64,000 nt of DNA from Gigantopelta aegis (lineage: Eukaryota; Mollusca; Gastropoda; Neomphalida; Peltospiridae), in assembly GCF_016097555.1 (NCBI RefSeq), contig NC_054704.1, positions 98,189,851 through 98,253,850 of the forward strand, given 5' to 3'. Under the pieces are notes generated by a model. It ran no database searches, was not told where the DNA came from, and worked only from the letters and a program-made list of their open reading frames with translations. Positions 1 to 64,000 of this stretch are shown one piece after another; the first letter of the stretch is position 1; each line of letters starts with the position of its first letter. The translations under genes and the position numbers were made by a program.

Positions 1-42
1 TACGCTTCGTGACACTCCGTCACAAATTACAAAGCTCGGTGA

Positions 43-144
43 CCTATTTCGTGACGTACATCACGTGATCGCCCACTGGGCGTTTCCGCCTAGTAGACGG
101 AATGGCTGAGTGGGCGATCATGTGACGCAACGTCACGATATAGG
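43..144. repeat. Imperfect inverted repeat, ~35-bp arms
   Basis: Arms at 43-77 and 109-144 are near reverse complements (CCTATTTCGTGACG... against CCTATATCGTGACG...), both ending in GATCGCCCACT around a ~31-nt loop. It could fold as a hairpin and resembles the end of a foldback or MITE element cut by the window edge. No coding potential is seen. Confidence 0.75.
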
Positions 145-485
145 TCGGCGAACTTAGAATTCTGCTGTCCGGAGTTTACCGAAGCTTAGCTGAATGTGGG
201 TGCTGTCGGGTTTCTTTCTGTAGTGTGTGTATTAGTGATTAATATGTGGATTTTTAAAAATCAATTAACTCGAAAATGATCGATGTAAAAGTATTTAACG
301 TCAAATATAGGATTGTTGTGATATTAGAGCGGAAATCTTTGCCAACTTTTTGGTTGTCGGGGAATTGCCAAAAAAATACATAGCTTGGTCTCTGACTGTA
401 ATGAGAGCATATTTATGTCCAAATGTCTTTACAGTCGGAGTACTCGGGCTACATCAGTGTTTGTAATGTCTAAAAATTCAAAAAC
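145..485. other. Anonymous AT-rich stretch
   Basis: No ORF, repeat end or RNA gene is recognisable here. Confidence 0.5.
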
Positions 486-509
486 AAATCTATTTGTCTC
501 TGTGTTAAA

Positions 510-834
510 TGTTTGTAGAAAAAAATATATATTTTAGGAAATAAAATGAAATTTAACCTACTATAAATATTAGAACGATCAAAGACACGTTTAATATACA
601 GCCAGTAATATTGTATGCCAAATATATTAGATATGTAATTACAATCGTTAAAAAGTCTCTGTTTGTCGATAACATCTTAAAAATTGCAGGTATTTAGAAA
701 GAGTATTTGAAACATGCAGTGCTGATCTAAAACTTAAGGTAGAGAAGCTGAAACATGAACTGGAAAGGTTGGAAAAGTCTTTGTAAGTCGATAAGATCTT
801 AAAAAGTGAAGCAAACTGAGGAATGTCCCTTTAA
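510..834. mobile_element. TTAA MITE, right half, split by an exon-like insert
   Basis: 510-688 matches the right half of the family typified by 30033-30453, and 784-830 matches its terminal part, ending GGAATGTCCCT followed by TTAA. The two pieces overlap in MITE content and are separated by an unrelated 93-bp segment (690-782). Confidence 0.7.
690..782 (+). CDS. Candidate 93-bp coiled-coil exon inside MITE sequence
   Basis: The segment lies between an acceptor-like TTGCAG (684-689) and a consensus donor GTAAGT (783-788). Read in phase 1 it is open for 30 codons and gives a charged heptad-like peptide, ...LKVEKLKHELERLEKS. Its length is a multiple of three. Both splice-like signals lie in MITE-derived sequence, so exonisation or chance is possible. 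No family is recognised and no partner exon was found. A non-coding remnant is equally plausible. Confidence 0.25.
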
Positions 835-1154
835 GATGTTATCGACTAACAAAGACTTTTTAACGATTGTAATTACATACCAAATATATTTTTCTGCATA
901 ACATATTGGTAGCTGTATATTAAACGTGTTTCTGAACGTTCTAATATTTGTACTAGATTAATTTTCATTTTATTTCCTAAAAAATATTTTCAAAATCCAG
1001 TTTGGGTTTCTTACAAATTTAAGACGACCATAAACACATTGAATATATACAGACATTGATATTCTAAACAAGAAAATATGTAAGTTTAATCGTAGAAATA
1101 TTTTATTCGTCGGAAACATCTTACAATGTAGCAAACTCAGGAATGTCCCTTTAA
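835..1154. mobile_element. TTAA MITE copy lacking its first ~28 nt
   Basis: It starts inside the family consensus (GATGTTATCGACTAAC) directly after the TTAA of the previous copy. It ends GCAAACTCAGGAATGTCCCT at 1150, then TTAA 1151-1154. The order of internal motifs matches 30033-30453. Non-coding. Confidence 0.8.
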
Positions 1155-1336
1155 ATTTAAACAAAGATGCTGGAACCGATTACGAGCTTGACACGCTGAC
1201 GAGCTTCCACAGAGGTATCTACGAGAAAATGATTATTTCGTACACATCCTGACGTCCGAACAGTTTCAGACAAGTTCTGCAAACTCGAAGAAAATAAGTC
1301 TAACAAAAGGGTCTTGGGGAATAAACAAAGAAATCA

Positions 1337-1797
1337 TGTCAAGGCAGTCCTAGAGGAGTGGCAGTCATCCTACAGGCGGTGCAGGAAGGATGAAGTAATC
1401 TTATGCCATGCCTGCATCAGCCATACATATTTGACGCATTCATTTATTTCGAAGAACCCTCCTCCTCAGTGTGAACATTGTCAGTGTACACTGACTGTGC
1501 GCCACATTTTGGTAGTGTGATCATCTCAAGCCGACGAGAAATGAGGCAACAGAAATGTTTTGGAATCATTTAAATTACATCCAGAATTAATTGAAAATTT
1601 TTTAAACACTTTGACTTCTATACAAAGTTTTAAAATATACTTACCTTGATTTCATGTATTATATTATACTTTTCCCCTGTGGTTTTACATGACTATATAT
1701 AAATAATACTTCTATATACTTACCATTTGTGACACCCAATAGCCGATATGTATTATTGTGCTGGGGTGTCGTTAAACATTCATTCATTCATTCAAAT
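1337..1797 (+). mobile_element. I-group LINE, 3' fragment with tail
   Basis: From TGTCAAGGCAGTCCT onward it matches the end of ORF2 in the 44588 copy, including the C-terminal Cys/His motif (C-E-H-C-Q-C-T-L-T-V-R-H-I-L-V). The frame is lost just after this motif. The 3'UTR ends in the family hairpin (GACACCC at 1733-1739 paired with GGGTGTC) and (CATT)n. Unlike the 27575 and 44588 copies it keeps the full Cys/His region. It is severely 5'-truncated. Confidence 0.85.
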
Positions 1798-1995
1798 AAT
1801 TTCGTACATACGAAAAAACATTTTACGAAATAAAATGAAATTTAACCTACTACAAATATTTAGAACGATCAGAAACACGTTTAATATACAACCACTAATA
1901 TATCATGAAGGAAAATATATCTGAAATATAATTACAGTCGTGTTAGTCGATTACATCTTTAAAATTACAGCAAACTATCCCTTTTAATCCAGACG
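1798..1995. mobile_element. TTAA MITE, right half
   Basis: It begins at the family centre (AATAATTTCGTACATACGAA) immediately after the LINE tail and runs to a decayed end (GCAAACTATCCCTTTTAA). The matching left half is not evident upstream of the LINE. Confidence 0.65.
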
Positions 1996-2019
1996 CACTT
2001 TTGAACACAATTTGGTTTC

Positions 2020-2525
2020 ACAACACTGAACTCATGGGATTTAGGGCTTCAGACGAAAACCGCCAATTAAAAGGGAGTGCTATAAATTACAAACAGCTGA
2101 AAATAGCCAAGAATACCTGGAATTTTACGAATGTACTAGCAAAACAAGAGATGGGAATAATGCACACATCAGGCCATTTAATCCCAAAATGTTCTCAAGT
2201 GCCGAAAATCCTAATCGATGTCCCATACAACCATATACATTGTATGGAATGAACAGACCAAACGTCATGAACACTCCAGGTTCACCTTTCTACATTGCAG
2301 GAAATCACAATTACCCGGAAAACAAAGACGCATTGTGGTTCAAATCACAGCAGATTGGCATCAATAAACTCATGACAATGGTGAAAACCATGACACAATA
2401 GTCCGGTTTGTCTGGCAAAACGACACCATTCCCTTCGACAAAACGTGTACTCGTTTGTTGCATGCGGGTGTTCCTCCGAGTACAGCCAACAAAAGAATAT
2501 GTATATCATGGGTAGATAAGTTTCG
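2020..2525 (+). pseudogene. Crypton-like tyrosine recombinase relic
   Basis: Pieces in more than one frame resemble the DUF3504 / Crypton-derived tyrosine recombinase (QRICH1/ZMYM-type) core. Visible are F-R-A-S-D-E-N-R-Q-L-K near 2040, EYLEFYECTSKTRDGNNAHI near 2110-2165, RPFNPKMFSSAENPNRCPIQ from about 2173, then NKDALWFKSQQIGINKL. Degraded H-S-L-R-Q and L-L-H-A-G-V-P-P tracts near 2430-2480 match the catalytic HxxR region. Cryptons are tyrosine-recombinase DNA transposons. At least two frameshifts and one stop separate the pieces, so the gene is dead. A host QRICH1-like pseudogene is the alternative. No terminal repeats were found. Confidence 0.6.
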
Positions 2526-2534
2526 GTGAGCATA

Positions 2535-2960
2535 AGCATTCGATTCTAAATCATATCAATATTTATACACAGACAATTGTTATTCAAATAGCTATCTTTT
2601 TATTAGTATTTCTACGCTTCAAATGAACACTAAACTGGCCGCTTTGTAGCAAAAAATCACTGCACGTGCGTAAAAAACTGTAGCCATGCATCAGCAGTAA
2701 ATATTGTTAACTACGTCACCTGTTTCGGTGAGTGAAACGTTTAGTGGTATAGCTTACAGCCAAAACTTTCTAACACAAAACTTTTCAGTGTTTTATCAAA
2801 ACATGTATGGTGTTCAACAAAACATGCCCTTAAATAATTTATCAAAAATAATTTAAATATTTTAAGACAAATTACAAAATGGAGTCCTCGAGAACCAATG
2901 TTAACAGACAACATTTAAGGAACACGAATATAACAATTCTGATGTCTTGCAGTTGTGTTA
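2535..2960. other. Anonymous AT-rich stretch
   Basis: No gene, repeat end or RNA was recognised. Confidence 0.4.
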
Positions 2961-2970
2961 ATAGTTGAAC

Positions 2971-3587
2971 CAATCTAATTAAAATTAGCTCCACTATTAC
3001 ATGTGGATCTAACACCAGCCAGTTGGAGCTCATGTCCACCAATCAAAACCTTACTTGCAGAATCCTGCCAGTGATTTAAAAATAATTTGAAAACATTCCG
3101 AATTATCCTGAGGGTATACGACATGTTTCATGTGAATTACCAATGCCTTATTTAGACCAGTAGAACTAATTTTAATCGGATTGCTAACAACACTGCGTAG
3201 TCCCCAATGTCCAGGTAACATTTTGTCTGTAAATAATAATTTAAATATTGGACTATCACACTTCGCCTTTTATAACATTATTTGGGAGCACACAAATTCT
3301 AAAAATATCGGGCGAGTCTATTTTAGTGGCCGCAGTACAGCGAACCATACCAATACGTACGGGATGGGTTATCAGTCTTCAATTTTACATTAAAAATTAT
3401 TTATTTATTTATATAAAAAAACTAAATCAGTCTTCAGTTTTACATTACAAATTATTTATTTTATAAAATAAAACATGTTTTAAGGCATCCGTAATTCACA
3501 CGAGTAAGGTTTTGTTTGGTGGACATGAGCTCAAACTGGCTGGTGTTAGATCCACATGTAATAGTGGAGCTAATTTTAATTGGATTG
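2971..3587. mobile_element. Mutator-like MITE, 617 bp, 9-bp target duplication
   Basis: The termini are CAATCTAATTAAAATTAG at 2971 and its near reverse complement ending at 3587. They are flanked by a perfect 9-bp duplication, TAGTTGAAC (2962-2970 and 3588-3596). The inverted arms continue inward over 100 bp. The interior is shared with the element at 42756-43346 and encodes nothing convincing. A 9-bp duplication with long inverted repeats is typical of Mutator-like elements, so this is probably a non-autonomous member. Confidence 0.8.
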
Positions 3588-3599
3588 TAGTTGAACAAA

Positions 3600-4711
3600 T
3601 GAATAGTTATAGTGGTAAAATTGTTTGGTTAAAAAATATAAGCTGCATTCTGAATTTTAATAAATATACAAACAGATGATATCCAGAAATATGTTTATGT
3701 CAAAACATATAAGGACCATATATTTTTGGCAAGTATCTGTAAAGAGAGTTTTGCCAGCAGACGCCGTGACAATCATGAGACTTCAATAACAAATAGCAGT
3801 ACAGCTGAGAACAGAAAAAAATAATTTTAAAAATAAGTTTTCTTTCAAATAACAGTCTTCGAAAATCATAGAAAAAGGGTATTAAAAAATGTGCCGTGCT
3901 TATGACTGAGTAAAGTTCGATCTTGCTTTTTTTTGTTGCTCATTTTAACCTTATTTTTACGAACATTTCTGTCAATGTGATAGACATTTGTTTACTTTTC
4001 CCCATGCAAAAGTCAACGACGTCAGAAATCTTCAAATGTACGTACTTGTTGAGCACAAACGACGATAATATTCTGCAAAATTGCACTGACTAAAATCAAA
4101 CTACCACACACAATCTACACCATACAGTGAAATCTCTCCATAGAAAAAAAAATCATTGGCACGTGTCGAAAAACCAGAAAGTGTTGTGAGCGGGTTGTTT
4201 TCTGAAACAAAAATACTAGTGGAAGATTCAATATTTCGCTTCAAGTTTCTTCGAAAATTGGAGGAAACAATTCTCCACCTAGAAATTTTCTTCCGATAAT
4301 TGACTCGGAGAGTGAACTTGATTGACATTAAATCAACAAATTATATTACAATGTAACAATGAACTTTAGAAAGGACACCAACATGTGCAAGTGCCCGCCA
4401 CATCCCGTTTATTTTTACCATTCGTTAGTCACAATTGGAAATGTTATTTTTGATTGAAACTACATTTAACCGTTTAATTTTATTATTAAAACCAATTTTA
4501 TTATACAAACGTTATTTTTTGTCTTTATTTTTGATATATTAATTTAATTTTTTTTATTTATGTTTACGATAGACCATCAATAATATGATTTGTTAAAAAA
4601 AAGGATACAATTTTTTGGGTTAATATTACACATAAATTTATGTAGCATACTAAAACTGGTATATATAACAAATGCAGAAATACATACATGTCGTTTTGAG
4701 GGGTTTTTTCC
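3600..4711. other. Anonymous AT-rich stretch
   Basis: Only short accidental ORFs are seen and no repeat end was recognised. Confidence 0.4.
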
Positions 4712-4746
4712 TTAAAGGGACATTCCTGAATTTGCTGCACTTTTTA

Positions 4747-5079
4747 AAGGCATACTGTCACCGATTTTTTGACCTTATTTCTCTAAAAATGGATAATAAA
4801 TCAAAATTACATTAATTGTTAAAAACCAAATCTAGCTATCACCTTAACTGAACCATGATGGAGTGAAATCCATGTCAACCCTCTCGGCAATTTTTAGTTT
4901 TTGAATTCTGGACCATTGCCATAATTCAATTATTTTTACAAAATATCATTAATAAATGGAGTATGGTGGTTATGAAGATGGTTGAATAAAGTACATTTAG
5001 GGACAAATCAAATAATTTTTGTTCAAGTAATACTTTATTAGACTTTTAAATACGTCAGTGGTCTGTGACAATATGCCTT
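4747..5079. mobile_element. Tc1/mariner-type MITE, 333 bp, TA duplication
   Basis: The terminal inverted repeats are AAGGCATACTGTCAC and its near complement GTGACAATATGCCTT. They are flanked by TA at 4745-4746 and 5080-5081, and the uninterrupted host motif (TTTTTAAGATGTTATCG) is rebuilt by removing the insert. No ORF. TA target choice fits Tc1/mariner-like transposases, but no autonomous partner is in the window. Confidence 0.8.
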
Positions 5080-5116
5080 TAAGATGTTATCGACTCACTG
5101 AGCCTTATTAACGATT

Positions 5117-5186
5117 GTTTGTTGTACAGTACATGAAATTGGAGCATCCCAGTGTCTTTTTATCAATTGCCAATAACAATGTTATA
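5117..5186 (+). repeat. Tail-less internal LINE fragment
   Basis: About 70 bp match the RNase H region of ORF2 (CAGTACATGAAATTGGAGCA...; ATCAATTGCCAATAA...), with an internal deletion and no 3' tail, spliced into the MITE. Its origin is not target-primed reverse transcription as seen. DNA repair patching or template switching are possibilities. Confidence 0.65.
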
Positions 5187-5293
5187 TTAGTGGTTGTATA
5201 TTAAACGTGTTTCTGATCGTTGTAATATTTTTACAAGGTTAAATTTCATTTTATTTCCTAAAATATAATTTTTTCGTATGTACGAAATTATTT

Positions 5294-5906
5294 GAATGAA
5301 TGAATGTTTAACGACACCCCAGCACAAAAATACATATCGGCTATTGGATGTCTCAAATATGGAAGTATTATTTATATATAGTCATGCAAGACCACAGTGT
5401 AAGGAGCTGTGGGGAAACAGTATAATGAATGTTTAATGACACCCCAGCACAAAAACACACATCGGCTATTGGGTGTCACAAATAATGGTAAGTATATGGA
5501 AGTATTATTTATATAAAAACCACAGTGTAAGGAGATGTGGGTGAAAAGTATAATACAATACATAAAATCAACGTAAGTACAATATAATACATAAAATCAA
5601 GGTAAGTATATTTTAAAAATTTGTATAGAAGTCAAGTGTTTTAAAAACTTCAATTAATTCTGGATGTAATTTAAACGATTCCAAAATATTTCTGTTGCCT
5701 CATTTCTCGTCGGTTTGAGATGATCACACGCTACCAAAATGTGGCGCAGTCAGTGTACACTAACAATGTTCATACTGCGGAGGAGGGTCCTTTAAAATAA
5801 ATGAATGCGTCCAATAGTATGGCCGATGCGGACATTGTATAAGATTACTTCATCCTTCCTGCACCGCCTAGGACGGCCTTGACAGAATGTTTTTGTTTAT
5901 TCCCAA
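5294..5906 (-). mobile_element. Antisense LINE 3' fragment with 18-bp target duplication
   Basis: The tail (GAATGAATG, reverse of CATT repeats) starts at 5294 and ORF2 C-terminal sequence ends at 5906. Both sides carry GTATGTACGAAATTATTT (5276-5293 and 5907-5924), a perfect 18-bp duplication, so this is a genuine insertion into the centre of the MITE. The 3'UTR tail block occurs twice in tandem (around 5300-5360 and 5425-5490), so the tail was duplicated before or during insertion. Confidence 0.88.
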
Positions 5907-6202
5907 GTATGTACGAAATTATTTCACAACAGAATCCAGATTACGCTCTATATAAATATTAAAATGACCAGAAACACACTGAATGTACAGACACTGATAT
6001 AAAAAAATATATTTAATATGTAAGTTTAATAGTAGAAATATTTTATTACTCGGAAACTCAGGAATGTCCCTTTAATGAATTGTTCGAAAAATTTAACATA
6101 TCGCTCCAACTATATTCACAAAGAAAAATGTGTGACATCTTCACAAGAAATAATACATCCCGGTTATTTAATATATCTAGAGATCCGAACTTTACAAAAC
6201 AA

Positions 6203-6719
6203 CCCCCTGCGTGTGCATTAACCTCATCGTGGTGCAGGGGGGAGGGGGTGAACATTCTTTTTATAGAATGGCCAATAAATCCACAACTCCTCGTATGAGG
6301 CGCCGTGAGGTGCGACCCATGAAGTGGATGATGGGATCCTGGTGGTTGAGTCATGGTTAATGTCTGCAAACGAGTATATTGCCACTAACAATACACCACT
6401 TTGGCCCGGAGTTCACGTAGACGGGAGGTCAGGAATGGCCCGACCTGATCAATCGGCTGGTCACGCCAAGCTCGAGAGCATACAATCTTTGTTTTGTTTA
6501 CATTAGTCAAGAGCAAACATTGTTTTATATATCATATGTATTTGTTGCTCTTGGGGCGGTGGCTAGGGTCAATTGGGTGATTTTGTTTTCTTAATGCCCA
6601 AGTATATCAACCATGTATCCCTGGCATGGTTGTCTGCTGGTTATCCGCAGCACCATGTTCCCTTGTTGGACTCGGTGGTGGGTGGGGAGCATGGTTGATG
6701 AACCTTTTATTCAATAAAT
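6203..6719 (+). promoter_or_regulatory. LINE 5'UTR (probable internal promoter region)
   Basis: This non-coding stretch precedes the ORF1 ATG. Its first ~100 nt (TGGTGCAGGGG...AACATTCT..., GAATGGCCAATA) recur at 44588-44640 and at the 5' ends of the short LINE derivatives (37172-37425, 51236-51483). Recurrence at several 5' ends suggests a conserved promoter or start block, as I-type LINEs carry internal promoters. The promoter function itself is inferred. Confidence 0.55.
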
Positions 6720-7783
6720 ATGGATAAAATTAAAAATTTAATTCCAAATACTGATGGGACCCTGAAAAGGGTCCACACCGAAGTTTCGGACTTCTTGTCT
6801 TCGGACGAGGAGTCCATGAAATCCAGAAAAAATGTGAAGAAATCCATAGTGATTTCTTCACAAAATTGGCTAAGGTTTCTCGTCATCAATTCCACTGATG
6901 ATGGGACCTTGAATAAGCTTTCACCCTTTCTCATTCAAAGGGCAATCGTTGGCTTGGCTGGTGAGCCAAAATCTGTCAAGAAAATCAAGAATGGGTTGCT
7001 GGTTGAATGTTTAACCGAAAAACACTCAGCTTGCCTTCTCAAATCAACAGTTTTCTGTAATGTCGCAATTAACGTAACTGCTCATACCTCCCTCAATTCA
7101 TCAAAGGGAGTGATCAGAAGTAGAGATCTGGAAGGAGTCGGTGAGGAAGAAATATGTGAAAATCTTAGCTCACAGGGTGTTATTGCCGTGCGGAGGGATA
7201 AAGGTTCGTCGCAACAATGACTTGTTACCGACGAATACTTGCATCCTCACATTTAACATCCCTACCCTTCCCCAGTATGTCAGAGCTGGTTCCCTTAATA
7301 TCCCTGTTGAACCTTTCATTCCAAATCCCTTGCGTTGTTTTAAATGCCAGAGGTTTGGTCATGGAAAGAACACATGTCGTGGTAAACTTACATGTGCTCG
7401 TTGTGGTCTTTTTAACCACGACAGCAAAACATGTTAAAGCGATGCCAACTGTCTCAACTGCAAGGGAAACCACTGTGCATACTAACGCGAGTGTCCAGGG
7501 TGGAAACTGGGAAAAACAGGTTCAGCGGGTAAAAGTACAAAAGAAACTATCCTTCATTGATGCCAGAAGGTTGGTGGAGACAGCAACACCGACTGTGCTG
7601 CCAAAGTCGCCACTAAAAGTGTTGCAGTCAACACAGACCTCACTTGGCATTGTGATGAAGCCAAATACAAGAAACTGTCCGATATTGAGAAGGTACAAAA
7701 AGAAAAAATTACACCCCAGAAAAAGGAAATTGAAACACAAGTGTCATTGGATTTTAAAAATCCACCAAATAGGTCGAGCACTA

Positions 7784-8741
7784 AAGTAGTGTCAGAAATA
7801 GAATAAAAATGATTTTTGTCAATTATTTCTTTCATATTAAACTGACAAGTAAATATTTTGTAAATACCTATTTAATGATATTCTACCTAATTTAGCATTT
7901 ACTTGTTTGGGCTCTTATTGATGTACAAGGTGGTGTTTACTCTTGAAATTAAAATTAAAATATCAGTAAACAGGAGATTTATGACCTTTATTGGAACAGA
8001 CTATAACACATGTTGATGGATATGTTTCATTTACCCTTAAACAAACTTTTAATTTAAAATTGCAAGATAACTGATTATTTTGAATTGCAGCATAAATTAT
8101 TAATTTTGACCAGCATATTTAGTGAATATAAATTCAATAAAAATACAGTAGAAATTTACACAATCTTGCAACCACTTAAAGGTGCTATATCAGAAGTTAT
8201 ATGTGAAGCATCTGTTTGTGATAAAGATTCTCCAGTAAAAATGCATTTTCTACTAGTAGATAAAATCATTTCCTATAATCATTTATGGGCATATAGTTAA
8301 AGGTGTAGTCTTTAAATGTTAAAGCAAAATTTAATTTAAAAAACATGATTTGCAATAGCTGTCATTATGCAACTTTGAGATAGCACCTTTAATACCGGAA
8401 AATAGATCACAAACTCAAAATGGTTCTTGACAGTTTTGCTCAAAAGTTTTGGAGCGGAATAGGGGTAAACCATCATCAGTAATGGTCTCTCACATATTGT
8501 AATAACAATGGAATTGACATATGTTCACCTTTGTTATAGTCTGTTCCAATAAAGTGCACAAATCACCTGTTTACTGACATATTTCTTTTAATTTCAAGAG
8601 TAAACACCACCTTGTACATTAATGAGAGCCAAAATTAGGTACACTATAATTAAATAGATATTTACAAAATATTTACTTGTCTGTTTAATATGTAAGAAAT
8701 AATCGACGAAAATCATTTTTATTCTATTTCCGACAGCACTA
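7784..8741. mobile_element. MITE with ~210-230-bp inverted repeats nested in LINE ORF1
   Basis: Its left arm (7784 to ~8012) and right arm (~8533-8741) are near reverse complements. Both contain GAAATAGAATAAAAATGATT close to their outer ends and a TATAGTCTGTTCCAATAAAG-type sequence at their inner ends. It is flanked by TA (7782-7783, 8742-8743), and excision would restore the ORF1 sequence of the 44588 copy. No transposase is encoded, so it is a non-autonomous Tc1/mariner-like element. It is itself interrupted by a smaller element (8180-8388). Confidence 0.85.
8180..8388. mobile_element. TTAA-flanked 209-bp MITE nested in a MITE
   Basis: The ends are AGGTGCTATATCA and TGAGATAGCACCT, each flanked by TTAA (8176-8179, 8389-8392). 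Its end logic matches the AGGGACATTCC family but the sequence differs. No ORF of note. This gives a three-level nest: LINE, MITE, MITE. Confidence 0.7.
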
Positions 8742-8953
8742 TAGTCTCCCTAAAACAGACAATGACACAAAGAAATCTACGGAAATACTGTCTGGTAGGC
8801 TGAAAAAGATCGAACTACGTTCGGTCCCGATCAGCAATATGTATGATACTTTGGCTGATATCGGTGATGATGATATGGATATTTCATCTCCAGATCATTG
8901 CCGATCACAAAGACCACCAGCAAACCCAAACATAAAACCCATACTTCCTCCCG

Positions 8954-11900
8954 ATGGAAAATAAAGTTATCCAGTGGAACTGTCGTGGGCGTAGGCCCAA
9001 TTTTGATGAATTAAGTCTTCTAATTCAAAAGTATAATCCTCTTCCAGTGTGTCTTCAGGAAACCTTCCTGAGGGATAGACAGTATTAACATCAGAGGATT
9101 TAATCTCTACCACAAATGTCAACAAAGTGAAAACAGAGCGTTTGGGGGCGTTTCCGTTGTTGTAAATGAAAACATTGCCCAGAGTGAAGTCATATTAAAT
9201 TCAACTTTACAAGCTGTGGCTGTAAAGGTCACGGCTCATAGAACTATTACTCTCTGTTCAGTTTATTTACCCCCTCGAAACAATTACAATTTTAACATTA
9301 GGGACTTTCAAGGTCTTCTTGATCAACTCCTTACTTCTTTTATTATCATGGGAGATTTTAATGCTCACCACACTTTGTGGGGATGCGATGACATAAACAC
9401 TAGAAGTAAACAATTAGAAGACTTAATTCTCAAAAATGACTTAATATTACTTAATGATAAAAGTCATACATACTTTCATCCTGCAAGTGGTTCTTTCACA
9501 TCCATTGAGTTTAACCCTTTGTAGTCCATCACTTTGTTTTGATTTCTCCTGGAAAGTTTGTCCAAACCCTTGTGGTAGTGACCACTTTCCAATTATTTTG
9601 GAGAATGATGGACCTCCATCATTTGAAAGGGTTCAGAGATGGAAGTTGACAGGGGAAAACTGGGATCAATTTCGGCATCTATGCAGCACTCGACTGCAAC
9701 AAACTGCCATGTCTTTGTTCACCTCCATCTTGAAAGATATTGCAGAGGAAACTATTCCTAAGACTTCGGCAGTACCGAAGCGTTTCAATAAACCATGGTT
9801 CAATAAGACATGCAAAGATGCAAATAAAGAGCGAAACAGGACCCTCGAGAGGTTCAAACGCGAACCTACCGGGGATAACCTGAATAGTTATCGCATTGCT
9901 CGGGCAAAGGCTCGTAAATCTATCAGATGTCTGTGAAATCTGTCTGGAATAGGATACGTAAAATCAAGGGAAAAGAATCCAATAATACAGTTCGCCATTT
10001 GTCTGTCAGTGACACGGATGTTACGTCTCATCGTGACATTGCCAATGCATTGGCAGACAGTTTCTCCCATAACTCTTCTTCTTCTTTCACTACAGATGCT
10101 TTTATGTCTGTCAGAAATAAAGCTGAAAAACAACCTATTAACTTTTCATCTGAAAATGTTGAAGTATACAACAGGCACTTCTCTTTGGAATAGTTGCAGG
10201 ACGCTCTACGTAGAGCCCATGATACTTCGGTAGGACCAGATGAAATACATTATCAACTCTTAAAACACTTACCTGAATCATCCTTAATGGTTCTATTAAA
10301 TATCTTTAACAAAATCTGGATTTCAGGTGACTTTCCTTCTGATTGGAGAAAAGCCATTGTCATTCCTAATCCTAAGCCTGGTAAGGATCCAACAAATCCT
10401 ACTAGTTATCGCCCTATTGCTTTGACAAGTTGCATTTGTAAAACCATAGAAAGAATGACCAACCGTAGACTTGTCTGGTATCTTGAGTCCCACAAATTGC
10501 TTACTAACGTGCAATGTGGGTTCAGGCCTAGACGTAGCACGGTCGATCATCTTGTTAGATTTCAAACGTTTTGTAGGGATGCTTTTATCCATAACCAGCA
10601 TTTGGTATCGGTCTTTTTTGACCTCAAGAAAGCTTATGATACCATGTGGAAGTATGGGATTTTTAAAGACCTCCATGGCATGGGCCTGAGAGGCCGTATG
10701 CCTGGCTTTATCTCAAATTTCTTACAGAATAGGTCTTTCAAGATACGAGTGGGATCTACGTTATCCGATTCTCACTCCCAAGAGATGGGTGTGCCTCAAG
10801 GTAGCATCCTGTCAGTAACTTTATTTTCCGTGAAAATTAACAGCATCACCCAGTGTTTAAAACCTGGCGTTGATAGCTCGTTATATGTCGACGATTTTCA
10901 GATTTGCTACAGGTCGTCCAGTATGAGTATCATTGAACGTCAGTTGCAGCTTTGTTTGAATAAACTTCAACAATGGGCAACTGACAATGGATTTCGATTC
11001 TCAAAGTCAAAAACTGTCTGTATGCATATCCGCCAGAAAAGAGGTCACCATTTAAATCCTCAGCTGTTTCTGGACAAAACTCTGGTTCCAGTTGTGGAGG
11101 AGACCAAATTTCTGGGGGTTATTTTTGACAGGAGGCTATCTTTTGTTCCTCATTTACAGTATGTGAAAAAGAAGGGCTTGAAGGCCCTCAACATCTTAAA
11201 GGTTATTGGCAAGACAATGGGGGGGGGGGGGGGGGGGGGGGGGGGACCGAAAGGTTATGCTCCGACTTTACAGATCTTTAGTTCGGTCTAAACTTGATTA
11301 TGGGTGCATTGTGTATGGGTCAGCACGTAAGTCTTACTTGCAAATGCAAGATCCTATACACAACCAGGGACTTAGGCTCTGTCTTGGTGCTTTCAAAACA
11401 TCTCCTGTGGAGAGCTTCTACGTCGATGCACACGAACCTAGTTTGGGTGCTAGACGTTCAAAGCTTTCTCTGCAGTACGCTACAAAGATTAAATCAATGC
11501 CAAAACATCCTGCACACAATGCGGTGTTTGATAATAAATATATGAAATTATTTGATGCGAAACCGAATGCGATTCGGACATTTGGTCTTCGCATTAGGCA
11601 GTTTTTATCAGTTTCCAACATTGATTTAACAGACATTTTGGAAATGCCTTCATATTTTATTTTGCCACCTTGGTGTATTAAACCACCAAAAATTGTATTC
11701 GATCTTGTGCATCTAAAAAAAGATCGCAGATGCAGTTATTTATAAACAACATTTCATGGAAATCCAAGAGAGGTACTGTGATTACATTCCTGTTTACACA
11801 GACGGATCACGGGATGGGAATTCTGTGGCTTGTGCTACAGTTTTTCCATCAGACGCAATAATTTCCTTGCGATTGCCCGATTCAGCATCAATCTTTACTG

Positions 11901-12560
11901 CTGAAATTTGGGCAATCATTAAAGCCCTGGAACAGATTAAGGATTCATGTACATCCAAATATATTATTTTTACAGACTCACTTTCGTGTCTCCAAGCTCT
12001 ACAGTACATGAAATTGGATCAGCCCTTAGTGTGAATGGTGATACGAAAGTGTCTTTTTATCAATTGCCAATAAAGATGTTATATTTTGTTGGGTACCCAG
12101 CCATGTCGGCATTAGGGGTAACGAAAAGGCAGATGGTGCTGCCAAGTCTGCTTTGAACTTGCCCCGTGTTCGTGTTGGTGTCTCCTACAGTGATTTTAAA
12201 TTTCATATAAAGCAATATCTTTTCGACTTGGCAAGACGATTGGGACGGTGCGGTTGCGAACAAGCTTCATTCTATCAAAGCAGTCCTGGGAGAGTGGCAG
12301 TCATCCTTGAGGCGATGCAGGAAGGTTGAAGTAGTCTTGTGCCGTGCCCGCATCGGCCATACATATTTCACGCATTCATTTATTTTAAAGAAGGACCCTC
12401 CCCCTCTATGTGAACATTGCTGGTGTACACTGACTGTGCGTCACATTTTGGTGGAGTGTGATCATCTCAAACCGACGAGAAATGATATATTTGGCAACAG
12501 AAATGTTTTGGAATCTTTTAAATTCCACCCAGAATTAATTGTAAAGTTTTTAAAACACTG
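8954..12560 (+). pseudogene. LINE ORF2 (APE endonuclease, RT, RNase H), broken copy
   Basis: Aligned with the open ORF2 at 45302, it starts ATGGAAAATAAAG and carries V-I-Q-W-N-C-R-G, the MGDFNAHHTLWG endonuclease motif, RT motifs (FFDLKKAYD, GVPQGSIL, SLYVDDF) and RNase H motifs (YTDGSRDGN, FTAEIWAI). The endonuclease would nick target DNA and the RT would copy LINE RNA from the 3' tail. Lesions include a 2-nt loss near 9073, a 1-nt gain near 9508, deletions near 9710 and 9920, a TAG near 10191 and a 27-G run at 11219-11245 replacing GAATGGGGAGCAGA. It keeps the C-terminal Cys/His motif (12405-12460). Confidence 0.88.
11219..11245 (+). repeat. 27-nt poly-G inside LINE ORF2
   Basis: The intact copy reads GAATGGGGAGCAG at this point. 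Here the G run is expanded to 27. The copy at 50502-53275 has the same expansion (51669-51690). It is either real slippage at a G4 seed or a consensus-calling artefact. Confidence 0.9.
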
Positions 12561-12694
12561 ACTTCTATATAAAGTTTTAAAATGTACTTACCTTGATTTT
12601 ATGTATTGTATTATACTTTTTTTACCACAGCTCCTTACACTGTGGTTTTACATGAATATATATAAATAATATTTCCATATACTTACCATTTGTG

Positions 12695-12734
12695 ACACCC
12701 AATAGCCGATATCTATTTTTGTGCTGGGGTGTCG
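12695..12734 (+). other. LINE 3' hairpin tail
   Basis: GACACCC and GGGTGTC form a 7-bp stem around an AATAGCCGAT-type loop, followed by GTTAAACAAA and CATT repeats. It is the presumed recognition structure for the LINE reverse transcriptase. Confidence 0.7.
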
Positions 12735-12769
12735 TTAAACAAACATTCATTCATTCATTCATTTTGATA

Positions 12770-14935
12770 ACGTCAGAGTGTTTAGCTGGTATAGAGAATT
12801 CAGATACAGGACGTAGTTTGGCCTTAACCTCGGTTATTGGAGAAAAAATGGTTGTCCGGTTACATAACGTTTTCTTGTGTTCGAAGTTTGTGACGGGACC
12901 AGTCATTATGGGTGTTGTGGAGGACTTGCCTGTTGAAAACATAGGAGTTTTGTTGGGTAATGATTTGACTAGTCAGTGTTGTCAGCCGTAATGTGACCAA
13001 TTGTTAATTAAAGACAGCCCTTTACCAATAGAAGAGAGTGAGGTTGATGAGATTAGATATCCTACATGTGTAAAGACTAGGGCTATGGCCAGAAGGGTAA
13101 CACGAGACCCAGAGGATATTTGTGATTTGTCTGATACGTATTGGAGTGGATGAGGTTATCAGTAAAATGGTAGATAAGTCAACTGAGGAACCAAATGTGG
13201 TGGAACCTGTTGATCTCCCGCAGAGGGGAAATGAACCAGTTGTGTTTGATAGAGGGGACTTACCTTATAATAGACAAGAGTTAGTTCTAGAGCAGGGGGC
13301 TGATCCAAATTTGTTGGTAGCTCGCACTACCTTGTTAACTGAAGGCGAGATGGAGGATCAGAGGTCAGGTTATGTGGACAAGGGAGTATTAATGAATAAG
13401 AGAGTTAGAGATAGGAAGGCTAGGAAGCAACTGAGCCATGCTCAGAGCAAACTAAAATCAGTGTTTGATAGGAAGACAAGGAGTCGGGAATTTAAACCAG
13501 GGGATAAAGTGCTGCTGTATCTTCCCATTAAACAGGGTTCATTACAGAACAGGTATTTCGGGCCCTATGTTGTGCACAAACGGGTTAATGAGACAGGGCA
13601 TGTGATAAACACTCCTGATAGGGTTAGGAAAAGTGGGTATTGTCACATCAATTTGCTAATAGGTTATTTTGACAGACTGCCGATAGTTCCAGTGTTACCT
13701 GTCCAAATTGAGTCACTCAATTTCCTGTGATGACGTCAAGACTGCAGAGATCAAATTAACCAAAATTTCCTGTGATGACGTCAAGACTGCAGAGATCAAA
13801 TTAACCAACAGCCAGATTCTAGTAGACTTGAGCCCCCAGCGTGCTAAGTTGACTACGTTGATACAAGACAATGTTTCCATTTGTCAGGACCTTCCAACGG
13901 TTACCAATACCTTAAGCCAGGATGTGCGCTTGGAACCCAACGCTACACCGATTCGACAGCATACCTGTCGGAGAAAACCTGGAAAACGTGCGACACTGAA
14001 AAAGAAAGAAACGAAGTTCCAGTGGTCAGGTGAATGCGAGAAGTCATTCAACCGTCTCAAGCAGATGCTCTCCTCGTCTCCCGTGATGGCAGCACCAGAC
14101 TACCGAATGCCTTTCAAGCTGGCTGTGGATGCCAGTGACGTAAGAGCTGGAGCTGTGCTGTTCCAAGAAGACGAAAATGGACTGGGCCATCCTGTAAGTT
14201 TCTTCTCCAAAAGGTTTGACAAACACCAGGTGAACTATTCCACTATAGAGAAGGATGTTTTGGCCATGGTACAAGCTCTGAAGCATTTTCAGATCTACGT
14301 GAAATCGGCAGCGCATCAAGTGGTTGTCTTTACGGACCATAATCCGCTTACTTTCATTCACAGAATATATATTAAAGCCACCAACCAGAGAGTTTTGAGA
14401 TGGAGTCTTCTTCTGCAGGAATTCCCAATTACCATTGAACATATCAAGGGCACTTCCAATGTAATCGCTGATGCCCTGTCCCGAAGTTGAACGTTGTAAT
14501 AATGTGTTGACGTTCTTGATTTCTGTTTTTGTTTTTATATTATATACCAGGGTCTCGGAGACTCAGTGTGATTACTGGTAGTCACCTTATTAGTATGTGT
14601 TATAAATGCCCGGATACGTCGGTTAACGCACATTTTGTTTTCTTTAAATGTAGTATATTTCCCTATTTTGAGGTGGGGGTGTGTGACGGTACATGCTCTT
14701 ATTTTTTTCAGAGGGCCGTGTGCGGCGTCGTTACGTAATACCCCTGCGCAATGGTGGTCGAGCTGTTCCCAATATGCACTTAAGCCCAGGTGGTCACCTT
14801 GTTACGTAATACTTCCGCGCGACCGTACCCCCCTAGTACACACCCAGACCAGGTGTGGAGGCCATGTGGCCAGTAGTTACGTAATACCTCCGCGAGTTCT
14901 GTTTTACGACCTTGTATTTCCTATGGAGAACGTGG
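12770..14935 (+). mobile_element. Ty3/Gypsy LTR-retrotransposon fossil with PR-INT-RT-RH order
   Basis: Recognisable parts in order are: a retropepsin-like region ending L-L-G-N-D-L (about 12800-12965); the Thr-Arg-Ala-Met-Ala linker; an integrase C-terminal region with F-K-P-G-D-K-V-L-L-Y and G-P-Y-V-V (about 13440-13650); the start of a reverse transcriptase (P-I-R-Q-H, about 13950); an RNase H with A-V-D-A-S-D, Y-S-T-I-E-K and ADALSRS (about 14010-14490); a purine-rich tract; and the start of the 3' LTR (TGTGACGG at 14682). Integrase before RT/RNase H is the Gmr1-type order, unusual for Gypsy. The element is broken, has lost large parts, and no 5' LTR is visible. Confidence 0.75.
14682..14935 (+). 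repeat. Partial 3' LTR of the Gypsy fossil
   Basis: It starts TGTGACGGTACATGCTCTTA right after a purine tract. It matches, in reverse, the right end of the solo LTR at 20980-22106, including GGAGGCCATGTGGC and the TTACGTAATA motifs. The match fades after about 14905. Confidence 0.75.
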
Positions 14936-15039
14936 TTTCAATGTTTCCGGAAATGTATAAAACAGGTGTGTCGCGAGTTTCTGTGTTTACTGGCCTTGTA
15001 ATTGTGGAAGTAGCGACAACACACGATGGATGTGTGACT

Positions 15040-15220
15040 TCAAATGGTGCGACACAAGTATTCGTTTTGTTTTTGGAAAGTGGAACATTCTCTGTTGTAG
15101 CTTTGAATTGAAGCCTCGTTCCTGTGGCCCGACATGATATGCCTCGTTTCAAAACCAGATTGGATCGCAGTGGCGCGCAAACTATGTGCTGTGTACGTCA
15201 TACTACAATGCGCGTTACTG
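15040..15220 (-). pseudogene. Tyrosine recombinase (Crypton-like) C-terminal fragment
   Basis: The antisense reading gives H-S-L-R-A-T-A-I, then G-F-E-T-R-H-I-M-S-G-H-R-N-E-A-S-I-Q-S-Y-N-R. This is the HxxR, GH and Tyr arrangement of the catalytic end of a tyrosine recombinase, closest to the Crypton/QRICH1 type. About 60 codons remain. The upstream side is cut by a TTAA MITE (15221) and the downstream side runs into the LTR relic. It may come from a different Crypton than the relic at 2020-2525, as the overlapping parts differ. Confidence 0.6.
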
Positions 15221-15286
15221 TTAAAGGGACATTCCCGAGTTTGCTGCATTGTAAGATGTTTTCGACTAATAAAATATTTCTACGAT
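15221..15286. mobile_element. TTAA MITE, left-end fragment
   Basis: TTAAAGGGACATTCCCGAG and the following ~50 nt match the family start, then the sequence switches abruptly to antisense LINE. Confidence 0.75.
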
Positions 15287-15480
15287 GCTGAATCGGGCAA
15301 TCTCATGAAAATTATTGCGTCTGATGGAAAAACTAGCACAAGCCACAGAATTCCCATCACGTGATCCGTCTGTGTAAACAGGAATGTACAGTACCTCTCT
15401 TGGATTTCCATGAAATGTTGTTTATAAATAACTGCATCTGTGCGATCTGTTTTTAGATGCACAAGAGCGTTCTCAAATTA
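15286..15480 (-). repeat. Tail-less antisense LINE fragment (RNase H region)
   Basis: Antisense of ORF2 around the YTDGSR RNase H motif (GGATCACGTGATGGGAATTC in sense). Neither the 3'UTR nor the tail is present, and the junction with the MITE start is direct. Confidence 0.75.
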
Positions 15481-16484
15481 TTTCTACTCATGGTCTTACA
15501 AACCGGAAGTGCTAAGGGGCTGCTGTAGCATTGCTAAATGGGCAAAATGTGATTTCTGTCCTCACTGGAGACACTTAATATATTGCTCTATAAAGTCAGT
15601 GTTGACGCTTGGTAGTATTTTTAAATACCCACACTGTCTTGCAGAATAATAATAATTATTATTACCGACCTTTCCATTGGAAAATGTAAATATGTTACTA
15701 CAGCTGAAAAAACGAAACGTTTTAAGTTGATTTTTCTTCGTTCTTGTGTTGAAGTTTGTTTACTACACATTACTACAAATGTGTGAACAAAAAGCCATTT
15801 TTGACCCGTGCGGTGCACCGTATTGTAACGTTTGCGATTTATCGCGATATCGTGGTAACCTCTCTTGAACGGAAGCCAGTGCTATGGTGTACTTCCATCA
15901 AGTTTCAATGTTAGAACTGCATTTATTTGTCAACACAATGTCATGGACATGATGCAGATATAGCAAAAATTGCAACCTAAGTATATTTACCTTCATATAT
16001 GTAAGTACATTTCTTTATTTCTTCCATATCGTGGTACCCCAGTATACATTTACATTAGTATATTATTCCGAGAAAAACATTACTAGTAGGGGTCACGAGT
16101 GGTTCCAAAATTCATGTTATTAACGTGTTGTTTATAACAAAAATGCATGCAGAATGAATTTCCAAATTAATTTATTTTAGATAACAAAAGGGAGGCAATG
16201 TCGTCAGCCTTGCATTTCTTCAAACATATTTCTATACGTTCCTTGCATGTTCGTCGGGTTACAGGTAGCAGGGGGAAAAAGTAATAACACTGTTTTTGAC
16301 GACCGGGAACTTTTGCATATTTGTTACAAGTCTTTCTTTTGCCAACCTGGCCAAATTACATATTCCAAGTTTGATAGTGAATACTCGGTTTGAGTTCACT
16401 TCAAACTTAACATCATTGTTGTCATATTATATCAATGATCATAACAAATTATTAAAATTAAAGCAGACAAATTTTGTGTCTCCG
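15481..16484. other. Anonymous stretch
   Basis: No gene or known repeat end was recognised. A short ATAATAATTATTATT run lies at 15646-15663. Confidence 0.4.
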
Positions 16485-16488
16485 TTAA

Positions 16489-16825
16489 AGGGACATTTTT
16501 GAGTTTGCTGCATTGTAAGATGTTTCCGACTAATAAAATAGTTTTACAATTAAACGTATAAATATATTTCTGGTTTAGAATATCAGTGTCTTAATATTTG
16601 AAAGAAGCCTAAATTGGATTTTGTCTTCAAATAATTTCGTACGTATGAAAAAAAAAATATTTTTGGAAATAAAATAACATTTAACCTAGTACAAATATTA
16701 GAACAATCAGAAACACGTTATATGTTTTATGCAGACAAATATATTTGATATGTAATTACAATCGTTAAGAAGTCTTTGTTAGTCGATAACATCTTAAAAC
16801 GTGCAGAAAACTCAGGAATGTGCCT
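16489..16825. mobile_element. TTAA MITE, complete but diverged
   Basis: It is flanked by TTAA at 16485-16488 and 16826-16829, with AGGGACATTTTTGAGTTTGC at one end and CTCAGGAATGTGCCT at the other. The CGTACGTA centre lies near 16640. Confidence 0.85.
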
Positions 16826-16861
16826 TTAAAATTATAAAATAAATGTAAAATTCCAAATATA

Positions 16862-16950
16862 CCAGTCACCTGGAGAGTGAAAATCCAACAAATCCTATCA
16901 AGAGCCACTTTTATTTCAAAAGCATGGCGTCTGACAACTTTGTAATCAAT
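16862..16950 (+). repeat. Diverged direct repeat, copy 1 (ATGGCGTCTGACAAC)
   Basis: This segment and 18830-18915 share CCTGGARAGTGAAAAYCCAA and a common ...TTTATTTCAAAAGCATGGCG TCTGACAAC... block. Each contains an ATG opening M-A-S-D-N-F-V-I. They may be duplicated first exons or ends of a transposon. The second copy stands upstream of the Harbinger relic. Confidence 0.6.
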
Positions 16951-17480
16951 GTCAAGTTATGTCAACACTAATACTAACGCTTGGTTAACGTATCTAAACG
17001 TTTCTTATTATAGTGCACTCGCACTTGGATGACTAAATAATCAATTTCCATAAAAGGACTTGATACATTATCATTACTATAAACAGCAGTCATTCTGTCA
17101 ACAATATCAATCTTCACTTTTTCCCATATGGGGTTAACTCTTAATTAACAAAATCATGACTTAAACTACATAATATTCAATATCAATCTCCACTTGAACC
17201 CATATGGGATTAACTCTTAATTAACTCTAGCTTACCTAATGAATAGACATTCAGTCGTAAATCTATATGATCCATTAATTCAAATAACTAAATACTGAAA
17301 CCACACAACTTCAGTTTCTATTCCGAACCATTAAAATGTAAACAGTGGAGTTACTTCCCTTAATAACGCTAGACTGAAACTTCTATTTCTCTTGATAACG
17401 CTAGACTAATTCTTTACCGATCGACCTACATATTACGCTATAAATCAAGGCAATTACATGTATTCATCTAGTTATTTTAC
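16951..17480. other. Anonymous stretch
   Basis: Two copies of a short motif (CCATATGGG(G/A)TTAACTCTTAATTAA) occur near 17127 and 17202. No gene was recognised. Confidence 0.4.
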
Positions 17481-17486
17481 TTACAA

Positions 17487-17530
17487 TTTGTGACACCCAA
17501 TAGCCGATATGTATTTTTGTGCTGGGGAGT
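17487..17530 (+). repeat. LINE 3' tail fragment
   Basis: GTGACACCCAATAGCCGATA through GCTGGGGAGTCG is the family hairpin. It lacks preceding LINE sequence and the CATT repeat. Confidence 0.75.
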
Positions 17531-17640
17531 CGTCCACACTTCCCATCATTTACAAAGTTCGCCAAAAACTTGACTAAATTTAGGGCCTGTCCACATTTCC
17601 CAGCATTCGCAAAAGCGTCAAAAACTTGACTAAATTTATC
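17530..17640 (+). repeat. Two-copy ~57-bp tandem repeat
   Basis: TCCACACTTCCCATCATTTA... and TCCACATTTCCCAGCATTCG... both run to CAAAAACTTGACTAAATTTA. Confidence 0.7.
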
Positions 17641-18500
17641 AGAAGAAATGTTCAGTGTTATAAAAACTGACTTTTGTATTTACACACATATCATCGTTTG
17701 AATTATATGTTAATTAATTAAACACTTCTAGTTAATATTCGTATTGTCTGTTCAAACATGTGTTGACCTAGATTAAAGTGGTACCAAATGTTTCGCCCCA
17801 AGTCACTTCTCCCCAGACCAGGTCGCCCCCAATTTTTTTAGTTCGCCCCACATGTAATACCCGTCTTCCCCAATACTTATTTGCCCCCATGATGCGTCAC
17901 TGAATACTGGGAGTTCAACGTCTGTTCAGTGCAATTAAATTGTTCTAAATCACAATACACAATTTGCGAGTCCACATTGAAGTAGATATTGTTGAAGAAT
18001 GAATTAAGACGTAATCCAGTGTTCTAAAATAAAATAAGTCTGTGCTTTTATTTCCTGAACCGCCCAAATCGTCAGGGGTAAAACAATAACAACCACAAAC
18101 CCTTCCACCACAAAGAAACAAAAAAACTAAAATCACGTACACATAAACTACACATGCCTACCAAATTTTAAAATGCATGTAATTTAAAACATATTTCATA
18201 ACCATCACGCACACCATTTGTGCCATTTTTTTCTGTAATAAAAATATACATGTACATATGTAAAACTGGGACGACCAGACAGGTAGCGAACTGCTTTGGG
18301 AACAAAATATGGATTTAAAAAAACAACCCGGAAGTAGAACAAACTAATTCGTTAAGCGGCAACCTTTGGGACATACCGTAGTGCACAGTCTTGTGATATC
18401 ATTCCGCCAGTGTTAAATGTTTACATATTCGAAATGCAGGAATTTCTATTTTTTATGATAAATATTCAATTGTTTGAAGGTAGGTAATAAATAAAATACC
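17641..18500. other. Anonymous stretch with CGCCCC-rich repeat-like segment
   Basis: 17790-17900 contains spaced TTCGCCCC / TCGCCCCC / TTGCCCCC blocks that look like a dispersed-repeat remnant. No gene was seen. Confidence 0.35.
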
Positions 18501-18502
18501 AC

Positions 18503-18565
18503 ACTCGTTTTCGCTAGACATCATTTTTACGAAACTCGTGAAAATGATATCTAGCGAAAACTCGT
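18503..18565. repeat. Near-perfect 25-bp inverted repeat hairpin
   Basis: ACTCGTTTTCGCTAGACATC at 18503 is nearly complementary to GATATCTAGCGAAAACTCGT ending at 18565, around a ~12-nt loop. It is probably a foldback-element end. Confidence 0.8.
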
Positions 18566-18829
18566 ATAGTATTCCATATGTATCTTATTAATAAAGTATC
18601 TTTAGATCAACAATTCATTTTTCCTAAACCATAAACATAGATTTACTAATATAGGCCCTAATCCTACATAACTTATCAACCCCCAAGATCATGCGACTCA
18701 TCGTTCGCGACAACCATTCATTAACAAAATATCAAATTAACTGGACGTGTCAATTTGTTATACATATAATTATTTACATAAACTGTTTTTGCCAAGGTGT
18801 GGGACGTGCAGGTCTTCTGTACATTGTTT

Positions 18830-18915
18830 TACTAACCTGGAAAGTGAAAACCCAACAAATGAAATCAGAAGCGATTTTTATTTCAAAAGCATGGCGTCTG
18901 ACAACTTTGTAATAG
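18830..18915 (+). repeat. Diverged direct repeat, copy 2 (ATGGCGTCTGACAAC)
   Basis: Partner of 16862-16950. The ATG at 18892 opens M-A-S-D-N-F-V-I-A-I-Q-T-S-P and runs 23 codons to a stop. Its position ~120 bp upstream of Harbinger-like coding sequence makes a transposase first exon conceivable, though not shown. Confidence 0.5.
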
Positions 18916-19035
18916 CCATTCAGACTTCACCACGCACTATAGCTCCGTACTTTCCGTAAATACAGCGGACAGACAAATATTTCATTTTTCGATTTTATCG
19001 TTTTGTTCCAAACAAATACATTTTTATTTTTACTT

Positions 19036-19500
19036 TAGAAACCTGTTGAAGGAAGAAGACACGATGCCGGTCTGCCAAGGTTTGAGTGAAATGTACTCCC
19101 AACTAGAACGATATACGTGAAATGGTGAAACATTGGTCTTGTACGTGACCCAGCATATCCTGTTCGCCTTCAGTTATTGGGACCCTTCAAAGGAACCATT
19201 GTTTTGGAAGAAAAAAAGGAGCTCAATCGTACACTGTCAAAAATCGGGAGCTGTGTGTTGAATGGACATTTGGAAAAGATAGTCAGCCTTTATGCTTCTG
19301 CTGACTGTATCAAAACCCCAGAAAATGATGCTTCAGCCGGTGCACAAATACCACACTGTAGCTGCAAGTTTAACAAGTTCATACATGTGTCTATCGTTCA
19401 GAGACTGGTTCGGGTTTTTTCCAAACTGAATGCCCCCGAGTTTGAAATATACTTTATAATCAACTAGATGAAAGTGGTTTCATCCATTTCATGATTTCAG
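19036..19500 (+). pseudogene. PIF/Harbinger transposase C-terminal relic
   Basis: Pieces in several frames match the HARBI1-like DDE transposase end. They are PVEGRRHDAGL at about 19043, R-D-P-A-Y-P-V-R-L-Q-L-L-G-P-F near 19145, E-K-K-E-L-N-R-T-L-S-K then C-V-E-W-T-F-G-K near 19255 (catalytic Glu region), and K-M-M-L-Q-P-V-H-K-Y-H-T-V-A-A-S-L-T-S near 19325. The family cuts and pastes DNA with a nuclease plus a Myb-like helper. At least two frameshifts are needed, so it is inactive. An antisense helper-like ORF follows (19720-19898), consistent with the two-gene Harbinger layout. Confidence 0.72.
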
Positions 19501-19719
19501 ATATCAATTCCTTGATTGCGTATTCTTTTTTTTAAATTAAAACATTGTCTATTTAAACTTATTTTTGTCTTTTTTTTCAAAGTAATTTTATTGTATGTTT
19601 ATTTATACTTAAAACTTGGAATCTAGGATTTTTTATTTTTTTAATTCAGTTTGTCAGTGACAGATAACATATCTAGGGCTATAAAAAGCTGTAACATGTT
19701 TTTTTCTTTTCTTTTCTCA

Positions 19720-19898
19720 GGTTCCATGTCAAAACGCCTCTTGCGCTCTTCCATTTCAAAGCGCCTTTCTTCAGCTTTTAACTGAAATCTGATTCTTCTT
19801 TCCTCTGCCTCCAAACTTGTTTCGCGTCTGCAGTCTAACTTGTTTTGCGATTGCCCGACGTCTGCAGTCTTGAGTTTGCTGCAATCAACATTGTTCAT
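19720..19898 (-). pseudogene. Harbinger accessory (Myb/SANT-like) ORF, coiled-coil end
   Basis: The antisense frame reads C-R-R-E-T-S-L-E-A-E-E-R-R-I-R-F then L-K-A-E-E-R-R-F-E-M-E-E-R-K-R-R-F. This Glu/Arg-rich coiled coil resembles the C-terminal part of Myb/SANT-like Harbinger accessory proteins, which help import and DNA binding of the transposase. No SANT domain remains because a TTAA MITE fragment begins upstream of it (about 19870-19905). Its convergent position to the transposase supports the call. A simple low-complexity ORF is the alternative. Confidence 0.5.
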
Positions 19899-19904
19899 TA
19901 CATA

Positions 19905-20005
19905 TTATATGTTTTTCTGCATATATTTATTATGTAAGTTTAATCATAGAAATATTTTATTTGTAGGAAACATCTTACAATGCAGCAAAAGTCGGGAATG
20001 TCCCT
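19905..20005. mobile_element. TTAA MITE, right-end fragment
   Basis: TAAGTTTAATCATAGAAATA through GGGAATGTCCCT, followed by TTAA at 20006-20009. Confidence 0.75.
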
Positions 20006-20029
20006 TTAAGTTTAGGCAGTCATTAAAGC

Positions 20030-20473
20030 CTTGTGATCAGGGGTAATGAAAAGGCAGATTCATCTGCCAAGTCTGCTTTGGATTTGACTCATGCAGGGGT
20101 TGGTGTGCCCTATACTGATTTTAAACATAGTATCAACCAATTTATCTTTTCGACTTGGCAAGGGGAGTGGAACGGTGCGGTTGCGAACGAGCTTCATGGT
20201 GTCCAACTAGTCTTGGGAGAGTGGCAGTGCAGAAAGGATGACAGATTCATGTATTTTGAAGAAGTGTCCTCCACTTCGGTGTGACACATTGTGGTGAAGT
20301 GTAAGCATCTCGAGGAATCTAGAAAATATATATTTGGATCAAGAAATGTGATGAAATCTTTACAGTGTTTTCACATTTGCATTTTTATATTGATGTTGAT
20401 CATCACTTAATGCGTTTTCTTTACCATAGTTTGACACCTAACAGCCGATATATCTTTCGTGCTGGGGTGTCAT
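20030..20473 (+). mobile_element. Diverged LINE 3' fragment
   Basis: It encodes the end of RNase H (IRGNEKADSSAKSALDLTHA) and the linker FSTWQGEWNGAVANELH, and ends in a tail whose stem is GACACCT with GGTGTCA. The peptide differs clearly from the 45302 protein, so this is another subfamily. The 3'UTR resembles that of the short LINE derivatives (TGATGTTGATCATCACTTAA). Confidence 0.8.
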
Positions 20474-20533
20474 TAAAGGGACATTCCTGAGTTTGCGACT
20501 AATAAAATATTTCTACGATTAACCTTACATATG
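20474..20533. mobile_element. TTAA MITE, left-end fragment
   Basis: TTAAAGGGACATTCCTGAG followed by ~35 nt of family sequence, joined directly to LINE RNase H sequence. Confidence 0.7.
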
Positions 20534-21538
20534 AAATTTTGGCAATCATTAAAGCCCTGGAACAGATTAAGGATTCATGTGCATCCAAGTATATTATTTT
20601 TACAGACTCACTTTCGTGTCTTCAATGAAATTGGAGAATCCCTTACTTGGGATGGTGATACGAAAGTGTGTCTTTTTATCAATTGCCAATAAAGATGTTA
20701 TATTTTGTTGGGTACCCAGCCATGTTGGCATTAGGGGTAACGAAAAGGCAGATGTTGCTGCCAAGTCTGCTTTGAACTTGCCCCGTGTCCATGTTGGTGT
20801 CCCCTACAGTGATTTTAAATATATCTTTTCGACTTTGCAAGATGATTGGGACGGTGCGGTTGTGAATAAGCTTCATTCTGTCAAGGCAGACCTGGGAGAG
20901 TGGCAGTCATCCTACAGACGATGCAGTAAGGATGAAGTAGTCTTATGCCGTGCCCGCATCGGCCACACATATTTGGCGCTGTCACGGGGATTCTATAATA
21001 CCCGTAACTGAATAAAACACGATTGTCCAAATATCTCTCCTAACTGTACATCTACAGGCAGCTATGTCCGCGTTTCTAGGTATGATCAAAGATAAGATCT
21101 TATATAAGGTATATATTATTATAGCACGATTAGTTCACTTGAAAACACAACAAAAACACAATACACTTTGGAATCTGTATTAACCTACGCTGACAAATGT
21201 ACTGCCGCAGTAGTTAATTAATAACAACAATAATAACAACCCAGAACTGATCACTTAATTTCTAGGTGTCTAGTTTACACAATATGCTAATCACTTCACC
21301 GTGACACTACACCCACACGTGTGATAATTGAGAAACGCTAACACACACACGTGCGATAATGGAGAAACGCTTCCAGGGGAACTTAGTGTGAATTACAACA
21401 CTATTCCTAACTGGTTAATTTTTAATTAACCCCAACTACTCATTCAATAACCTTGTAATACAGAATTAATACTGGTACCTATCACAATAAAGACAATAAC
21501 CTACAGTTTGCCTAGGTCCTCTAGGATGACTGGCGAAG

Positions 21539-21575
<37 letters not shown>

Positions 21576-22440
21576 AACGGCCGTCTAAATAATATTGGTA
21601 TAATACAGTATTAAAATATTTAAAGTCACATCAATCACATCAAGGTTATACACAGAGCAGAAAATATATATTTACCAAAGTCCCGTCTGAACTAATATAG
21701 ATCGTTCAGTGGATGGAGCCTTCCTATCGTTCTCCTCGATATATTTAAAATCCTAGCTATTTATTCAAAACTCTCAGAGACAGCGAATATCGCCTGGGGG
21801 TACAAGGCGGTACCTCACGTATCATGTGGATTTTCCACAGCCACCATATTTTTCTCTGATCGTCAGACTGGCTGTCGCCAACCGCGAGCAATCCCCTGGC
21901 CATAAACAGCACTACCGGAGATATTACGTAACTACTAGCCACATGGCCTCCACACCTGCGCTGGGTGTGTATTAGACGACCGTCGCGCAAGGTATCACGT
22001 AACAAGTTGCCCATCTGGGCTCAAGTGCAATTGGAACTGCACACGGCCTTCTAAAACAAATAATATCGCCACAGGCGAAAAGAAATTAAGAGCATGTACC
22101 GTCACAGGCGCATTCATTTATTTTAAAGAAGGACCCTCCTCAGTGTGAACACTGTCAGTGTGGCACATTTTGGTGGAGTGTGATCATCTCAAGCCGACAA
22201 GAAATGATATATTTGGCAACAGAAATGTTTTGGAATCGTTTAAATTCCATCCAATGTTAATTGTAACGTTTTTAAAACACTTGGACTTTTATATATTGTA
22301 TTATACTCCCCCCCCCCCCCCCCCCCCTTACACTGTGGTTTTACATGAGTGTATATAAATATGTTTATATACTTACCATTTGTGACACCCAATAGCCGAT
22401 ATGTATGTTTGTGCTGGGATGTCGTTAAAGAAACATTCAT
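20534..22440 (+). mobile_element. LINE 3' fragment split by a solo LTR
   Basis: 20534-20979 and 22107-22440 form one LINE 3' piece (RNase H with WVPSHVGIRGNEKADVAAKS, linker, 3'UTR, hairpin tail at about 22384-22427). It has an internal deletion near 20625. The Cys/His segment is altered (TGTGAACACTGTCAGTGTGG). A C20 run lies at 22308-22327 in the 3'UTR. Confidence 0.85.
20980..22106 (-). mobile_element. Solo LTR (Ty3/Gypsy, same family as 14682), 1127 bp
   Basis: In its own orientation it runs TGTGACGGTACATGC...CCCCGTGACA, so the ends are TG...CA with TGTGACGG / CCGTGACA inverted termini. A perfect 5-bp duplication GGCGC flanks it (20975-20979, 22107-22111). It interrupts the LINE exactly where the uninterrupted copy reads TTGACGCATTC. 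An (AT)n tract lies at 21542-21571. Solo LTRs arise by recombination between the two LTRs. As a single LTR it is a fossil with no coding part. Confidence 0.9.
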
Positions 22441-22474
22441 TCATTCAAACTTACATCACTCGGACGTTTTTCAT

Positions 22475-23285
22475 ATGCATCCAAATATATTATTTTTAGA
22501 CTCACTTTCGTGTCTCCAAGCTTTACAGCACATGGTTGGGTGTTTTTTTTTATCTATTGCCAATAAAGATGTTATATTTTGTTGGCATTAAAGGCAATAA
22601 TTTTAAATATCACATTAACCAATATATCGTTTCGGTGTGCTCGCAAACAAGCTTCATTTAATATGTTAAGCCAGTCCTCTTATAAGCGGCGCAGGAAGGA
22701 TAAAGTAGTTTTGTGCCGAGCCCGCATCGGCCATACATATCTGATGCATTCATTTATTTTAAGGCCATACGTATCTGATGCATTCATTTATTTTAAGGCC
22801 ATACGTATCTGATGCATTCATTTATTTTAAAGAAGGACCCTCCTCCTCAGTGTTAACATTGTCTGTGTACACCCGACTGTGCGCCACATTAAATGGAGTG
22901 TAATCATCTGAAGCCGGCGAGAACATTTGGCAACAAATATTTTGGAATCTTTTAAATTCCATCCAGAATTTATTATACTGTAGAATGCAGTAACTGTGAT
23001 TATATATTCCACAAACTGTTCATCATTGAATGATGGATGTGAAAGTATGGATCGTGCACTGTCTGCACATTTTAACAAATCTGTAACACTTTGATTGCTA
23101 TGATTGCTATGCAGTTTTAAAATATACTTTCCTTTATACTTGTATTGTATTAATTCTCCCCCCCCCCCCCCCCCCCGGCTCTTTAGATAATTATATAAAT
23201 AATATTTCCATATAGTTACCGTTTGTGTCACCCAATAGCCGATGTGTGTTTTTGTGCTGGGGTGTCGTTAAACATTCATTCATTG
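22475..23285 (+). mobile_element. Rearranged LINE 3' fragment
   Basis: Short blocks of RNase H, linker and 3'UTR are present with several internal deletions, then the hairpin tail at 23227-23270 and CATT repeats. It carries a three-copy 34-bp duplication (22728-22829), ~130 bp of foreign sequence near 22967-23095 and a C19 run (23158-23176). Confidence 0.75.
22728..22829 (+). repeat. 3 x 34-bp tandem repeat inside the LINE
   Basis: The unit starts GGCCATACRTATCTGATGCA and ends TTTATTTTAA. In other copies this stretch is single. Confidence 0.9.
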
Positions 23286-23299
23286 GCTTTGATTTTTAT

Positions 23300-23715
23300 C
23301 AGATCTGCATCAGTGGTTTTACATGAATATATAAATAATATTTCCATATACTTTTTTCTTTTTTTTAAGTTAAGGCCACAGAAGTTTGGGGGGGGGGGGG
23401 GATTGGGTTTTGTAACTTTATTATCCCATATCACTGGCAATGTCAAGGTTGGGGTGCCTTCATTCATCGTCTTACAAATGTGTATATATACATACATATA
23501 TAATACATATGGTAGTTATTCATTTCATTTGTCGTCTATATTGCACAAGCATATCCATATTTGGGTTTTTTTTAATGATCGGAGGGTCAAAATGGATAGA
23601 TAAAACGAGCATAGAGGGATAGAAAGGAAAGGTTTTGTTTATCAACATATATTTCCATATACTTGACATTTTTGTGCTGGGGTGTCGTTAAACATTCATT
23701 CATTCTCAGTTGATT
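23300..23715 (+). repeat. LINE 3'UTR scraps and second tail
   Basis: GTGGTTTTACATGAATATAT matches the LINE 3'UTR. After a G12 run and ~250 bp of unplaced sequence, a partial tail (GTGCTGGGGTGTCGTTAAAC plus CATT repeats) ends near 23705. Confidence 0.6.
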
Positions 23716-23738
23716 AAACTGAACAATAAATGCATTAA

Positions 23739-24049
23739 AGGGACATTCCCGTGTCTGCTGCATTGTAAGATGTTTCCGACTAATAAAACATTAAATATAT
23801 TTTCTTGTTTAGAATACCAGTGTCTTCAATGTGTTTTGGTCGTCTTAATATTTGTAAGAAGCCCAAACTGGATTTTGTCTTAAAATAATTTCGTACGTAC
23901 GAAAAAAAACAATATTTTAGGAAATAAAATGAAGTTTAATATATAGCCACTAATATTTTATGAAGAAAAATATATTTGATATGTAATTACAATCGTTAAA
24001 AAGCCTCTGTTAGTAGATCACAAATTGCAGCAAACTCAGGAATGTCCCT
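23739..24049. mobile_element. TTAA MITE, complete ends
   Basis: It is flanked by TTAA at 23735-23738 and 24050-24053, with AGGGACATTCCCGTGTCTGC at one end and GCAAACTCAGGAATGTCCCT at the other. The centre is CGTACGTACG near 23895. Confidence 0.88.
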
Positions 24050-24111
24050 TTAACACATGTTGATTCACAATAAAGTGAGTCATGATGATATAATTTCAAC
24101 ATCTTTAATTT

Positions 24112-24212
24112 TTGTTGCGAACAAGCTTCATTCTGTCAAGGCAGTCCTGGGAGAGTGGCAGTCATCCTAGAGGCGATGCAGGAAGGATGAAGTAGTCTTG
24201 TGCCCTGCCCGC
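24112..24212 (+). repeat. Tail-less LINE fragment (RNase H-tail linker)
   Basis: GTTGCGAACAAGCTTCATTC through GTGCCCTGCCCGCATTGG matches ORF2 near 48662-48765, with no 3' tail. Confidence 0.75.
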
Positions 24213-24492
24213 ATTGGTACATATATATGAAAATTTTAACCTTTATTCTTCCGGCAGGAGTGTTTTATTTTAGTACTTTTATTTGCAGCTGAAATGTATC
24301 ACTTACTTTTTTATAATGTAATGAGAGTGCTATTTTTACCGTTGCAGTGATGGTTATAAATTACCTGGGCACCTTTTTCATTTTCAAACAAACAATTCAT
24401 TGGAACCTTGCGATATATATGTTTTTTCAGATACACTTCAGATTTTAGCAGCAAAAAATTATGAAAAAAACCCTAAAATTAAATGTCAGTGA

Positions 24493-25016
24493 CATTTAAG
24501 GAGTGGGCGTGGAGGAAACAATTTGACTGTTTGTGGATGCGTTGAGGCCAATCCAGGTCCAACCAACATGAAACCATTCCCTGATGCTTTCTATGATGGC
24601 GAAACATCACAAACTGACAAATGTGTGACCTGTCCTGATTTTGCCAGACAATCAAGATGCACTTTCTGCAATCAGAACTCTTTCCTGTATACAACATGCA
24701 TGTTTTTGCTTTTCCAACATCAATCTGTCCATCTTGTCTCAGAAATCTGGTCAATCCCGACTCCAAACATAACTTCTCTAATAAACAGAAGTCCCAGATT
24801 AACGAACAGCTGGAAAGAGCATTAGATATTCGAAAAACCAGGTCTGAACAAAAAGATCCAAATTTAATTAACAGTCCTTCAGATATTGTCAAGAAGAAAG
24901 ATGCACCTTCATTAAACATCAACAAACTAATATCTCCACATCGAAGAAAATGCACTGTCATAAAAATAAAATCATCAGCAAGTATTAATCTTGATGATGC
25001 ATTTGCAATGAGTTCT
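24493..25016 (+). pseudogene. Cys-rich ORF opening with a 2A-like motif
   Basis: The frame from 24493 reads H-L-R-S-G-R-G-G-N-N then LTVCGCVEANPGPT, close to the 2A consensus D-x-E-x-N-P-G-P with Asp replaced by Cys. 2A-like peptides, which cause ribosome skipping, are known near the ORF starts of several APE-type LINEs. Three C-x2-C pairs follow (C-V-T-C, C-T-F-C, C-P-S-C), with a frameshift between the second and third. A Lys-rich linker (INKLISPHRRKCTVIKIK) then runs to A-M-S, where the sequence switches to I-group LINE ORF2 at 25017. The element is unidentified. It may be the 5' part of a different LINE fused to this one. Confidence 0.5.
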
Positions 25017-26435
25017 GCGGAAAGTTTGTACGTCGATGCACACGAACCTAGTTTGGGTGCTAGACGTGCAAAGCTGTCTGCAGTATGCTACCAAGATAAA
25101 GTCAATGCCAAAACACCCCACCCATAACGCTATCTTTGACAACCGATTTATGAAGTTGTTTGATGCGAAGCCAAATGCAATCTGCACATTTGGTCTTCGT
25201 ATTAGGCAGCTTTTATCTGCTTCCAACATTGATCTTTCAGACATTTTGGAAACACCTTCATATTTTGTTTTGCCACCTTGGTGCATAAAACCACCTAAAA
25301 TTGTGTTGGATCTCGTGCATCTGAAGAAAGATCGCACGGATCCAATTATTTATAACCAATATTTTATGGAAATAAAAGAGAAATACTGTGACTACATCCC
25401 TATTTACACGGATGGGTCACGGGATGGGAATTCTGTGGCTTGTGCCACAGTTTTTCCATCAGACAAAATAATCTCTATGAGATTGCCTGATTTGGCATCT
25501 ATATTTAGTGCCGAAACTTGGGCAATTATTAAAGCCCTAGAGGAAATCAAAACCTCTAGCTCCTCTAAATTTATAATCTATACCGACTCACTTTCGTGTC
25601 TCCAGTCTTTACAATATATGAAGCTGGAACATCCCTTAAATGGGATGCTGATACTAAAGTGTGTCGTTTTATCTATTAACAATAAGAATATTGTGTTTTG
25701 TTGGGTACCCAGCCATGTTGGCATCAGAGGCAATGAAGAGGCAGATTGTGCTGCCAAGTCTGCTTTGACTTTGCCACGTGCCAATTCTGGTATTCCCTAT
25801 AGTGATCTCAAACATCACGTAAATAATTATATCTTTTCTACTTGGCAAGATGATTGGAACGGTGCGGTCGCGAAAAAGCTTCATTCTGTTAAGCCAGTCC
25901 TGAGAGAGTTGCAGTCCTCCTACAGGCGGTGCAGAAGGGATGAAATAGTCTTGTGTCGTGCTCGCATCGGACATACTTACATTACCCATTCATTTATTCT
26001 CAAGAAGGATCCTCCATCTCGGTGTGAGTATTGTCAGTGTACACTGACGGTGCACCATATTTTGGTGGAGTGTAATCATCTGATCCAGACTAGAAACGAT
26101 ATATTCGAAGCAAGGGATGTGGTGGAATCCTTTAGATTCCACCCTGAACTTGTACTAAAGTTTTTAAAAAAAACTGGATTTTATTCCAAATTTATATTTA
26201 CTTTTGTGTAATATTTGATTTGTAACATGAATTTTACCTTTATAACAAATGTGATATGTATTATTTTGTACAGCTCTTTACACTGTCTTTGACTTGACAT
26301 TTCAAATTTCATGTACCACCGCACAGCTCTATACACTGTTTTTAACCTAACCTTTTATTTTTACCATTGTATGACACCCAATAGCCGATGTATTATTTGT
26401 GCTGGGGTGTCGTTAAACATCCATTCAATTCAATT
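25017..26435 (+). mobile_element. LINE 3' copy of a second subfamily
   Basis: This copy is 5'-truncated within ORF2 at E-S-L-Y-V-D-A-H-E-P-S-L-G-A-R. It continues through RNase H and the Cys/His end to a stop at 26211, then a 3'UTR with two AGCTCT(T/A)TACACTGT blocks, the hairpin tail (26371-26412) and CCATTCAATTCAATTC. Its protein differs steadily from the 45302 protein, so it is a distinct subfamily with a different tail repeat. Confidence 0.88.
25036..26211 (+). CDS. LINE ORF2 C-terminal portion (RNase H plus Cys/His knuckle), open
   Basis: 391 codons are open without a stop, except for a local frame change at about 25070 relative to the full protein. RNase H residues are visible: Asp in YTDGSRDGN (about residue 124), Glu in FSAETWAIIK, Asp in Y-T-D-S-L-S-C-L, and H-V-G-I-R-G-N-E-E-A-D. 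The C-terminus holds R-C-E-Y-C-Q-C-T-L-T-V-H-H-I-L-V-E-C, a C-x2-C...H...C motif probably used for nucleic-acid binding. In full LINEs this follows endonuclease and RT, absent here, so it is a truncated relic with no independent function. Confidence 0.8.
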   Translation: MHTNLVWVLDVQSCLQYATKIKSMPKHPTHNAIFDNRFMKLFDAKPNAICTFGLRIRQLLSASNIDLSDILETPSYFVLPPWCIKPPKIVLDLVHLKKDRTDPIIYNQYFMEIKEKYCDYIPIYTDGSRDGNSVACATVFPSDKIISMRLPDLASIFSAETWAIIKALEEIKTSSSSKFIIYTDSLSCLQSLQYMKLEHPLNGMLILKCVVLSINNKNIVFCWVPSHVGIRGNEEADCAAKSALTLPRANSGIPYSDLKHHVNNYIFSTWQDDWNGAVAKKLHSVKPVLRELQSSYRRCRRDEIVLCRARIGHTYITHSFILKKDPPSRCEYCQCTLTVHHILVECNHLIQTRNDIFEARDVVESFRFHPELVLKFLKKTGFYSKFIFTFV

Positions 26436-26439
26436 CGAG

Positions 26440-26878
26440 GTCAACAGGAAGTGGTTTAGCCCGTGGTTTGGAATCACTTGGTCTTGAAGATGACGACTAC
26501 AGCTTATGTTCGGATTGGGAAATGAAATGCGTTTAGCTGATGAATCAATAATAATTTTGTTTTCATTCATTGACCTTTCTTTTACATTATATGTCTTATC
26601 AAATGTTATACCTCGAAGTACATTTTTGTATTTTTTTGCTAAAAATTAGTGACATTTGTTGATTAATGAGGGGAAAAGACAAATTAATTAATTAACTTCA
26701 AATGGAAGTAAAAAAAAATTGCCAGAAATGTAAACAATAACATTTTAAATTTCATAATATTTTAAACATTTAGCATCGATATCTAAAGAGAAAACTGCAA
26801 GGGGAAACCATCTGAAATATCCAATGTGTTCTGTGAACTTATATTCCGTCAGCGCACCCAAACTGGATCATCGACCAC
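26440..26878. other. Anonymous AT-rich stretch
   Basis: No gene or repeat end was recognised. Confidence 0.4.
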
Positions 26879-26882
26879 AGCA

Positions 26883-27308
26883 GGCCTCAGACCACAATTA
26901 CTTTCGCTATATGTTTCTAGCCTTAGTGGCTATAACATTTTTATTAATATCAGCAGGCCCGTGAAGTTTTGTATGTACCTTTGCCTGCATGGGGGACACA
27001 TACCCTGAAAAGGACAACCCCTGTTGTCCAGCTCTTTCTCCCAGCATATTGGTTTAAACAGACACACCCTCTAAACCAGGCCGGAGTACACCCATTTTAC
27101 ACAAAAAGCACTACTTTTGCATGGGCCGGAATTACCACAAACAAGTCTTCAATGTCAACAAGTTACACATGTTTACAAACTACATGCTATCCCCTGTCAC
27201 TTCAGTCAAACAGTTGCCACTTCATATCAGTCAAACAGCAGACTACTTGAGCGGTGAAACTTCCGGATTTTGGACAACCAAATGGGAAGATAACTGTAAT
27301 CTGAGGCC
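26883..27308. mobile_element. GGCCTCAGA element, copy 1, 426 bp, 4-bp duplication
   Basis: The ends are GGCCTCAGACCACAATTA and, in reverse, GGCCTCAGATTACAGTTA, flanked by AGCA (26879-26882, 27309-27312). A second copy occupies 30603-37167 with flanks ATAT. The interior is non-coding. The superfamily is unknown. Chapaev and Sola elements use 4-bp targets, but the termini do not decide. Confidence 0.75.
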
Positions 27309-27312
27309 AGCA

Positions 27313-27500
27313 GGGCGCGACTTCAAGCTGCTTAGCGGCAAAGGTCATCTTCGGCTGAGAGCTGGAGCGGGAATGCTGATGTTCGTGATGACTGGGGCGT
27401 GAACGCGCCGGAAATAAATTTAGTGGTTTTTCGGGTCGCTTAGCGCAATGTAAATCAAGGGCAGACAAGTATGTTTCTAATAGACAGGGTGTCGTTAAAC
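27313..27500. other. GC-richer unassigned segment
   Basis: It ends with a stray GTGTCGTTAAACAAACATTC, the last part of a LINE/SINE tail, at 27489-27508. Confidence 0.4.
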
Positions 27501-27574
27501 AAACATTCATTCCTACAAAACCTTATTATATCGAGATTCCACTGCATGAAGGACACTTACGGCACCTAATCAAA

Positions 27575-29427
27575 CTCTAGGAAGCTTATGATACCACGTG
27601 GAAGTATGGGATTATCTCAAATTTCTTACAGAATAGGTCTTTCAAGGTACGAGTGGGATCTACGTTATCCGATTCTCACTCCCAAGACATGGGTGTGCCT
27701 CGAGGTAGCATCCTGTCAGTAACTTTATTTTCCGTGAAAATTAACAGCATCACCCAGTGTTTAAAACCTGGCGTTGATAGCTCGTTATATGTCGACGATT
27801 TTCAGATTTGCTACAGGTCGTCCAGTATGAGTATCATTGAACGTCAGTTGCAGCTTTGTTTGAATAAACTTCAACAATGGGCAAATGACAATGGATTTCC
27901 ATTCTCAAAGTCAAAAACAGTCTGTATGCATATCTGCCAGAAAAGAAGTCACCATTTAGATCCACAGCTTTTTCTGGATAAAACTCCGGTTCCAGTTGTG
28001 GAGATCAAATTTCTGGGGGGTATTTTTGACAGGAGGCTATCTTTTGTTCCTCATTTACACTAAACTTGATTATGGGAGCATTGTGTATGGGTCAGCACGT
28101 AAGTCTTACTTTCAAATGCTAGATCCTATACACAACCAGGGACTTAGGCTTTGTCCTGTGGAGAGCTTGTACGTCGATGCACACGAACCTAGTTTGGGTG
28201 CTAGACGTGCAAAGCTTTCTCTGCAGTATGTTAAAAAGATTAAATCAATGCCAAAACATCCTGCACACAATGCGGTGTTTGATAATAAATATATGAAGTT
28301 ATTTGATGCAAATGCGATTCGGACATTTGGTCTTCGCATTAAGCAGTTTTGATCAGTTTCCAACATTGATTTAACAGACATTTTGGAAACGCCTTCATAT
28401 TTTATTTTGCCACTTGGTGTATCAAACCACCAAAAATTGTATTTGATCTTGTGCATCTAAAAAAAGATCGCACAGATGCAGTTATTTATAAACAACATTT
28501 CATGGGAATCCAAGAGCGGTACTGTGGTTACATTCCAGTTTACAGAGACGGATCACGGGGTGGGAATTCTGTGGCTTGTGCTACAGTTTTTCCATCAGAC
28601 GCAATAATTTCCATGAGATTGTCCGATTCAGCATCAATCTTTACTGCTGAAATTTGGGCAATCATTAAAGCCCTGGAACAGATTAAGGATTCATATGCGT
28701 CCAAGTATATTTTTAAGACTCACTTTCGTGTCTTCAAGCTCTACAGTACATGAAATTGGAGCATCCCTTAGTTGGGATGGTGATACGAAAGTGTGTCTTT
28801 TTATCAATTGCCAATAAAGATGTTATATTTTGTTGGGTACCCAGCCATGTTGGCATTAGGGGTAAGGAAAAGGCAGATGTTGCTGCCAAGTCTGCTTTGA
28901 ACTTGCCCCGTGTCCATGTTGGTGTCCCCTACAGTAATTTTAAATTTCATATTAACCAATATATCTTTTCGACTTGGCAAGATGATTGGGACGGTGCGGT
29001 TGCGAATAAGCTTCATTCTGTCAAGGCTGTCTTATGCCGTGCCCGCATCGGCAATACATATTTGACGCATTCATTTATTTTAAAGAAGGACCCTCCTCAG
29101 TGTGAACACTGACTGTGCGGCAAATTTTGGTGGAGTGTGATCATTTCAAGGCGACAAGAAATTATATATTTGGCAACAGAAATGTTTTGGAATTGTTCAA
29201 ATTCCATCCAATGTTAATTGTAAAGTTTTTAAAACACTTTGACTTCTATAAAAAAAATTAAGATATAGTTAACTTGATTTTGTATATTGTATTATACTTT
29301 TCCCCCACAGCTCCTTACATTGTGGTTTACATGAGTGTATATAAATATGTTCATATACTTACATTTGTGACACCCAATAGCCGATATGTATTTTTGTGCT
29401 GGGGTGTCGTTAAACAAACATTCATTC
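27575..29427 (+). mobile_element. LINE copy, truncated in RT, same subfamily as 44588
   Basis: It begins at the RT motif AAGCTTATGATACCACGTGG. It has several internal deletions, runs through RNase H and ends in the hairpin tail (about 29369-29408). Like the 44588 copy it lacks 13 nt in the Cys/His region (TGTGAACACTGACTGTGCGG, 29099-29118), so the deletion is inherited, not private. Confidence 0.88.
27653..29112 (+). pseudogene. LINE ORF2 fragment (RT palm to RNase H), broken
   Basis: Blocks 27653-28063, 27996-28352, 28451-28753 and 28750-29112 carry GVPRGSILSVTLF, SLYVDDFQICY, the V-D-A-H-E-P-S-L-G region, Y-R-D-G-S-R-G-G-N (Thr to Arg next to the first RNase H Asp) and WVPSHVGIRGKEKADVAAKS. 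Frameshifts separate them, chiefly from a deletion between the PHLH region and K-L-D-Y-G and from a 3-nt-unmatched loss near 28710. Inactive. Confidence 0.82.
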
Positions 29428-29505
29428 TTCTGCACATCCGACGCCATATAACCATAAATAAAATGTGTTGAGTGCGTCGTTAAATAAAACATTTCCTTCC
29501 TTCTT
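29427..29505 (+). mobile_element. SINE-B tail-only fragment
   Basis: CGACGC (29439-29444) and GCGTCG (29474-29479) form a 6-bp stem, followed by TTAAATAAAACATTTCCTTC. No SINE body precedes it. Confidence 0.75.
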
Positions 29506-29812
29506 CTGCACATATATCACCACGGTAGTCGCATTTCTCCAGTAAGTAATGTTTGTATGTTAATTAATACAAACTGTTACATCAGTTTTGAACCGATTGT
29601 CTGCCAGCACGTTGTCTTAAATTGGGCTTCCGAGTGGTTAAGGTCGCTAGCTGTTATATGCCATGCGAATCGCAGTAGTTTCGAAACCTGCCAATTGACA
29701 CTTTGTGTTTTTAAATATACGTCTTTTTATCATGTTTTGCATGCGTAAATCGACAAATATGTGCAAGGTTCCACCTATGGATTTGGGGGATGGTGTGTGT
29801 TTTAGTTCACAT
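29506..29812. other. Anonymous stretch
   Basis: No gene or repeat end was recognised. Confidence 0.4.
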
Positions 29813-29816
29813 GATG

Positions 29817-30500
29817 GAAGGAAGGTAATGCTTTATTTAACGACGCACTCGACACATTCTATTTACGGTTACATGTATATGGCGTGAGCCATGTTACGTT
29901 TAAGGACCACACTGATATTGAGAGAGGAATTCCGCTGTCGCCACTCCATGGGCTACTTTTTTCGATTAGCAGCAAGGGATATTTTATATGCACCATCTCA
30001 GACAGGATAGAACATGCCTCGTCCTTTGTTAAAGGGACATTCCTGAGTTTGCTGCAATTTTAAAGATGTTATCGACGAACAGAGACTTTTTAACGATTGT
30101 AATTACATATCAAATATATTTTTTTATGCATAAACTATTAGGGGCTGTATACTAAACGTGTTTCTGATCGTTCTAATATTTGTATTAGGTTATATTTCAT
30201 TTCATTTCCTAAAATGTTATTTTTTCGTACGTACGAAATTATTTGCAGACAAAATCCAGTTTGGGCTTCTTACAAATATTAAGACGACCAGAAACACATT
30301 GGATATACAGACACTAATATTCTAAAAAAGAAAATATATTTAATATGTACTAATATTCTAAAAAAGAAAATATATTTAATATGTAAGTTTAATCGTAGAA
30401 ATATTTTATTAGTTGGAAACATCTTACAATGCAGCAAACTCAGGAATGTCCCTTTAACCAGTTGTGGAGCACTGGCTGGAACAAGAAAGTCGATGACACC
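29817..30500 (-). mobile_element. SINE-B, antisense, interrupted by a TTAA MITE
   Basis: 29817-30028 reads, in reverse, the SINE body (AAAATATCCCTTGCTGCTAA; CCATGGAGTGGCGACAGCGG) and CGACGC-type tail with TTCCTTCC. 30458-30500 continues the SINE body (CCAGTTGTGGAGCACTGGCT) across the MITE. The tRNA-like head is missing. Confidence 0.8.
30033..30453. mobile_element. TTAA MITE, type copy, 421 bp
   Basis: It is flanked by TTAA (30029-30032, 30454-30457) with AGGGACATTCCTGAGTTTGC at one end and its reverse complement at the other. The arms are imperfectly palindromic about a CGTACGTACG centre near 30228. A 35-bp segment (ACTAATATTCTAAAAAAGAA...) is tandemly doubled near 30315-30380. Non-coding. 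TTAA at both ends of every complete copy, and a SINE rebuilt by its removal, support TTAA as the target duplication, as in piggyBac or Kolobok elements. Confidence 0.88.
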
Positions 30501-30754
30501 TGAAATGAATGTGTAAAAACGACGTAGCTTTTTATTTGGTTGAACGTCGTCATAAGTCGTCTTTATGGTAATGAATGGTTTCGTTTTCTGCAAGTGTAAT
30601 ATGGCCTCAGACCACAATTAATTTCACTATGTATTCTCATGTAGCCCCAGTGGCTGTAGCACTTTTATTAATTTCACCAGGCCATTAGCATTTCACAGGA
30701 AACATTACCCGTCTCATGGGCGGATCCAGGAAATATTTTTAGGGGGGGGACCAA

Positions 30755-30795
30755 AAAAGAAGGGCACATTGACTCGTCAAAAGGGCACCTTACTA
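30755..30795. repeat. hAT subterminal GGGCAC motifs, left end
   Basis: AAGGGCACATTGAC and AAGGGCACCTTA lie within 80 bp of the terminus. Equivalent motifs occur at the other end. hAT transposases bind such short subterminal repeats. Confidence 0.6.
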
Positions 30796-31384
30796 CAAGT
30801 TTTGATATTTACAATTAATATGAATTCCTTTGTGTATATAATTATCAGTGTAGGAACGGAAGTGTACACTAAACAATATTTTTTATAGCTGCCGTTTTCT
30901 ATACCGCTAGCTACACCATTCACCTTAGAACCTATGCAGTAGTTAATAATGCAACTACAGAAAAACACGTCAACGTCACCTAACCTTACGATTTCTACCG
31001 TGGTCTGACTCGGTAATAAAAGCTCCAGTTTCGGGAGCAAGCATGCACATATTTTTAGTGCAATTAACTCAGGTAACAAATCATACATCATGATGTATAT
31101 TAAATTTAATACTGATAATTAATCGATCGATGCAAATATATACATTTTTGGTGAAAATACGCAAACAAATCGGAGGTAACATTTTCATAAACATCCGTTC
31201 AAACACGCAATAGTTAGGAGTATAATATTGTTTTAATAACAATAGCTTAATTTGTTAACTGAATAATTTTAATTATCAATGCAACAAATACAGAAGCACA
31301 CTATAAATCAGTATTAAAAAAGTAATACTGTACGTCGATGGTATTTAGCGAGATCGTATCAATATATGTATACAATACTTGAAC

Positions 31385-31700
31385 AATTCCATAGCAACCA
31401 AATGTTCTCAGTTGCTATCAACGCAACATTCAGCACAATAAAATAACTTAACAGGGAGCCCAGTCTGTCATTGTCAGGCAATGTGTAACGGAGACAATTT
31501 CATATGTAGTTTAATACTAATAGTTACGATGAACTATCCACAGTGCAGTTATCAATATTATGCACAACCATTAAGCATTCCATAGTAACAACTTGTTTTG
31601 ATAATGATATATACCAGTATTAGAGAACAATCAACATAATTACACATCACGCAGTCCAGTGCCATTGTCAGGCAACGTGTAATGGACACAATTTGAGATA
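31385..31700. repeat. Imperfect direct duplication inside the hAT element
   Basis: ATTGTCAGGCAATGTGTAAC near 31473 and ATTGTCAGGCAACGTGTAAT near 31664 sit in two blocks ~190 bp apart with similar surroundings (CATTCCATAG...). Confidence 0.6.
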
Positions 31701-31972
31701 TTCCTCAGTTATCTACCCTCAGCATAAAGCATGTAGGTGGCGTTCAATTTGTAGTTAGGCCTATCGACAGGGAAGTGAATAAGAAATATGTTTAAAAAAT
31801 AACGATGCCATCCTGTTGTTGGGTCCCTGGCTGTATAATCGAGGATGGGGCATAAAGTTCCTAAAAGATGACATTGTAAACAAAATAGCTGGTTAATCGC
31901 GATTACAAGGTGTAGTCACTATAAAACATTCGCTACTAGACCTTCAACGCCTGTTTGGCCCCTCTATCGATC

Positions 31973-34911
31973 CTAAAGGGAAGCCAACTCTATTGCCATT
32001 GCCATGATGGATTCTTGAAACATTCTGCGACGATGCTTTCGTAAGAACATGCTAATGATTTCAGAAATGTCAATTTTCATAGAATGATGAATATGCATCA
32101 AGGCAAGTCCTGCTAGTCTGTCTTCTCCCATGGTATTTCGTAAGAAGGTTTTGACACGCCGTAGTGCAGAAAACGAAAGTTCTGCCGATGCACTGCCAAC
32201 AGGCATTACACAGGCAATGGCAAGCAATACTTTCACGTTGGGAAAGACTGCCTCGTTACATGCTCGGTATGACTGCAACAACGAATCTGGAACAGGATCT
32301 GTTGAACATTTCCTGTTTCTTGACCACTGCATCACTGATTCCTGGAAACTCATATTCGTAGAATCTGTTCAGGAGGATTCATTGCCAATAGATGTCCACA
32401 TCTTTTTCCAGCTACCTAGTTCTGATTTGAGGTTAAGTGGGGTTGGTAGGTCAGTTTTCCAGAACTGCAGATCTGTATGTAACAATTCTATGTCACTGGT
32501 TTTGACAATCAATTTGGGAATAAGGCCAAACAAATGACGACACTTACAGGCATCCTCTGAAAACCTACTTTCCATCTCTGTGATAAGGTGGTCTAAAAAG
32601 GGAATAGCTATCGAGTTCCTGAAGTATTGCTCTGTAGTGGAACTTGGAATGTTGTCACGATGTTGCTGAAATCTACCACCTACACGTGACATTGTGACAT
32701 ATCTACCTATGTCTTCGGAGAGTTTGAAAGCCTCACCGTACCAATCTTTGAATATGCCATCGATGTTGCTTCTATTCGATTTCAAGTCAGTAACCGACTG
32801 ACCAATGAGATTGTAGGCTTCATAGCAATCTAGATCACTGCACTGCAGAAGCTTCGCTATAGGCATGACAGACAGAAGACAACTTTTGATGGTCAAGAAT
32901 GCCATTATAAATGGGAATGACTTGATGGTTGTTAACAATCCCTGAGCTGTGGTTCTCGTGTTGGCATCCCATCCCACAACCAATTTTCTTCACCATATAT
33001 GTCAGGATATAGTGCAGGATTAACAATAGCATCCAGGCATGTCGTCAGTTCTGAGTACAGCTCATGGAATGTGTCGTAGCAACTGTGGCGTTCCACCCAT
33101 CTGGTTTTACATAAACCAAGAAGTTTCTTTTTGGTACTTTCACATTTTAGTTTAGCAAGTACCTGTTCAAAAAAACGTTGTCGTTTCGGAGAATTGTGAA
33201 ATAATAAGTATATTTCATTTAATGAACCTATCATGTTTCTAACAGGCGTCATCTTGCACGAAGCTGCGATCGAAAGGTTTAGAACGTGACTGTTACAATG
33301 TGTGTATAGAGCTTTCGGAGCAACATTTCGAATTCTCCCATTTACACCATTGACCTCACTAGACATGGCTGATGCACCATCATAAGCTTGCCCACGTAAG
33401 TTATCAATGTTTAGTTCGTTTGCCCGCAAAATATCAAGGATGCTTTCAGATATTGCTTTACCTGTGGTGCGTTTCAAAAACGAGTAATTGAAGAATGCTT
33501 CGATAATTTCAACATTATTTACGTCATTTGTTTGCAAAAATCTCAAACAAAGAGATAGGATTTCCTGATTGCCAAATGTGTCAGTAACCTCATCTGCCAT
33601 TATGGAAAAGAATGGACTAGGTGATCCAGCTTTAATGCCTAATGTTAGGTGGTGTCGAATAAAATCTCCGATAAGGACTACAATTTCATTTTGTATAGTT
33701 TTGCTGGTGTATTTCGATGTTTGTTTTCCTCTTTCTAGATGAGTGTGCAGAATTTTATCACTTTTCGCCATGAGATCAAGAGTTGCTAAGAAATTGCCAC
33801 GATTAGAAGCTGTACTACTACTGTCATCTCGATGTCCTCTAAGCGCAATATTCTGTTTTCCACAAAAAACAACTGCATCAACAATGCATTTCAAAATATG
33901 CAAGTTATCTTCAAACAGTTGTTTTCTTTTCCGGTCTAAGATACAATCCACCTGTTGTGAGGGTTTACTCGAATTCTGTTTGGCTATTTCTGCAGCAATC
34001 AGGGCATCTTTGTGGTAGTCAAGGCGCATATGGTTATCTAGAATACCATCTTTTGAGCCCTTGGCTTTTCTGAGGTTTGTAAATGCTTTATTTATTAAGA
34101 CACCAACACTTTTATTGCGGGGCGGAAACATAACACAGTACTTGCAGAGTCCGCCTTCTAATAAAGGACTGTACACTAACCATGTATACTCGTCCAGCCA
34201 CTGAGACCTAAAAACTAGTGTTTTTTCATCACCCCTTTGTCTTACAACTTGTGAACAAAATGTTTTATATCCCACCGGAGGCACAAAATGTTGTTCCATG
34301 TATTTGCACTTTTCATTATCACTAAAGTGACGGACATCAATTTTGTTTTTAACGATTTTTCCAAGGTCAAAGTAAGAATGATCATTGAAATCAGTAACAA
34401 CGGATCCATCATGCGTTGAAGCTGTGTCTCCTGATACAACGACTCCATCCTGAGTTGAAACTGTGTTACACATAGCAACGACTCCATCCTGAGTTGAAAC
34501 TGTGTTACCAGTAGCAATGACTCCACCCTGAGTTGAAGCTGTGTCTCCTGATACAACGACTCCATCCTGAGTTGAAACTGTGTTACACATAGCAACGACT
34601 CCATCCTGAGTTGAAACTGTGTTACCAGTAGCAAGGACTCCACCCTGAGTTGAAGCTGTGTTTCCTGATACAACGACTCCATCCTGAGTTGAAACTGTGT
34701 TACACATAGCAACGACTCCATCCTGAGTTGAAACTGTGTTACCAGTAGCAAGGACTCCACCCTGAGTTGAAACTGTGTTACACATAGCAACGACTCCATC
34801 CTGAGTTGAAACTGTGTTACCAGTAGCAACGACTCCATCCTGAGTTGAAACTGTGTTACCAGTAGCAATGACTCCATCCTGAGTTGAAACTGTGTTACCA
34901 GTGCAGGCCAA
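31973..34911 (-). pseudogene. hAT transposase (ZMYM1/TTF-DUF4371 type), two lesions
   Basis: Domains in order are: a 13-residue repeat array (residues ~4-172); a TTF-type zinc finger region with G-L-C-K-Y-C-V-M-F-P-P; a DUF4371 region with M-A-D-E-V-T-D (first catalytic Asp) and GQAYDGASAMS (second); T-H-C-N-S-H-V-L-N-L; CKTRWVERHSCYD; and a C-terminal dimerisation domain with VGSASAELSFSALRRVKTFL. The upstream 659-codon ORF (34911-32932) and the rest are offset by a frameshift at a doubled GGGAT near 32970. One in-frame TGA at 32369-32371 precedes the last 127 codons. The enzyme would bind the ends and catalyse excision in the nucleus. Domesticated relatives exist in animals, but here the terminal repeats show a transposon. 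Confidence 0.85.
34393..34899 (-). repeat. Coding minisatellite, 13 x 39 bp
   Basis: Thirteen in-frame units of G-N-T-V-S-T-Q-D-G-V-V-A-T type form the N-terminus of the hAT transposase. Variants recur every three units (G-G-V-L-A-T, D-G-V-V-A-M, D-G-V-V-V-S), so a 117-bp trimer was amplified. The unit length keeps the frame. A 263-codon antisense shadow frame also stays open across it. Confidence 0.9.
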
Positions 34912-35079
34912 ACTAAAACGTAATTAAAACAGAGTTTTATTATGTATGTAACCTTTACAGCTAATAAACACTGGGTGTAGGACATCCGCTGTTGCCGATT
35001 AGTCACGTGACCACTAACAATCAAAGTGTGCATGTATTATAACACTTTTATTTGTATATAACCAGTGGTTATTATATAA

Positions 35080-36150
35080 AGAGGCACTTGTAAAATATAA
35101 CTGTAAAGGGCACTATAGCAATGACTGTCTAGGCTAATAAAATAATTTTATTCCTGCATATTTATTGGTTTTATCCATAAATGTTTGCCGCATTCCGTTA
35201 AACGCCAACGCAACGGTCCGAAACGGAACCGCGACAAAATAGAACCATTGTTGCCCGCAAAAACGGTTCAGTTTTAACGGCCCTTCAATCTCGCGGAAAC
35301 GAAACCATTCCAAAATGGACTGAGGCGAAAACGAACGTTCGTCGCCGAAAAAATAGTTCAGTTTTATCACTATTCGATCGGAACACCAACGTTTTCAGCT
35401 GGGATACTTTCGTAAACGATTTATATGCAAAGGAGCATTGTTATCGGTCGTACGATGCATTTCTCATTAGTATTTCAAGTCGTATACATTTATTAATTAT
35501 AAGTCGTCCAAAGAATTTCTCGGTCCGAATGCGTCGTTGTCAAAAGCCGGTTCGATCATGTGCTGAAAGGAAATCTACCCAAATATTACTCTTGTATAAG
35601 ATATCATTTCATTGGCTGGTAGTCTTATAGTCTAAAAATAGCCTTGGGATTGCCAGTGCCACAGATTGTGAATCGTGGGTATTTTTGTAAATCTGGTAAT
35701 GGCGGTAATACTTTTTGCCGTGGACGTAAATTTGCGTTTTCATCTGCATTCGTTATCACTCATTCCAGTTTCGATCATAGACTAATAATTTTAAATATGG
35801 ATGTTATTCACGTATGGATTTTTTTTAATACTTTTTTTAATTATAAAAAAAAAAATTATTTTTTTATTTTTTCAATTTTATCAATAAAATAGGTAGAGTC
35901 GGCTGAAAATGTTAGGGTCGGTCGGGTTACCCTAAACACAACTATTTTTTTTTTTTTTTAGGCCCTAGGTAGGGCAGATATATATAAAAACGATACAAAG
36001 GGGCACTTGTAAAATATAACTCTAATGGGCACTATAGCAACGACTGTCTAGGTAAGGTAGATATATATAATATATATATAAACGATACAAAGGGCACTTG
36101 TAAAATATAACTGTAATTTAAGGGCACTACTCTAGGAACGACTCTCTATA
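35080..36150. repeat. hAT subterminal repeats, right end
   Basis: Three blocks of GGCACTTGTAAAATATAACT followed by GGGCACTAT..., CGACT(G/C)TCTA lie near 35084, 36000 and 36089. Simpler GGGCACTTG motifs sit at 36746 and 36764 next to the terminus. Confidence 0.7.
35140..35985. other. Probable foreign insert inside the hAT right arm
   Basis: It contains AACGGTTCAGTTTTAACGGC and a second TAGTTCAGTTTTATCAC block, a poly-T tract and GGGTCGGTCGGG sequence. No ORF was recognised and its ends were not found. Confidence 0.35.
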
Positions 36151-37171
36151 GTTACACATAAAAATGACAGAGCCTATTTTTCATTACTAATTTTGATGAT
36201 CAGTAGTACAATTTGAAAGCAAACATTATTAGGCTATCGTTATGCAATGTTGAACAGACAACTTTCAAGCGCTCATAACTAATGGAAGGGCGCCACGGGA
36301 AATTTCAGAATGCTACATGGCTGATGCCATCAAAGTTAATTGTTAAATTTCCTAGTAGATAAGAATATATAGCCTAGGGAAGAAACCAATGGACAACAAT
36401 TCAAGATAAACTTACTTTAAAAAACCATCTAGCTTTTTACATCGCTTAGCTTCATGAAATAAAGTATTTTTAAGCAATTTTCTTCGTCGCTCCTTTCGCG
36501 GCATGGTTGTCTGTATAATTCGTGTGACGTCACATCAGCGATCTACAGTTCTACGTCATAATATACTAGCAATAATGAAGTAAATTGGCGTCACTCGCGT
36601 TAGAACCTCAATGGGGCCCCATTGAGACTCAATAACACAGACACATATCTGCAAGCTTGCGCATGTACACGAAAATCTTGATTTCATTTATCTACAATAT
36701 AATTATTGTTTACTTAAAAAAAATAAAAAATTCTACAAACAAAAAGGGCACTTGGACATTTTGAGGGCACTTGAACAATTTTTGGGGGGGACGCGTCCCC
36801 CTGGTCCCCCCCCCCCCCCCCCTTGGATCCGTCCATGCGTCTGGGCCCATTGAACACTCAAAAGGACGACCTCTGTTGTTCAGCTCTTTTCCGCGTTATA
36901 TCAATGTAAACAAACACACGTGGGCTAAGGGACCGAATCACACCCATTTCTCTGCATTTTACATGACTTCAATGTGCTCTGGGGGACATTATGCAGTATC
37001 CAGTGTAAACCAAGTGCACATATTCACTAACTGCATCCTCTTACCTGTCAAACCCAGTGTAACAATCCAGTACACAAAGCAGCTCCCCAGACATTAATCA
37101 CATAACAAGAACACTATATTTTCTCGCATTAGTTTCCCAAATGGGTGGATAACTCTAGTCTGATGCCATAT

Positions 37172-37425
37172 AATGAATGAATGTTTAACGACACCCCACC
37201 ACGAAAAATACATCGGCTATTGGGTGTCAAACAAATAAAGTGATGATCAACATCAATATAAGAATTCAAGATTTAAATAAAACAGTGTAAAGAACTGTGC
37301 AAAAATACAAATATCACAGATAGATACTGACTTTTACTCAAAATTTCAATTTTGTGCTCTATTGGCCATTCTTCAAAGAGAATGTTACACCACTGCACCA
37401 CGGTGAGGTTACAGCACGCGCAGGG
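37172..37425 (-). mobile_element. Short LINE derivative (5' end plus 3' tail), antisense
   Basis: In sense it starts CCTGCGCGTGCTGTAACCTC, carries GTGGTGTAACATTCTC and GAATGGCCAATA from the LINE 5'UTR, then a 3'UTR with ACAGTTCTTTACACTG and TGATGTTGATCATCACTTTA, the hairpin (GACACCC/GGGTGTC) and CATT repeats. No LINE coding sequence is present. The same structure is at 51236-51483. Confidence 0.8.
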
Positions 37426-37429
37426 GATA

Positions 37430-37543
37430 TGTGATCTCCATATGCTTATTAACCGTGCTCGACTACTATTTTGATAGCATGGTTTCGTTTCATCACACTG
37501 AACATCATACTTGTACATGAACAGACACGCTTCATCCATGTAC
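37430..37543 (-). CDS. Candidate host exon, Cys-containing
   Basis: In antisense, TTCTTGTTACAG precedes an open reading Y-M-D-E-A-C-L-F-M-Y-K-Y-D-V-Q-C-D, then E-T-K-P-C-Y-Q-N-S-S-R-A-R-L. The composition looks like real protein and the acceptor is good. The 3' side runs into the short LINE derivative, so the exon may be cut or may end before it. No family is recognised. Confidence 0.25.
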
Positions 37544-37659
37544 CTGTAACAAGAATTAATAGTAACCGTCAGTATATCTATAGATTGATAAATGTGCATG
37601 TATGAAAAACAAAATAATATGTTGAATGAAACGACTTTGAACATACGTAACATACATAA

Positions 37660-38140
37660 ATCTATTTATCCTATAACTTACCTATATCTGTAACCGGTTC
37701 GGGGTGGTGTGGGTTATATTGTAGTGTTGCCTTGATCGAATATAATTCTAAATGTAACTACTAGTTGGTGAAAGGCTCCACACACCGATCAGCCAGATAT
37801 TTATACAATAAATAAGCTTTGTATGTCAACAAAGAATGATCTGTGTTGACATAAATAACACTACTAAAAGAGCAAGAGCAACAAATGATATACATAACAA
37901 TAGATTTATTCATATAAATACATTTGTATTCTTCTCTGTGTGACGTAAAGGTACCCGAGACGAATTTATAATTAAACTGGAGGGGACAAAAAGGGATGAT
38001 AGACGGACGTGATAAATCCGTAACACAAGTCGATCTCGCGATTAACATGGCGTCCAAATATATAGTTTGATCACAGTATTAATACGTCTATTTCTGTTAT
38101 AGCCAGAAATAGGTTAAACAAAATATATTTTATTGAAATT
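37660..38140. other. Anonymous stretch
   Basis: A 98-codon antisense ORF (37761-38057) has no recognisable motif. Confidence 0.35.
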
Positions 38141-38148
38141 AATGTTAA

Positions 38149-38297
38149 AGGGACATTCCTGAGTTTGCTGCAATGTTTTAAGATGTTATCGACTAATAAA
38201 ATATTTCCTCAATTAAACTTACATATTAAATATATTTTCTTGTTTAGAATATTAATGGTTGTATATTAAATGTGTTTCTGATCGTTCTAATAGTTTT
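38149..38297. mobile_element. TTAA MITE left half, cut by the satellite
   Basis: TTAA at 38145-38148, then family sequence up to CGTTCTAATAG. The satellite starts where the consensus would continue. Confidence 0.8.
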
Positions 38298-39540
38298 AGA
38301 AAGGTTGGCATTGTGAACTACCTGGCCATGTCATGTAGCTGTATTTATTTGTATTTGTTGCACCTTAAAACGTATAATGTGGTCATTGTTTTGTTAAAAT
38401 TGTCAGAATTAGAAAGGTTGGCATTGTGAACTACCTGGCCATGTCATGTAGCTGTATTTATTTGTATTTGTTGCACCTTAAAACGTATAATGTGGTCATT
38501 GTTTTGTTAAAATTGTCAGTATTAGAAAGGTTGGCATTGTGAACTACCTGGCCATGTCATGTAGCTGTATTTATTTCTATTTGTTGCACCTTAAAACGTA
38601 TAATGTGGTCATTGTTTTGTTAAAATTGTCAGAATTAGAAAGGTTGGCATTGTGAACTACCTGGCCATGTCATGTAGCTGTATTTATTTGTATTTGTTGC
38701 ACCTTAAAACGTATAATGTGGTCATTGTTTTGTTAAAATTGTCAGTATTAGAAAGGTTGGCATTGTGAACTACCTGGCCATGTCATGTAGCTGTATTTAT
38801 TTCTATTTGTTGCACCTTAAAACGTATAATGTGGTCATTGTTTTGTTAAAATTGTCAGAATTAGAAAGGTTGGCATTGTGAACTACCTGGCCATGTCATG
38901 TAGCTGTATTTATTTGTATTTGTTGCACCTTAAAACGTATAATGTGGTCATTGTTTTGTTAAAATTATCAGTATTAGAAAGGTTGGCATTGTGAACTACC
39001 TGGCCATGTCATGTAGCTGTATTTATTTGTATTTGTTGCACCTTAAAACGTATAATGTGGTCATTGTTTTGTTAAAATTGTCAGTATTAGAAAGGTTGGC
39101 ATTGTGAACTACCTGGCCATGCCATGTAGCTGTATTTATTTGTATTTGTTGCACCTTAAAACGTATAATGTGGTCATTGTTTTGTTAAAATTATCAGAAT
39201 TAGAAAGGTTGGCATTGTGAACTACCTGGCCATGTCATGTAGCTGTATTTATTTGTATTTGTTGCACCTTAAAACGTATAATGTGGTCATTGTTTTGTTA
39301 AAATTGTCAGTATTAGAAAGGTTGGCATTGTGAACTACCTGGCCATGTCATGTAGCTGTATTTATTTGTATTTGTTGCACCTTAAAACGTATAATGTGGT
39401 CATTGATTTGTTAAAATTGTCAGTATTAGAAAGGTTGGCATTGTGAACTACCTGGCCATGTCATGTAGCTGTATTTATTTGTATTTGTTGCACCTTAAAA
39501 CGTATAATGTGGTCATTGTTTTGTTAAAATTATCAGAATT
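38298..39540 (+). repeat. 113-bp satellite, exactly 11 units
   Basis: The unit starts AGAAAGGTTGGCATTGTGAA and contains CTACCTGGCCATGTCATGTA and GCACCTTAAAACGTATAATG. The spacing is 113 bp throughout (38298, 38411, 38524, 38637...). Units are almost identical. Alternating variants (TATTTG/CTATTT and CAGAATT/CAGTATT) in units 2-5 reveal duplication of a 226-bp dimer. It is non-coding, and no TA or RNA signal stands out. Confidence 0.95.
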
Positions 39541-39559
39541 AGAAAGTGAATAGAACAGG

Positions 39560-39775
39560 AAGGAAGGAAATATTTTATTTTAACGATGCACTCAACACAT
39601 TTTATTTACTGTTATATGGCGTCGGACATATGGTTAAGGACCACACACACATATACTGAGAGAGGAAATCCACTGTCGCCACTTCATGGGCTACTCTTTT
39701 CGATTAGCAGCAAGGGATCTTTTATATGCACAATCCCATAGACAGGATAGTACATACCAGGCGTGGTTCACTGAC
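39560..39775 (-). mobile_element. SINE-B, antisense, head missing
   Basis: It carries the tail GGAAGGAAATATTTTATTTT (reverse), TCGTTA..CGACGCC, body GTGGTCCTTAACCATATGTC and GATCCCTTGCTGCTAATCGA in sense orientation. It ends at GGTATGTACTATCCTGTC, lacking the tRNA-like part. Confidence 0.85.
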
Positions 39776-39779
39776 TGAA

Positions 39780-41020
39780 GAAGAATAGAATAGATAATTA
39801 ACGACACCCGAGTTTGAAAAATACAAACTACGGTAAAGGCAAAACATGCGAGCATTGAATTTTTTGCATCCTAAAATCCTGTATTTATAGTAAAATGTAT
39901 TTGGGGCGGGGGTGGTGTGGTCACTGCTTTCTCTTGGGATAGATAGACAGATATACAGAAATATTGAATATTTCAAAATGATCAAGGTTGCCAAATTTCT
40001 ATTCACCGCATCCTCGATAAGCACCTTTAAAGATTAAAAACCCACAAAAAGCGATATATGGTTTGGCAATCAAAATACTAGTTTAATTATTCAAAATTTA
40101 GTGTTTTTTCAGAATTTCTTGAATACCACTTTAGTTTGAGCTATGACCTTGATCTGACCTTGACGTCTAAATTAAGAGAATCTCCCCTCAAACGTTTTCT
40201 ACATGTTTAGGGTAAATAAATGTCTAATGTAGTTCTTGTAAACGGCTTTTCTAAACAGCTTTTCTGGCTTTGGTCTAAATTTGACCTCTGACCGTGACCT
40301 CTAAATTCGGTTAATCCCATCGAAACTACAACTGCCAAATGTGCTGCTTTTTTAGCCAGCCAGTCACAATCATTGCCCTAAGCCACCGCACTACTAGAAG
40401 TGGTGTTAAAGTTACATTCTCTGGTTACCATATTATAACATCATGTACAAATATGAAATATAAGCTCAAATGCACTTTTAAAAAAGTCGTGTGTGTTCGC
40501 TATCAACGGATATCGTCAAACGTATACGCTTGATTCGTCGCCTGTGCCGCCATAGCTCGGCAAAGCACAAACGACAGCCTGTTGTCAGTTTCAGTTAACA
40601 CGTGCGTTTGCCGATTTCAAATTGTAGGGTTCGTCTCAAAAAATTAAAAGAGAAATGTTGCGCTGTACGAAGAACGGTCGGTTGAGGATACGGTACTAGA
40701 GTCTTTAGTTAAAACCGGTTTGATCTTGACAACGTATTATCGACAGTAGTACCTTCCTATTTCAGAATTGATATTTTATAAAGTGTTAGTAGAACTTTCA
40801 AAGTTGAGTTTGTATATTAGTAACACATTAATCATGTATATATTTTTAAAATAAGATATACTAAAGTAGACAATGAACGTTTTCACTTCTTAATTATACG
40901 TGTTAAAATCGACAAATTAAAATAAATATTCTTTCGTTTCGAAAGGGTAAAGTGTGGGGGGGGTGGGGGGGGGGGGGTGTTGTTAACGATATCAAAGTTA
41001 GAGCATATTGATTTAATAAT
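39780..41020. other. Anonymous stretch
   Basis: TGACCTTGATCTGACCTTGA and TGACCTCTGACCGTGACCTC near 40140-40300 are a dispersed-repeat-like motif. A G-rich run lies at 40957-40978. No gene was seen. Confidence 0.4.
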
Positions 41021-41098
41021 CATCCGACGCCATACAACCGTAAATAAAATTTGTTGAGTGCATCGTTAAATAAAACATATCCTATTCTTCCTTCCATC
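41021..41098 (+). mobile_element. SINE-B tail-only fragment
   Basis: CGACGC at 41025-41030 pairs imperfectly with GCATCG at 41059-41064, then TTAAATAAAACATATCC and a short CTTCC repeat. Confidence 0.7.
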
Positions 41099-41166
41099 TG
41101 CTGTTGGATGTCTAACATTGTGGTAATTTTGACATATAATCTTAGAGAGGAATCGGGTGCATGTGC

Positions 41167-41187
41167 GGGGGGGGGGGGGGGGGGGGG
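41167..41187 (+). repeat. Poly-G run
   Basis: About 21 G in anonymous sequence. Confidence 0.85.
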
Positions 41188-41345
41188 ATTTATTTGTATT
41201 GGGGGGTATTGGAGGTCGAAACCCTTACTTGACCAAGCTTTAAAAAAATTGAAATGTATTTTCTGGGGGAGCATGGTCCCATATAAACTTCGCTCAACAC
41301 AAGTCTATAACCCCAACCCCGCTGAAACCCCTACATTTTTTTTTT

Positions 41346-41455
41346 AGCAAGGGATCGTTTATATGTACCATCTCAGACAGGATATCACATACCATGGTAT
41401 TTTATATACCCGCCGATGGGGATCGATCCTAGACTGACCGCGCATTTCCAAAAAA
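41346..41455 (-). mobile_element. tRNA-headed SINE fragment, antisense
   Basis: AGCAAGGGATCGTTTATATG through GATCGATCCTAGACTGACCG. In sense this includes the B-box-like GGTCAGTCTAGGATCGATCC and the body start. Confidence 0.7.
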
Positions 41456-42535
41456 CACCTTTTTAGGTCTAAGTAATGAATAAAAATAACAGTCTTGAAA
41501 AATGTTAGTAAATCGCAGACAGTACCCTCTTCCTCTACCCCTAGAGCGTTACGTAATTAGTAACACCCCCTTACATGTAACGCGTATGCCAACAGCTGGC
41601 CACTGTCAAAATTTCAAGGCAAATCCCCCACCCACCGACCCCTGGAAAGGTGTTGTACCATACCTCTATGGATATAAATATATTTTGGAGATATGAGACG
41701 ACCCCTCAATCAAGACAGTTAAATTTGTTCAAAAATTGCGAAATCTTACGTGATCTCTTCTTTGGGAATTCCACACTTGTGATAAGCCAACGAAAACCGA
41801 GATCGGTAGGAGCCTGTCAAAGGTGTCCCACTTTCAAAATACTTGCTTTGTTTTTGACCTGGATAAGCCAGCGTAGTGAAACCAATGCGGAGTGCGGCGT
41901 CATATATGCACCAAACGTAAATGGATTTTCTGTTCTATATGCTTAAATAATAAAAATATTCCGGATACTGCCGCTTTAAACAAAACAAACGTTTAACACC
42001 ATTCGTAGAACCGTCTCTAAATATCTACCGATAACGTTTTGAAACGTCCATCGAGAGCATACTTGTTGCTATGGTTACAGAAAGTAAATTATTGTAATTG
42101 TAATTGCAGACGAATTGCAGTGTACTTCCAAACCTTTAGCAGTAATTCATATGTATTTGTTTTGACATCGCGCGAACGCATTTGGTATCACATGATTTAA
42201 AAGCAAACAATGATGTGTGAGACGATCGTTGCGGTATTTACTGAAGATTCTTCGTTTGCACTGAATAATTATGCCAAGTGTCACTTAACGAACAACCGTG
42301 TGTATTTTGATTATGTCTTTATTTGAACAATTGAAGTAAACAAAGTAACCATGGCATCCAGTCCGATAAATGTTTTATGCATCCCGTATAACCATGCATG
42401 AACGCATATGAGCATGTTGAACTTTGTATCTTCAGTGTACCTGATGCATATTGTCACGTATTACACCAAAGCAAGTATTACTTTTAGTACATAGCATACT
42501 CTTGAATAATTGATTTTTCGTTTTAGATAAATTTA
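41456..42535. other. Anonymous stretch
   Basis: No gene, RNA or repeat end was recognised. Confidence 0.4.
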
Positions 42536-42539
42536 TTAA

Positions 42540-43500
42540 AGGGACATTCCTGAGTTTGCTGCAAGTTTTAAGATGTTATCGACTAACAGAGACTTTTCAC
42601 CGATTGTAATTACATATCAAATATATTTTTCTGCATAAAATATTAGTGGCTATGTATTAAACATGTTTCTGATCGTTCTAATATTTGTACTAGGTTAAAT
42701 TTCATTTTATTTCCTAAAATATTATTTGTAGACAAAATCCAGTTTGCGCTTCATACAATCTAATTAAAATTAGCTCCACAATCACTTGTGGATCTAACAC
42801 CAGCCAGTTGGAGCGCATGTCCACCAATCAAAACCTTACTTGCAGAATCCTGCCAGTGATTTAAAACTAACAACACTGCGTAGTCCCCAATGTCCAGGTA
42901 ACATTTCGTCTGTAAATAATAATTTAAATATTGACCAATCACACTTCGCCTTTTATAACGTTATTTTGGGAGCATACAAATTGTAAAAATATCGGGCGAG
43001 TCTATTTTAGTGGCCGCAGTACAGCGAACCATACCAATACGTACGGGGTGGGTTATCAGTCTTCAGTTTTACATTAAAAATTATTTATTTATTTATAAAA
43101 AAAAACCCAACTAAATCAGCCTTCAGTTTTACATTACAAATTATTTATTTTATAAAATAAAACATGTTTTAAGGCATTCGTAATTCACACGAAACATGTA
43201 TACCCTCAGAATAATTTGGAATGTTTTTAAATTATTTTTAAATCACTGGCAGGATTCTGCAAGTAAGGTTTTGATTGGTGGACATGAGCTCCAACTGACT
43301 GGTGTTAGATCCACATGTAATTGTGGAGCTAATTTTAATTAGATTGCGCTTCTTACAAGTATTAAGACGACTAGAAACACATTGAATATAGAAACACTGA
43401 TGTTCTAAACAAGAAAATATATTTAATATGCAAGTTTAATCGTACGAATATTTTATTTGTCGGAAACATCTTACAATGCAGCAAACTCAGGAATGTCTCT
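42540..43500. mobile_element. TTAA MITE with a nested Mutator-like MITE
   Basis: It is flanked by TTAA (42536-42539, 43501-43504), and its arms match 30033-30453. The insert at 42756-43346 splits it. Confidence 0.88.
42756..43346. mobile_element. Mutator-like MITE, copy 2, 591 bp
   Basis: It has the same CAATCTAATTAAAATTAG ends as 2971-3587. The 9-bp flanks are CGCTTCATA (42747-42755) and CGCTTCTTA (43347-43355), one mismatch. The left arm is shortened relative to copy 1 and the right arm is longer. Confidence 0.85.
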
Positions 43501-43504
43501 TTAA

Positions 43505-44470
43505 ATGATTCAATTCTGTAATGTAAATACAGCCGATATCTTGCTGACATATTTATTGATTTCTGTGGTATTTACAGACTAAACATCGCCGATATTGTGC
43601 TAAAAGGTTCATGTTGTTCTTGCAGTATGAACGACAAAACCATTAATATGTATCTCAGCACATGGGAGAGTCAAAATGACGTTTTTATTACATTGTATGG
43701 TACTTATTGGAATTCCAGTTTTGGATATCCTGATGTTTATAGAATCCTAGTACCGTGTTTCGAGTGTGGTAGTTCGACACATTCATTTAGGTTTGTGTGA
43801 AAAAGTGATTTAAAAGATAACAATTTCTCATTTCAGGGATCTCATCCCGGGCAATTTCCCATCAACTCTGAATCGTCTACTGGTACACAGTTAAGTGGTA
43901 AATGGAAGCTTATAAAAACCCAAAGTTCAAGATTCTCACCAAAAATAAAAAGATACTAAATGAACTTTAATTGAAACAAAATAAACGATCACTGATGAAA
44001 CAAAAGAATTCGAAACGTCGCGGATTTGTTAGGCGTGTTTTTGTTTGGTTGGTTGGGTTGTTTTTTTGTTGGGGGGGGGGGGGGGGGGGGGCGGGGAGCT
44101 ATGGCAAAGTAACTTACCCTTCAGTTTGCAACACACACCTGGCATCAGTTGCAGGAGAATATCGACTGTTTTTAAAGTGAAATGTACTTTGATTAAGGGA
44201 TAAAACGAATTAATCAACGGCGCCTTGGGATTATTGTTTTCTTCATAGCAGAATAACTCAATATTTTATTTCACACCGATATAGCAAATCAATGAAACTT
44301 GTTTGGTTCCTACATTTATTGATCGTCTGGAAGTAATCAGACCAATGCTATATGGTAATTTCATATACAAATCACAAACTAAATATAGTTTATTCGTCAT
44401 TACCATAGGAACCGGTAGTTAAAACATTACTATTTTGTTCTCCAAATGCTAGGAGATCGCGTATGAAGGA
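43505..44470. other. Anonymous stretch with poly-G (44071-44091)
   Basis: A 67-codon ORF at 43597-43800 (Cys-rich start) has no recognisable motif. Confidence 0.35.
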
Positions 44471-44471
44471 A

Positions 44472-44584
44472 AGATTAGTTAGTTTGTTTTGTTTAATGAC
44501 ACCACTAGAGCACATTGATTTATTAACCATCGGCTATTCGGTGTCAAACATTTGGTAATTTTGACATATTGTCTTACAGAGGAA
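44472..44584 (-). mobile_element. SINE-A 3' fragment, antisense
   Basis: In sense it reads GTTTGACACCGAATAGCCGA, then TAATAAATCAATGTGCTCTA, GTGGTGTCATTAAACAAAAC. The stem is GACACC/GGTGTC. It abuts the LINE 5'UTR. Confidence 0.8.
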
Positions 44585-44786
44585 ACGTGTACTGTAACCT
44601 CACCGTGGTGCAGGGGTGAAACATTCTCCTTGAGAATGGCTAATACAGTACAACTCCCCTTTTGGGGCGCCTTGTTTGCCGTGAGGTGCGACCCGTGAAA
44701 ATGGATGATGGGATCCTGGTGATTGAGTTGGGGCATACCTGCGGGTATGACTTCTGGCAATACATCACTTTGGCCCGGAGTTCAAA

Positions 44787-45312
44787 TAAACTGTCCTTCA
44801 CTGATGCCAGGAGGTTGGTGGAGACAGCAACACCTACAGTCGGTGACAAGTCATATGCAGCTGCAGCTGCTGCCAAAGTCGCCACTAAAAGTGTTGCGGT
44901 CAACACAGACCTCACTTGGCATTGTGATGAAGCCAAGTACAAGAAACTGTCTGATATTGAGAAGACGCAAAAACAGGTGCAAAAAGCAGCACAAAAACAA
45001 AAAATCACACCCCAGAAAAAGGAAATTGAAACTCAAGTGTCATTGGATTTTAAAAATCCACCAAATAGGTCGAGCACTAGTCTCCCTAAGACAGGCAATG
45101 ACACAAAGAAATCTCCAAAGAAAGCTACAGAAGTACTCTCTGGTAGGCTGAAAAAGATCGAATTACGTTCGGTCCCGATCAGCAATATGTATGATACTTT
45201 GGCTGATATCGGTGATGATGATATGGAGATTTCATCTCCAGATCATTGCCGATCACAAAGACCACCAGCAAAGCCAAAGATAAAACCCATACTTCCTCCC
45301 GATGGAAAATAA
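44787..45312 (+). pseudogene. LINE ORF1, C-terminal third
   Basis: It resumes at S-N-K-L-S-F-T-D-A-R-R-L-V-E-T-A, with an Ala run, a Lys/Gln-rich stretch and an acidic end (D-I-G-D-D-D-M-E-I). It terminates GATGGAAAATAA, overlapping the ORF2 ATG by 11 nt (45302-45312). The overlap occurs in both long copies, so ORF2 translation probably depends on ribosomes terminating on ORF1. An upstream ATG at 44701 keeps this frame open across the 5'UTR junction, so a short fusion peptide is possible. Confidence 0.75.
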
Positions 45313-48300
45313 AGTTATCCAGTGGAACTGTCGTGGGCTTAGGCCCAATTTTGATGAATTAAGTCTTCTAATTCAAAAGTATAATCCTCTTGCAGTGTGT
45401 CTTCAGGAAACTTTCCTGAAGGATACTGACAGTATTAACATCAGAGGATTTAATCTCTACCATAAATGTCAACAGAGTGAAAACAGAGCGTCTGGGGGCG
45501 TTTCCATTATTGTAAATGAAAACATTCCCCAGAGTGAAGTCATATTAAAGTCGACTTTACAAGCTGTGGCCGTAAAGGTCACGGCTCATAAAACTATTAC
45601 TCTCTGTTCAGTTTATTTACCCCCTCGAAACAATTACAATTTTAGCACTAGGGACTTTCAAGGTCTTCTTGATCAACTCCCTACTCCCTTTATTATCATG
45701 GGAGATTTTAATGCACACCACACTTTGTGGGGATGCGATGACATAAACACTAGAGGTAAACAATTAGAAGACTTAATTCTCAAAAATGACTTAATATTAC
45801 TTAATGATAAAAGTCATACATACTTTCATCCTGCAAGTGGTTCTTTCACATCCATTGATTTAACCCTTTGTAGTCCATCACTTTGTCTTGATTTCTCATG
45901 GAAAGTTTGTCCAGACCCTTGTGGTAGTGACCACTTTCCAGTTATTTTGGAGAATGATGGACCTCCATCACTTGAAAGAGTTCAGAGATGGAGGTTGACG
46001 GGGGCAAACTGGGATCAATTTCGGCATCTGTGCAGCACTCGACTGCAACAAACTGCCATGACTGGTGCCGATGATCCCATGTCTTTGTTCACCTCCATCT
46101 TGAAAGATATTGCAGAGGAAACTATTCCTAAGACTTCGGCAGTACCGAAGCGTTTCAATAAACCATGGTTCAATGAGACATGCAAAGATGCAATCAAAGA
46201 GCGAAACAGGACCCTCGAGAGGTTCAAACGCGAACCTACCGGGGATAACCTGAATAGTTATCGCATTGCTCGGGCAAAGGCTCGTAAAACTATCAGACAG
46301 AGTAAGAAATCATCTTGGAGAAATTATGTCTCCAAGTTGACTTCTCAAACATCTGTGAAATCTGTCTGGAATAGGATACGTAAAATCAAGGGAAAAGAAT
46401 CCAATAATACAGTTCGCCATTTGTCTGTCAATGACACGGATGTTACGTCTCATCGTGACATTGCCAATGCATTGGCAGACAGTTTCTCCCATAACTCCTC
46501 TTCTTCTTTCAGTACAGATGCTTTTACGTCTGTCAGAAATAGAGCTGAAAAGCAACCTATTAACTTTTCATCTGAAAATGTTGAAGTATACAACAGGCAC
46601 TTCTCTTTGGAGGAGTTGCAGGATGCTCTACGTAGAGCCCATGATACTTCGGTAGGACCAGATGAAATACATTATCAACTCTTAAAACACTTACCTGTAT
46701 CATCCTTAATGGTTCTATTAAATATCTTTAACAAAATCTGGACTTCGGGTGACTTTCCTTCTGATTGGAGAAAAGCCATTGTCATTCCTATTCCTAAGCC
46801 TGGTAAGGATCCAACAAATCCTACCAGTTATCGGCCTATTGCTTTGACAAGTTGCATTTGTAAAACCATGGAAAGAATGATCAACCGTAGACTTGTCTGG
46901 TATCTTGAGTCCCACAAATTGCTTACTAACGTGCAATGTGGGTTCAGGCCTAGACGTAGCACGGTCGATCATCTTGTTAGATTTGAAACGTTCTGTAGGG
47001 ATGCTTTTATCCATAACCAGCATTTGGTATCGGTCTTTTTTGACCTCGAGAAAGCTTATGATACCACGTGGAAGTATGGGATTTTGAAAGACCTCCATGG
47101 CATGGGCCTAAGAGGCCGTATGCCTGGCTTTATCTCAAATTTCTTACAGAATAGGTCTTTCAAGGTACGAGTGGGATCTACGTTATCCGATTCTCGCTCC
47201 CAAGAGATGGGTGTGCCTCAAGGTAGCATCCTGTCAGTAACTTTATTTTCCGTGAAAATTAACAGCATCATCCAGTGTTTAAAACCTGGCATTGATAGCT
47301 CGTTATATGTCGACGATTTTCAGATTTGCTACAGGTCGTCCAGTATGAGTATCATTGAACGTCAGTTGCAGCTTTGTTTGAATAAACTTCAACAATGGGC
47401 AACTGACAATGGATTTCGATTCTCAAAGTCAAAAACAGTCTGTATGCATATCTGCCAGAAAAGAGGTCACCATTTAGATCCACAGCTGTTTCTGGACAAA
47501 ACTCCGGTTCCAGTTGTGGAGGAGACCAAATTTCTGGGGGTTATTTTTGACAGGAGGCTATCTTTTGTTCCTCATTTACAGTATGTAAAAAAGAAGGGCT
47601 TAAAGGCCCTCAATATCTTAAAGGTTATTGGTAAGACTGAATGGGGAGCAGATCGAAAGGTTATGCTCCGACTTTATAGATCTTTAGTTCGGTCTAAACT
47701 TGATTATGGGTGCATTGTGTATGGGTCAGCACGTAAGTCTTACTTGCAAATGCTAGATCCTATACACAACCAGGGACTTAGGCTTTGTCTTGGTGCTTTC
47801 AAAACATCTCCTGTGGAGAGCTTGTACGTCGATGCACACGAACCTAGTTTGGGTGCTAGACGTGCAAAGCTTTCTCTGCAGTATGCTACAAAGATTAAAT
47901 CAATGCCAAAACATCCTGCACACAATGCGGTGTTTGATAATAAATATATGAAATTATTTGATGCGAAACCGAATGCGATTCGAACATTTGGTCTTCGCAT
48001 TAAGCAGTTTTTATCAGTTTCCAACATTGATTTAACAGACATTTTGGAAACGCCTTCATATTTTATTTTGCCACCTTGGTGTATCAAACCACCAAAAATT
48101 GTATTCGATCTTGTGCATCTAAAAAAAGATCGCACAGATGCAGTTATTTATAAACAACATTTCATGGAAATCCAAGAGCGGTACTGTGATTACATTCCTG
48201 TTTACACAGACGGATCACGGGATGGGAATTCGGTGGCTTGTGCTACAGTGTTTCCATCAGACACAATAATTTCCATGAGATTGCCCGATTCAGCATCAAT

Positions 48301-48832
48301 CTTTACTGCTGAAATTTGGGCAATCATTAAAGCCCTGGAACAGATTAAGGATTCATATGCATCCAAGTATATTATTTTTACAGACTCACTTTCGTGTCTT
48401 CAAGCTCTACAGTACATGAAATTGGAGCACCCCTTAGTTGGGATGGTGATACGAAAGTGTGTCTTTTTATCAATTGCCAATAAAGATGTTATACTTTGTT
48501 GGGTACCCAGCCATGTTGGCATTAGGGGTAACGAAAAGGCAGATGTTGCTGCCAAGTCTGCTTTGAACTTGCCCCGTGTCCATGTTGGTGTCCCCTACAG
48601 TGATTTTAAATTTCATATTAACCAATATATCTTTTCGACTTGGCAAGATGATTGGGACGGTGCGGTTGCGAATAAGCTTCATTCTGTCAAGGCAGTCCTG
48701 GGAGAGTGGCAGTCATCCTACAGGCGATGCAGGAAGGATGAAGTAGTCTTATGCCGTGCCCGCATCGGCCATACATATTTGACGCATTCATTTATTTTAA
48801 AGAAGGACCCTCCTCCTCAGTGTGAACACTGA
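45302..48832 (+). CDS. LINE ORF2 polyprotein: APE endonuclease, reverse transcriptase, RNase H
   Basis: 1176 codons are open from ATGGAAAATAAAG. The endonuclease spans ~1-216 with Asn9 (WNCRG), Glu36 (LQETF), Asp135/Asn137 (MGDFNAHH) and Ser-Asp-His 209-211. The RT spans ~440-740 with RPIALTS, QCGFRPRRSTVDHL, FFDLEKAYD (~578), GVPQGSILS and YVDDF (~668). A thumb/linker region follows. RNase H spans ~963-1085 with YTDGSRDGN, FTAEIWAI, FTDSLSCL and SHVGIRGNEKAD. It nicks DNA, copies LINE RNA by target-primed reverse transcription and may remove RNA. The last codons end Q-C-E-H-stop because 13 nt are missing, removing the C-terminal C-x2-C...H...C motif kept at 12405 and 26020. RNase H plus a CCHC ORF1 places it in the I group (I/Nimb-like); the clade is not certain. 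Confidence 0.93.
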   Translation: MENKVIQWNCRGLRPNFDELSLLIQKYNPLAVCLQETFLKDTDSINIRGFNLYHKCQQSENRASGGVSIIVNENIPQSEVILKSTLQAVAVKVTAHKTITLCSVYLPPRNNYNFSTRDFQGLLDQLPTPFIIMGDFNAHHTLWGCDDINTRGKQLEDLILKNDLILLNDKSHTYFHPASGSFTSIDLTLCSPSLCLDFSWKVCPDPCGSDHFPVILENDGPPSLERVQRWRLTGANWDQFRHLCSTRLQQTAMTGADDPMSLFTSILKDIAEETIPKTSAVPKRFNKPWFNETCKDAIKERNRTLERFKREPTGDNLNSYRIARAKARKTIRQSKKSSWRNYVSKLTSQTSVKSVWNRIRKIKGKESNNTVRHLSVNDTDVTSHRDIANALADSFSHNSSSSFSTDAFTSVRNRAEKQPINFSSENVEVYNRHFSLEELQDALRRAHDTSVGPDEIHYQLLKHLPVSSLMVLLNIFNKIWTSGDFPSDWRKAIVIPIPKPGKDPTNPTSYRPIALTSCICKTMERMINRRLVWYLESHKLLTNVQCGFRPRRSTVDHLVRFETFCRDAFIHNQHLVSVFFDLEKAYDTTWKYGILKDLHGMGLRGRMPGFISNFLQNRSFKVRVGSTLSDSRSQEMGVPQGSILSVTLFSVKINSIIQCLKPGIDSSLYVDDFQICYRSSSMSIIERQLQLCLNKLQQWATDNGFRFSKSKTVCMHICQKRGHHLDPQLFLDKTPVPVVEETKFLGVIFDRRLSFVPHLQYVKKKGLKALNILKVIGKTEWGADRKVMLRLYRSLVRSKLDYGCIVYGSARKSYLQMLDPIHNQGLRLCLGAFKTSPVESLYVDAHEPSLGARRAKLSLQYATKIKSMPKHPAHNAVFDNKYMKLFDAKPNAIRTFGLRIKQFLSVSNIDLTDILETPSYFILPPWCIKPPKIVFDLVHLKKDRTDAVIYKQHFMEIQERYCDYIPVYTDGSRDGNSVACATVFPSDTIISMRLPDSASIFTAEIWAIIKALEQIKDSYASKYIIFTDSLSCLQALQYMKLEHPLVGMVIRKCVFLSIANKDVILCWVPSHVGIRGNEKADVAAKSALNLPRVHVGVPYSDFKFHINQYIFSTWQDDWDGAVANKLHSVKAVLGEWQSSYRRCRKDEVVLCRARIGHTYLTHSFILKKDPPPQCEH

Positions 48833-49100
48833 CTGTGCGGCACATTTTGGTGGAGTGTGATCATCTCAAGCCGACAAGAAATGATATATTTGGCAACAGA
48901 AATGTTTTGGAATCATTTAAATTCCATCCAATGTTAATTGTAAAGTTTTTAAAACACTTTGACTTCTATACAAAATTTTAAGATATACTTAACTTGATTT
49001 TATATATTGTATTATACTTCCCCCCCCCCCCCCCCCACAGCTCCTTACACTGTGGTTTTACATGAGTGTATATAAATATGTTCATATACTTACCATTTGT

Positions 49101-49140
49101 GACACCCAATAGCCGATATGTATTTTTGTGCTGGGGTGTC
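49101..49140 (+). other. LINE 3' hairpin tail
   Basis: GACACCC (49101-49107) pairs with GGGTGTC (49134-49140), 26-nt loop beginning AATAGCCGATATG. GTTAAACAAA and CATT repeats follow. Confidence 0.75.
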
Positions 49141-49165
49141 GTTAAACAAACATTCAATCATTGCT

Positions 49166-49262
49166 ACATTTTTCCATTAGTCGCAAGGGATCTTTTATAT
49201 GCGTCATCCCACATACGGTCTTTGCTATACCAGCCGTGGTGCACTGTCGGGAACGAGAAATC
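49166..49262 (-). mobile_element. SINE-A fragment, antisense
   Basis: Sense-strand blocks GCATATAAAAGATCCCTTGC and GTGCACCACGGCTGGTATAG are the SINE body. Both head and tail are missing. Confidence 0.75.
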
Positions 49263-49489
49263 TGAAGGAAGGTAGGATGTATTTAATGACGTACAACGCC
49301 TTTTAATTACGGTTATATTATGGCGTCGAACATATGGTTAAGGACCACGACTCTTTACGATTAGTAGCAAGGCAGCACCCTACAGAATAGTACAAATCAA
49401 GGTATGTGTTGCACCAATTGTGGAGCAGTCTGGCTTGAAGAAATAGCCCAATTATGAGCGCCGCCGACAGAGATCGAACGTGTTACCTC
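49263..49489 (-). mobile_element. SINE-B, antisense, with head remnant
   Basis: In sense it has GTTCGATCTCTGTCGGCGGC as a B-box-like block, the body with CCTTGCTACTAATCG, CGACGCCATAATATAACCG, and an AATACATCCTACCTTCC tail. Confidence 0.75.
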
Positions 49490-49775
49490 TTGGTTTTGGA
49501 ATCTATCAAATTCCACCCAGAAGTAATTTTGAAGTTGTTAAAACAGTTTTATTTCTATACAGTTTTTAAATATACTTACGTTGACATATGTAATGTATTC
49601 TATTATACGTTTCCCAAAGCTCTTTACACTGTGTTTTACATACTTATACAATTTCTACTTTTTGATGGAAATAATCATATTGATGTACTTACCTTTGTTT
49701 GACACCTAATAGCCGATATCTAGCTTTTTGTGCTGGGGTGTCGTTAAACATCCATTCATTCATTCATTCATTCTT
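49489..49775 (+). mobile_element. LINE 3'UTR fragment with tail
   Basis: TTGGAATCTATCAAATTCCA marks the end of ORF2. The tail stem is GACACCT with GGGTGTC, then CATCCATTCATTCATTC. Confidence 0.8.
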
Positions 49776-49959
49776 TACCACTGCGCTACGTCCTTCCCAG
49801 AATTGGCTTTTGAAGACATTTTGTCCTACATCCGAAGTGGAGGGGTCGAGCTATTTATGATTTTGATCTTTGGATGGCTTCATGTAATTATGTAAAATGG
49901 ATGTAGGATAAAATATCATTGGCATCCAGAATTAGTTTTCCAATTTTAACGTGATACTG

Positions 49960-50195
49960 ACGTTTATTCTAAATTTTAATTTTATATATCTGTGATATTT
50001 GTATTTTAATTTTCTCTATCTGTGATATTTGTATTTTTGCACAGTTCTTTACACTTTGTTTTATTTGACACTTGAATTTTTATATTGATGTTGATCATCA
50101 CATTGTTTTTCCATTACCACAGTTTGACACCCAATAGCCGATGTATTTTTCGTGCTGGGATATCGTTAAACATTCATTCATTCATTCATTCAAAT
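49960..50195 (+). mobile_element. Short LINE derivative, 5'-truncated
   Basis: GTGATATTTGTATTTTTGCA, AGTTCTTTACACT and TGATGTTGATCATCACATTG match the elements at 37172 and 51236. TATCTGTGATATTTGTATTT is doubled. The tail stem is GACACCC with the altered GGGATATC. Confidence 0.75.
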
Positions 50196-50442
50196 GTCAA
50201 TGGTCAAATGGTCAGTGGGGGAAAAAACTATCAAAGTGGTACCAAGGTCAAAATGTCAACTTTCAGATTATACATAATTTGTAAAATAAAAAACACATCA
50301 TTTGACAGCACTAAACGTGTATATAATTTTCTAAACAACAGAACATAGGTGATGGAATAGTGTTTTTAAATACCAGTAACTTGATTGTTATGTCAAAATA
50401 GCTAATCAGCCATGCAACTAACAATGAAACATCCTTTAATTA

Positions 50443-50447
<5 letters not shown>
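50196..50447. other. Anonymous stretch
   Basis: No gene or repeat end was recognised. Confidence 0.35.

Positions 50448-50499
<52 letters not shown>
50448..50499. repeat. (AT)n microsatellite
   Basis: About 26 AT units directly 5' of a LINE copy. Confidence 0.9.
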
Positions 50500-50501
<2 letters not shown>

Positions 50502-51235
50502 TTGCAGCCCATGATACTCCAGATGAAATACATTATCGACTCTTAAAACACTTACCTGAATTATCCTTAATGGTTCTATTAAATATCTTTAACAAAATCT
50601 GAATTTCTGGTGACTTTTCCTTCTGATTGGACAAACGCCATTGTCATTCTATATCCAAGCCTGGTAAGGATCCAACAAATCCTACCAGTTATCGCCCCAT
50701 TGTTTTGACAAGTTGCATTTGTAAAACCATGGGAATAATTATCAACCGTAGACTTTTCTGGTATCTTGAGTCCCACAAATTGCTTACTAACGTGCAATGT
50801 GGTTTCAGGCCTAGACGTAGCATGGTCGATCATTTTGTTAGATTTGAAACGTTTTGTAGGGATGCTTTCATCGATAACCAGCATTTGGTATCGGTCTTTT
50901 TTTACCTCGTGAAAGCTTATGATACAACATGGAAGTGTGGGATTTTGAAACACCTCCATGGCATGGGTCTAAGGGGCCGTATATCTGACTTTATCTCAAA
51001 TTTATTTTAAAATAGGTCTTTCAAAATATGAGTGGGATCTACGTTATCTGATCCTAAGAGATGGGTGACCCTCAAGGTAGCATCCTGTCAACTTTATTTT
51101 CTGTGAAATTAACAGCATCACCCAGTGTTTAAAACCTAGTACGGATAGCTCGTTATATGTTGATGGTTTTCAGATTTGCTACATGTCGTCCGGTATGAGT
51201 ATCAATGAACGTCAGTTGCAGCTTTATTTGAATAA

Positions 51236-51483
51236 CCCCTGCAGGGGTGTAACATTCTCTTTGAGAATGGCCAATACAGCACAAATTGAAGTTTAGAGTA
51301 AAAGTCAGTATCTTATCTGTGATATTTGTAATTTTGCACAGTTCTTTACACTGATTTTATTTATATCTTGAATTTTTCTGTTGATGTTGATCATCGCCTT
51401 GTTTGTTTCCATTACCATAGTTTGACATCCAATAGCCGATGTATTTTTCGTGCTGGGGTGTCGTTAAACATTCATTCATTCAT
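51236..51483 (+). mobile_element. Short LINE derivative, complete, 248 bp, 11-bp duplication
   Basis: It starts CCCCTGCAGGGGTGTAACAT, includes GAATGGCCAATACAGCACAA from the LINE 5'UTR, then 3'UTR, hairpin (GACATCC with GGGTGTC) and CATT repeats. A perfect duplication TATTTGAATAA flanks it (51225-51235, 51484-51494), proving mobility of this coding-free form. It sits inside ORF2 of the decayed LINE. Confidence 0.9.
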
Positions 51484-52023
51484 TATTTGAATAAGCTCAA
51501 AAAATAGGCAGCTGACGAGGGATTTATATTCTCAAAGTCAAAAACCGTCTGTGTGCATATATCTACCAGAGGTCACCATTTAGATCCTCAGCTTTTTCTG
51601 GACTTTCTGGGAGTTATATTGTGTTCCTCATTTACAGTATGTTAAAAAGAAGGGCTTAAAGACTGAATGGGGGGGGGGGGGGGGGGGGGGAAATCGAAAG
51701 ATTATGCTCCGAATTGATAGATCTTTAGTTCGGTCTAAACTTTATTATAAGTGCATTGTGTATGGGTCAGCACGCAAGTCTTACTTGCAGATGCTATATT
51801 CTATACACATTCAGGGACTTAGGCGTTGTCTTGGTGCTGTCAAAACATATCCTTGTACGTCGATGCACACGAACCTAGTTTGGGTGCTGGACGTGCAAAG
51901 CGTTCTAAGTAGTATGCTACAAAGATTAAATCAATACCAAAACATCCTGCACATAATGCGGTATTTGATACCAAAATATATGAAGTTATTTGATCCGATG
52001 CCGAATGCGATTCGAACATTTGG

Positions 52024-52130
52024 GGTCGGATTTACGAAGCCTGTTTTTCTCAAACGTGAGTGTTTAAGCATCGTAAAATGTATATAGTTATGCGCGTGTA
52101 AGTCTTAAACAGGCTTTGTAAATTCGGCCC
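52024..52130. mobile_element. 107-bp MITE, 4-bp duplication
   Basis: The ends GGTCGGATTTACGAAGCCTG and CAGGCTTTGTAAATTCGGCC are inverted repeats, flanked by TTGG (52020-52023, 52131-52134). Removing it restores the LINE reading CATTTGGTCTT. Confidence 0.85.
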
Positions 52131-52322
52131 TTGGTCTTTGCATTAAGTAGTTTTTATCAGTTTCCAACATTGATGTAACAGACATTTTGGAAACACCTTC
52201 ATATTTTATTTTGACACCTTGGTGTATCAAACTACCAAAAATTGTATCCGATCTTGTGCATCTTAAGAAAGATCGCACAGATGCAGTTATTTATAAACAA
52301 CATTTCATGGAAATCCAAGAGG

Positions 52323-52578
52323 AAGGAACGAAGGAAATGTATTTAACGACGCACTCAACATTAGTTTAGGTTATATGGTTAAGGACCACACAGATATTGA
52401 GAGAGGAAACCCGCTGTCGCCACTTCATGGGCTATACTTTTCGATTAGCAGCAAGGGATCTTTTATATGCACAATCCCCCACAGACAAGATAACACATAC
52501 CACGGCAAATAGCCCAATGGGCCCACCGACGTGGATCGATCCCAGACCGACCGCGCATCTAGGGTCTACGTCCCACCT
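52323..52578 (-). mobile_element. SINE-B, near-complete, antisense, 13-bp duplication
   Basis: In sense: head ending GGTCGGTCTGGGATCGATCC (tRNA B-box-like), body with GATCCCTTGCTGCTAATCGA, a shortened tail and TTCCTTCGTTCC. The flanks GAAATCCAAGAGG (52310-52322) and GAAATCGAGGAGG (52579-52591) are a target duplication with three mismatches. RNA polymerase III would transcribe it from the tRNA-like head. The CGACGCC stem block is partly deleted here. Confidence 0.85.
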
Positions 52579-53275
52579 GAAATCGAGGAGGTACTGTGTT
52601 TACATTCCTGTTTGCACTGACGGATCACGGGGTGGGAATTCTGTGGCTTCTGCTACAGTTATTCCATCAGACGCAATAATTTCCACTAGATTGTCGATTC
52701 ATCATCAATCTTTACTGCTGAAACCTGGGCAATCATTAAAGCCCTGGAATGGATTAAGGATTCATGTGCATCCACTTATATTATTTTTACAGACTCACTT
52801 TCGTGTCTCCAAGCTTTACAGTGCATGAAATTGGAGCATCCCTTAGTTGGGATGGTGATACGAAAGATGTTATATTTTGTCGGGTACCCAGCCATGTTGG
52901 CATTAAGGGTAATGAAAAGGCAGATGTTGCTGCCAAGTCTGCTTTGAACTTGCCCCGTGTCAATGTTGGTGTCCCCTACAATGATTTTAAATTTCATATT
53001 AACCAAAATGTCTTTTCGACTTGGCAAGATAATTAGGACGGTGCGGTTGGGAACAAGCTTCATTCTGTCACGCCAGTCCTGGGCGAGTGGCAGGCGGTGC
53101 AAAAAGGACGAAGTAGTCTTGTGCCGTGCTCGCATCGGTCATACGTATTTGGACCCTCCTCAGTGTGAACATTGTCAGTGTACTGACTGTGCGCCACATT
53201 TTGGTGGAGTGTGATAATTTCAAGCCGACGAGAACAGAAATGTTTTGGAATCTTTTAAATTCCACCCAGAATTCA

Positions 53276-54380
53276 ATTGAAAGTTCGGGGTGTTGATTAA
53301 TGTTATTACAAACATTGTTAATATTTCACTTTCCATATTTTAATTTGAAAAGTATCTGAAGATGTATTTTAACATATAAGTGTATTTTACTACTCGTTTT
53401 TGTCTACAGAACTATGGCAATAAAGTTATCTAGACCTTTAGTTACACAGTTATAGCTATTTTCGTTGCCCACCTCCCTATATATTTCATTCAAATTTGGC
53501 CATGGAGGTTGTATCTTTTGATTTCATTTTGTCAGTTATTGCCGGGTGACATAAAGTCTACCCTCGCTTTTCTGTCTACCTACACGCTGTACTTAAAGAT
53601 TATGAAGAGTAACTTTGGGAACATTTCATGCACACGGGGACACCCCACCCCCCAGTCAAATGACTAATTATAATTATTAGCTGAACAAACGTTGTCATTG
53701 CTACTTGAACCAACAATCATAATTCATGCCATCAAATGTGCATACATGATTACAGTCGGGCTACCTCCGCGCACTGAACGAAGAAACGTAGGGACCTAAG
53801 TCTATTGTATCACGTTATTTACGTTGTATTTTTAACTATAGTCCTACCACAACGTGTCATAAGGACAAAGTATTATAGCTAAAATTTGCAGGGTTGAAAC
53901 AATCGATAAAAAAGGAAACATTCCCATTTTTTTATTATTATTATTATAGATTTAACAGTCACCAGATTGTTGCATGGAATTTGAAATATTGATTATTGCA
54001 AGGTAAGACGGGACAAACGTCTACTGTGTTTTTTAAATAGCTTTGGCGATTATTTTTGTTTTATCTGAATATGCATTTATTATTTATTCAAAGTTAGTAC
54101 TGACAATATCCAATTTTACGTTTTTAAAATTTTAGCGCCCTTATTTTATTCCATAGAAAAATAATGGACGTGTGACTCAGACTTTTACTGACGTCACTAA
54201 CTTAGTACGCAAATGTAAACATGCATATGCAGACGACACGTTTTCCATTATTAATTTTGCATGAACGCATGATCGCCATAAATAATAATTTAAAAAAAAA
54301 TAAGACAACTACACGTGTTATAATGTCTTTTTGCCCTATTTTTGTTCATGCGCAGACATTAATGAATTTTGAAGATAAAA
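53276..54380. other. Anonymous AT-rich stretch
   Basis: No gene, RNA gene or repeat end was recognised in about 1.1 kb. Confidence 0.4.
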
Positions 54381-54382
54381 CC

Positions 54383-54705
54383 GACATATGGTTAAGGACC
54401 ACACAGAATTTGAGAGGAAACCCGCTATCGCCACTACATGGGCTACTCTTCCGATTGGCAGCAAGGGATCTTTTATTTGCGCTTCCCACAGGCAGGATAG
54501 CACAAACCATGGCCTTTGTTGAACCAGTTATGGATCACTGGTTGGTGTAAGTGGTTTACACCTACCCATTGAGCCTTGCGGAGCACTCACTCAGGGTTTG
54601 GAGTCGGTATCTGGATTAAAAATCCCATGCCTCGACTGGGATCCGAACCCAGTACCTACCAGCCCATAGACCGATGGCCTGCCACGACGCCACCGAGGCC
54701 GGTCT
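54383..54705 (-). mobile_element. SINE-C, distinct tRNA-like head, antisense
   Basis: In sense it starts GACCGGCCTCGGTGGCGTCG with a B-box-like GGGTTCGGATCCCAG, then a unique middle (TGAGTGCTCCGCAAGGCTCA), and then the body shared with SINE-B (CCAGTTATTGGTTC-type, GATCCCTTGCTGCCAATCGG). It ends at CCTTAACCATATG without the tail. The shared body with a different head suggests head swapping between SINE families. Confidence 0.85.
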
Positions 54706-54721
54706 TTAAAGTACGAAGTCT

Positions 54722-54947
54722 TTAGTGTACTGAAAAGAAAAACATATTTGCAGGAACGAATAGAAATAACAGTGCTAGATATTGCAACAACAAAGAGGGA
54801 TGTGTCGGAGGGAATGATGCTTTAAGATTTCTTATTATTGCTGCTCTTAGCGAACGATATTTCTCAAAGTACCCATTAACTGTGATTTCATGCATGGACA
54901 GTTCCAGATCGCAAACGATGACAAGTCCGAGGTTGAGCCACTTGTAC
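54722..54947 (-). CDS. Candidate host exon
   Basis: In antisense, TGTGTTGTACAG precedes an open frame Y-K-W-L-N-L-G-L-V-I-V-C-D-L-E-L-S-M-H-E-I that stays open for 75 codons, ending in a hydrophobic stretch. A donor-like GGGTACTTT lies within. No family is recognised. It may equally be chance. Confidence 0.2.
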
Positions 54948-55006
54948 CTGTACAACACAGAAACACGCGTGTAGCTGTAAGAGTTCATGGATCGATGTGT
55001 GCGCGC

Positions 55007-55008
<2 letters not shown>

Positions 55009-55045
<37 letters not shown>
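55009..55045. repeat. (GT)n microsatellite
   Basis: CGCGCG then about 17 GT units. Confidence 0.9.
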
Positions 55046-55048
<3 letters not shown>

Positions 55049-55560
55049 ATGGACTAGGGCAAGGAGTATGCATTTTTCTGCTCTTTTTTGCAAAGTATAT
55101 TGATGATTTAGATGAAACTGTCATTTGTTATCGGATTTAAAGGGACTGATAATGGGAACATTTAAATTGACATTTGTATTATGGTATTCAGATGATTCGA
55201 ACCAGATAATACGGACGATTTACAATCATGATTATACCTTTTTCATGATTAAGTGTTTAGGTTGGAAATTACCTTTTAACATAGGTGTCACGGCAGTTTC
55301 CGATCACTTCACCTGTATACTACCATGGTTCTTTAATAGAAACATTTATTCATCCTGTGAAAAGAAAATCACAACATTTTTATCACTTTTAAAATGTTGA
55401 TGTTTATGCCTTTTAATACCGTATGATAATGGTATAGCTGCAATATAGGGACTATATAATAATTCCTCAAAGGAAAGGACAGGGACAGGAATATTTGTTT
55501 CATATTTGGTTAACGACACCTAGATAGTGAGAGAGGACTCTGCTACTGATAAGCAGAAAT
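55046..55560. other. Anonymous stretch
   Basis: A 91-codon ORF (55125-55400) has no recognisable motif. Confidence 0.35.
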
Positions 55561-55565
55561 AAACC

Positions 55566-55820
55566 AACCTTGACTATTGGAGGAAAGTTAAAGAGCTTCT
55601 TTTGTTGTATTGTTCGACTGATAGATACGGCAGTGCAATAAATCAATGGAAGGTGGCTTATTACTGAGATTGTATTGGATGTCCTAATATCGTCAATATT
55701 GTGAAAAGTTACGTTAAAGCACTCCACAAATCTGCCTTCCATTGATTTGTTGCACTACCGTATCCATTATTTTGAGCAATACAACAAAAGCAGCTCTTTA
55801 ACTTTCCAATAGTCAAGGGT
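55566..55820. mobile_element. Foldback element with ~88-bp arms
   Basis: Arms at about 55566-55653 and 55734-55820 are near reverse complements (CCTTGACTATTGGA, GTTAAAGAGC, TTTTGTTGTATTG, GCAATAAATCAATGGAAGG) around an ~80-nt loop. Non-coding. It could form a long hairpin RNA or a cruciform. Confidence 0.8.
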
Positions 55821-55924
55821 TTTTTTTTTTTTAATGTTTCAGTTATGGAACCGGATTATTGGTGACGTCATTCAATAACAAAAAATTGTCAGTCAATACA
55901 AGGTCATGCACAAATAAAAGTTCT

Positions 55925-56109
55925 TTTCAAGAGACCGTCCTGGGTTTGCAGCCTTTGTAACAACATGTTTACCATTACAGACCCGTTTTAATGACTTGAG
56001 ATATTTTCCTGTTTAGAATATCGGTGTCTGTATAAACAAGGTGTTTATTGTCGTCTAAGTGTTTGTAATAGCCCAAACCGGATTTTACTTTCCAATAATT
56101 TCGAACGTA

Positions 56110-56152
<43 letters not shown>
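55925..56152. mobile_element. Diverged TTAA-family MITE half plus (AT)n
   Basis: GTCCTGGGTTTGCAGC, TAGAATATCGGTGTCTGT and AATAATTTCGAACGTATGAA follow the family order. An (AT)n tract (56112-56152) replaces the second half. Confidence 0.65.
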
Positions 56153-56155
<3 letters not shown>

Positions 56156-56159
56156 GAAG

Positions 56160-57595
56160 AAAATGATCAATGACATTAGTACACGAAACGTTTGTTTTCT
56201 ATGTTTGGAAATATGGATTTTTCTTTTCTTCTTTTCTCGCTGTCTATCTGTTTAATTTCTCTTTTATTATATATTTAGTCTGTCATTAATTTTGTGCTCC
56301 AAATTTGACTGTTTAAATTAACTAGTAATTTTATTGAATGCACTTTATAGTTATGTATCTATTGTAAGATAATGATTTCAGGGCCCTAACCCTGACATTA
56401 TCAATATATAAATATCTGGGGCAATAAAGATATTAAAAAAATAACGAACAACGACAGTAACTAACGACCGGCTGTAGTAGGGGAGTATAGTCGGTCAATT
56501 TAAGGATCGGCGGGGCCCCCTTCCCATGATATACATTTTTCAATGTAACATGGGAATAGCTGGGGAAAATAAATGTTTGAAGCACGGGGCCCGGATAAAC
56601 CGGCTCTGAATATAGTAGGTGGTAACAAGTACCTCTTAAAAATGCCAGAAGTAACTACTGAACACTTTCCGAAGTGGTCAGACTAAGCCCACAGCTATAA
56701 GCAGGTGTGTGACACGGATAGCCACAGGAGACAAGCACATGTCGCGGTTGGAGAGACGAGAACTGAGATGTGGAGGTGGACGGAGAAAGAAGTTGAAAGA
56801 TGGAAGGAGCTGCCAAATTGACAAGACATAAGATGGAAGTCAAGGGAGAGAAAGGAAAGAGGGTGCTGAATAAAACGAAATGAAAAAAAAGAACGTTTTA
56901 GGATGGGGCGTTTCGTTTGGATCTTGACATCCAATTGTCGGTAACCGTAGAGGCATGGATTCAGGGTTGCTTGTGTGGTCCCCCACCCCGCACTCCGAAG
57001 TGTCCTGAAAATCAAGAATGTCTTCTAACGGTTTAGTGTATGATAAATGTGCGTACGAGACGGGGGGGGGGGGGGGGGGGGGGGGGAACTCCTCAACTTC
57101 GGGCAAAATGAGCTGGCCTTAAACTTTTTCATCATGTATTTCCATCATTCTACCAACAATATTAGTTGTAATCCATGTAAAAATGTGTAGTGAATCGTTT
57201 GAAACCCTATATAGCTGTTTGCCAGAAATGCTAATTTGAATAAAGTGTGTTATCCAGATTCGAGCATTTTCATTTAATTCGTGCAACAATCAGCCTGCAC
57301 CCGCTACGCCTATGGCCAACCTCTCTCTCTCTCAATTAAAATGAATTACTAATTAATATGTCTAAGAAGGATAAATTGTGTGTTCATGATTGTGCGCTTG
57401 AACGTAAATTAGATTAAGCACGAACATCCCAATACCAGTATAACTGATTTTGATATTTTTGCATGGTTTGTACTAGGATTTAGTCTAAAATCTTTACCAT
57501 GTAATTCTCGTCAAAGATAAAGCGTGTCATTGATTTTCAAACCGCTCGCTTGAAGTTGACGTTAGTAACTATTAAAAATAATTTACGTTCATTAC
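56160..57595. other. Anonymous stretch with poly-G (57062-57086)
   Basis: Antisense frames across 56840-57106 include a poly-Pro run caused by the G25 tract. No supported gene. Confidence 0.4.
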
Positions 57596-57599
57596 AATG

Positions 57600-57912
57600 T
57601 TGATTTTGTACCGGGAGAAAGGGTGGGGTCTAGACCAGAGCGCTCGTCTCAGATGCATGGATCGTAGAGGCACACTTTTTCGGCGGACCCACTGGGTTGT
57701 TCACGTCAAACCTTTGCTCTGTGATTGGTATATCAAATGCTGTGGAATGTGCTGTCCTGCCTGTGGAGGAAGTGTTTGTAATAGACCCCATGCTTCTAAT
57801 GGAAACGTGTCGCGTGTGCCTGTTGGAGTTACCAAATGTTTGACATACCATAGCCCATGATCATTAATCAATATGTTTTAGTGATGCCGTTAAATAAAAC
57901 AAACTTTAATTA
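57600..57912 (+). mobile_element. SINE-A, near full length
   Basis: The decayed tRNA-like head (GACCAGAGCGCTCGTCTCAG, ATGCATGGATCGTAGAGGCA) is followed by a body with CCCACTGGGTTGTTCACGTC, ATGTGCTGTCCTGCCTGTGG and CCATGCTTCTAATGGAAA. The tail is GTTTGACATACCATAGCCCA with ATGCCGTTAAATAAAACAAA, CTTTAATT. Diverged, so an old copy. Confidence 0.8.
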
Positions 57913-57914
57913 CT

Positions 57915-58220
57915 AAACTGTGTAGTTGAGGTTTCGTTAAACATTTCTCTTCTATTCAATATCCGTTGATCGTTAATTAATCTCTGAGTGCTAGTGCCAT
58001 GTCGTTAAAGAAACAAACTTTTCGTTTTCGTGGGGGGTTTTTCTACACTTCCTAGTTCTGTTAGACTACGTTCGATCCAGACCATTGGCTTATTTATATG
58101 GAGTCATCTGTCAACCATCGTTTGTGATTATTGATAACAGCCCTAACATCATCGATCGCGTCGAATACGGCTAGGCCTCCTTTCCACCAAACCGGACAAA
58201 TTGTGAGGTAGTGCGAGAAA
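57915..58220. other. Anonymous stretch
   Basis: A second SINE-A-like tail piece (GTGCTAGTGCCATGTCGTTA AAGAAACAAACTTT...) is visible near 57988-58025. Possible promoter or 5'UTR of the exon at 58224, but no clear signal. Confidence 0.4.
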
Positions 58221-58223
58221 GCC

Positions 58224-58287
58224 ATGGAAAATAACGACTGTGTCTGGTGCATTCTCATTTACTGTTTGTTTGTCGACCAAACCCAAG
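58224..58287 (+). CDS. Candidate first exon encoding a signal peptide
   Basis: The start context GAAAGCCATGG is a strong Kozak match. It reads M-E-N-N-D-C-V-W-C-I-L-I-Y-C-L-F-V-D-Q-T-Q, a short polar start and hydrophobic core as in a secretory signal, then CCCAAG followed by the donor GTAATT at 58288 (phase 1). The next exon was not found in the window, so the product is unknown. Chance is possible, but the combination of context, hydrophobic core and donor is the best host-gene signal here. Confidence 0.4.
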
Positions 58288-58449
58288 GTAATTTATAGCT
58301 TTTTTATATTATATTATATTATAATTTTACATTTTTACTTTTAAATCTTTTCTATTTTATTTTGAATTTTATATTTTATTTAAAATTTTATATTTATGTG
58401 TGTATATTTATTTTAATTTACTGGGGGGTTTTAATCTTCAGATGCAGGT

Positions 58450-58521
58450 TTTACCATAGTTTGACACCCAATAGCCAATGTATTTTTCGTGCTGGGGTGT
58501 CGTTAAACATTCATTCATTCA
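58450..58521 (+). mobile_element. 72-bp insertion made of only the LINE 3' tail, 13-bp duplication
   Basis: The insert contains TTTACCATAG, the hairpin (GACACCC/GGGTGTC), GTTAAAC and CATT repeats. It is flanked by TTCAGATGCAGGT on both sides (58437-58449, 58522-58534). It is an extreme 5' truncation, probably of the short derivative, since its CCATAGTTTGACAC matches that subfamily. Confidence 0.9.
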
Positions 58522-58534
58522 TTCAGATGCAGGT

Positions 58535-59150
58535 AATTTGCAATATTAATAATTGTAAATATACTCAACAAAATTAATTAAGTGCCAGTAGATAAGTTTA
58601 ACTTTTTTATTATTATTGTCCAAATTATATTTGATTTCGGATTTACAAAGCATGCAGCGTTTGCAATTTTTTTCATTGTTAACATGCGTCAAAATGTACT
58701 CAAACAACATTTAGAAGCCATCTGTAATGTAAAGTGGCTACCATATACCATCGACGTCCCAAACTGCGTTCACCTAACGACAAAAACACGAATACGATAT
58801 TTACGTAAATACTATTCTACATTGTTCAGCTACGATATGTGAAACAAAATAGATTGCAATCAATTAACGTCAAAATAATCAACAATGTGGACGTAAAACA
58901 AACCCATTCTAGTAAACAAAAGTGAAGCACCCTCCAGTAAACAGGAAATAGTGCAACGTTTCTAACTGCGTTCAGGAGCTTGCGTTTGCACAGGTGCGGT
59001 TCGAAATTTTCCATTTTTAAGGTCACTACATGAACGAATTTTTTTGTTGTTAACTATGCACAATTGACGAAAACTTTGTTTGATATTTTTTAAAGGAAAA
59101 ATTAGGGGATAACCCTACTGTGTTTTCCGATTTGCGGACGTATATCGGTG
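58535..59150. other. Anonymous stretch
   Basis: An 86-codon ORF (58582-58842) has no recognisable motif. Confidence 0.35.
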
Positions 59151-59157
59151 GTTTTAC

Positions 59158-59222
59158 TGTCGCAAATTTAGTTTTATTGGCGACGCGTTAGCGGAGCCAA
59201 TAAAACGATAAATTTGCGACTG
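59158..59222. repeat. 23-bp inverted repeat hairpin
   Basis: GTCGCAAATTTAGTTTTATT GGC pairs with GCCAATAAAACGATAAATTT GCGAC around GACGCGTTAGCGGA. Probably the palindromic core or end of a dispersed repeat. Confidence 0.85.
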
Positions 59223-60017
59223 TTCTAATTAAATTGTTTGCTGGTTGATTTTAAATAGGAAATTGTCACATTTTTAGTAAGAATAAGCCTATAAACGTCA
59301 CCAGCTGGTGACGTCATTAGGCAGCCCATTAAACAGACGATGGGTGGTCGGACAGTTCGCGGCTTGAACATAGATGTGTAATTTGGCATATTTAATCAGC
59401 TCTTATGATTAGATAACGACTAATAAAGAATAATATGTTCATTTCTGACATAAAAACTTCTCAGTATTTAACGACTTTCTACGAGGCATTTGGACCCGAT
59501 ATCGGTAATTTTAAGGAATAAACAAAAACGACTTCGTGAAATGAATGGTTTTAGGGGTTTGTAAAGTTTTGTATTTAAGATACTTACTTGTTTGAACTTT
59601 ATTGTTAATGAAAATGTTCTAGAACTGAAGAAAAACCTCACAAATGAACGACAAGCAGACAACAAATTGGCTGTTGATTGCGCGAACCGTGCACTAGAAA
59701 ACAAACTGAACGGAGTTAGAAGCATAACGCAGTTAGGAACGTTGACGATAATACTAGCAAAGTCTGCTTGCCCTTAATTAATTTTGTCACGTATACCAAA
59801 TCACACAAAATTAGTTTTGACGATCTTACGTTTCAACGGTTACTTTTTTAAAATTATCATTCTATTTTATTAAACATTTTATTTGTATTATTATGTTTTA
59901 TTTGTATTATTATGTTATATTATATTTTATTTTTAATCACTTGATTTTCAAAGATTGATAATGATTCTACATATAAAATCGCATTGAGTAAACTTGAGTA
60001 TAATATTTTTAAACGTT
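59223..60017. other. Anonymous AT-rich stretch
   Basis: A 61-codon ORF (59592-59777) with a charged start has no recognisable family. Confidence 0.35.
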
Positions 60018-60362
60018 TGAAGGGACTATCCTGAGTTTTCGACTATTGTTAAGATGAATGATGTCGACTTTTTAACACCTCTAATTACATATTAAATTTA
60101 TTTTTTATAAATAAAATATCAGTTTGTTGTATATTGAACCTTTTGGGGGGTTTTATCGTTCTAGTGTTTGCATTAAGTCAAACATCATTTATTTCCTAAT
60201 ATATATTTTTTCGTACGGAATTATTGGTATATCAAATCCAGTTTCTGTTACAATATTAGGACGATCAGAAACACATTGAATATACAGACACTGATATTCT
60301 AAATTAAAAAAAAATATTTAATATGTAATAGTCGTTACAAAATTGTATTAGTCGAAAACCAG
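60018..60362. mobile_element. Strongly diverged TTAA-family MITE
   Basis: GAAGGGACTATCCTGAGTTT start, GTTCTAGTGTTTGCATTAAG, a TTTTTTCGTACGGAATTATT centre and ACACATTGAATATACAGACA keep the family order. The right end is lost. Confidence 0.7.
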
Positions 60363-60479
60363 GGCTTCTAGAATTTTATAAAATCCACTAGCCATGGGAT
60401 CAGTGATTTACATTTTTTACTAGCTACGTTTAAAAAAATCACTTGCCCTACCTTACTTTAAGTTAATACAATTGTACTA

Positions 60480-62461
60480 AACTGGCGACCAATAACTCTC
60501 CTAAATTGTACATATAAACTGGCTTCAGGTTGTATTGCAAATCGAATAAAAAAGGTTCTTGATAAAATAATAGACTCAGACCAAACAGGCTTTATTATTG
60601 GAAGGTACATTGGTGAAAACATTAGATTAATTTACGATATTATGCATTATACCGAAGAACAAGATATCCCTGGTTTACTATTATTAATCGATTTCGCAAA
60701 AGCTTTTGATTCAATATCTTGGTCATTTATCAATAAAGCCTTAGACATTTTTAACTTCAAAACATCAATGAAAGCCTGGATTAAAACACTACATAGTAAC
60801 TCGGTATCGAGAGTAATTCAGAATGGATTTCTTTTAGAGCCATTTAAACTAGAAAGGGTCTGTATACAAGGCGATCTTTTGTCTCCTTATATATTTATTT
60901 TATGTGCTGAAATCCTCGCTATCATAGTAAAAAAAACTCCAATAATATAAAAGGTATCACTATAGATGGTGAAAAATATTTAATATCGCAGTATGCAGAC
61001 GACACAAGTTTTATTTTAGACGGCTCTCCTGAGTCCCTGCAGGGTGTTCTATCTATCCTAGATTATTATTATGCACAAATATCTGGCCTAAAATTTAACT
61101 ACACCAAATCAAAAGCTATTTGGATAGGTAGCAAGAAATTTTCAAATGAAGTTTACCATCACACTCGATGGAAACTAGAATGGGGCAGTACACAGTTTAA
61201 CTTTCTCGGTATTAACTTTTCCATTAACCTAGAAGAAATTATTGATTTAAATTATAATCCCAAGATTATCGAAATACAAAAATTAATGAAGCTATGGTCT
61301 ATCAGAAAACTTACTGTTCTAGGAAGAATTACAGTCCTTAAAACGTTAATAGTTCCTAAACTAACACACCTACTGAAAACATTACCAAATCCAAGCGAAC
61401 GTTTGCTAAAACATATAAATACATTATTTTTCCAATTTATTTGGAATAGCGGCCGTGAACAACTTAAAAGAAACTTAATAACGCAAGACTATAAAAATGG
61501 TGGCATCAAAATGATAAACATAAATAATTTTATGACTGTTTTGAAAAGTTCGTGGATCCGACGGATATTTTTAAATAACTCAAAATGGACCATTTTGTTC
61601 GAAGCTTCTATAAATATATCAACACGTGATTTAATTATATATGGCGACCTTTTTCTATACTGTAAAAAAAAGGTCAATAAAAAATACATTTTGGAGAGAC
61701 ACATTGGTTAGTTGGTTAAGGATACAAGAAAAACAACTTCCAGTAAGCGTAGATGATATTCTCCAGATCAATATCTGGTTTAAGAGTAAAATATGTATAG
61801 ATAAAAAGCCATTTATACTAAAACGATATATCTCAAAAGGTATTATCTTTATTAACGATTTGTTGAATGAACAAGGAGACTTTCTAACATATGAACAGTT
61901 CATAGAGAAATACGACATAATTACCAATTTTCTGGAATATGCTTCATTGGTCAGTGCTATAAAATCATTCATTTACAACCTAGATAATTTAAATGATGAC
62001 GTTTTTATAGCATTACAAAATCCTGTTCTTCCATATAACTTAAAGGTTTTGTTCAAAGTTCAGAAAGGTTGCAAACATATATATATATATGATTTACTGA
62101 ACGCTCAAACCACCATTCCAAAATCACAAACAAAATATCTAAAGAAGGATATATCTATGATATATATGATTGGGAAAAATATTACATTCTACCCTTTAGA
62201 TCTGTCAAAAACACAACGTTATCTTGGTTTCAGTATAAAATCATACACAGAATTCTTACAACAAACAAATTTCTAAATATGATTAATTATATTGATTCCA
62301 CTGCCTGTAGATTTTGCAACAAATCACCTGAAATCATACAACACCTCTTATTTGAATGTAATGTAGTACATTCTCTGTGTGAAGCAATAGAAGAATGGAT
62401 AAGAAATGAAACTGGAATTAATATTACTCTAAGCAGAGATATAGTTGTTAGGCATGATTAA
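60480..62461 (+). pseudogene. Tx1/L1-group LINE ORF2 (RT and C-terminal zinc region), frameshifted
   Basis: From N-W-R-P-I-T-L-L-N-C-T-Y-K (about 60483) it continues DQTGFIIGRYIGENIRLI, LLLIDFAKAFDSISW (first Asp), LERVCIQGDLLSPYIF, then after a frameshift in an A8 run (60930-60937) SQYADDTSFIL (catalytic DD, about 60992). Further on are LTVLGRITVLKTLIVPKLTH, FFQFIWNS and N-G-G-I-K-M, typical of L1/Tx1 proteins. The last part, C-R-F-C-N-K-S-P-E-I-I-Q-H-L-L-F-E-C, is a zf-RVT-like motif (62310-62362). Frameshifts occur near 60937, 61280, 61660 and 62276. The endonuclease is absent. Inactive. Confidence 0.85.
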
Positions 62462-62600
62462 CAACGAAAAAGGTAATTTTGTAAATTGGCTGACTATCAA
62501 CATAAAATATTATATTTACAGTATGAAAATACCAAAAAGAAATTTACATGTCAATGCCGCGAAAAATATTCTACAAAATAATTTTGAAATAGAAAAATAT
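60480..62600 (+). mobile_element. 5'-truncated Tx1/L1-group LINE
   Basis: It is unrelated to the I-group copies. It begins inside RT and ends after a C-terminal zinc-ribbon-like region in AT-rich DNA without the hairpin tail. The 3' boundary is uncertain. A (TC)n tract starts ~190 bp downstream. Confidence 0.8.
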
Positions 62601-62790
62601 ATTTATTAAAAAAATTGCAACTATGGAGCATTTCATAAGCAATGGACACCCTATAAAACACTCTTTGAAAGAATGTTTTAATTAAAAATAATGCTTTGAA
62701 AGTTCACTTGGAAATAGAGTACTAATTAAAATGTCATTCTCTAATACTCTTTCAATATCCCCACAACTTCTTTATACTTATCTACTGTTT

Positions 62791-62792
<2 letters not shown>

Positions 62793-62887
<95 letters not shown>

Positions 62888-62894
62888 TCGCCCT
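62793..62894. repeat. (TC)n microsatellite, ~100 bp
   Basis: Nearly uninterrupted CT units with two CGCC interruptions near the end. The antisense frame is Arg-Glu repeats. Confidence 0.95.
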
Positions 62895-63048
62895 TTCCGT
62901 CTTATAAACACCATAGAAAGCGTTAACATATTAAAAAAATATTTTGTTTAGATACTATTGTTTAAATATGTACTTTGTAACGCAGTGACCACGGCTCCCC
63001 AACCTGTTCACTGTCTATGTTCTGGGGGCAATAAATCTTTACAAAAAA

Positions 63049-63130
63049 ATGTTTGACATCCAATAGCCGATGATTAATAAATCAATGAGCTCTAGTGGTA
63101 TCGTTAAACAAAAAAACTTTAACTTTTATA
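63049..63130 (+). mobile_element. SINE-A tail fragment
   Basis: GTTTGACATCCAATAGCCGA, TGATTAATAAATCAATGAGC, TCTAGTGGTATCGTTAAACA and AACTTTAACTTTT. Only the tail is present. Confidence 0.85.
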
Positions 63131-63420
63131 ATCCTCTGATCGATAGAAACATATCACTGCTGTTAAAAAACAAATGGAATACACACGTTATCTAACTTCC
63201 TCCATAATACACATCACAACAGTAAATATTTATTCCAATAAATCTAAATAGAACTGATTGTTATTGAAGGAGAAAAGAAGGGAAAGAAGCAACATAAGTT
63301 CTCTCTGTGTTTGATCATCAGACGGCAAGCTTGCTACAATCAATCAATACAGACGGCGGGATGGCGCCAAAACGTAGGGAGCAAATTGTGACGAAAACGA
63401 TAAATGTATAGAGTAAAGTT
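63131..63420. other. Anonymous stretch
   Basis: No gene or repeat end was recognised. Confidence 0.4.
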
Positions 63421-63728
63421 AAAATTAAAATTTGTTTTGTTTAACAACATCACTAGAGAACATTGATTTATTAATCATCGGCTATTGGATGTCAAACATA
63501 TGGTCATTTTTCACAGCCATAGAGAGGAAACCCGCTACATTTTTTCATTAGTAGCAAGGGATCTTTTATATGCACCATTCCACAAACAGGATAGCACATA
63601 CCATGGCCTTTGATATACTGGTGCACTGGCTGGAATGAGAAGTAGTTCAATGGGCCCATCGACGGAGATCGACCCTAGACCGACCGCGCATCAGGCGTGC
63701 GCTTTACCATTAGCCTACGTCCCGTCCC
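63421..63728 (-). mobile_element. SINE-A, full length, antisense
   Basis: In sense: the tRNA-like head GGGACGTAGGCTAATGGTAA (A-box region) and GGTCGGTCTAGGGTCGATCT (B-box-like); body CATTGAACTACTTCTCATTC, GTGCACCAGTATATCAAAGG, AGATCCCTTGCTACTAATG; tail GTTTGACATCCAATAGCCGA, ATTAATAAATCAATGTTCTC, TAGTGATGTTGTTAAACAAA. RNA polymerase III transcription and mobilisation by a LINE reading the shared tail are expected. It is the best SINE-A copy in the window. Confidence 0.9.
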
Positions 63729-64000
63729 ACATGCACAGAGTATCAGTTTTTACAAACATTTAGAATATCAGAAAAGAAATTCTCTTCTGTAACATAAGAT
63801 AGGTCTTGCTCGGGATTTTTGTAAAGTGTTTTAATAATCTAGTTTCATATTATATATAATCGATACTATATATTGCGATTTTAAATATACAAATATTTTA
63901 CAAGCATGTACATAAAATAATCCATTTATTTTCAGGAAAATTTGTGTTAATCACGGATATTGGTTTTTATAACGTTAGTTGAGCCGAGATGTTTAGCTTT
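63729..64000. other. Anonymous stretch to the window end
   Basis: Nothing recognised. Confidence 0.4.

Follow-up and report, generated by a model that had tools for sequence, protein, structure and literature searches.

A homologous 3' hairpin ends an RNase H-bearing LINE and several SINEs of Gigantopelta aegis: a probable recognition element with at least two forms

Described 3' hairpins and the Gigantopelta tails

In LINEs of the stringent type, the 3' end carries a hairpin that is typically bulged, UnaL2 and ZfL2 being the tested cases; the ZfL2 stem consists of an upper and a lower part, and the ORF2 protein binds through the linker between its endonuclease (EN) and reverse transcriptase (RT) domains (PMC4176376, PMC5135761). 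In monocots, the 3' hairpins of L1 elements and SINEs exhibit compensatory mutations in the stem, while the letters of the flanks and loop are conserved (Ohshima, PMC3747384). For SINEs that have conserved central domains, an exchange of modules, the tail among them, has been proposed (PMC6887750). Finally, the I-superfamily clades described from molluscs at large are Nimb and Ingi, together with an unknown one (PMC10294476).

We analyzed a window of 64,000 nucleotides of Gigantopelta aegis (positions 98189851-98253850 of its contig, in a 1.149-Gb assembly of 5216 contigs), in which homologous hairpins are found at the 3' ends of LINE, SINE-A and SINE-B copies. Directly after the hairpin come GTTAAAYA and a short tandem repeat, (ATTC)n, (AATC)n, (TTCC)n or similar. 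This arrangement is like that of L2-clade pairs (eel UnaL2/UnaSINE1, zebrafish ZfL2-1 and ZfL2-2), where a hairpin with a bulge or internal loop also precedes short tandem repeats. As far as the cited accounts describe UnaL2 and ZfL2, the present LINE is unlike them in having an RNase H, and in its sequence, loop and terminal repeat. Moreover, the eel hairpin is common to LINE and SINE, whereas the Gigantopelta SINE tails are related but not identical to the LINE tail, and the near-identical tail that defines a shared-tail LINE/SINE pair was not found between them. As in the monocot L1/SINE case, LINE and SINE ends share a hairpin with compensatory stem changes, but that case concerns the plant L1 clade, and ours an animal clade of RNase H LINEs with ATTC-, TTCC- and AACTTT-type repeats. 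As described for the SINEs of PMC6887750, the same body occurs with different tails, the tails being here two forms of one homologous hairpin.

Considering the tested UnaL2 and ZfL2 hairpins, the compensatory changes of monocots and the proposed exchange of SINE tails, the Gigantopelta system is of a known kind. Our literature search met no account of these particular hairpins; its coverage of mollusc SINEs is incomplete, and we do not claim that they are undescribed. Possibly the SINEs correspond to mollusc families such as RUDI, MetaSINEs or the SINE 'jigsaw' of gastropods and bivalves. We propose, with a probability of about three in four, that the hairpin is the recognition element of a stringent-type clade of RNase H LINEs, that it exists in at least two forms, and that it has been swapped between SINE bodies.

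A full-length LINE1 copy and the anatomy of the hairpin

LINE tails fall into two subfamilies, LINE1 and LINE2, and the window contains a full-length LINE1 copy (Table 1). Its ORF1-like frame had no match in Pfam. Its ORF2 encodes an endonuclease (PF14529/PF03372), a reverse transcriptase (PF00078) and an RNase H (PF00075), with 45 K/R and 32 D/E among the 281 residues of the EN-RT linker. RNase H is, beside the clade-level RT phylogeny, a mark of I-superfamily LINEs (Nimb or Ingi clade), among which this LINE may possibly be placed. As in stringent-type LINEs, a hairpin with a bulge and an internal loop lies near the 3' end, short tandem repeats are terminal, and EN and RT are both found in ORF2. 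In LINEs of that type, the end may also be poly(A). The hairpin reads GACACCC..GGGTGTC and is followed by GTTAAACAAACATTCA. Above its outer stem, AGC-CGA (49111-49116) pairs with TTG (49126-49128) and GCT (49130-49132), leaving a bulged U at 49129. The predicted fold has an energy of -15.7 kcal/mol (z -3.5), and the tail (49101-49148) matches the covariance model with 67.5 bits.

Table 1. Features of the LINE1 copy and hairpin tails in the window (positions counted from its first nucleotide).
Feature	Position	Strand	Remarks
LINE1 ORF1-like frame	44668..45309	+	open frame
LINE1 ORF2	45305..48832	+	1175 aa without stop; stop codon 48830-48832
LINE1 3' UTR	48833..49148	+	ends with hairpin, then GTTAAACA
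LINE1 3' hairpin	49101..49140	+	outer stem 49101-49106/49135-49140
LINE1-type tail	1731..1778	+	covariance model match
LINE1-type tail	12694..12741	+	covariance model match
LINE2-like tail, divergent LINE copy	26373..26419	+	covariance model match
LINE1-type tail, second LINE copy	29369..29416	+	covariance model match
Hairpin-only B-tail insertion inside LINE 3' end	29438..29500	+	
B tail within composite repeat	41026..41072	+	covariance model match
SINE-A tail	44490..44545	-	covariance model match, 77.6 bits
LINE2-type tail	51424..51470	+	upper stem CGA/UCG; covariance model match
LINE2-type tail, short insertion	58463..58509	+	duplication TTCAGATGCAGGT; covariance model match
SINE-A tail	63055..63110	+	3' arm partly decayed, GGTATC
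SINE-A tail	63438..63493	-	covariance model match

The initial annotation had reported paired tail arms at 49101-49140, 29439-29479, 44495-44551 and 63049-63110. All are present, the 3' arm of the last being decayed. The B-type hairpin at 29439-29479 reads CGACGC..GCGTCG, then TTAAATAAAACATTTCCTTCC, and the insertion that carries it is flanked by a target-site duplication, TTCTTCTGCACAT, at 29425-29437 and 29501-29513. The divergent LINE copy retains an ORF2 fragment (25078-26031) that is 81% identical to LINE1.

Other repeats are found in the same window. An open frame at 32935-34923 (-) contains DUF4371 and a run of 13-aa repeats, seen in the DNA as a 39-bp repeat at 34320-34980; we take this frame to be probably a hAT-like transposase. 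A 113-bp tandem repeat lies at 38179-39608, and an RNase H frame of the LTR-retrotransposon type (RT_RNaseH) at 13687-14487. A second LINE-like RT, L1-like by eye, spans overlapping frames at 60462-62276, with RVT_1 in 60462-60947. The B tail of the composite repeat at 41026-41072 sits beside an inverted A-type tail; at least 675 nt of this repeat are common to a second copy (L024:1280), and the two are 94% alike.

Copies were collected by searching the window and loci L002-L028 by BLAST with three consensus-like tails, so that divergent tails are under-represented in the sample. We detected 133 tail places (51 A, 44 B, 38 LINE-type), of which 5 A, 6 B and 18 LINE-type are in the window. A full enough tail was present in 116 of them (40 A, 43 B, 33 LINE-type). 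Removing eight tails of a tandem array in L023, and one A copy by the same filter, left a set of 107 copies, which were mapped on five templates. The array (L023:9417-10000) has a 72-bp unit with a LINE-type hairpin, present in 8.1 copies up to the locus edge, and is perhaps a satellite born from a LINE tail. The 200 kb taken at fixed positions contain 13 LINE-type tails, of which 8 sit in one tandem array, besides 44 A and 31 B tails; a very rough extrapolation to the genome gives 250,000 A, 180,000 B and 30,000-75,000 LINE-type tails.

Consensuses of LINE (25 copies), A (40 copies) and B (43 copies) tails have the same fold. The outer stem is GACACC/GGUGUC in LINE, GACAUC/GGUGUC in A and GACGC/GCGUC in B; in the A2 variant (3 copies in the sample), it is GACGUC/GGCGUC. 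An internal loop separates it from an upper stem of general form A(G/A)C-CG / UG-U-G(C/U)U, the two halves of which flank a bulged U: AGC-CGA/UUG-U-GCU in LINE1, AGC-CGA/UCG-U-GCU in LINE2, AGC-CG/UG-U-GCU in A and AAC-CGU/AUG-U-GUU in B. Folded separately, the consensuses form the same bulged-U upper stem atop an outer stem, with z-scores of -3.5 (LINE1), -4.5 (LINE2), -2.9 (A), -2.6 (A2) and -3.5 (B). In the lowest-energy folds of A and A2, outer pairs 5-6 are displaced by a bulge, and only for A does the centroid have the six-pair outer stem. A loop of 25-35 nt had been annotated between the arms; these are 28 (LINE1), 36 (A) and 29 nt (B) apart, but the interval contains the second, bulged stem rather than an open loop. 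The GTTAAAY-type motif with a tandem repeat, annotated downstream of the hairpin, was recovered: GTTAAAYAW occurs 103 times in the window and L002-L028, 60 times after GTC, versus 37 times in the reversed sequences, at most once after GTC.

Compensatory changes and common descent

The tails are homologous in primary sequence: all families have GACAYCCAATAGCCGAT and GACGCCATATAACCG in common, and the SINE tails additionally share ACCAWATGTYTGAC, upstream. Between LINE and SINE tails, the loop, the internal loop and the terminal repeat differ, and the core is common. Common ancestry alone may be considered, with one ancestral tail whose stems hardly vary, and paired double changes that arose by chance among few masters. 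That homology reaches beyond the hairpin is in line with it, and so is the invariance of 6 of the 12 stem pairs across the five family consensuses. In these consensuses, 57 of 60 stem cells pair, compared to 13-33 of 60 when the partners are slid; the broken pairs are outer 6 in B and upper 6 in A and A2. Three pairs (outer 4, upper 2, and upper 6, unpaired in A) are altered on both sides between families. Against common ancestry alone, all three of these both-varying pairs show a compensatory swap, versus 22 of 129 background pairs (Fisher p 0.006).

Inside families, copies decay independently, as expected of dead insertions, and no covariation is visible in the 107-copy set. Under a phylogeny-aware null modelled on R-scape, akin to the check that the initial annotation had called for, no stem pair was significant among the 903 column pairs of the 107 copies. 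E was about 22-26 at outer pair 4 and 51-56 at upper pair 2, and the top-scoring pairs were family markers outside the stem. This may be explained by the small number of independent lineages, but it is also a point in favour of common ancestry alone. In a 14-row alignment of LINE and A tails, one pair (outer 4) had a double change, a level reached by 161 of 500 shuffles, and 96.8% of cells pair versus 96.2% in shuffles. To say that the stems covary, as first annotated, was therefore too strong. The accompanying statement that primary sequence differs while pairing is kept holds for compensatory change in up to three master-level pairs, the sequences themselves being homologous.

We next turn to a held-out comparison, in which a covariance model was built from LINE and A tails, SINE-B being left out. 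With E up to 5, it recovered 28 of the 37 B copies, including 16 with E up to 0.01. A model using sequence alone reported two B copies, both partial, and a control with a false structure, its partners slid by two columns, recovered 24 of 37 at E up to 5 (one of which was missed by the true model) and 3 at E up to 0.01. For each of the 23 B copies that the two structured models have in common, the score was higher with the true pairing. The mean gain was 4.4 bits over the 17 B copies compared, and about 7 bits for consensus-like copies, which scored 28.3 bits (E 1.3e-4) versus 21.0 bits (E 0.023). LINE and A copies scored alike in the two models (top scores 82.9 and 82.4 bits). Since the false structure finds nearly as many B copies, the contribution of the true pairing to their recovery is modest, which again suits common ancestry alone.

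Exact copies of the 54-mer of the A tail were then counted genome-wide, with variation allowed at outer pair 4 alone. We found 1227 A-U, 17 G-U, 22 A-C and 10 G-C copies, where 0.3-0.7 G-C copies are expected under independence (odds ratio 33, Fisher p 1.4e-10). The paired double is thus 15-30 times above expectation, and an unpaired double, in which outer 4 is G and the nucleotide facing outer 2 is C, served as a partial control and was found in 1 copy. From these counts, the A family seemingly had two kinds of master, both paired; the G-C copies probably reflect one linked double change inherited by copies, and not many events. At upper pair 2, the paired double AAC/GUU was present in 8 exact copies on four contigs. 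These may represent no excess, given that the G-U single is common in the sample (4 of 36 A copies). The excess at outer pair 4, together with the swaps between families, makes common ancestry alone unlikely in our eyes.

Decay of CpG in an inverted repeat GACGYC/GGCGTC could also mimic covariation, deamination of each arm turning G-C into A-U. Indeed, outer pair 4 lies in a CpG on both arms in B and A2, and in CpA/TpG in A and the LINEs. Such decay of single copies, however, predicts singles at the product rate, as opposed to the excess over both singles observed for the two intact pairs, G-C and A-U. Moreover, no CpG is involved at upper pairs 2 and 6, and both sides of pair 6 changed by transversion, so that we regard this explanation as very improbable. 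With compensatory changes both between families and at outer pair 4 within A, a conserved RNA hairpin at the ends of the LINE and of several SINEs, as initially annotated, is borne out.

LINE partners, SINE bodies and exchange of tails

LINE1 ends are 95-100% identical at 40 scored places of the genome (the best 40 of 1848 candidates). Open frames of 1236 aa contain 9 of the 150 RT matches listed, and two of these 9 have a listed LINE1 end about 2.3 kb downstream. A query with the RT of L022 listed 150 matches, 6 of which were fetched: 3 have a LINE-type tail, and 3 have no tail within the fetched stretch. At L043, one of these loci, the element has its own LINE-type tail, plus a B tail about 340 nt beyond, preceded by SINE-B sequence. 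With the RNase H of L021 as query (150 matches listed, 12 fetched, L029 being the query's own place), none of the 12 loci had a coding-strand tail in the roughly 1.5 kb covered downstream, and 3' ends may lie further on. For RVT_1 (150 matches listed), none of the 3 loci fetched had the hairpin in the stretch covered. Overall, the hairpin was absent from the fetched stretches, perhaps short of the 3' ends, of the second RNase H family (12 loci), of two other LINE families with RNase H and of a further RT family. In this limited sample of 6 relatives, 12 RNase H-family loci and 3 further RT families, we found no LINE ending in the A form or in the B form, the CGACGC/GCGTCG tail included, and four exact-match scans gave no match in viral contigs. 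The annotated association of one LINE family with its SINEs is therefore retained only in part: wherever a close relative of the LINE has a legible tail, this tail is of the LINE form, and the forms that the SINEs carry were met in no LINE of the limited sample.

The SINE consensuses comprise two bodies and two kinds of tail, each tail occurring with two bodies. The SINE-A body is 97.5% identical over 201 nt to the short SINE-B body. Long SINE-B, compared with A2 over 390 nt including the tail, shows 88% identity. As the same bodies occur with A and B tails, we conclude that tails are swappable cassettes that were exchanged. A tRNA-like head was detected by ARAGORN in one of the four SINE consensuses. 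A scan with no shuffled control found perfect target-site duplications of 12-14 nt in 8 of the 40 B copies; they lie 243-322 nt upstream of the hairpin, which is where the SINE 5' end is expected.

Some B insertions consist of the hairpin only (about 60 nt), at 29438-29500 of the window, L011:1846 (-), L018:3132 and L012:9715 (-). The first three start 2-3 nt before the hairpin and have duplications of 12-17 nt, one mismatch being allowed; for the fourth, the duplication was seen by eye only. Among 25 B copies with a candidate duplication, no start lies in the interval of 4-158 nt upstream. Judged by how far homology reaches, 4 of 34 B copies stop no more than 3 nt from the hairpin (two are the same composite repeat), and the next ends are at 22, 40, 48, and 104 or more nt; A tails showed no peak of homology ends at the hairpin. 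Hairpin-only B insertions, few in number, could possibly reflect a hot spot of 5' truncation or a minimal element. As they have target-site duplications, the cassette alone may be enough for insertion.

How these tails would be used can be outlined by analogy. The hairpin would be the 3' recognition element of a clade of LINEs with RNase H and an APE endonuclease. We infer that the RT binds it: as in stringent-type LINEs, the ORF2 protein would bind this 3'-terminal hairpin of the RNA and start target-primed reverse transcription in the short repeat that adjoins it on the 3' side. The common contact surface would consist of the GAC/GUC base of the outer stem, the A-U and C-G pairs of the upper stem with the C-G step above, the bulged U and GTTAAAYA. 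Divergence is found at outer pair 4, at upper pairs 2 and 6, in the apical loop and in the terminal repeat. SINEs would have captured at least two forms of the cassette, A and B, and then switched tails.

Two possibilities may be considered for the A and B forms: either their LINE lineages are extinct or outside our sample, or the RT of LINE1 tolerates several forms. A tolerant RT of a single specificity, by which LINE1/LINE2 itself moves SINE-A and SINE-B, would fit with the invariant core, bulged U and GTTAAAYA common to all, with the similar lengths of target-site duplications, and with LINE1 and its close relatives being the only LINEs found with the hairpin in our limited sample. It agrees less well with the loops and terminal repeats, which differ among LINE, A and B, and with the age of the SINEs. 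The mean divergence of BLAST matches (not whole copies) from the consensus is 16.8% for A (56 matches) and 11.9% for short B (35), versus the 95-100% identity of the best 40 LINE1 ends, and A and B thus look older than LINE1; for long B, it is 9.4% (13 matches, median 3.8%), and for A2 19.0% (9 matches, median 24.1%). We hold such tolerance to be possible, but rather doubtful. Under the recognition hairpin with swapped forms that we favour, A and B would stem from separate LINE lineages within the one clade, either extinct or outside our sample. The suggestion of more than one RT specificity, made in the initial annotation, is in this respect plausible, given that the same SINE bodies have two tails and that terminal repeats differ. 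A further step, at this stage speculative, would be that the LINE clade split into several RT-hairpin specificities coevolving by compensatory change, and that SINE bodies outlive a LINE lineage by swapping hairpins.

One genome thus brings together natural variants of a recognition hairpin, compensatory changes, matched SINE bodies with different tails and open LINE copies. With this material, the divergence of RT-hairpin specificity and the change of host by SINEs would be testable by defined swaps.
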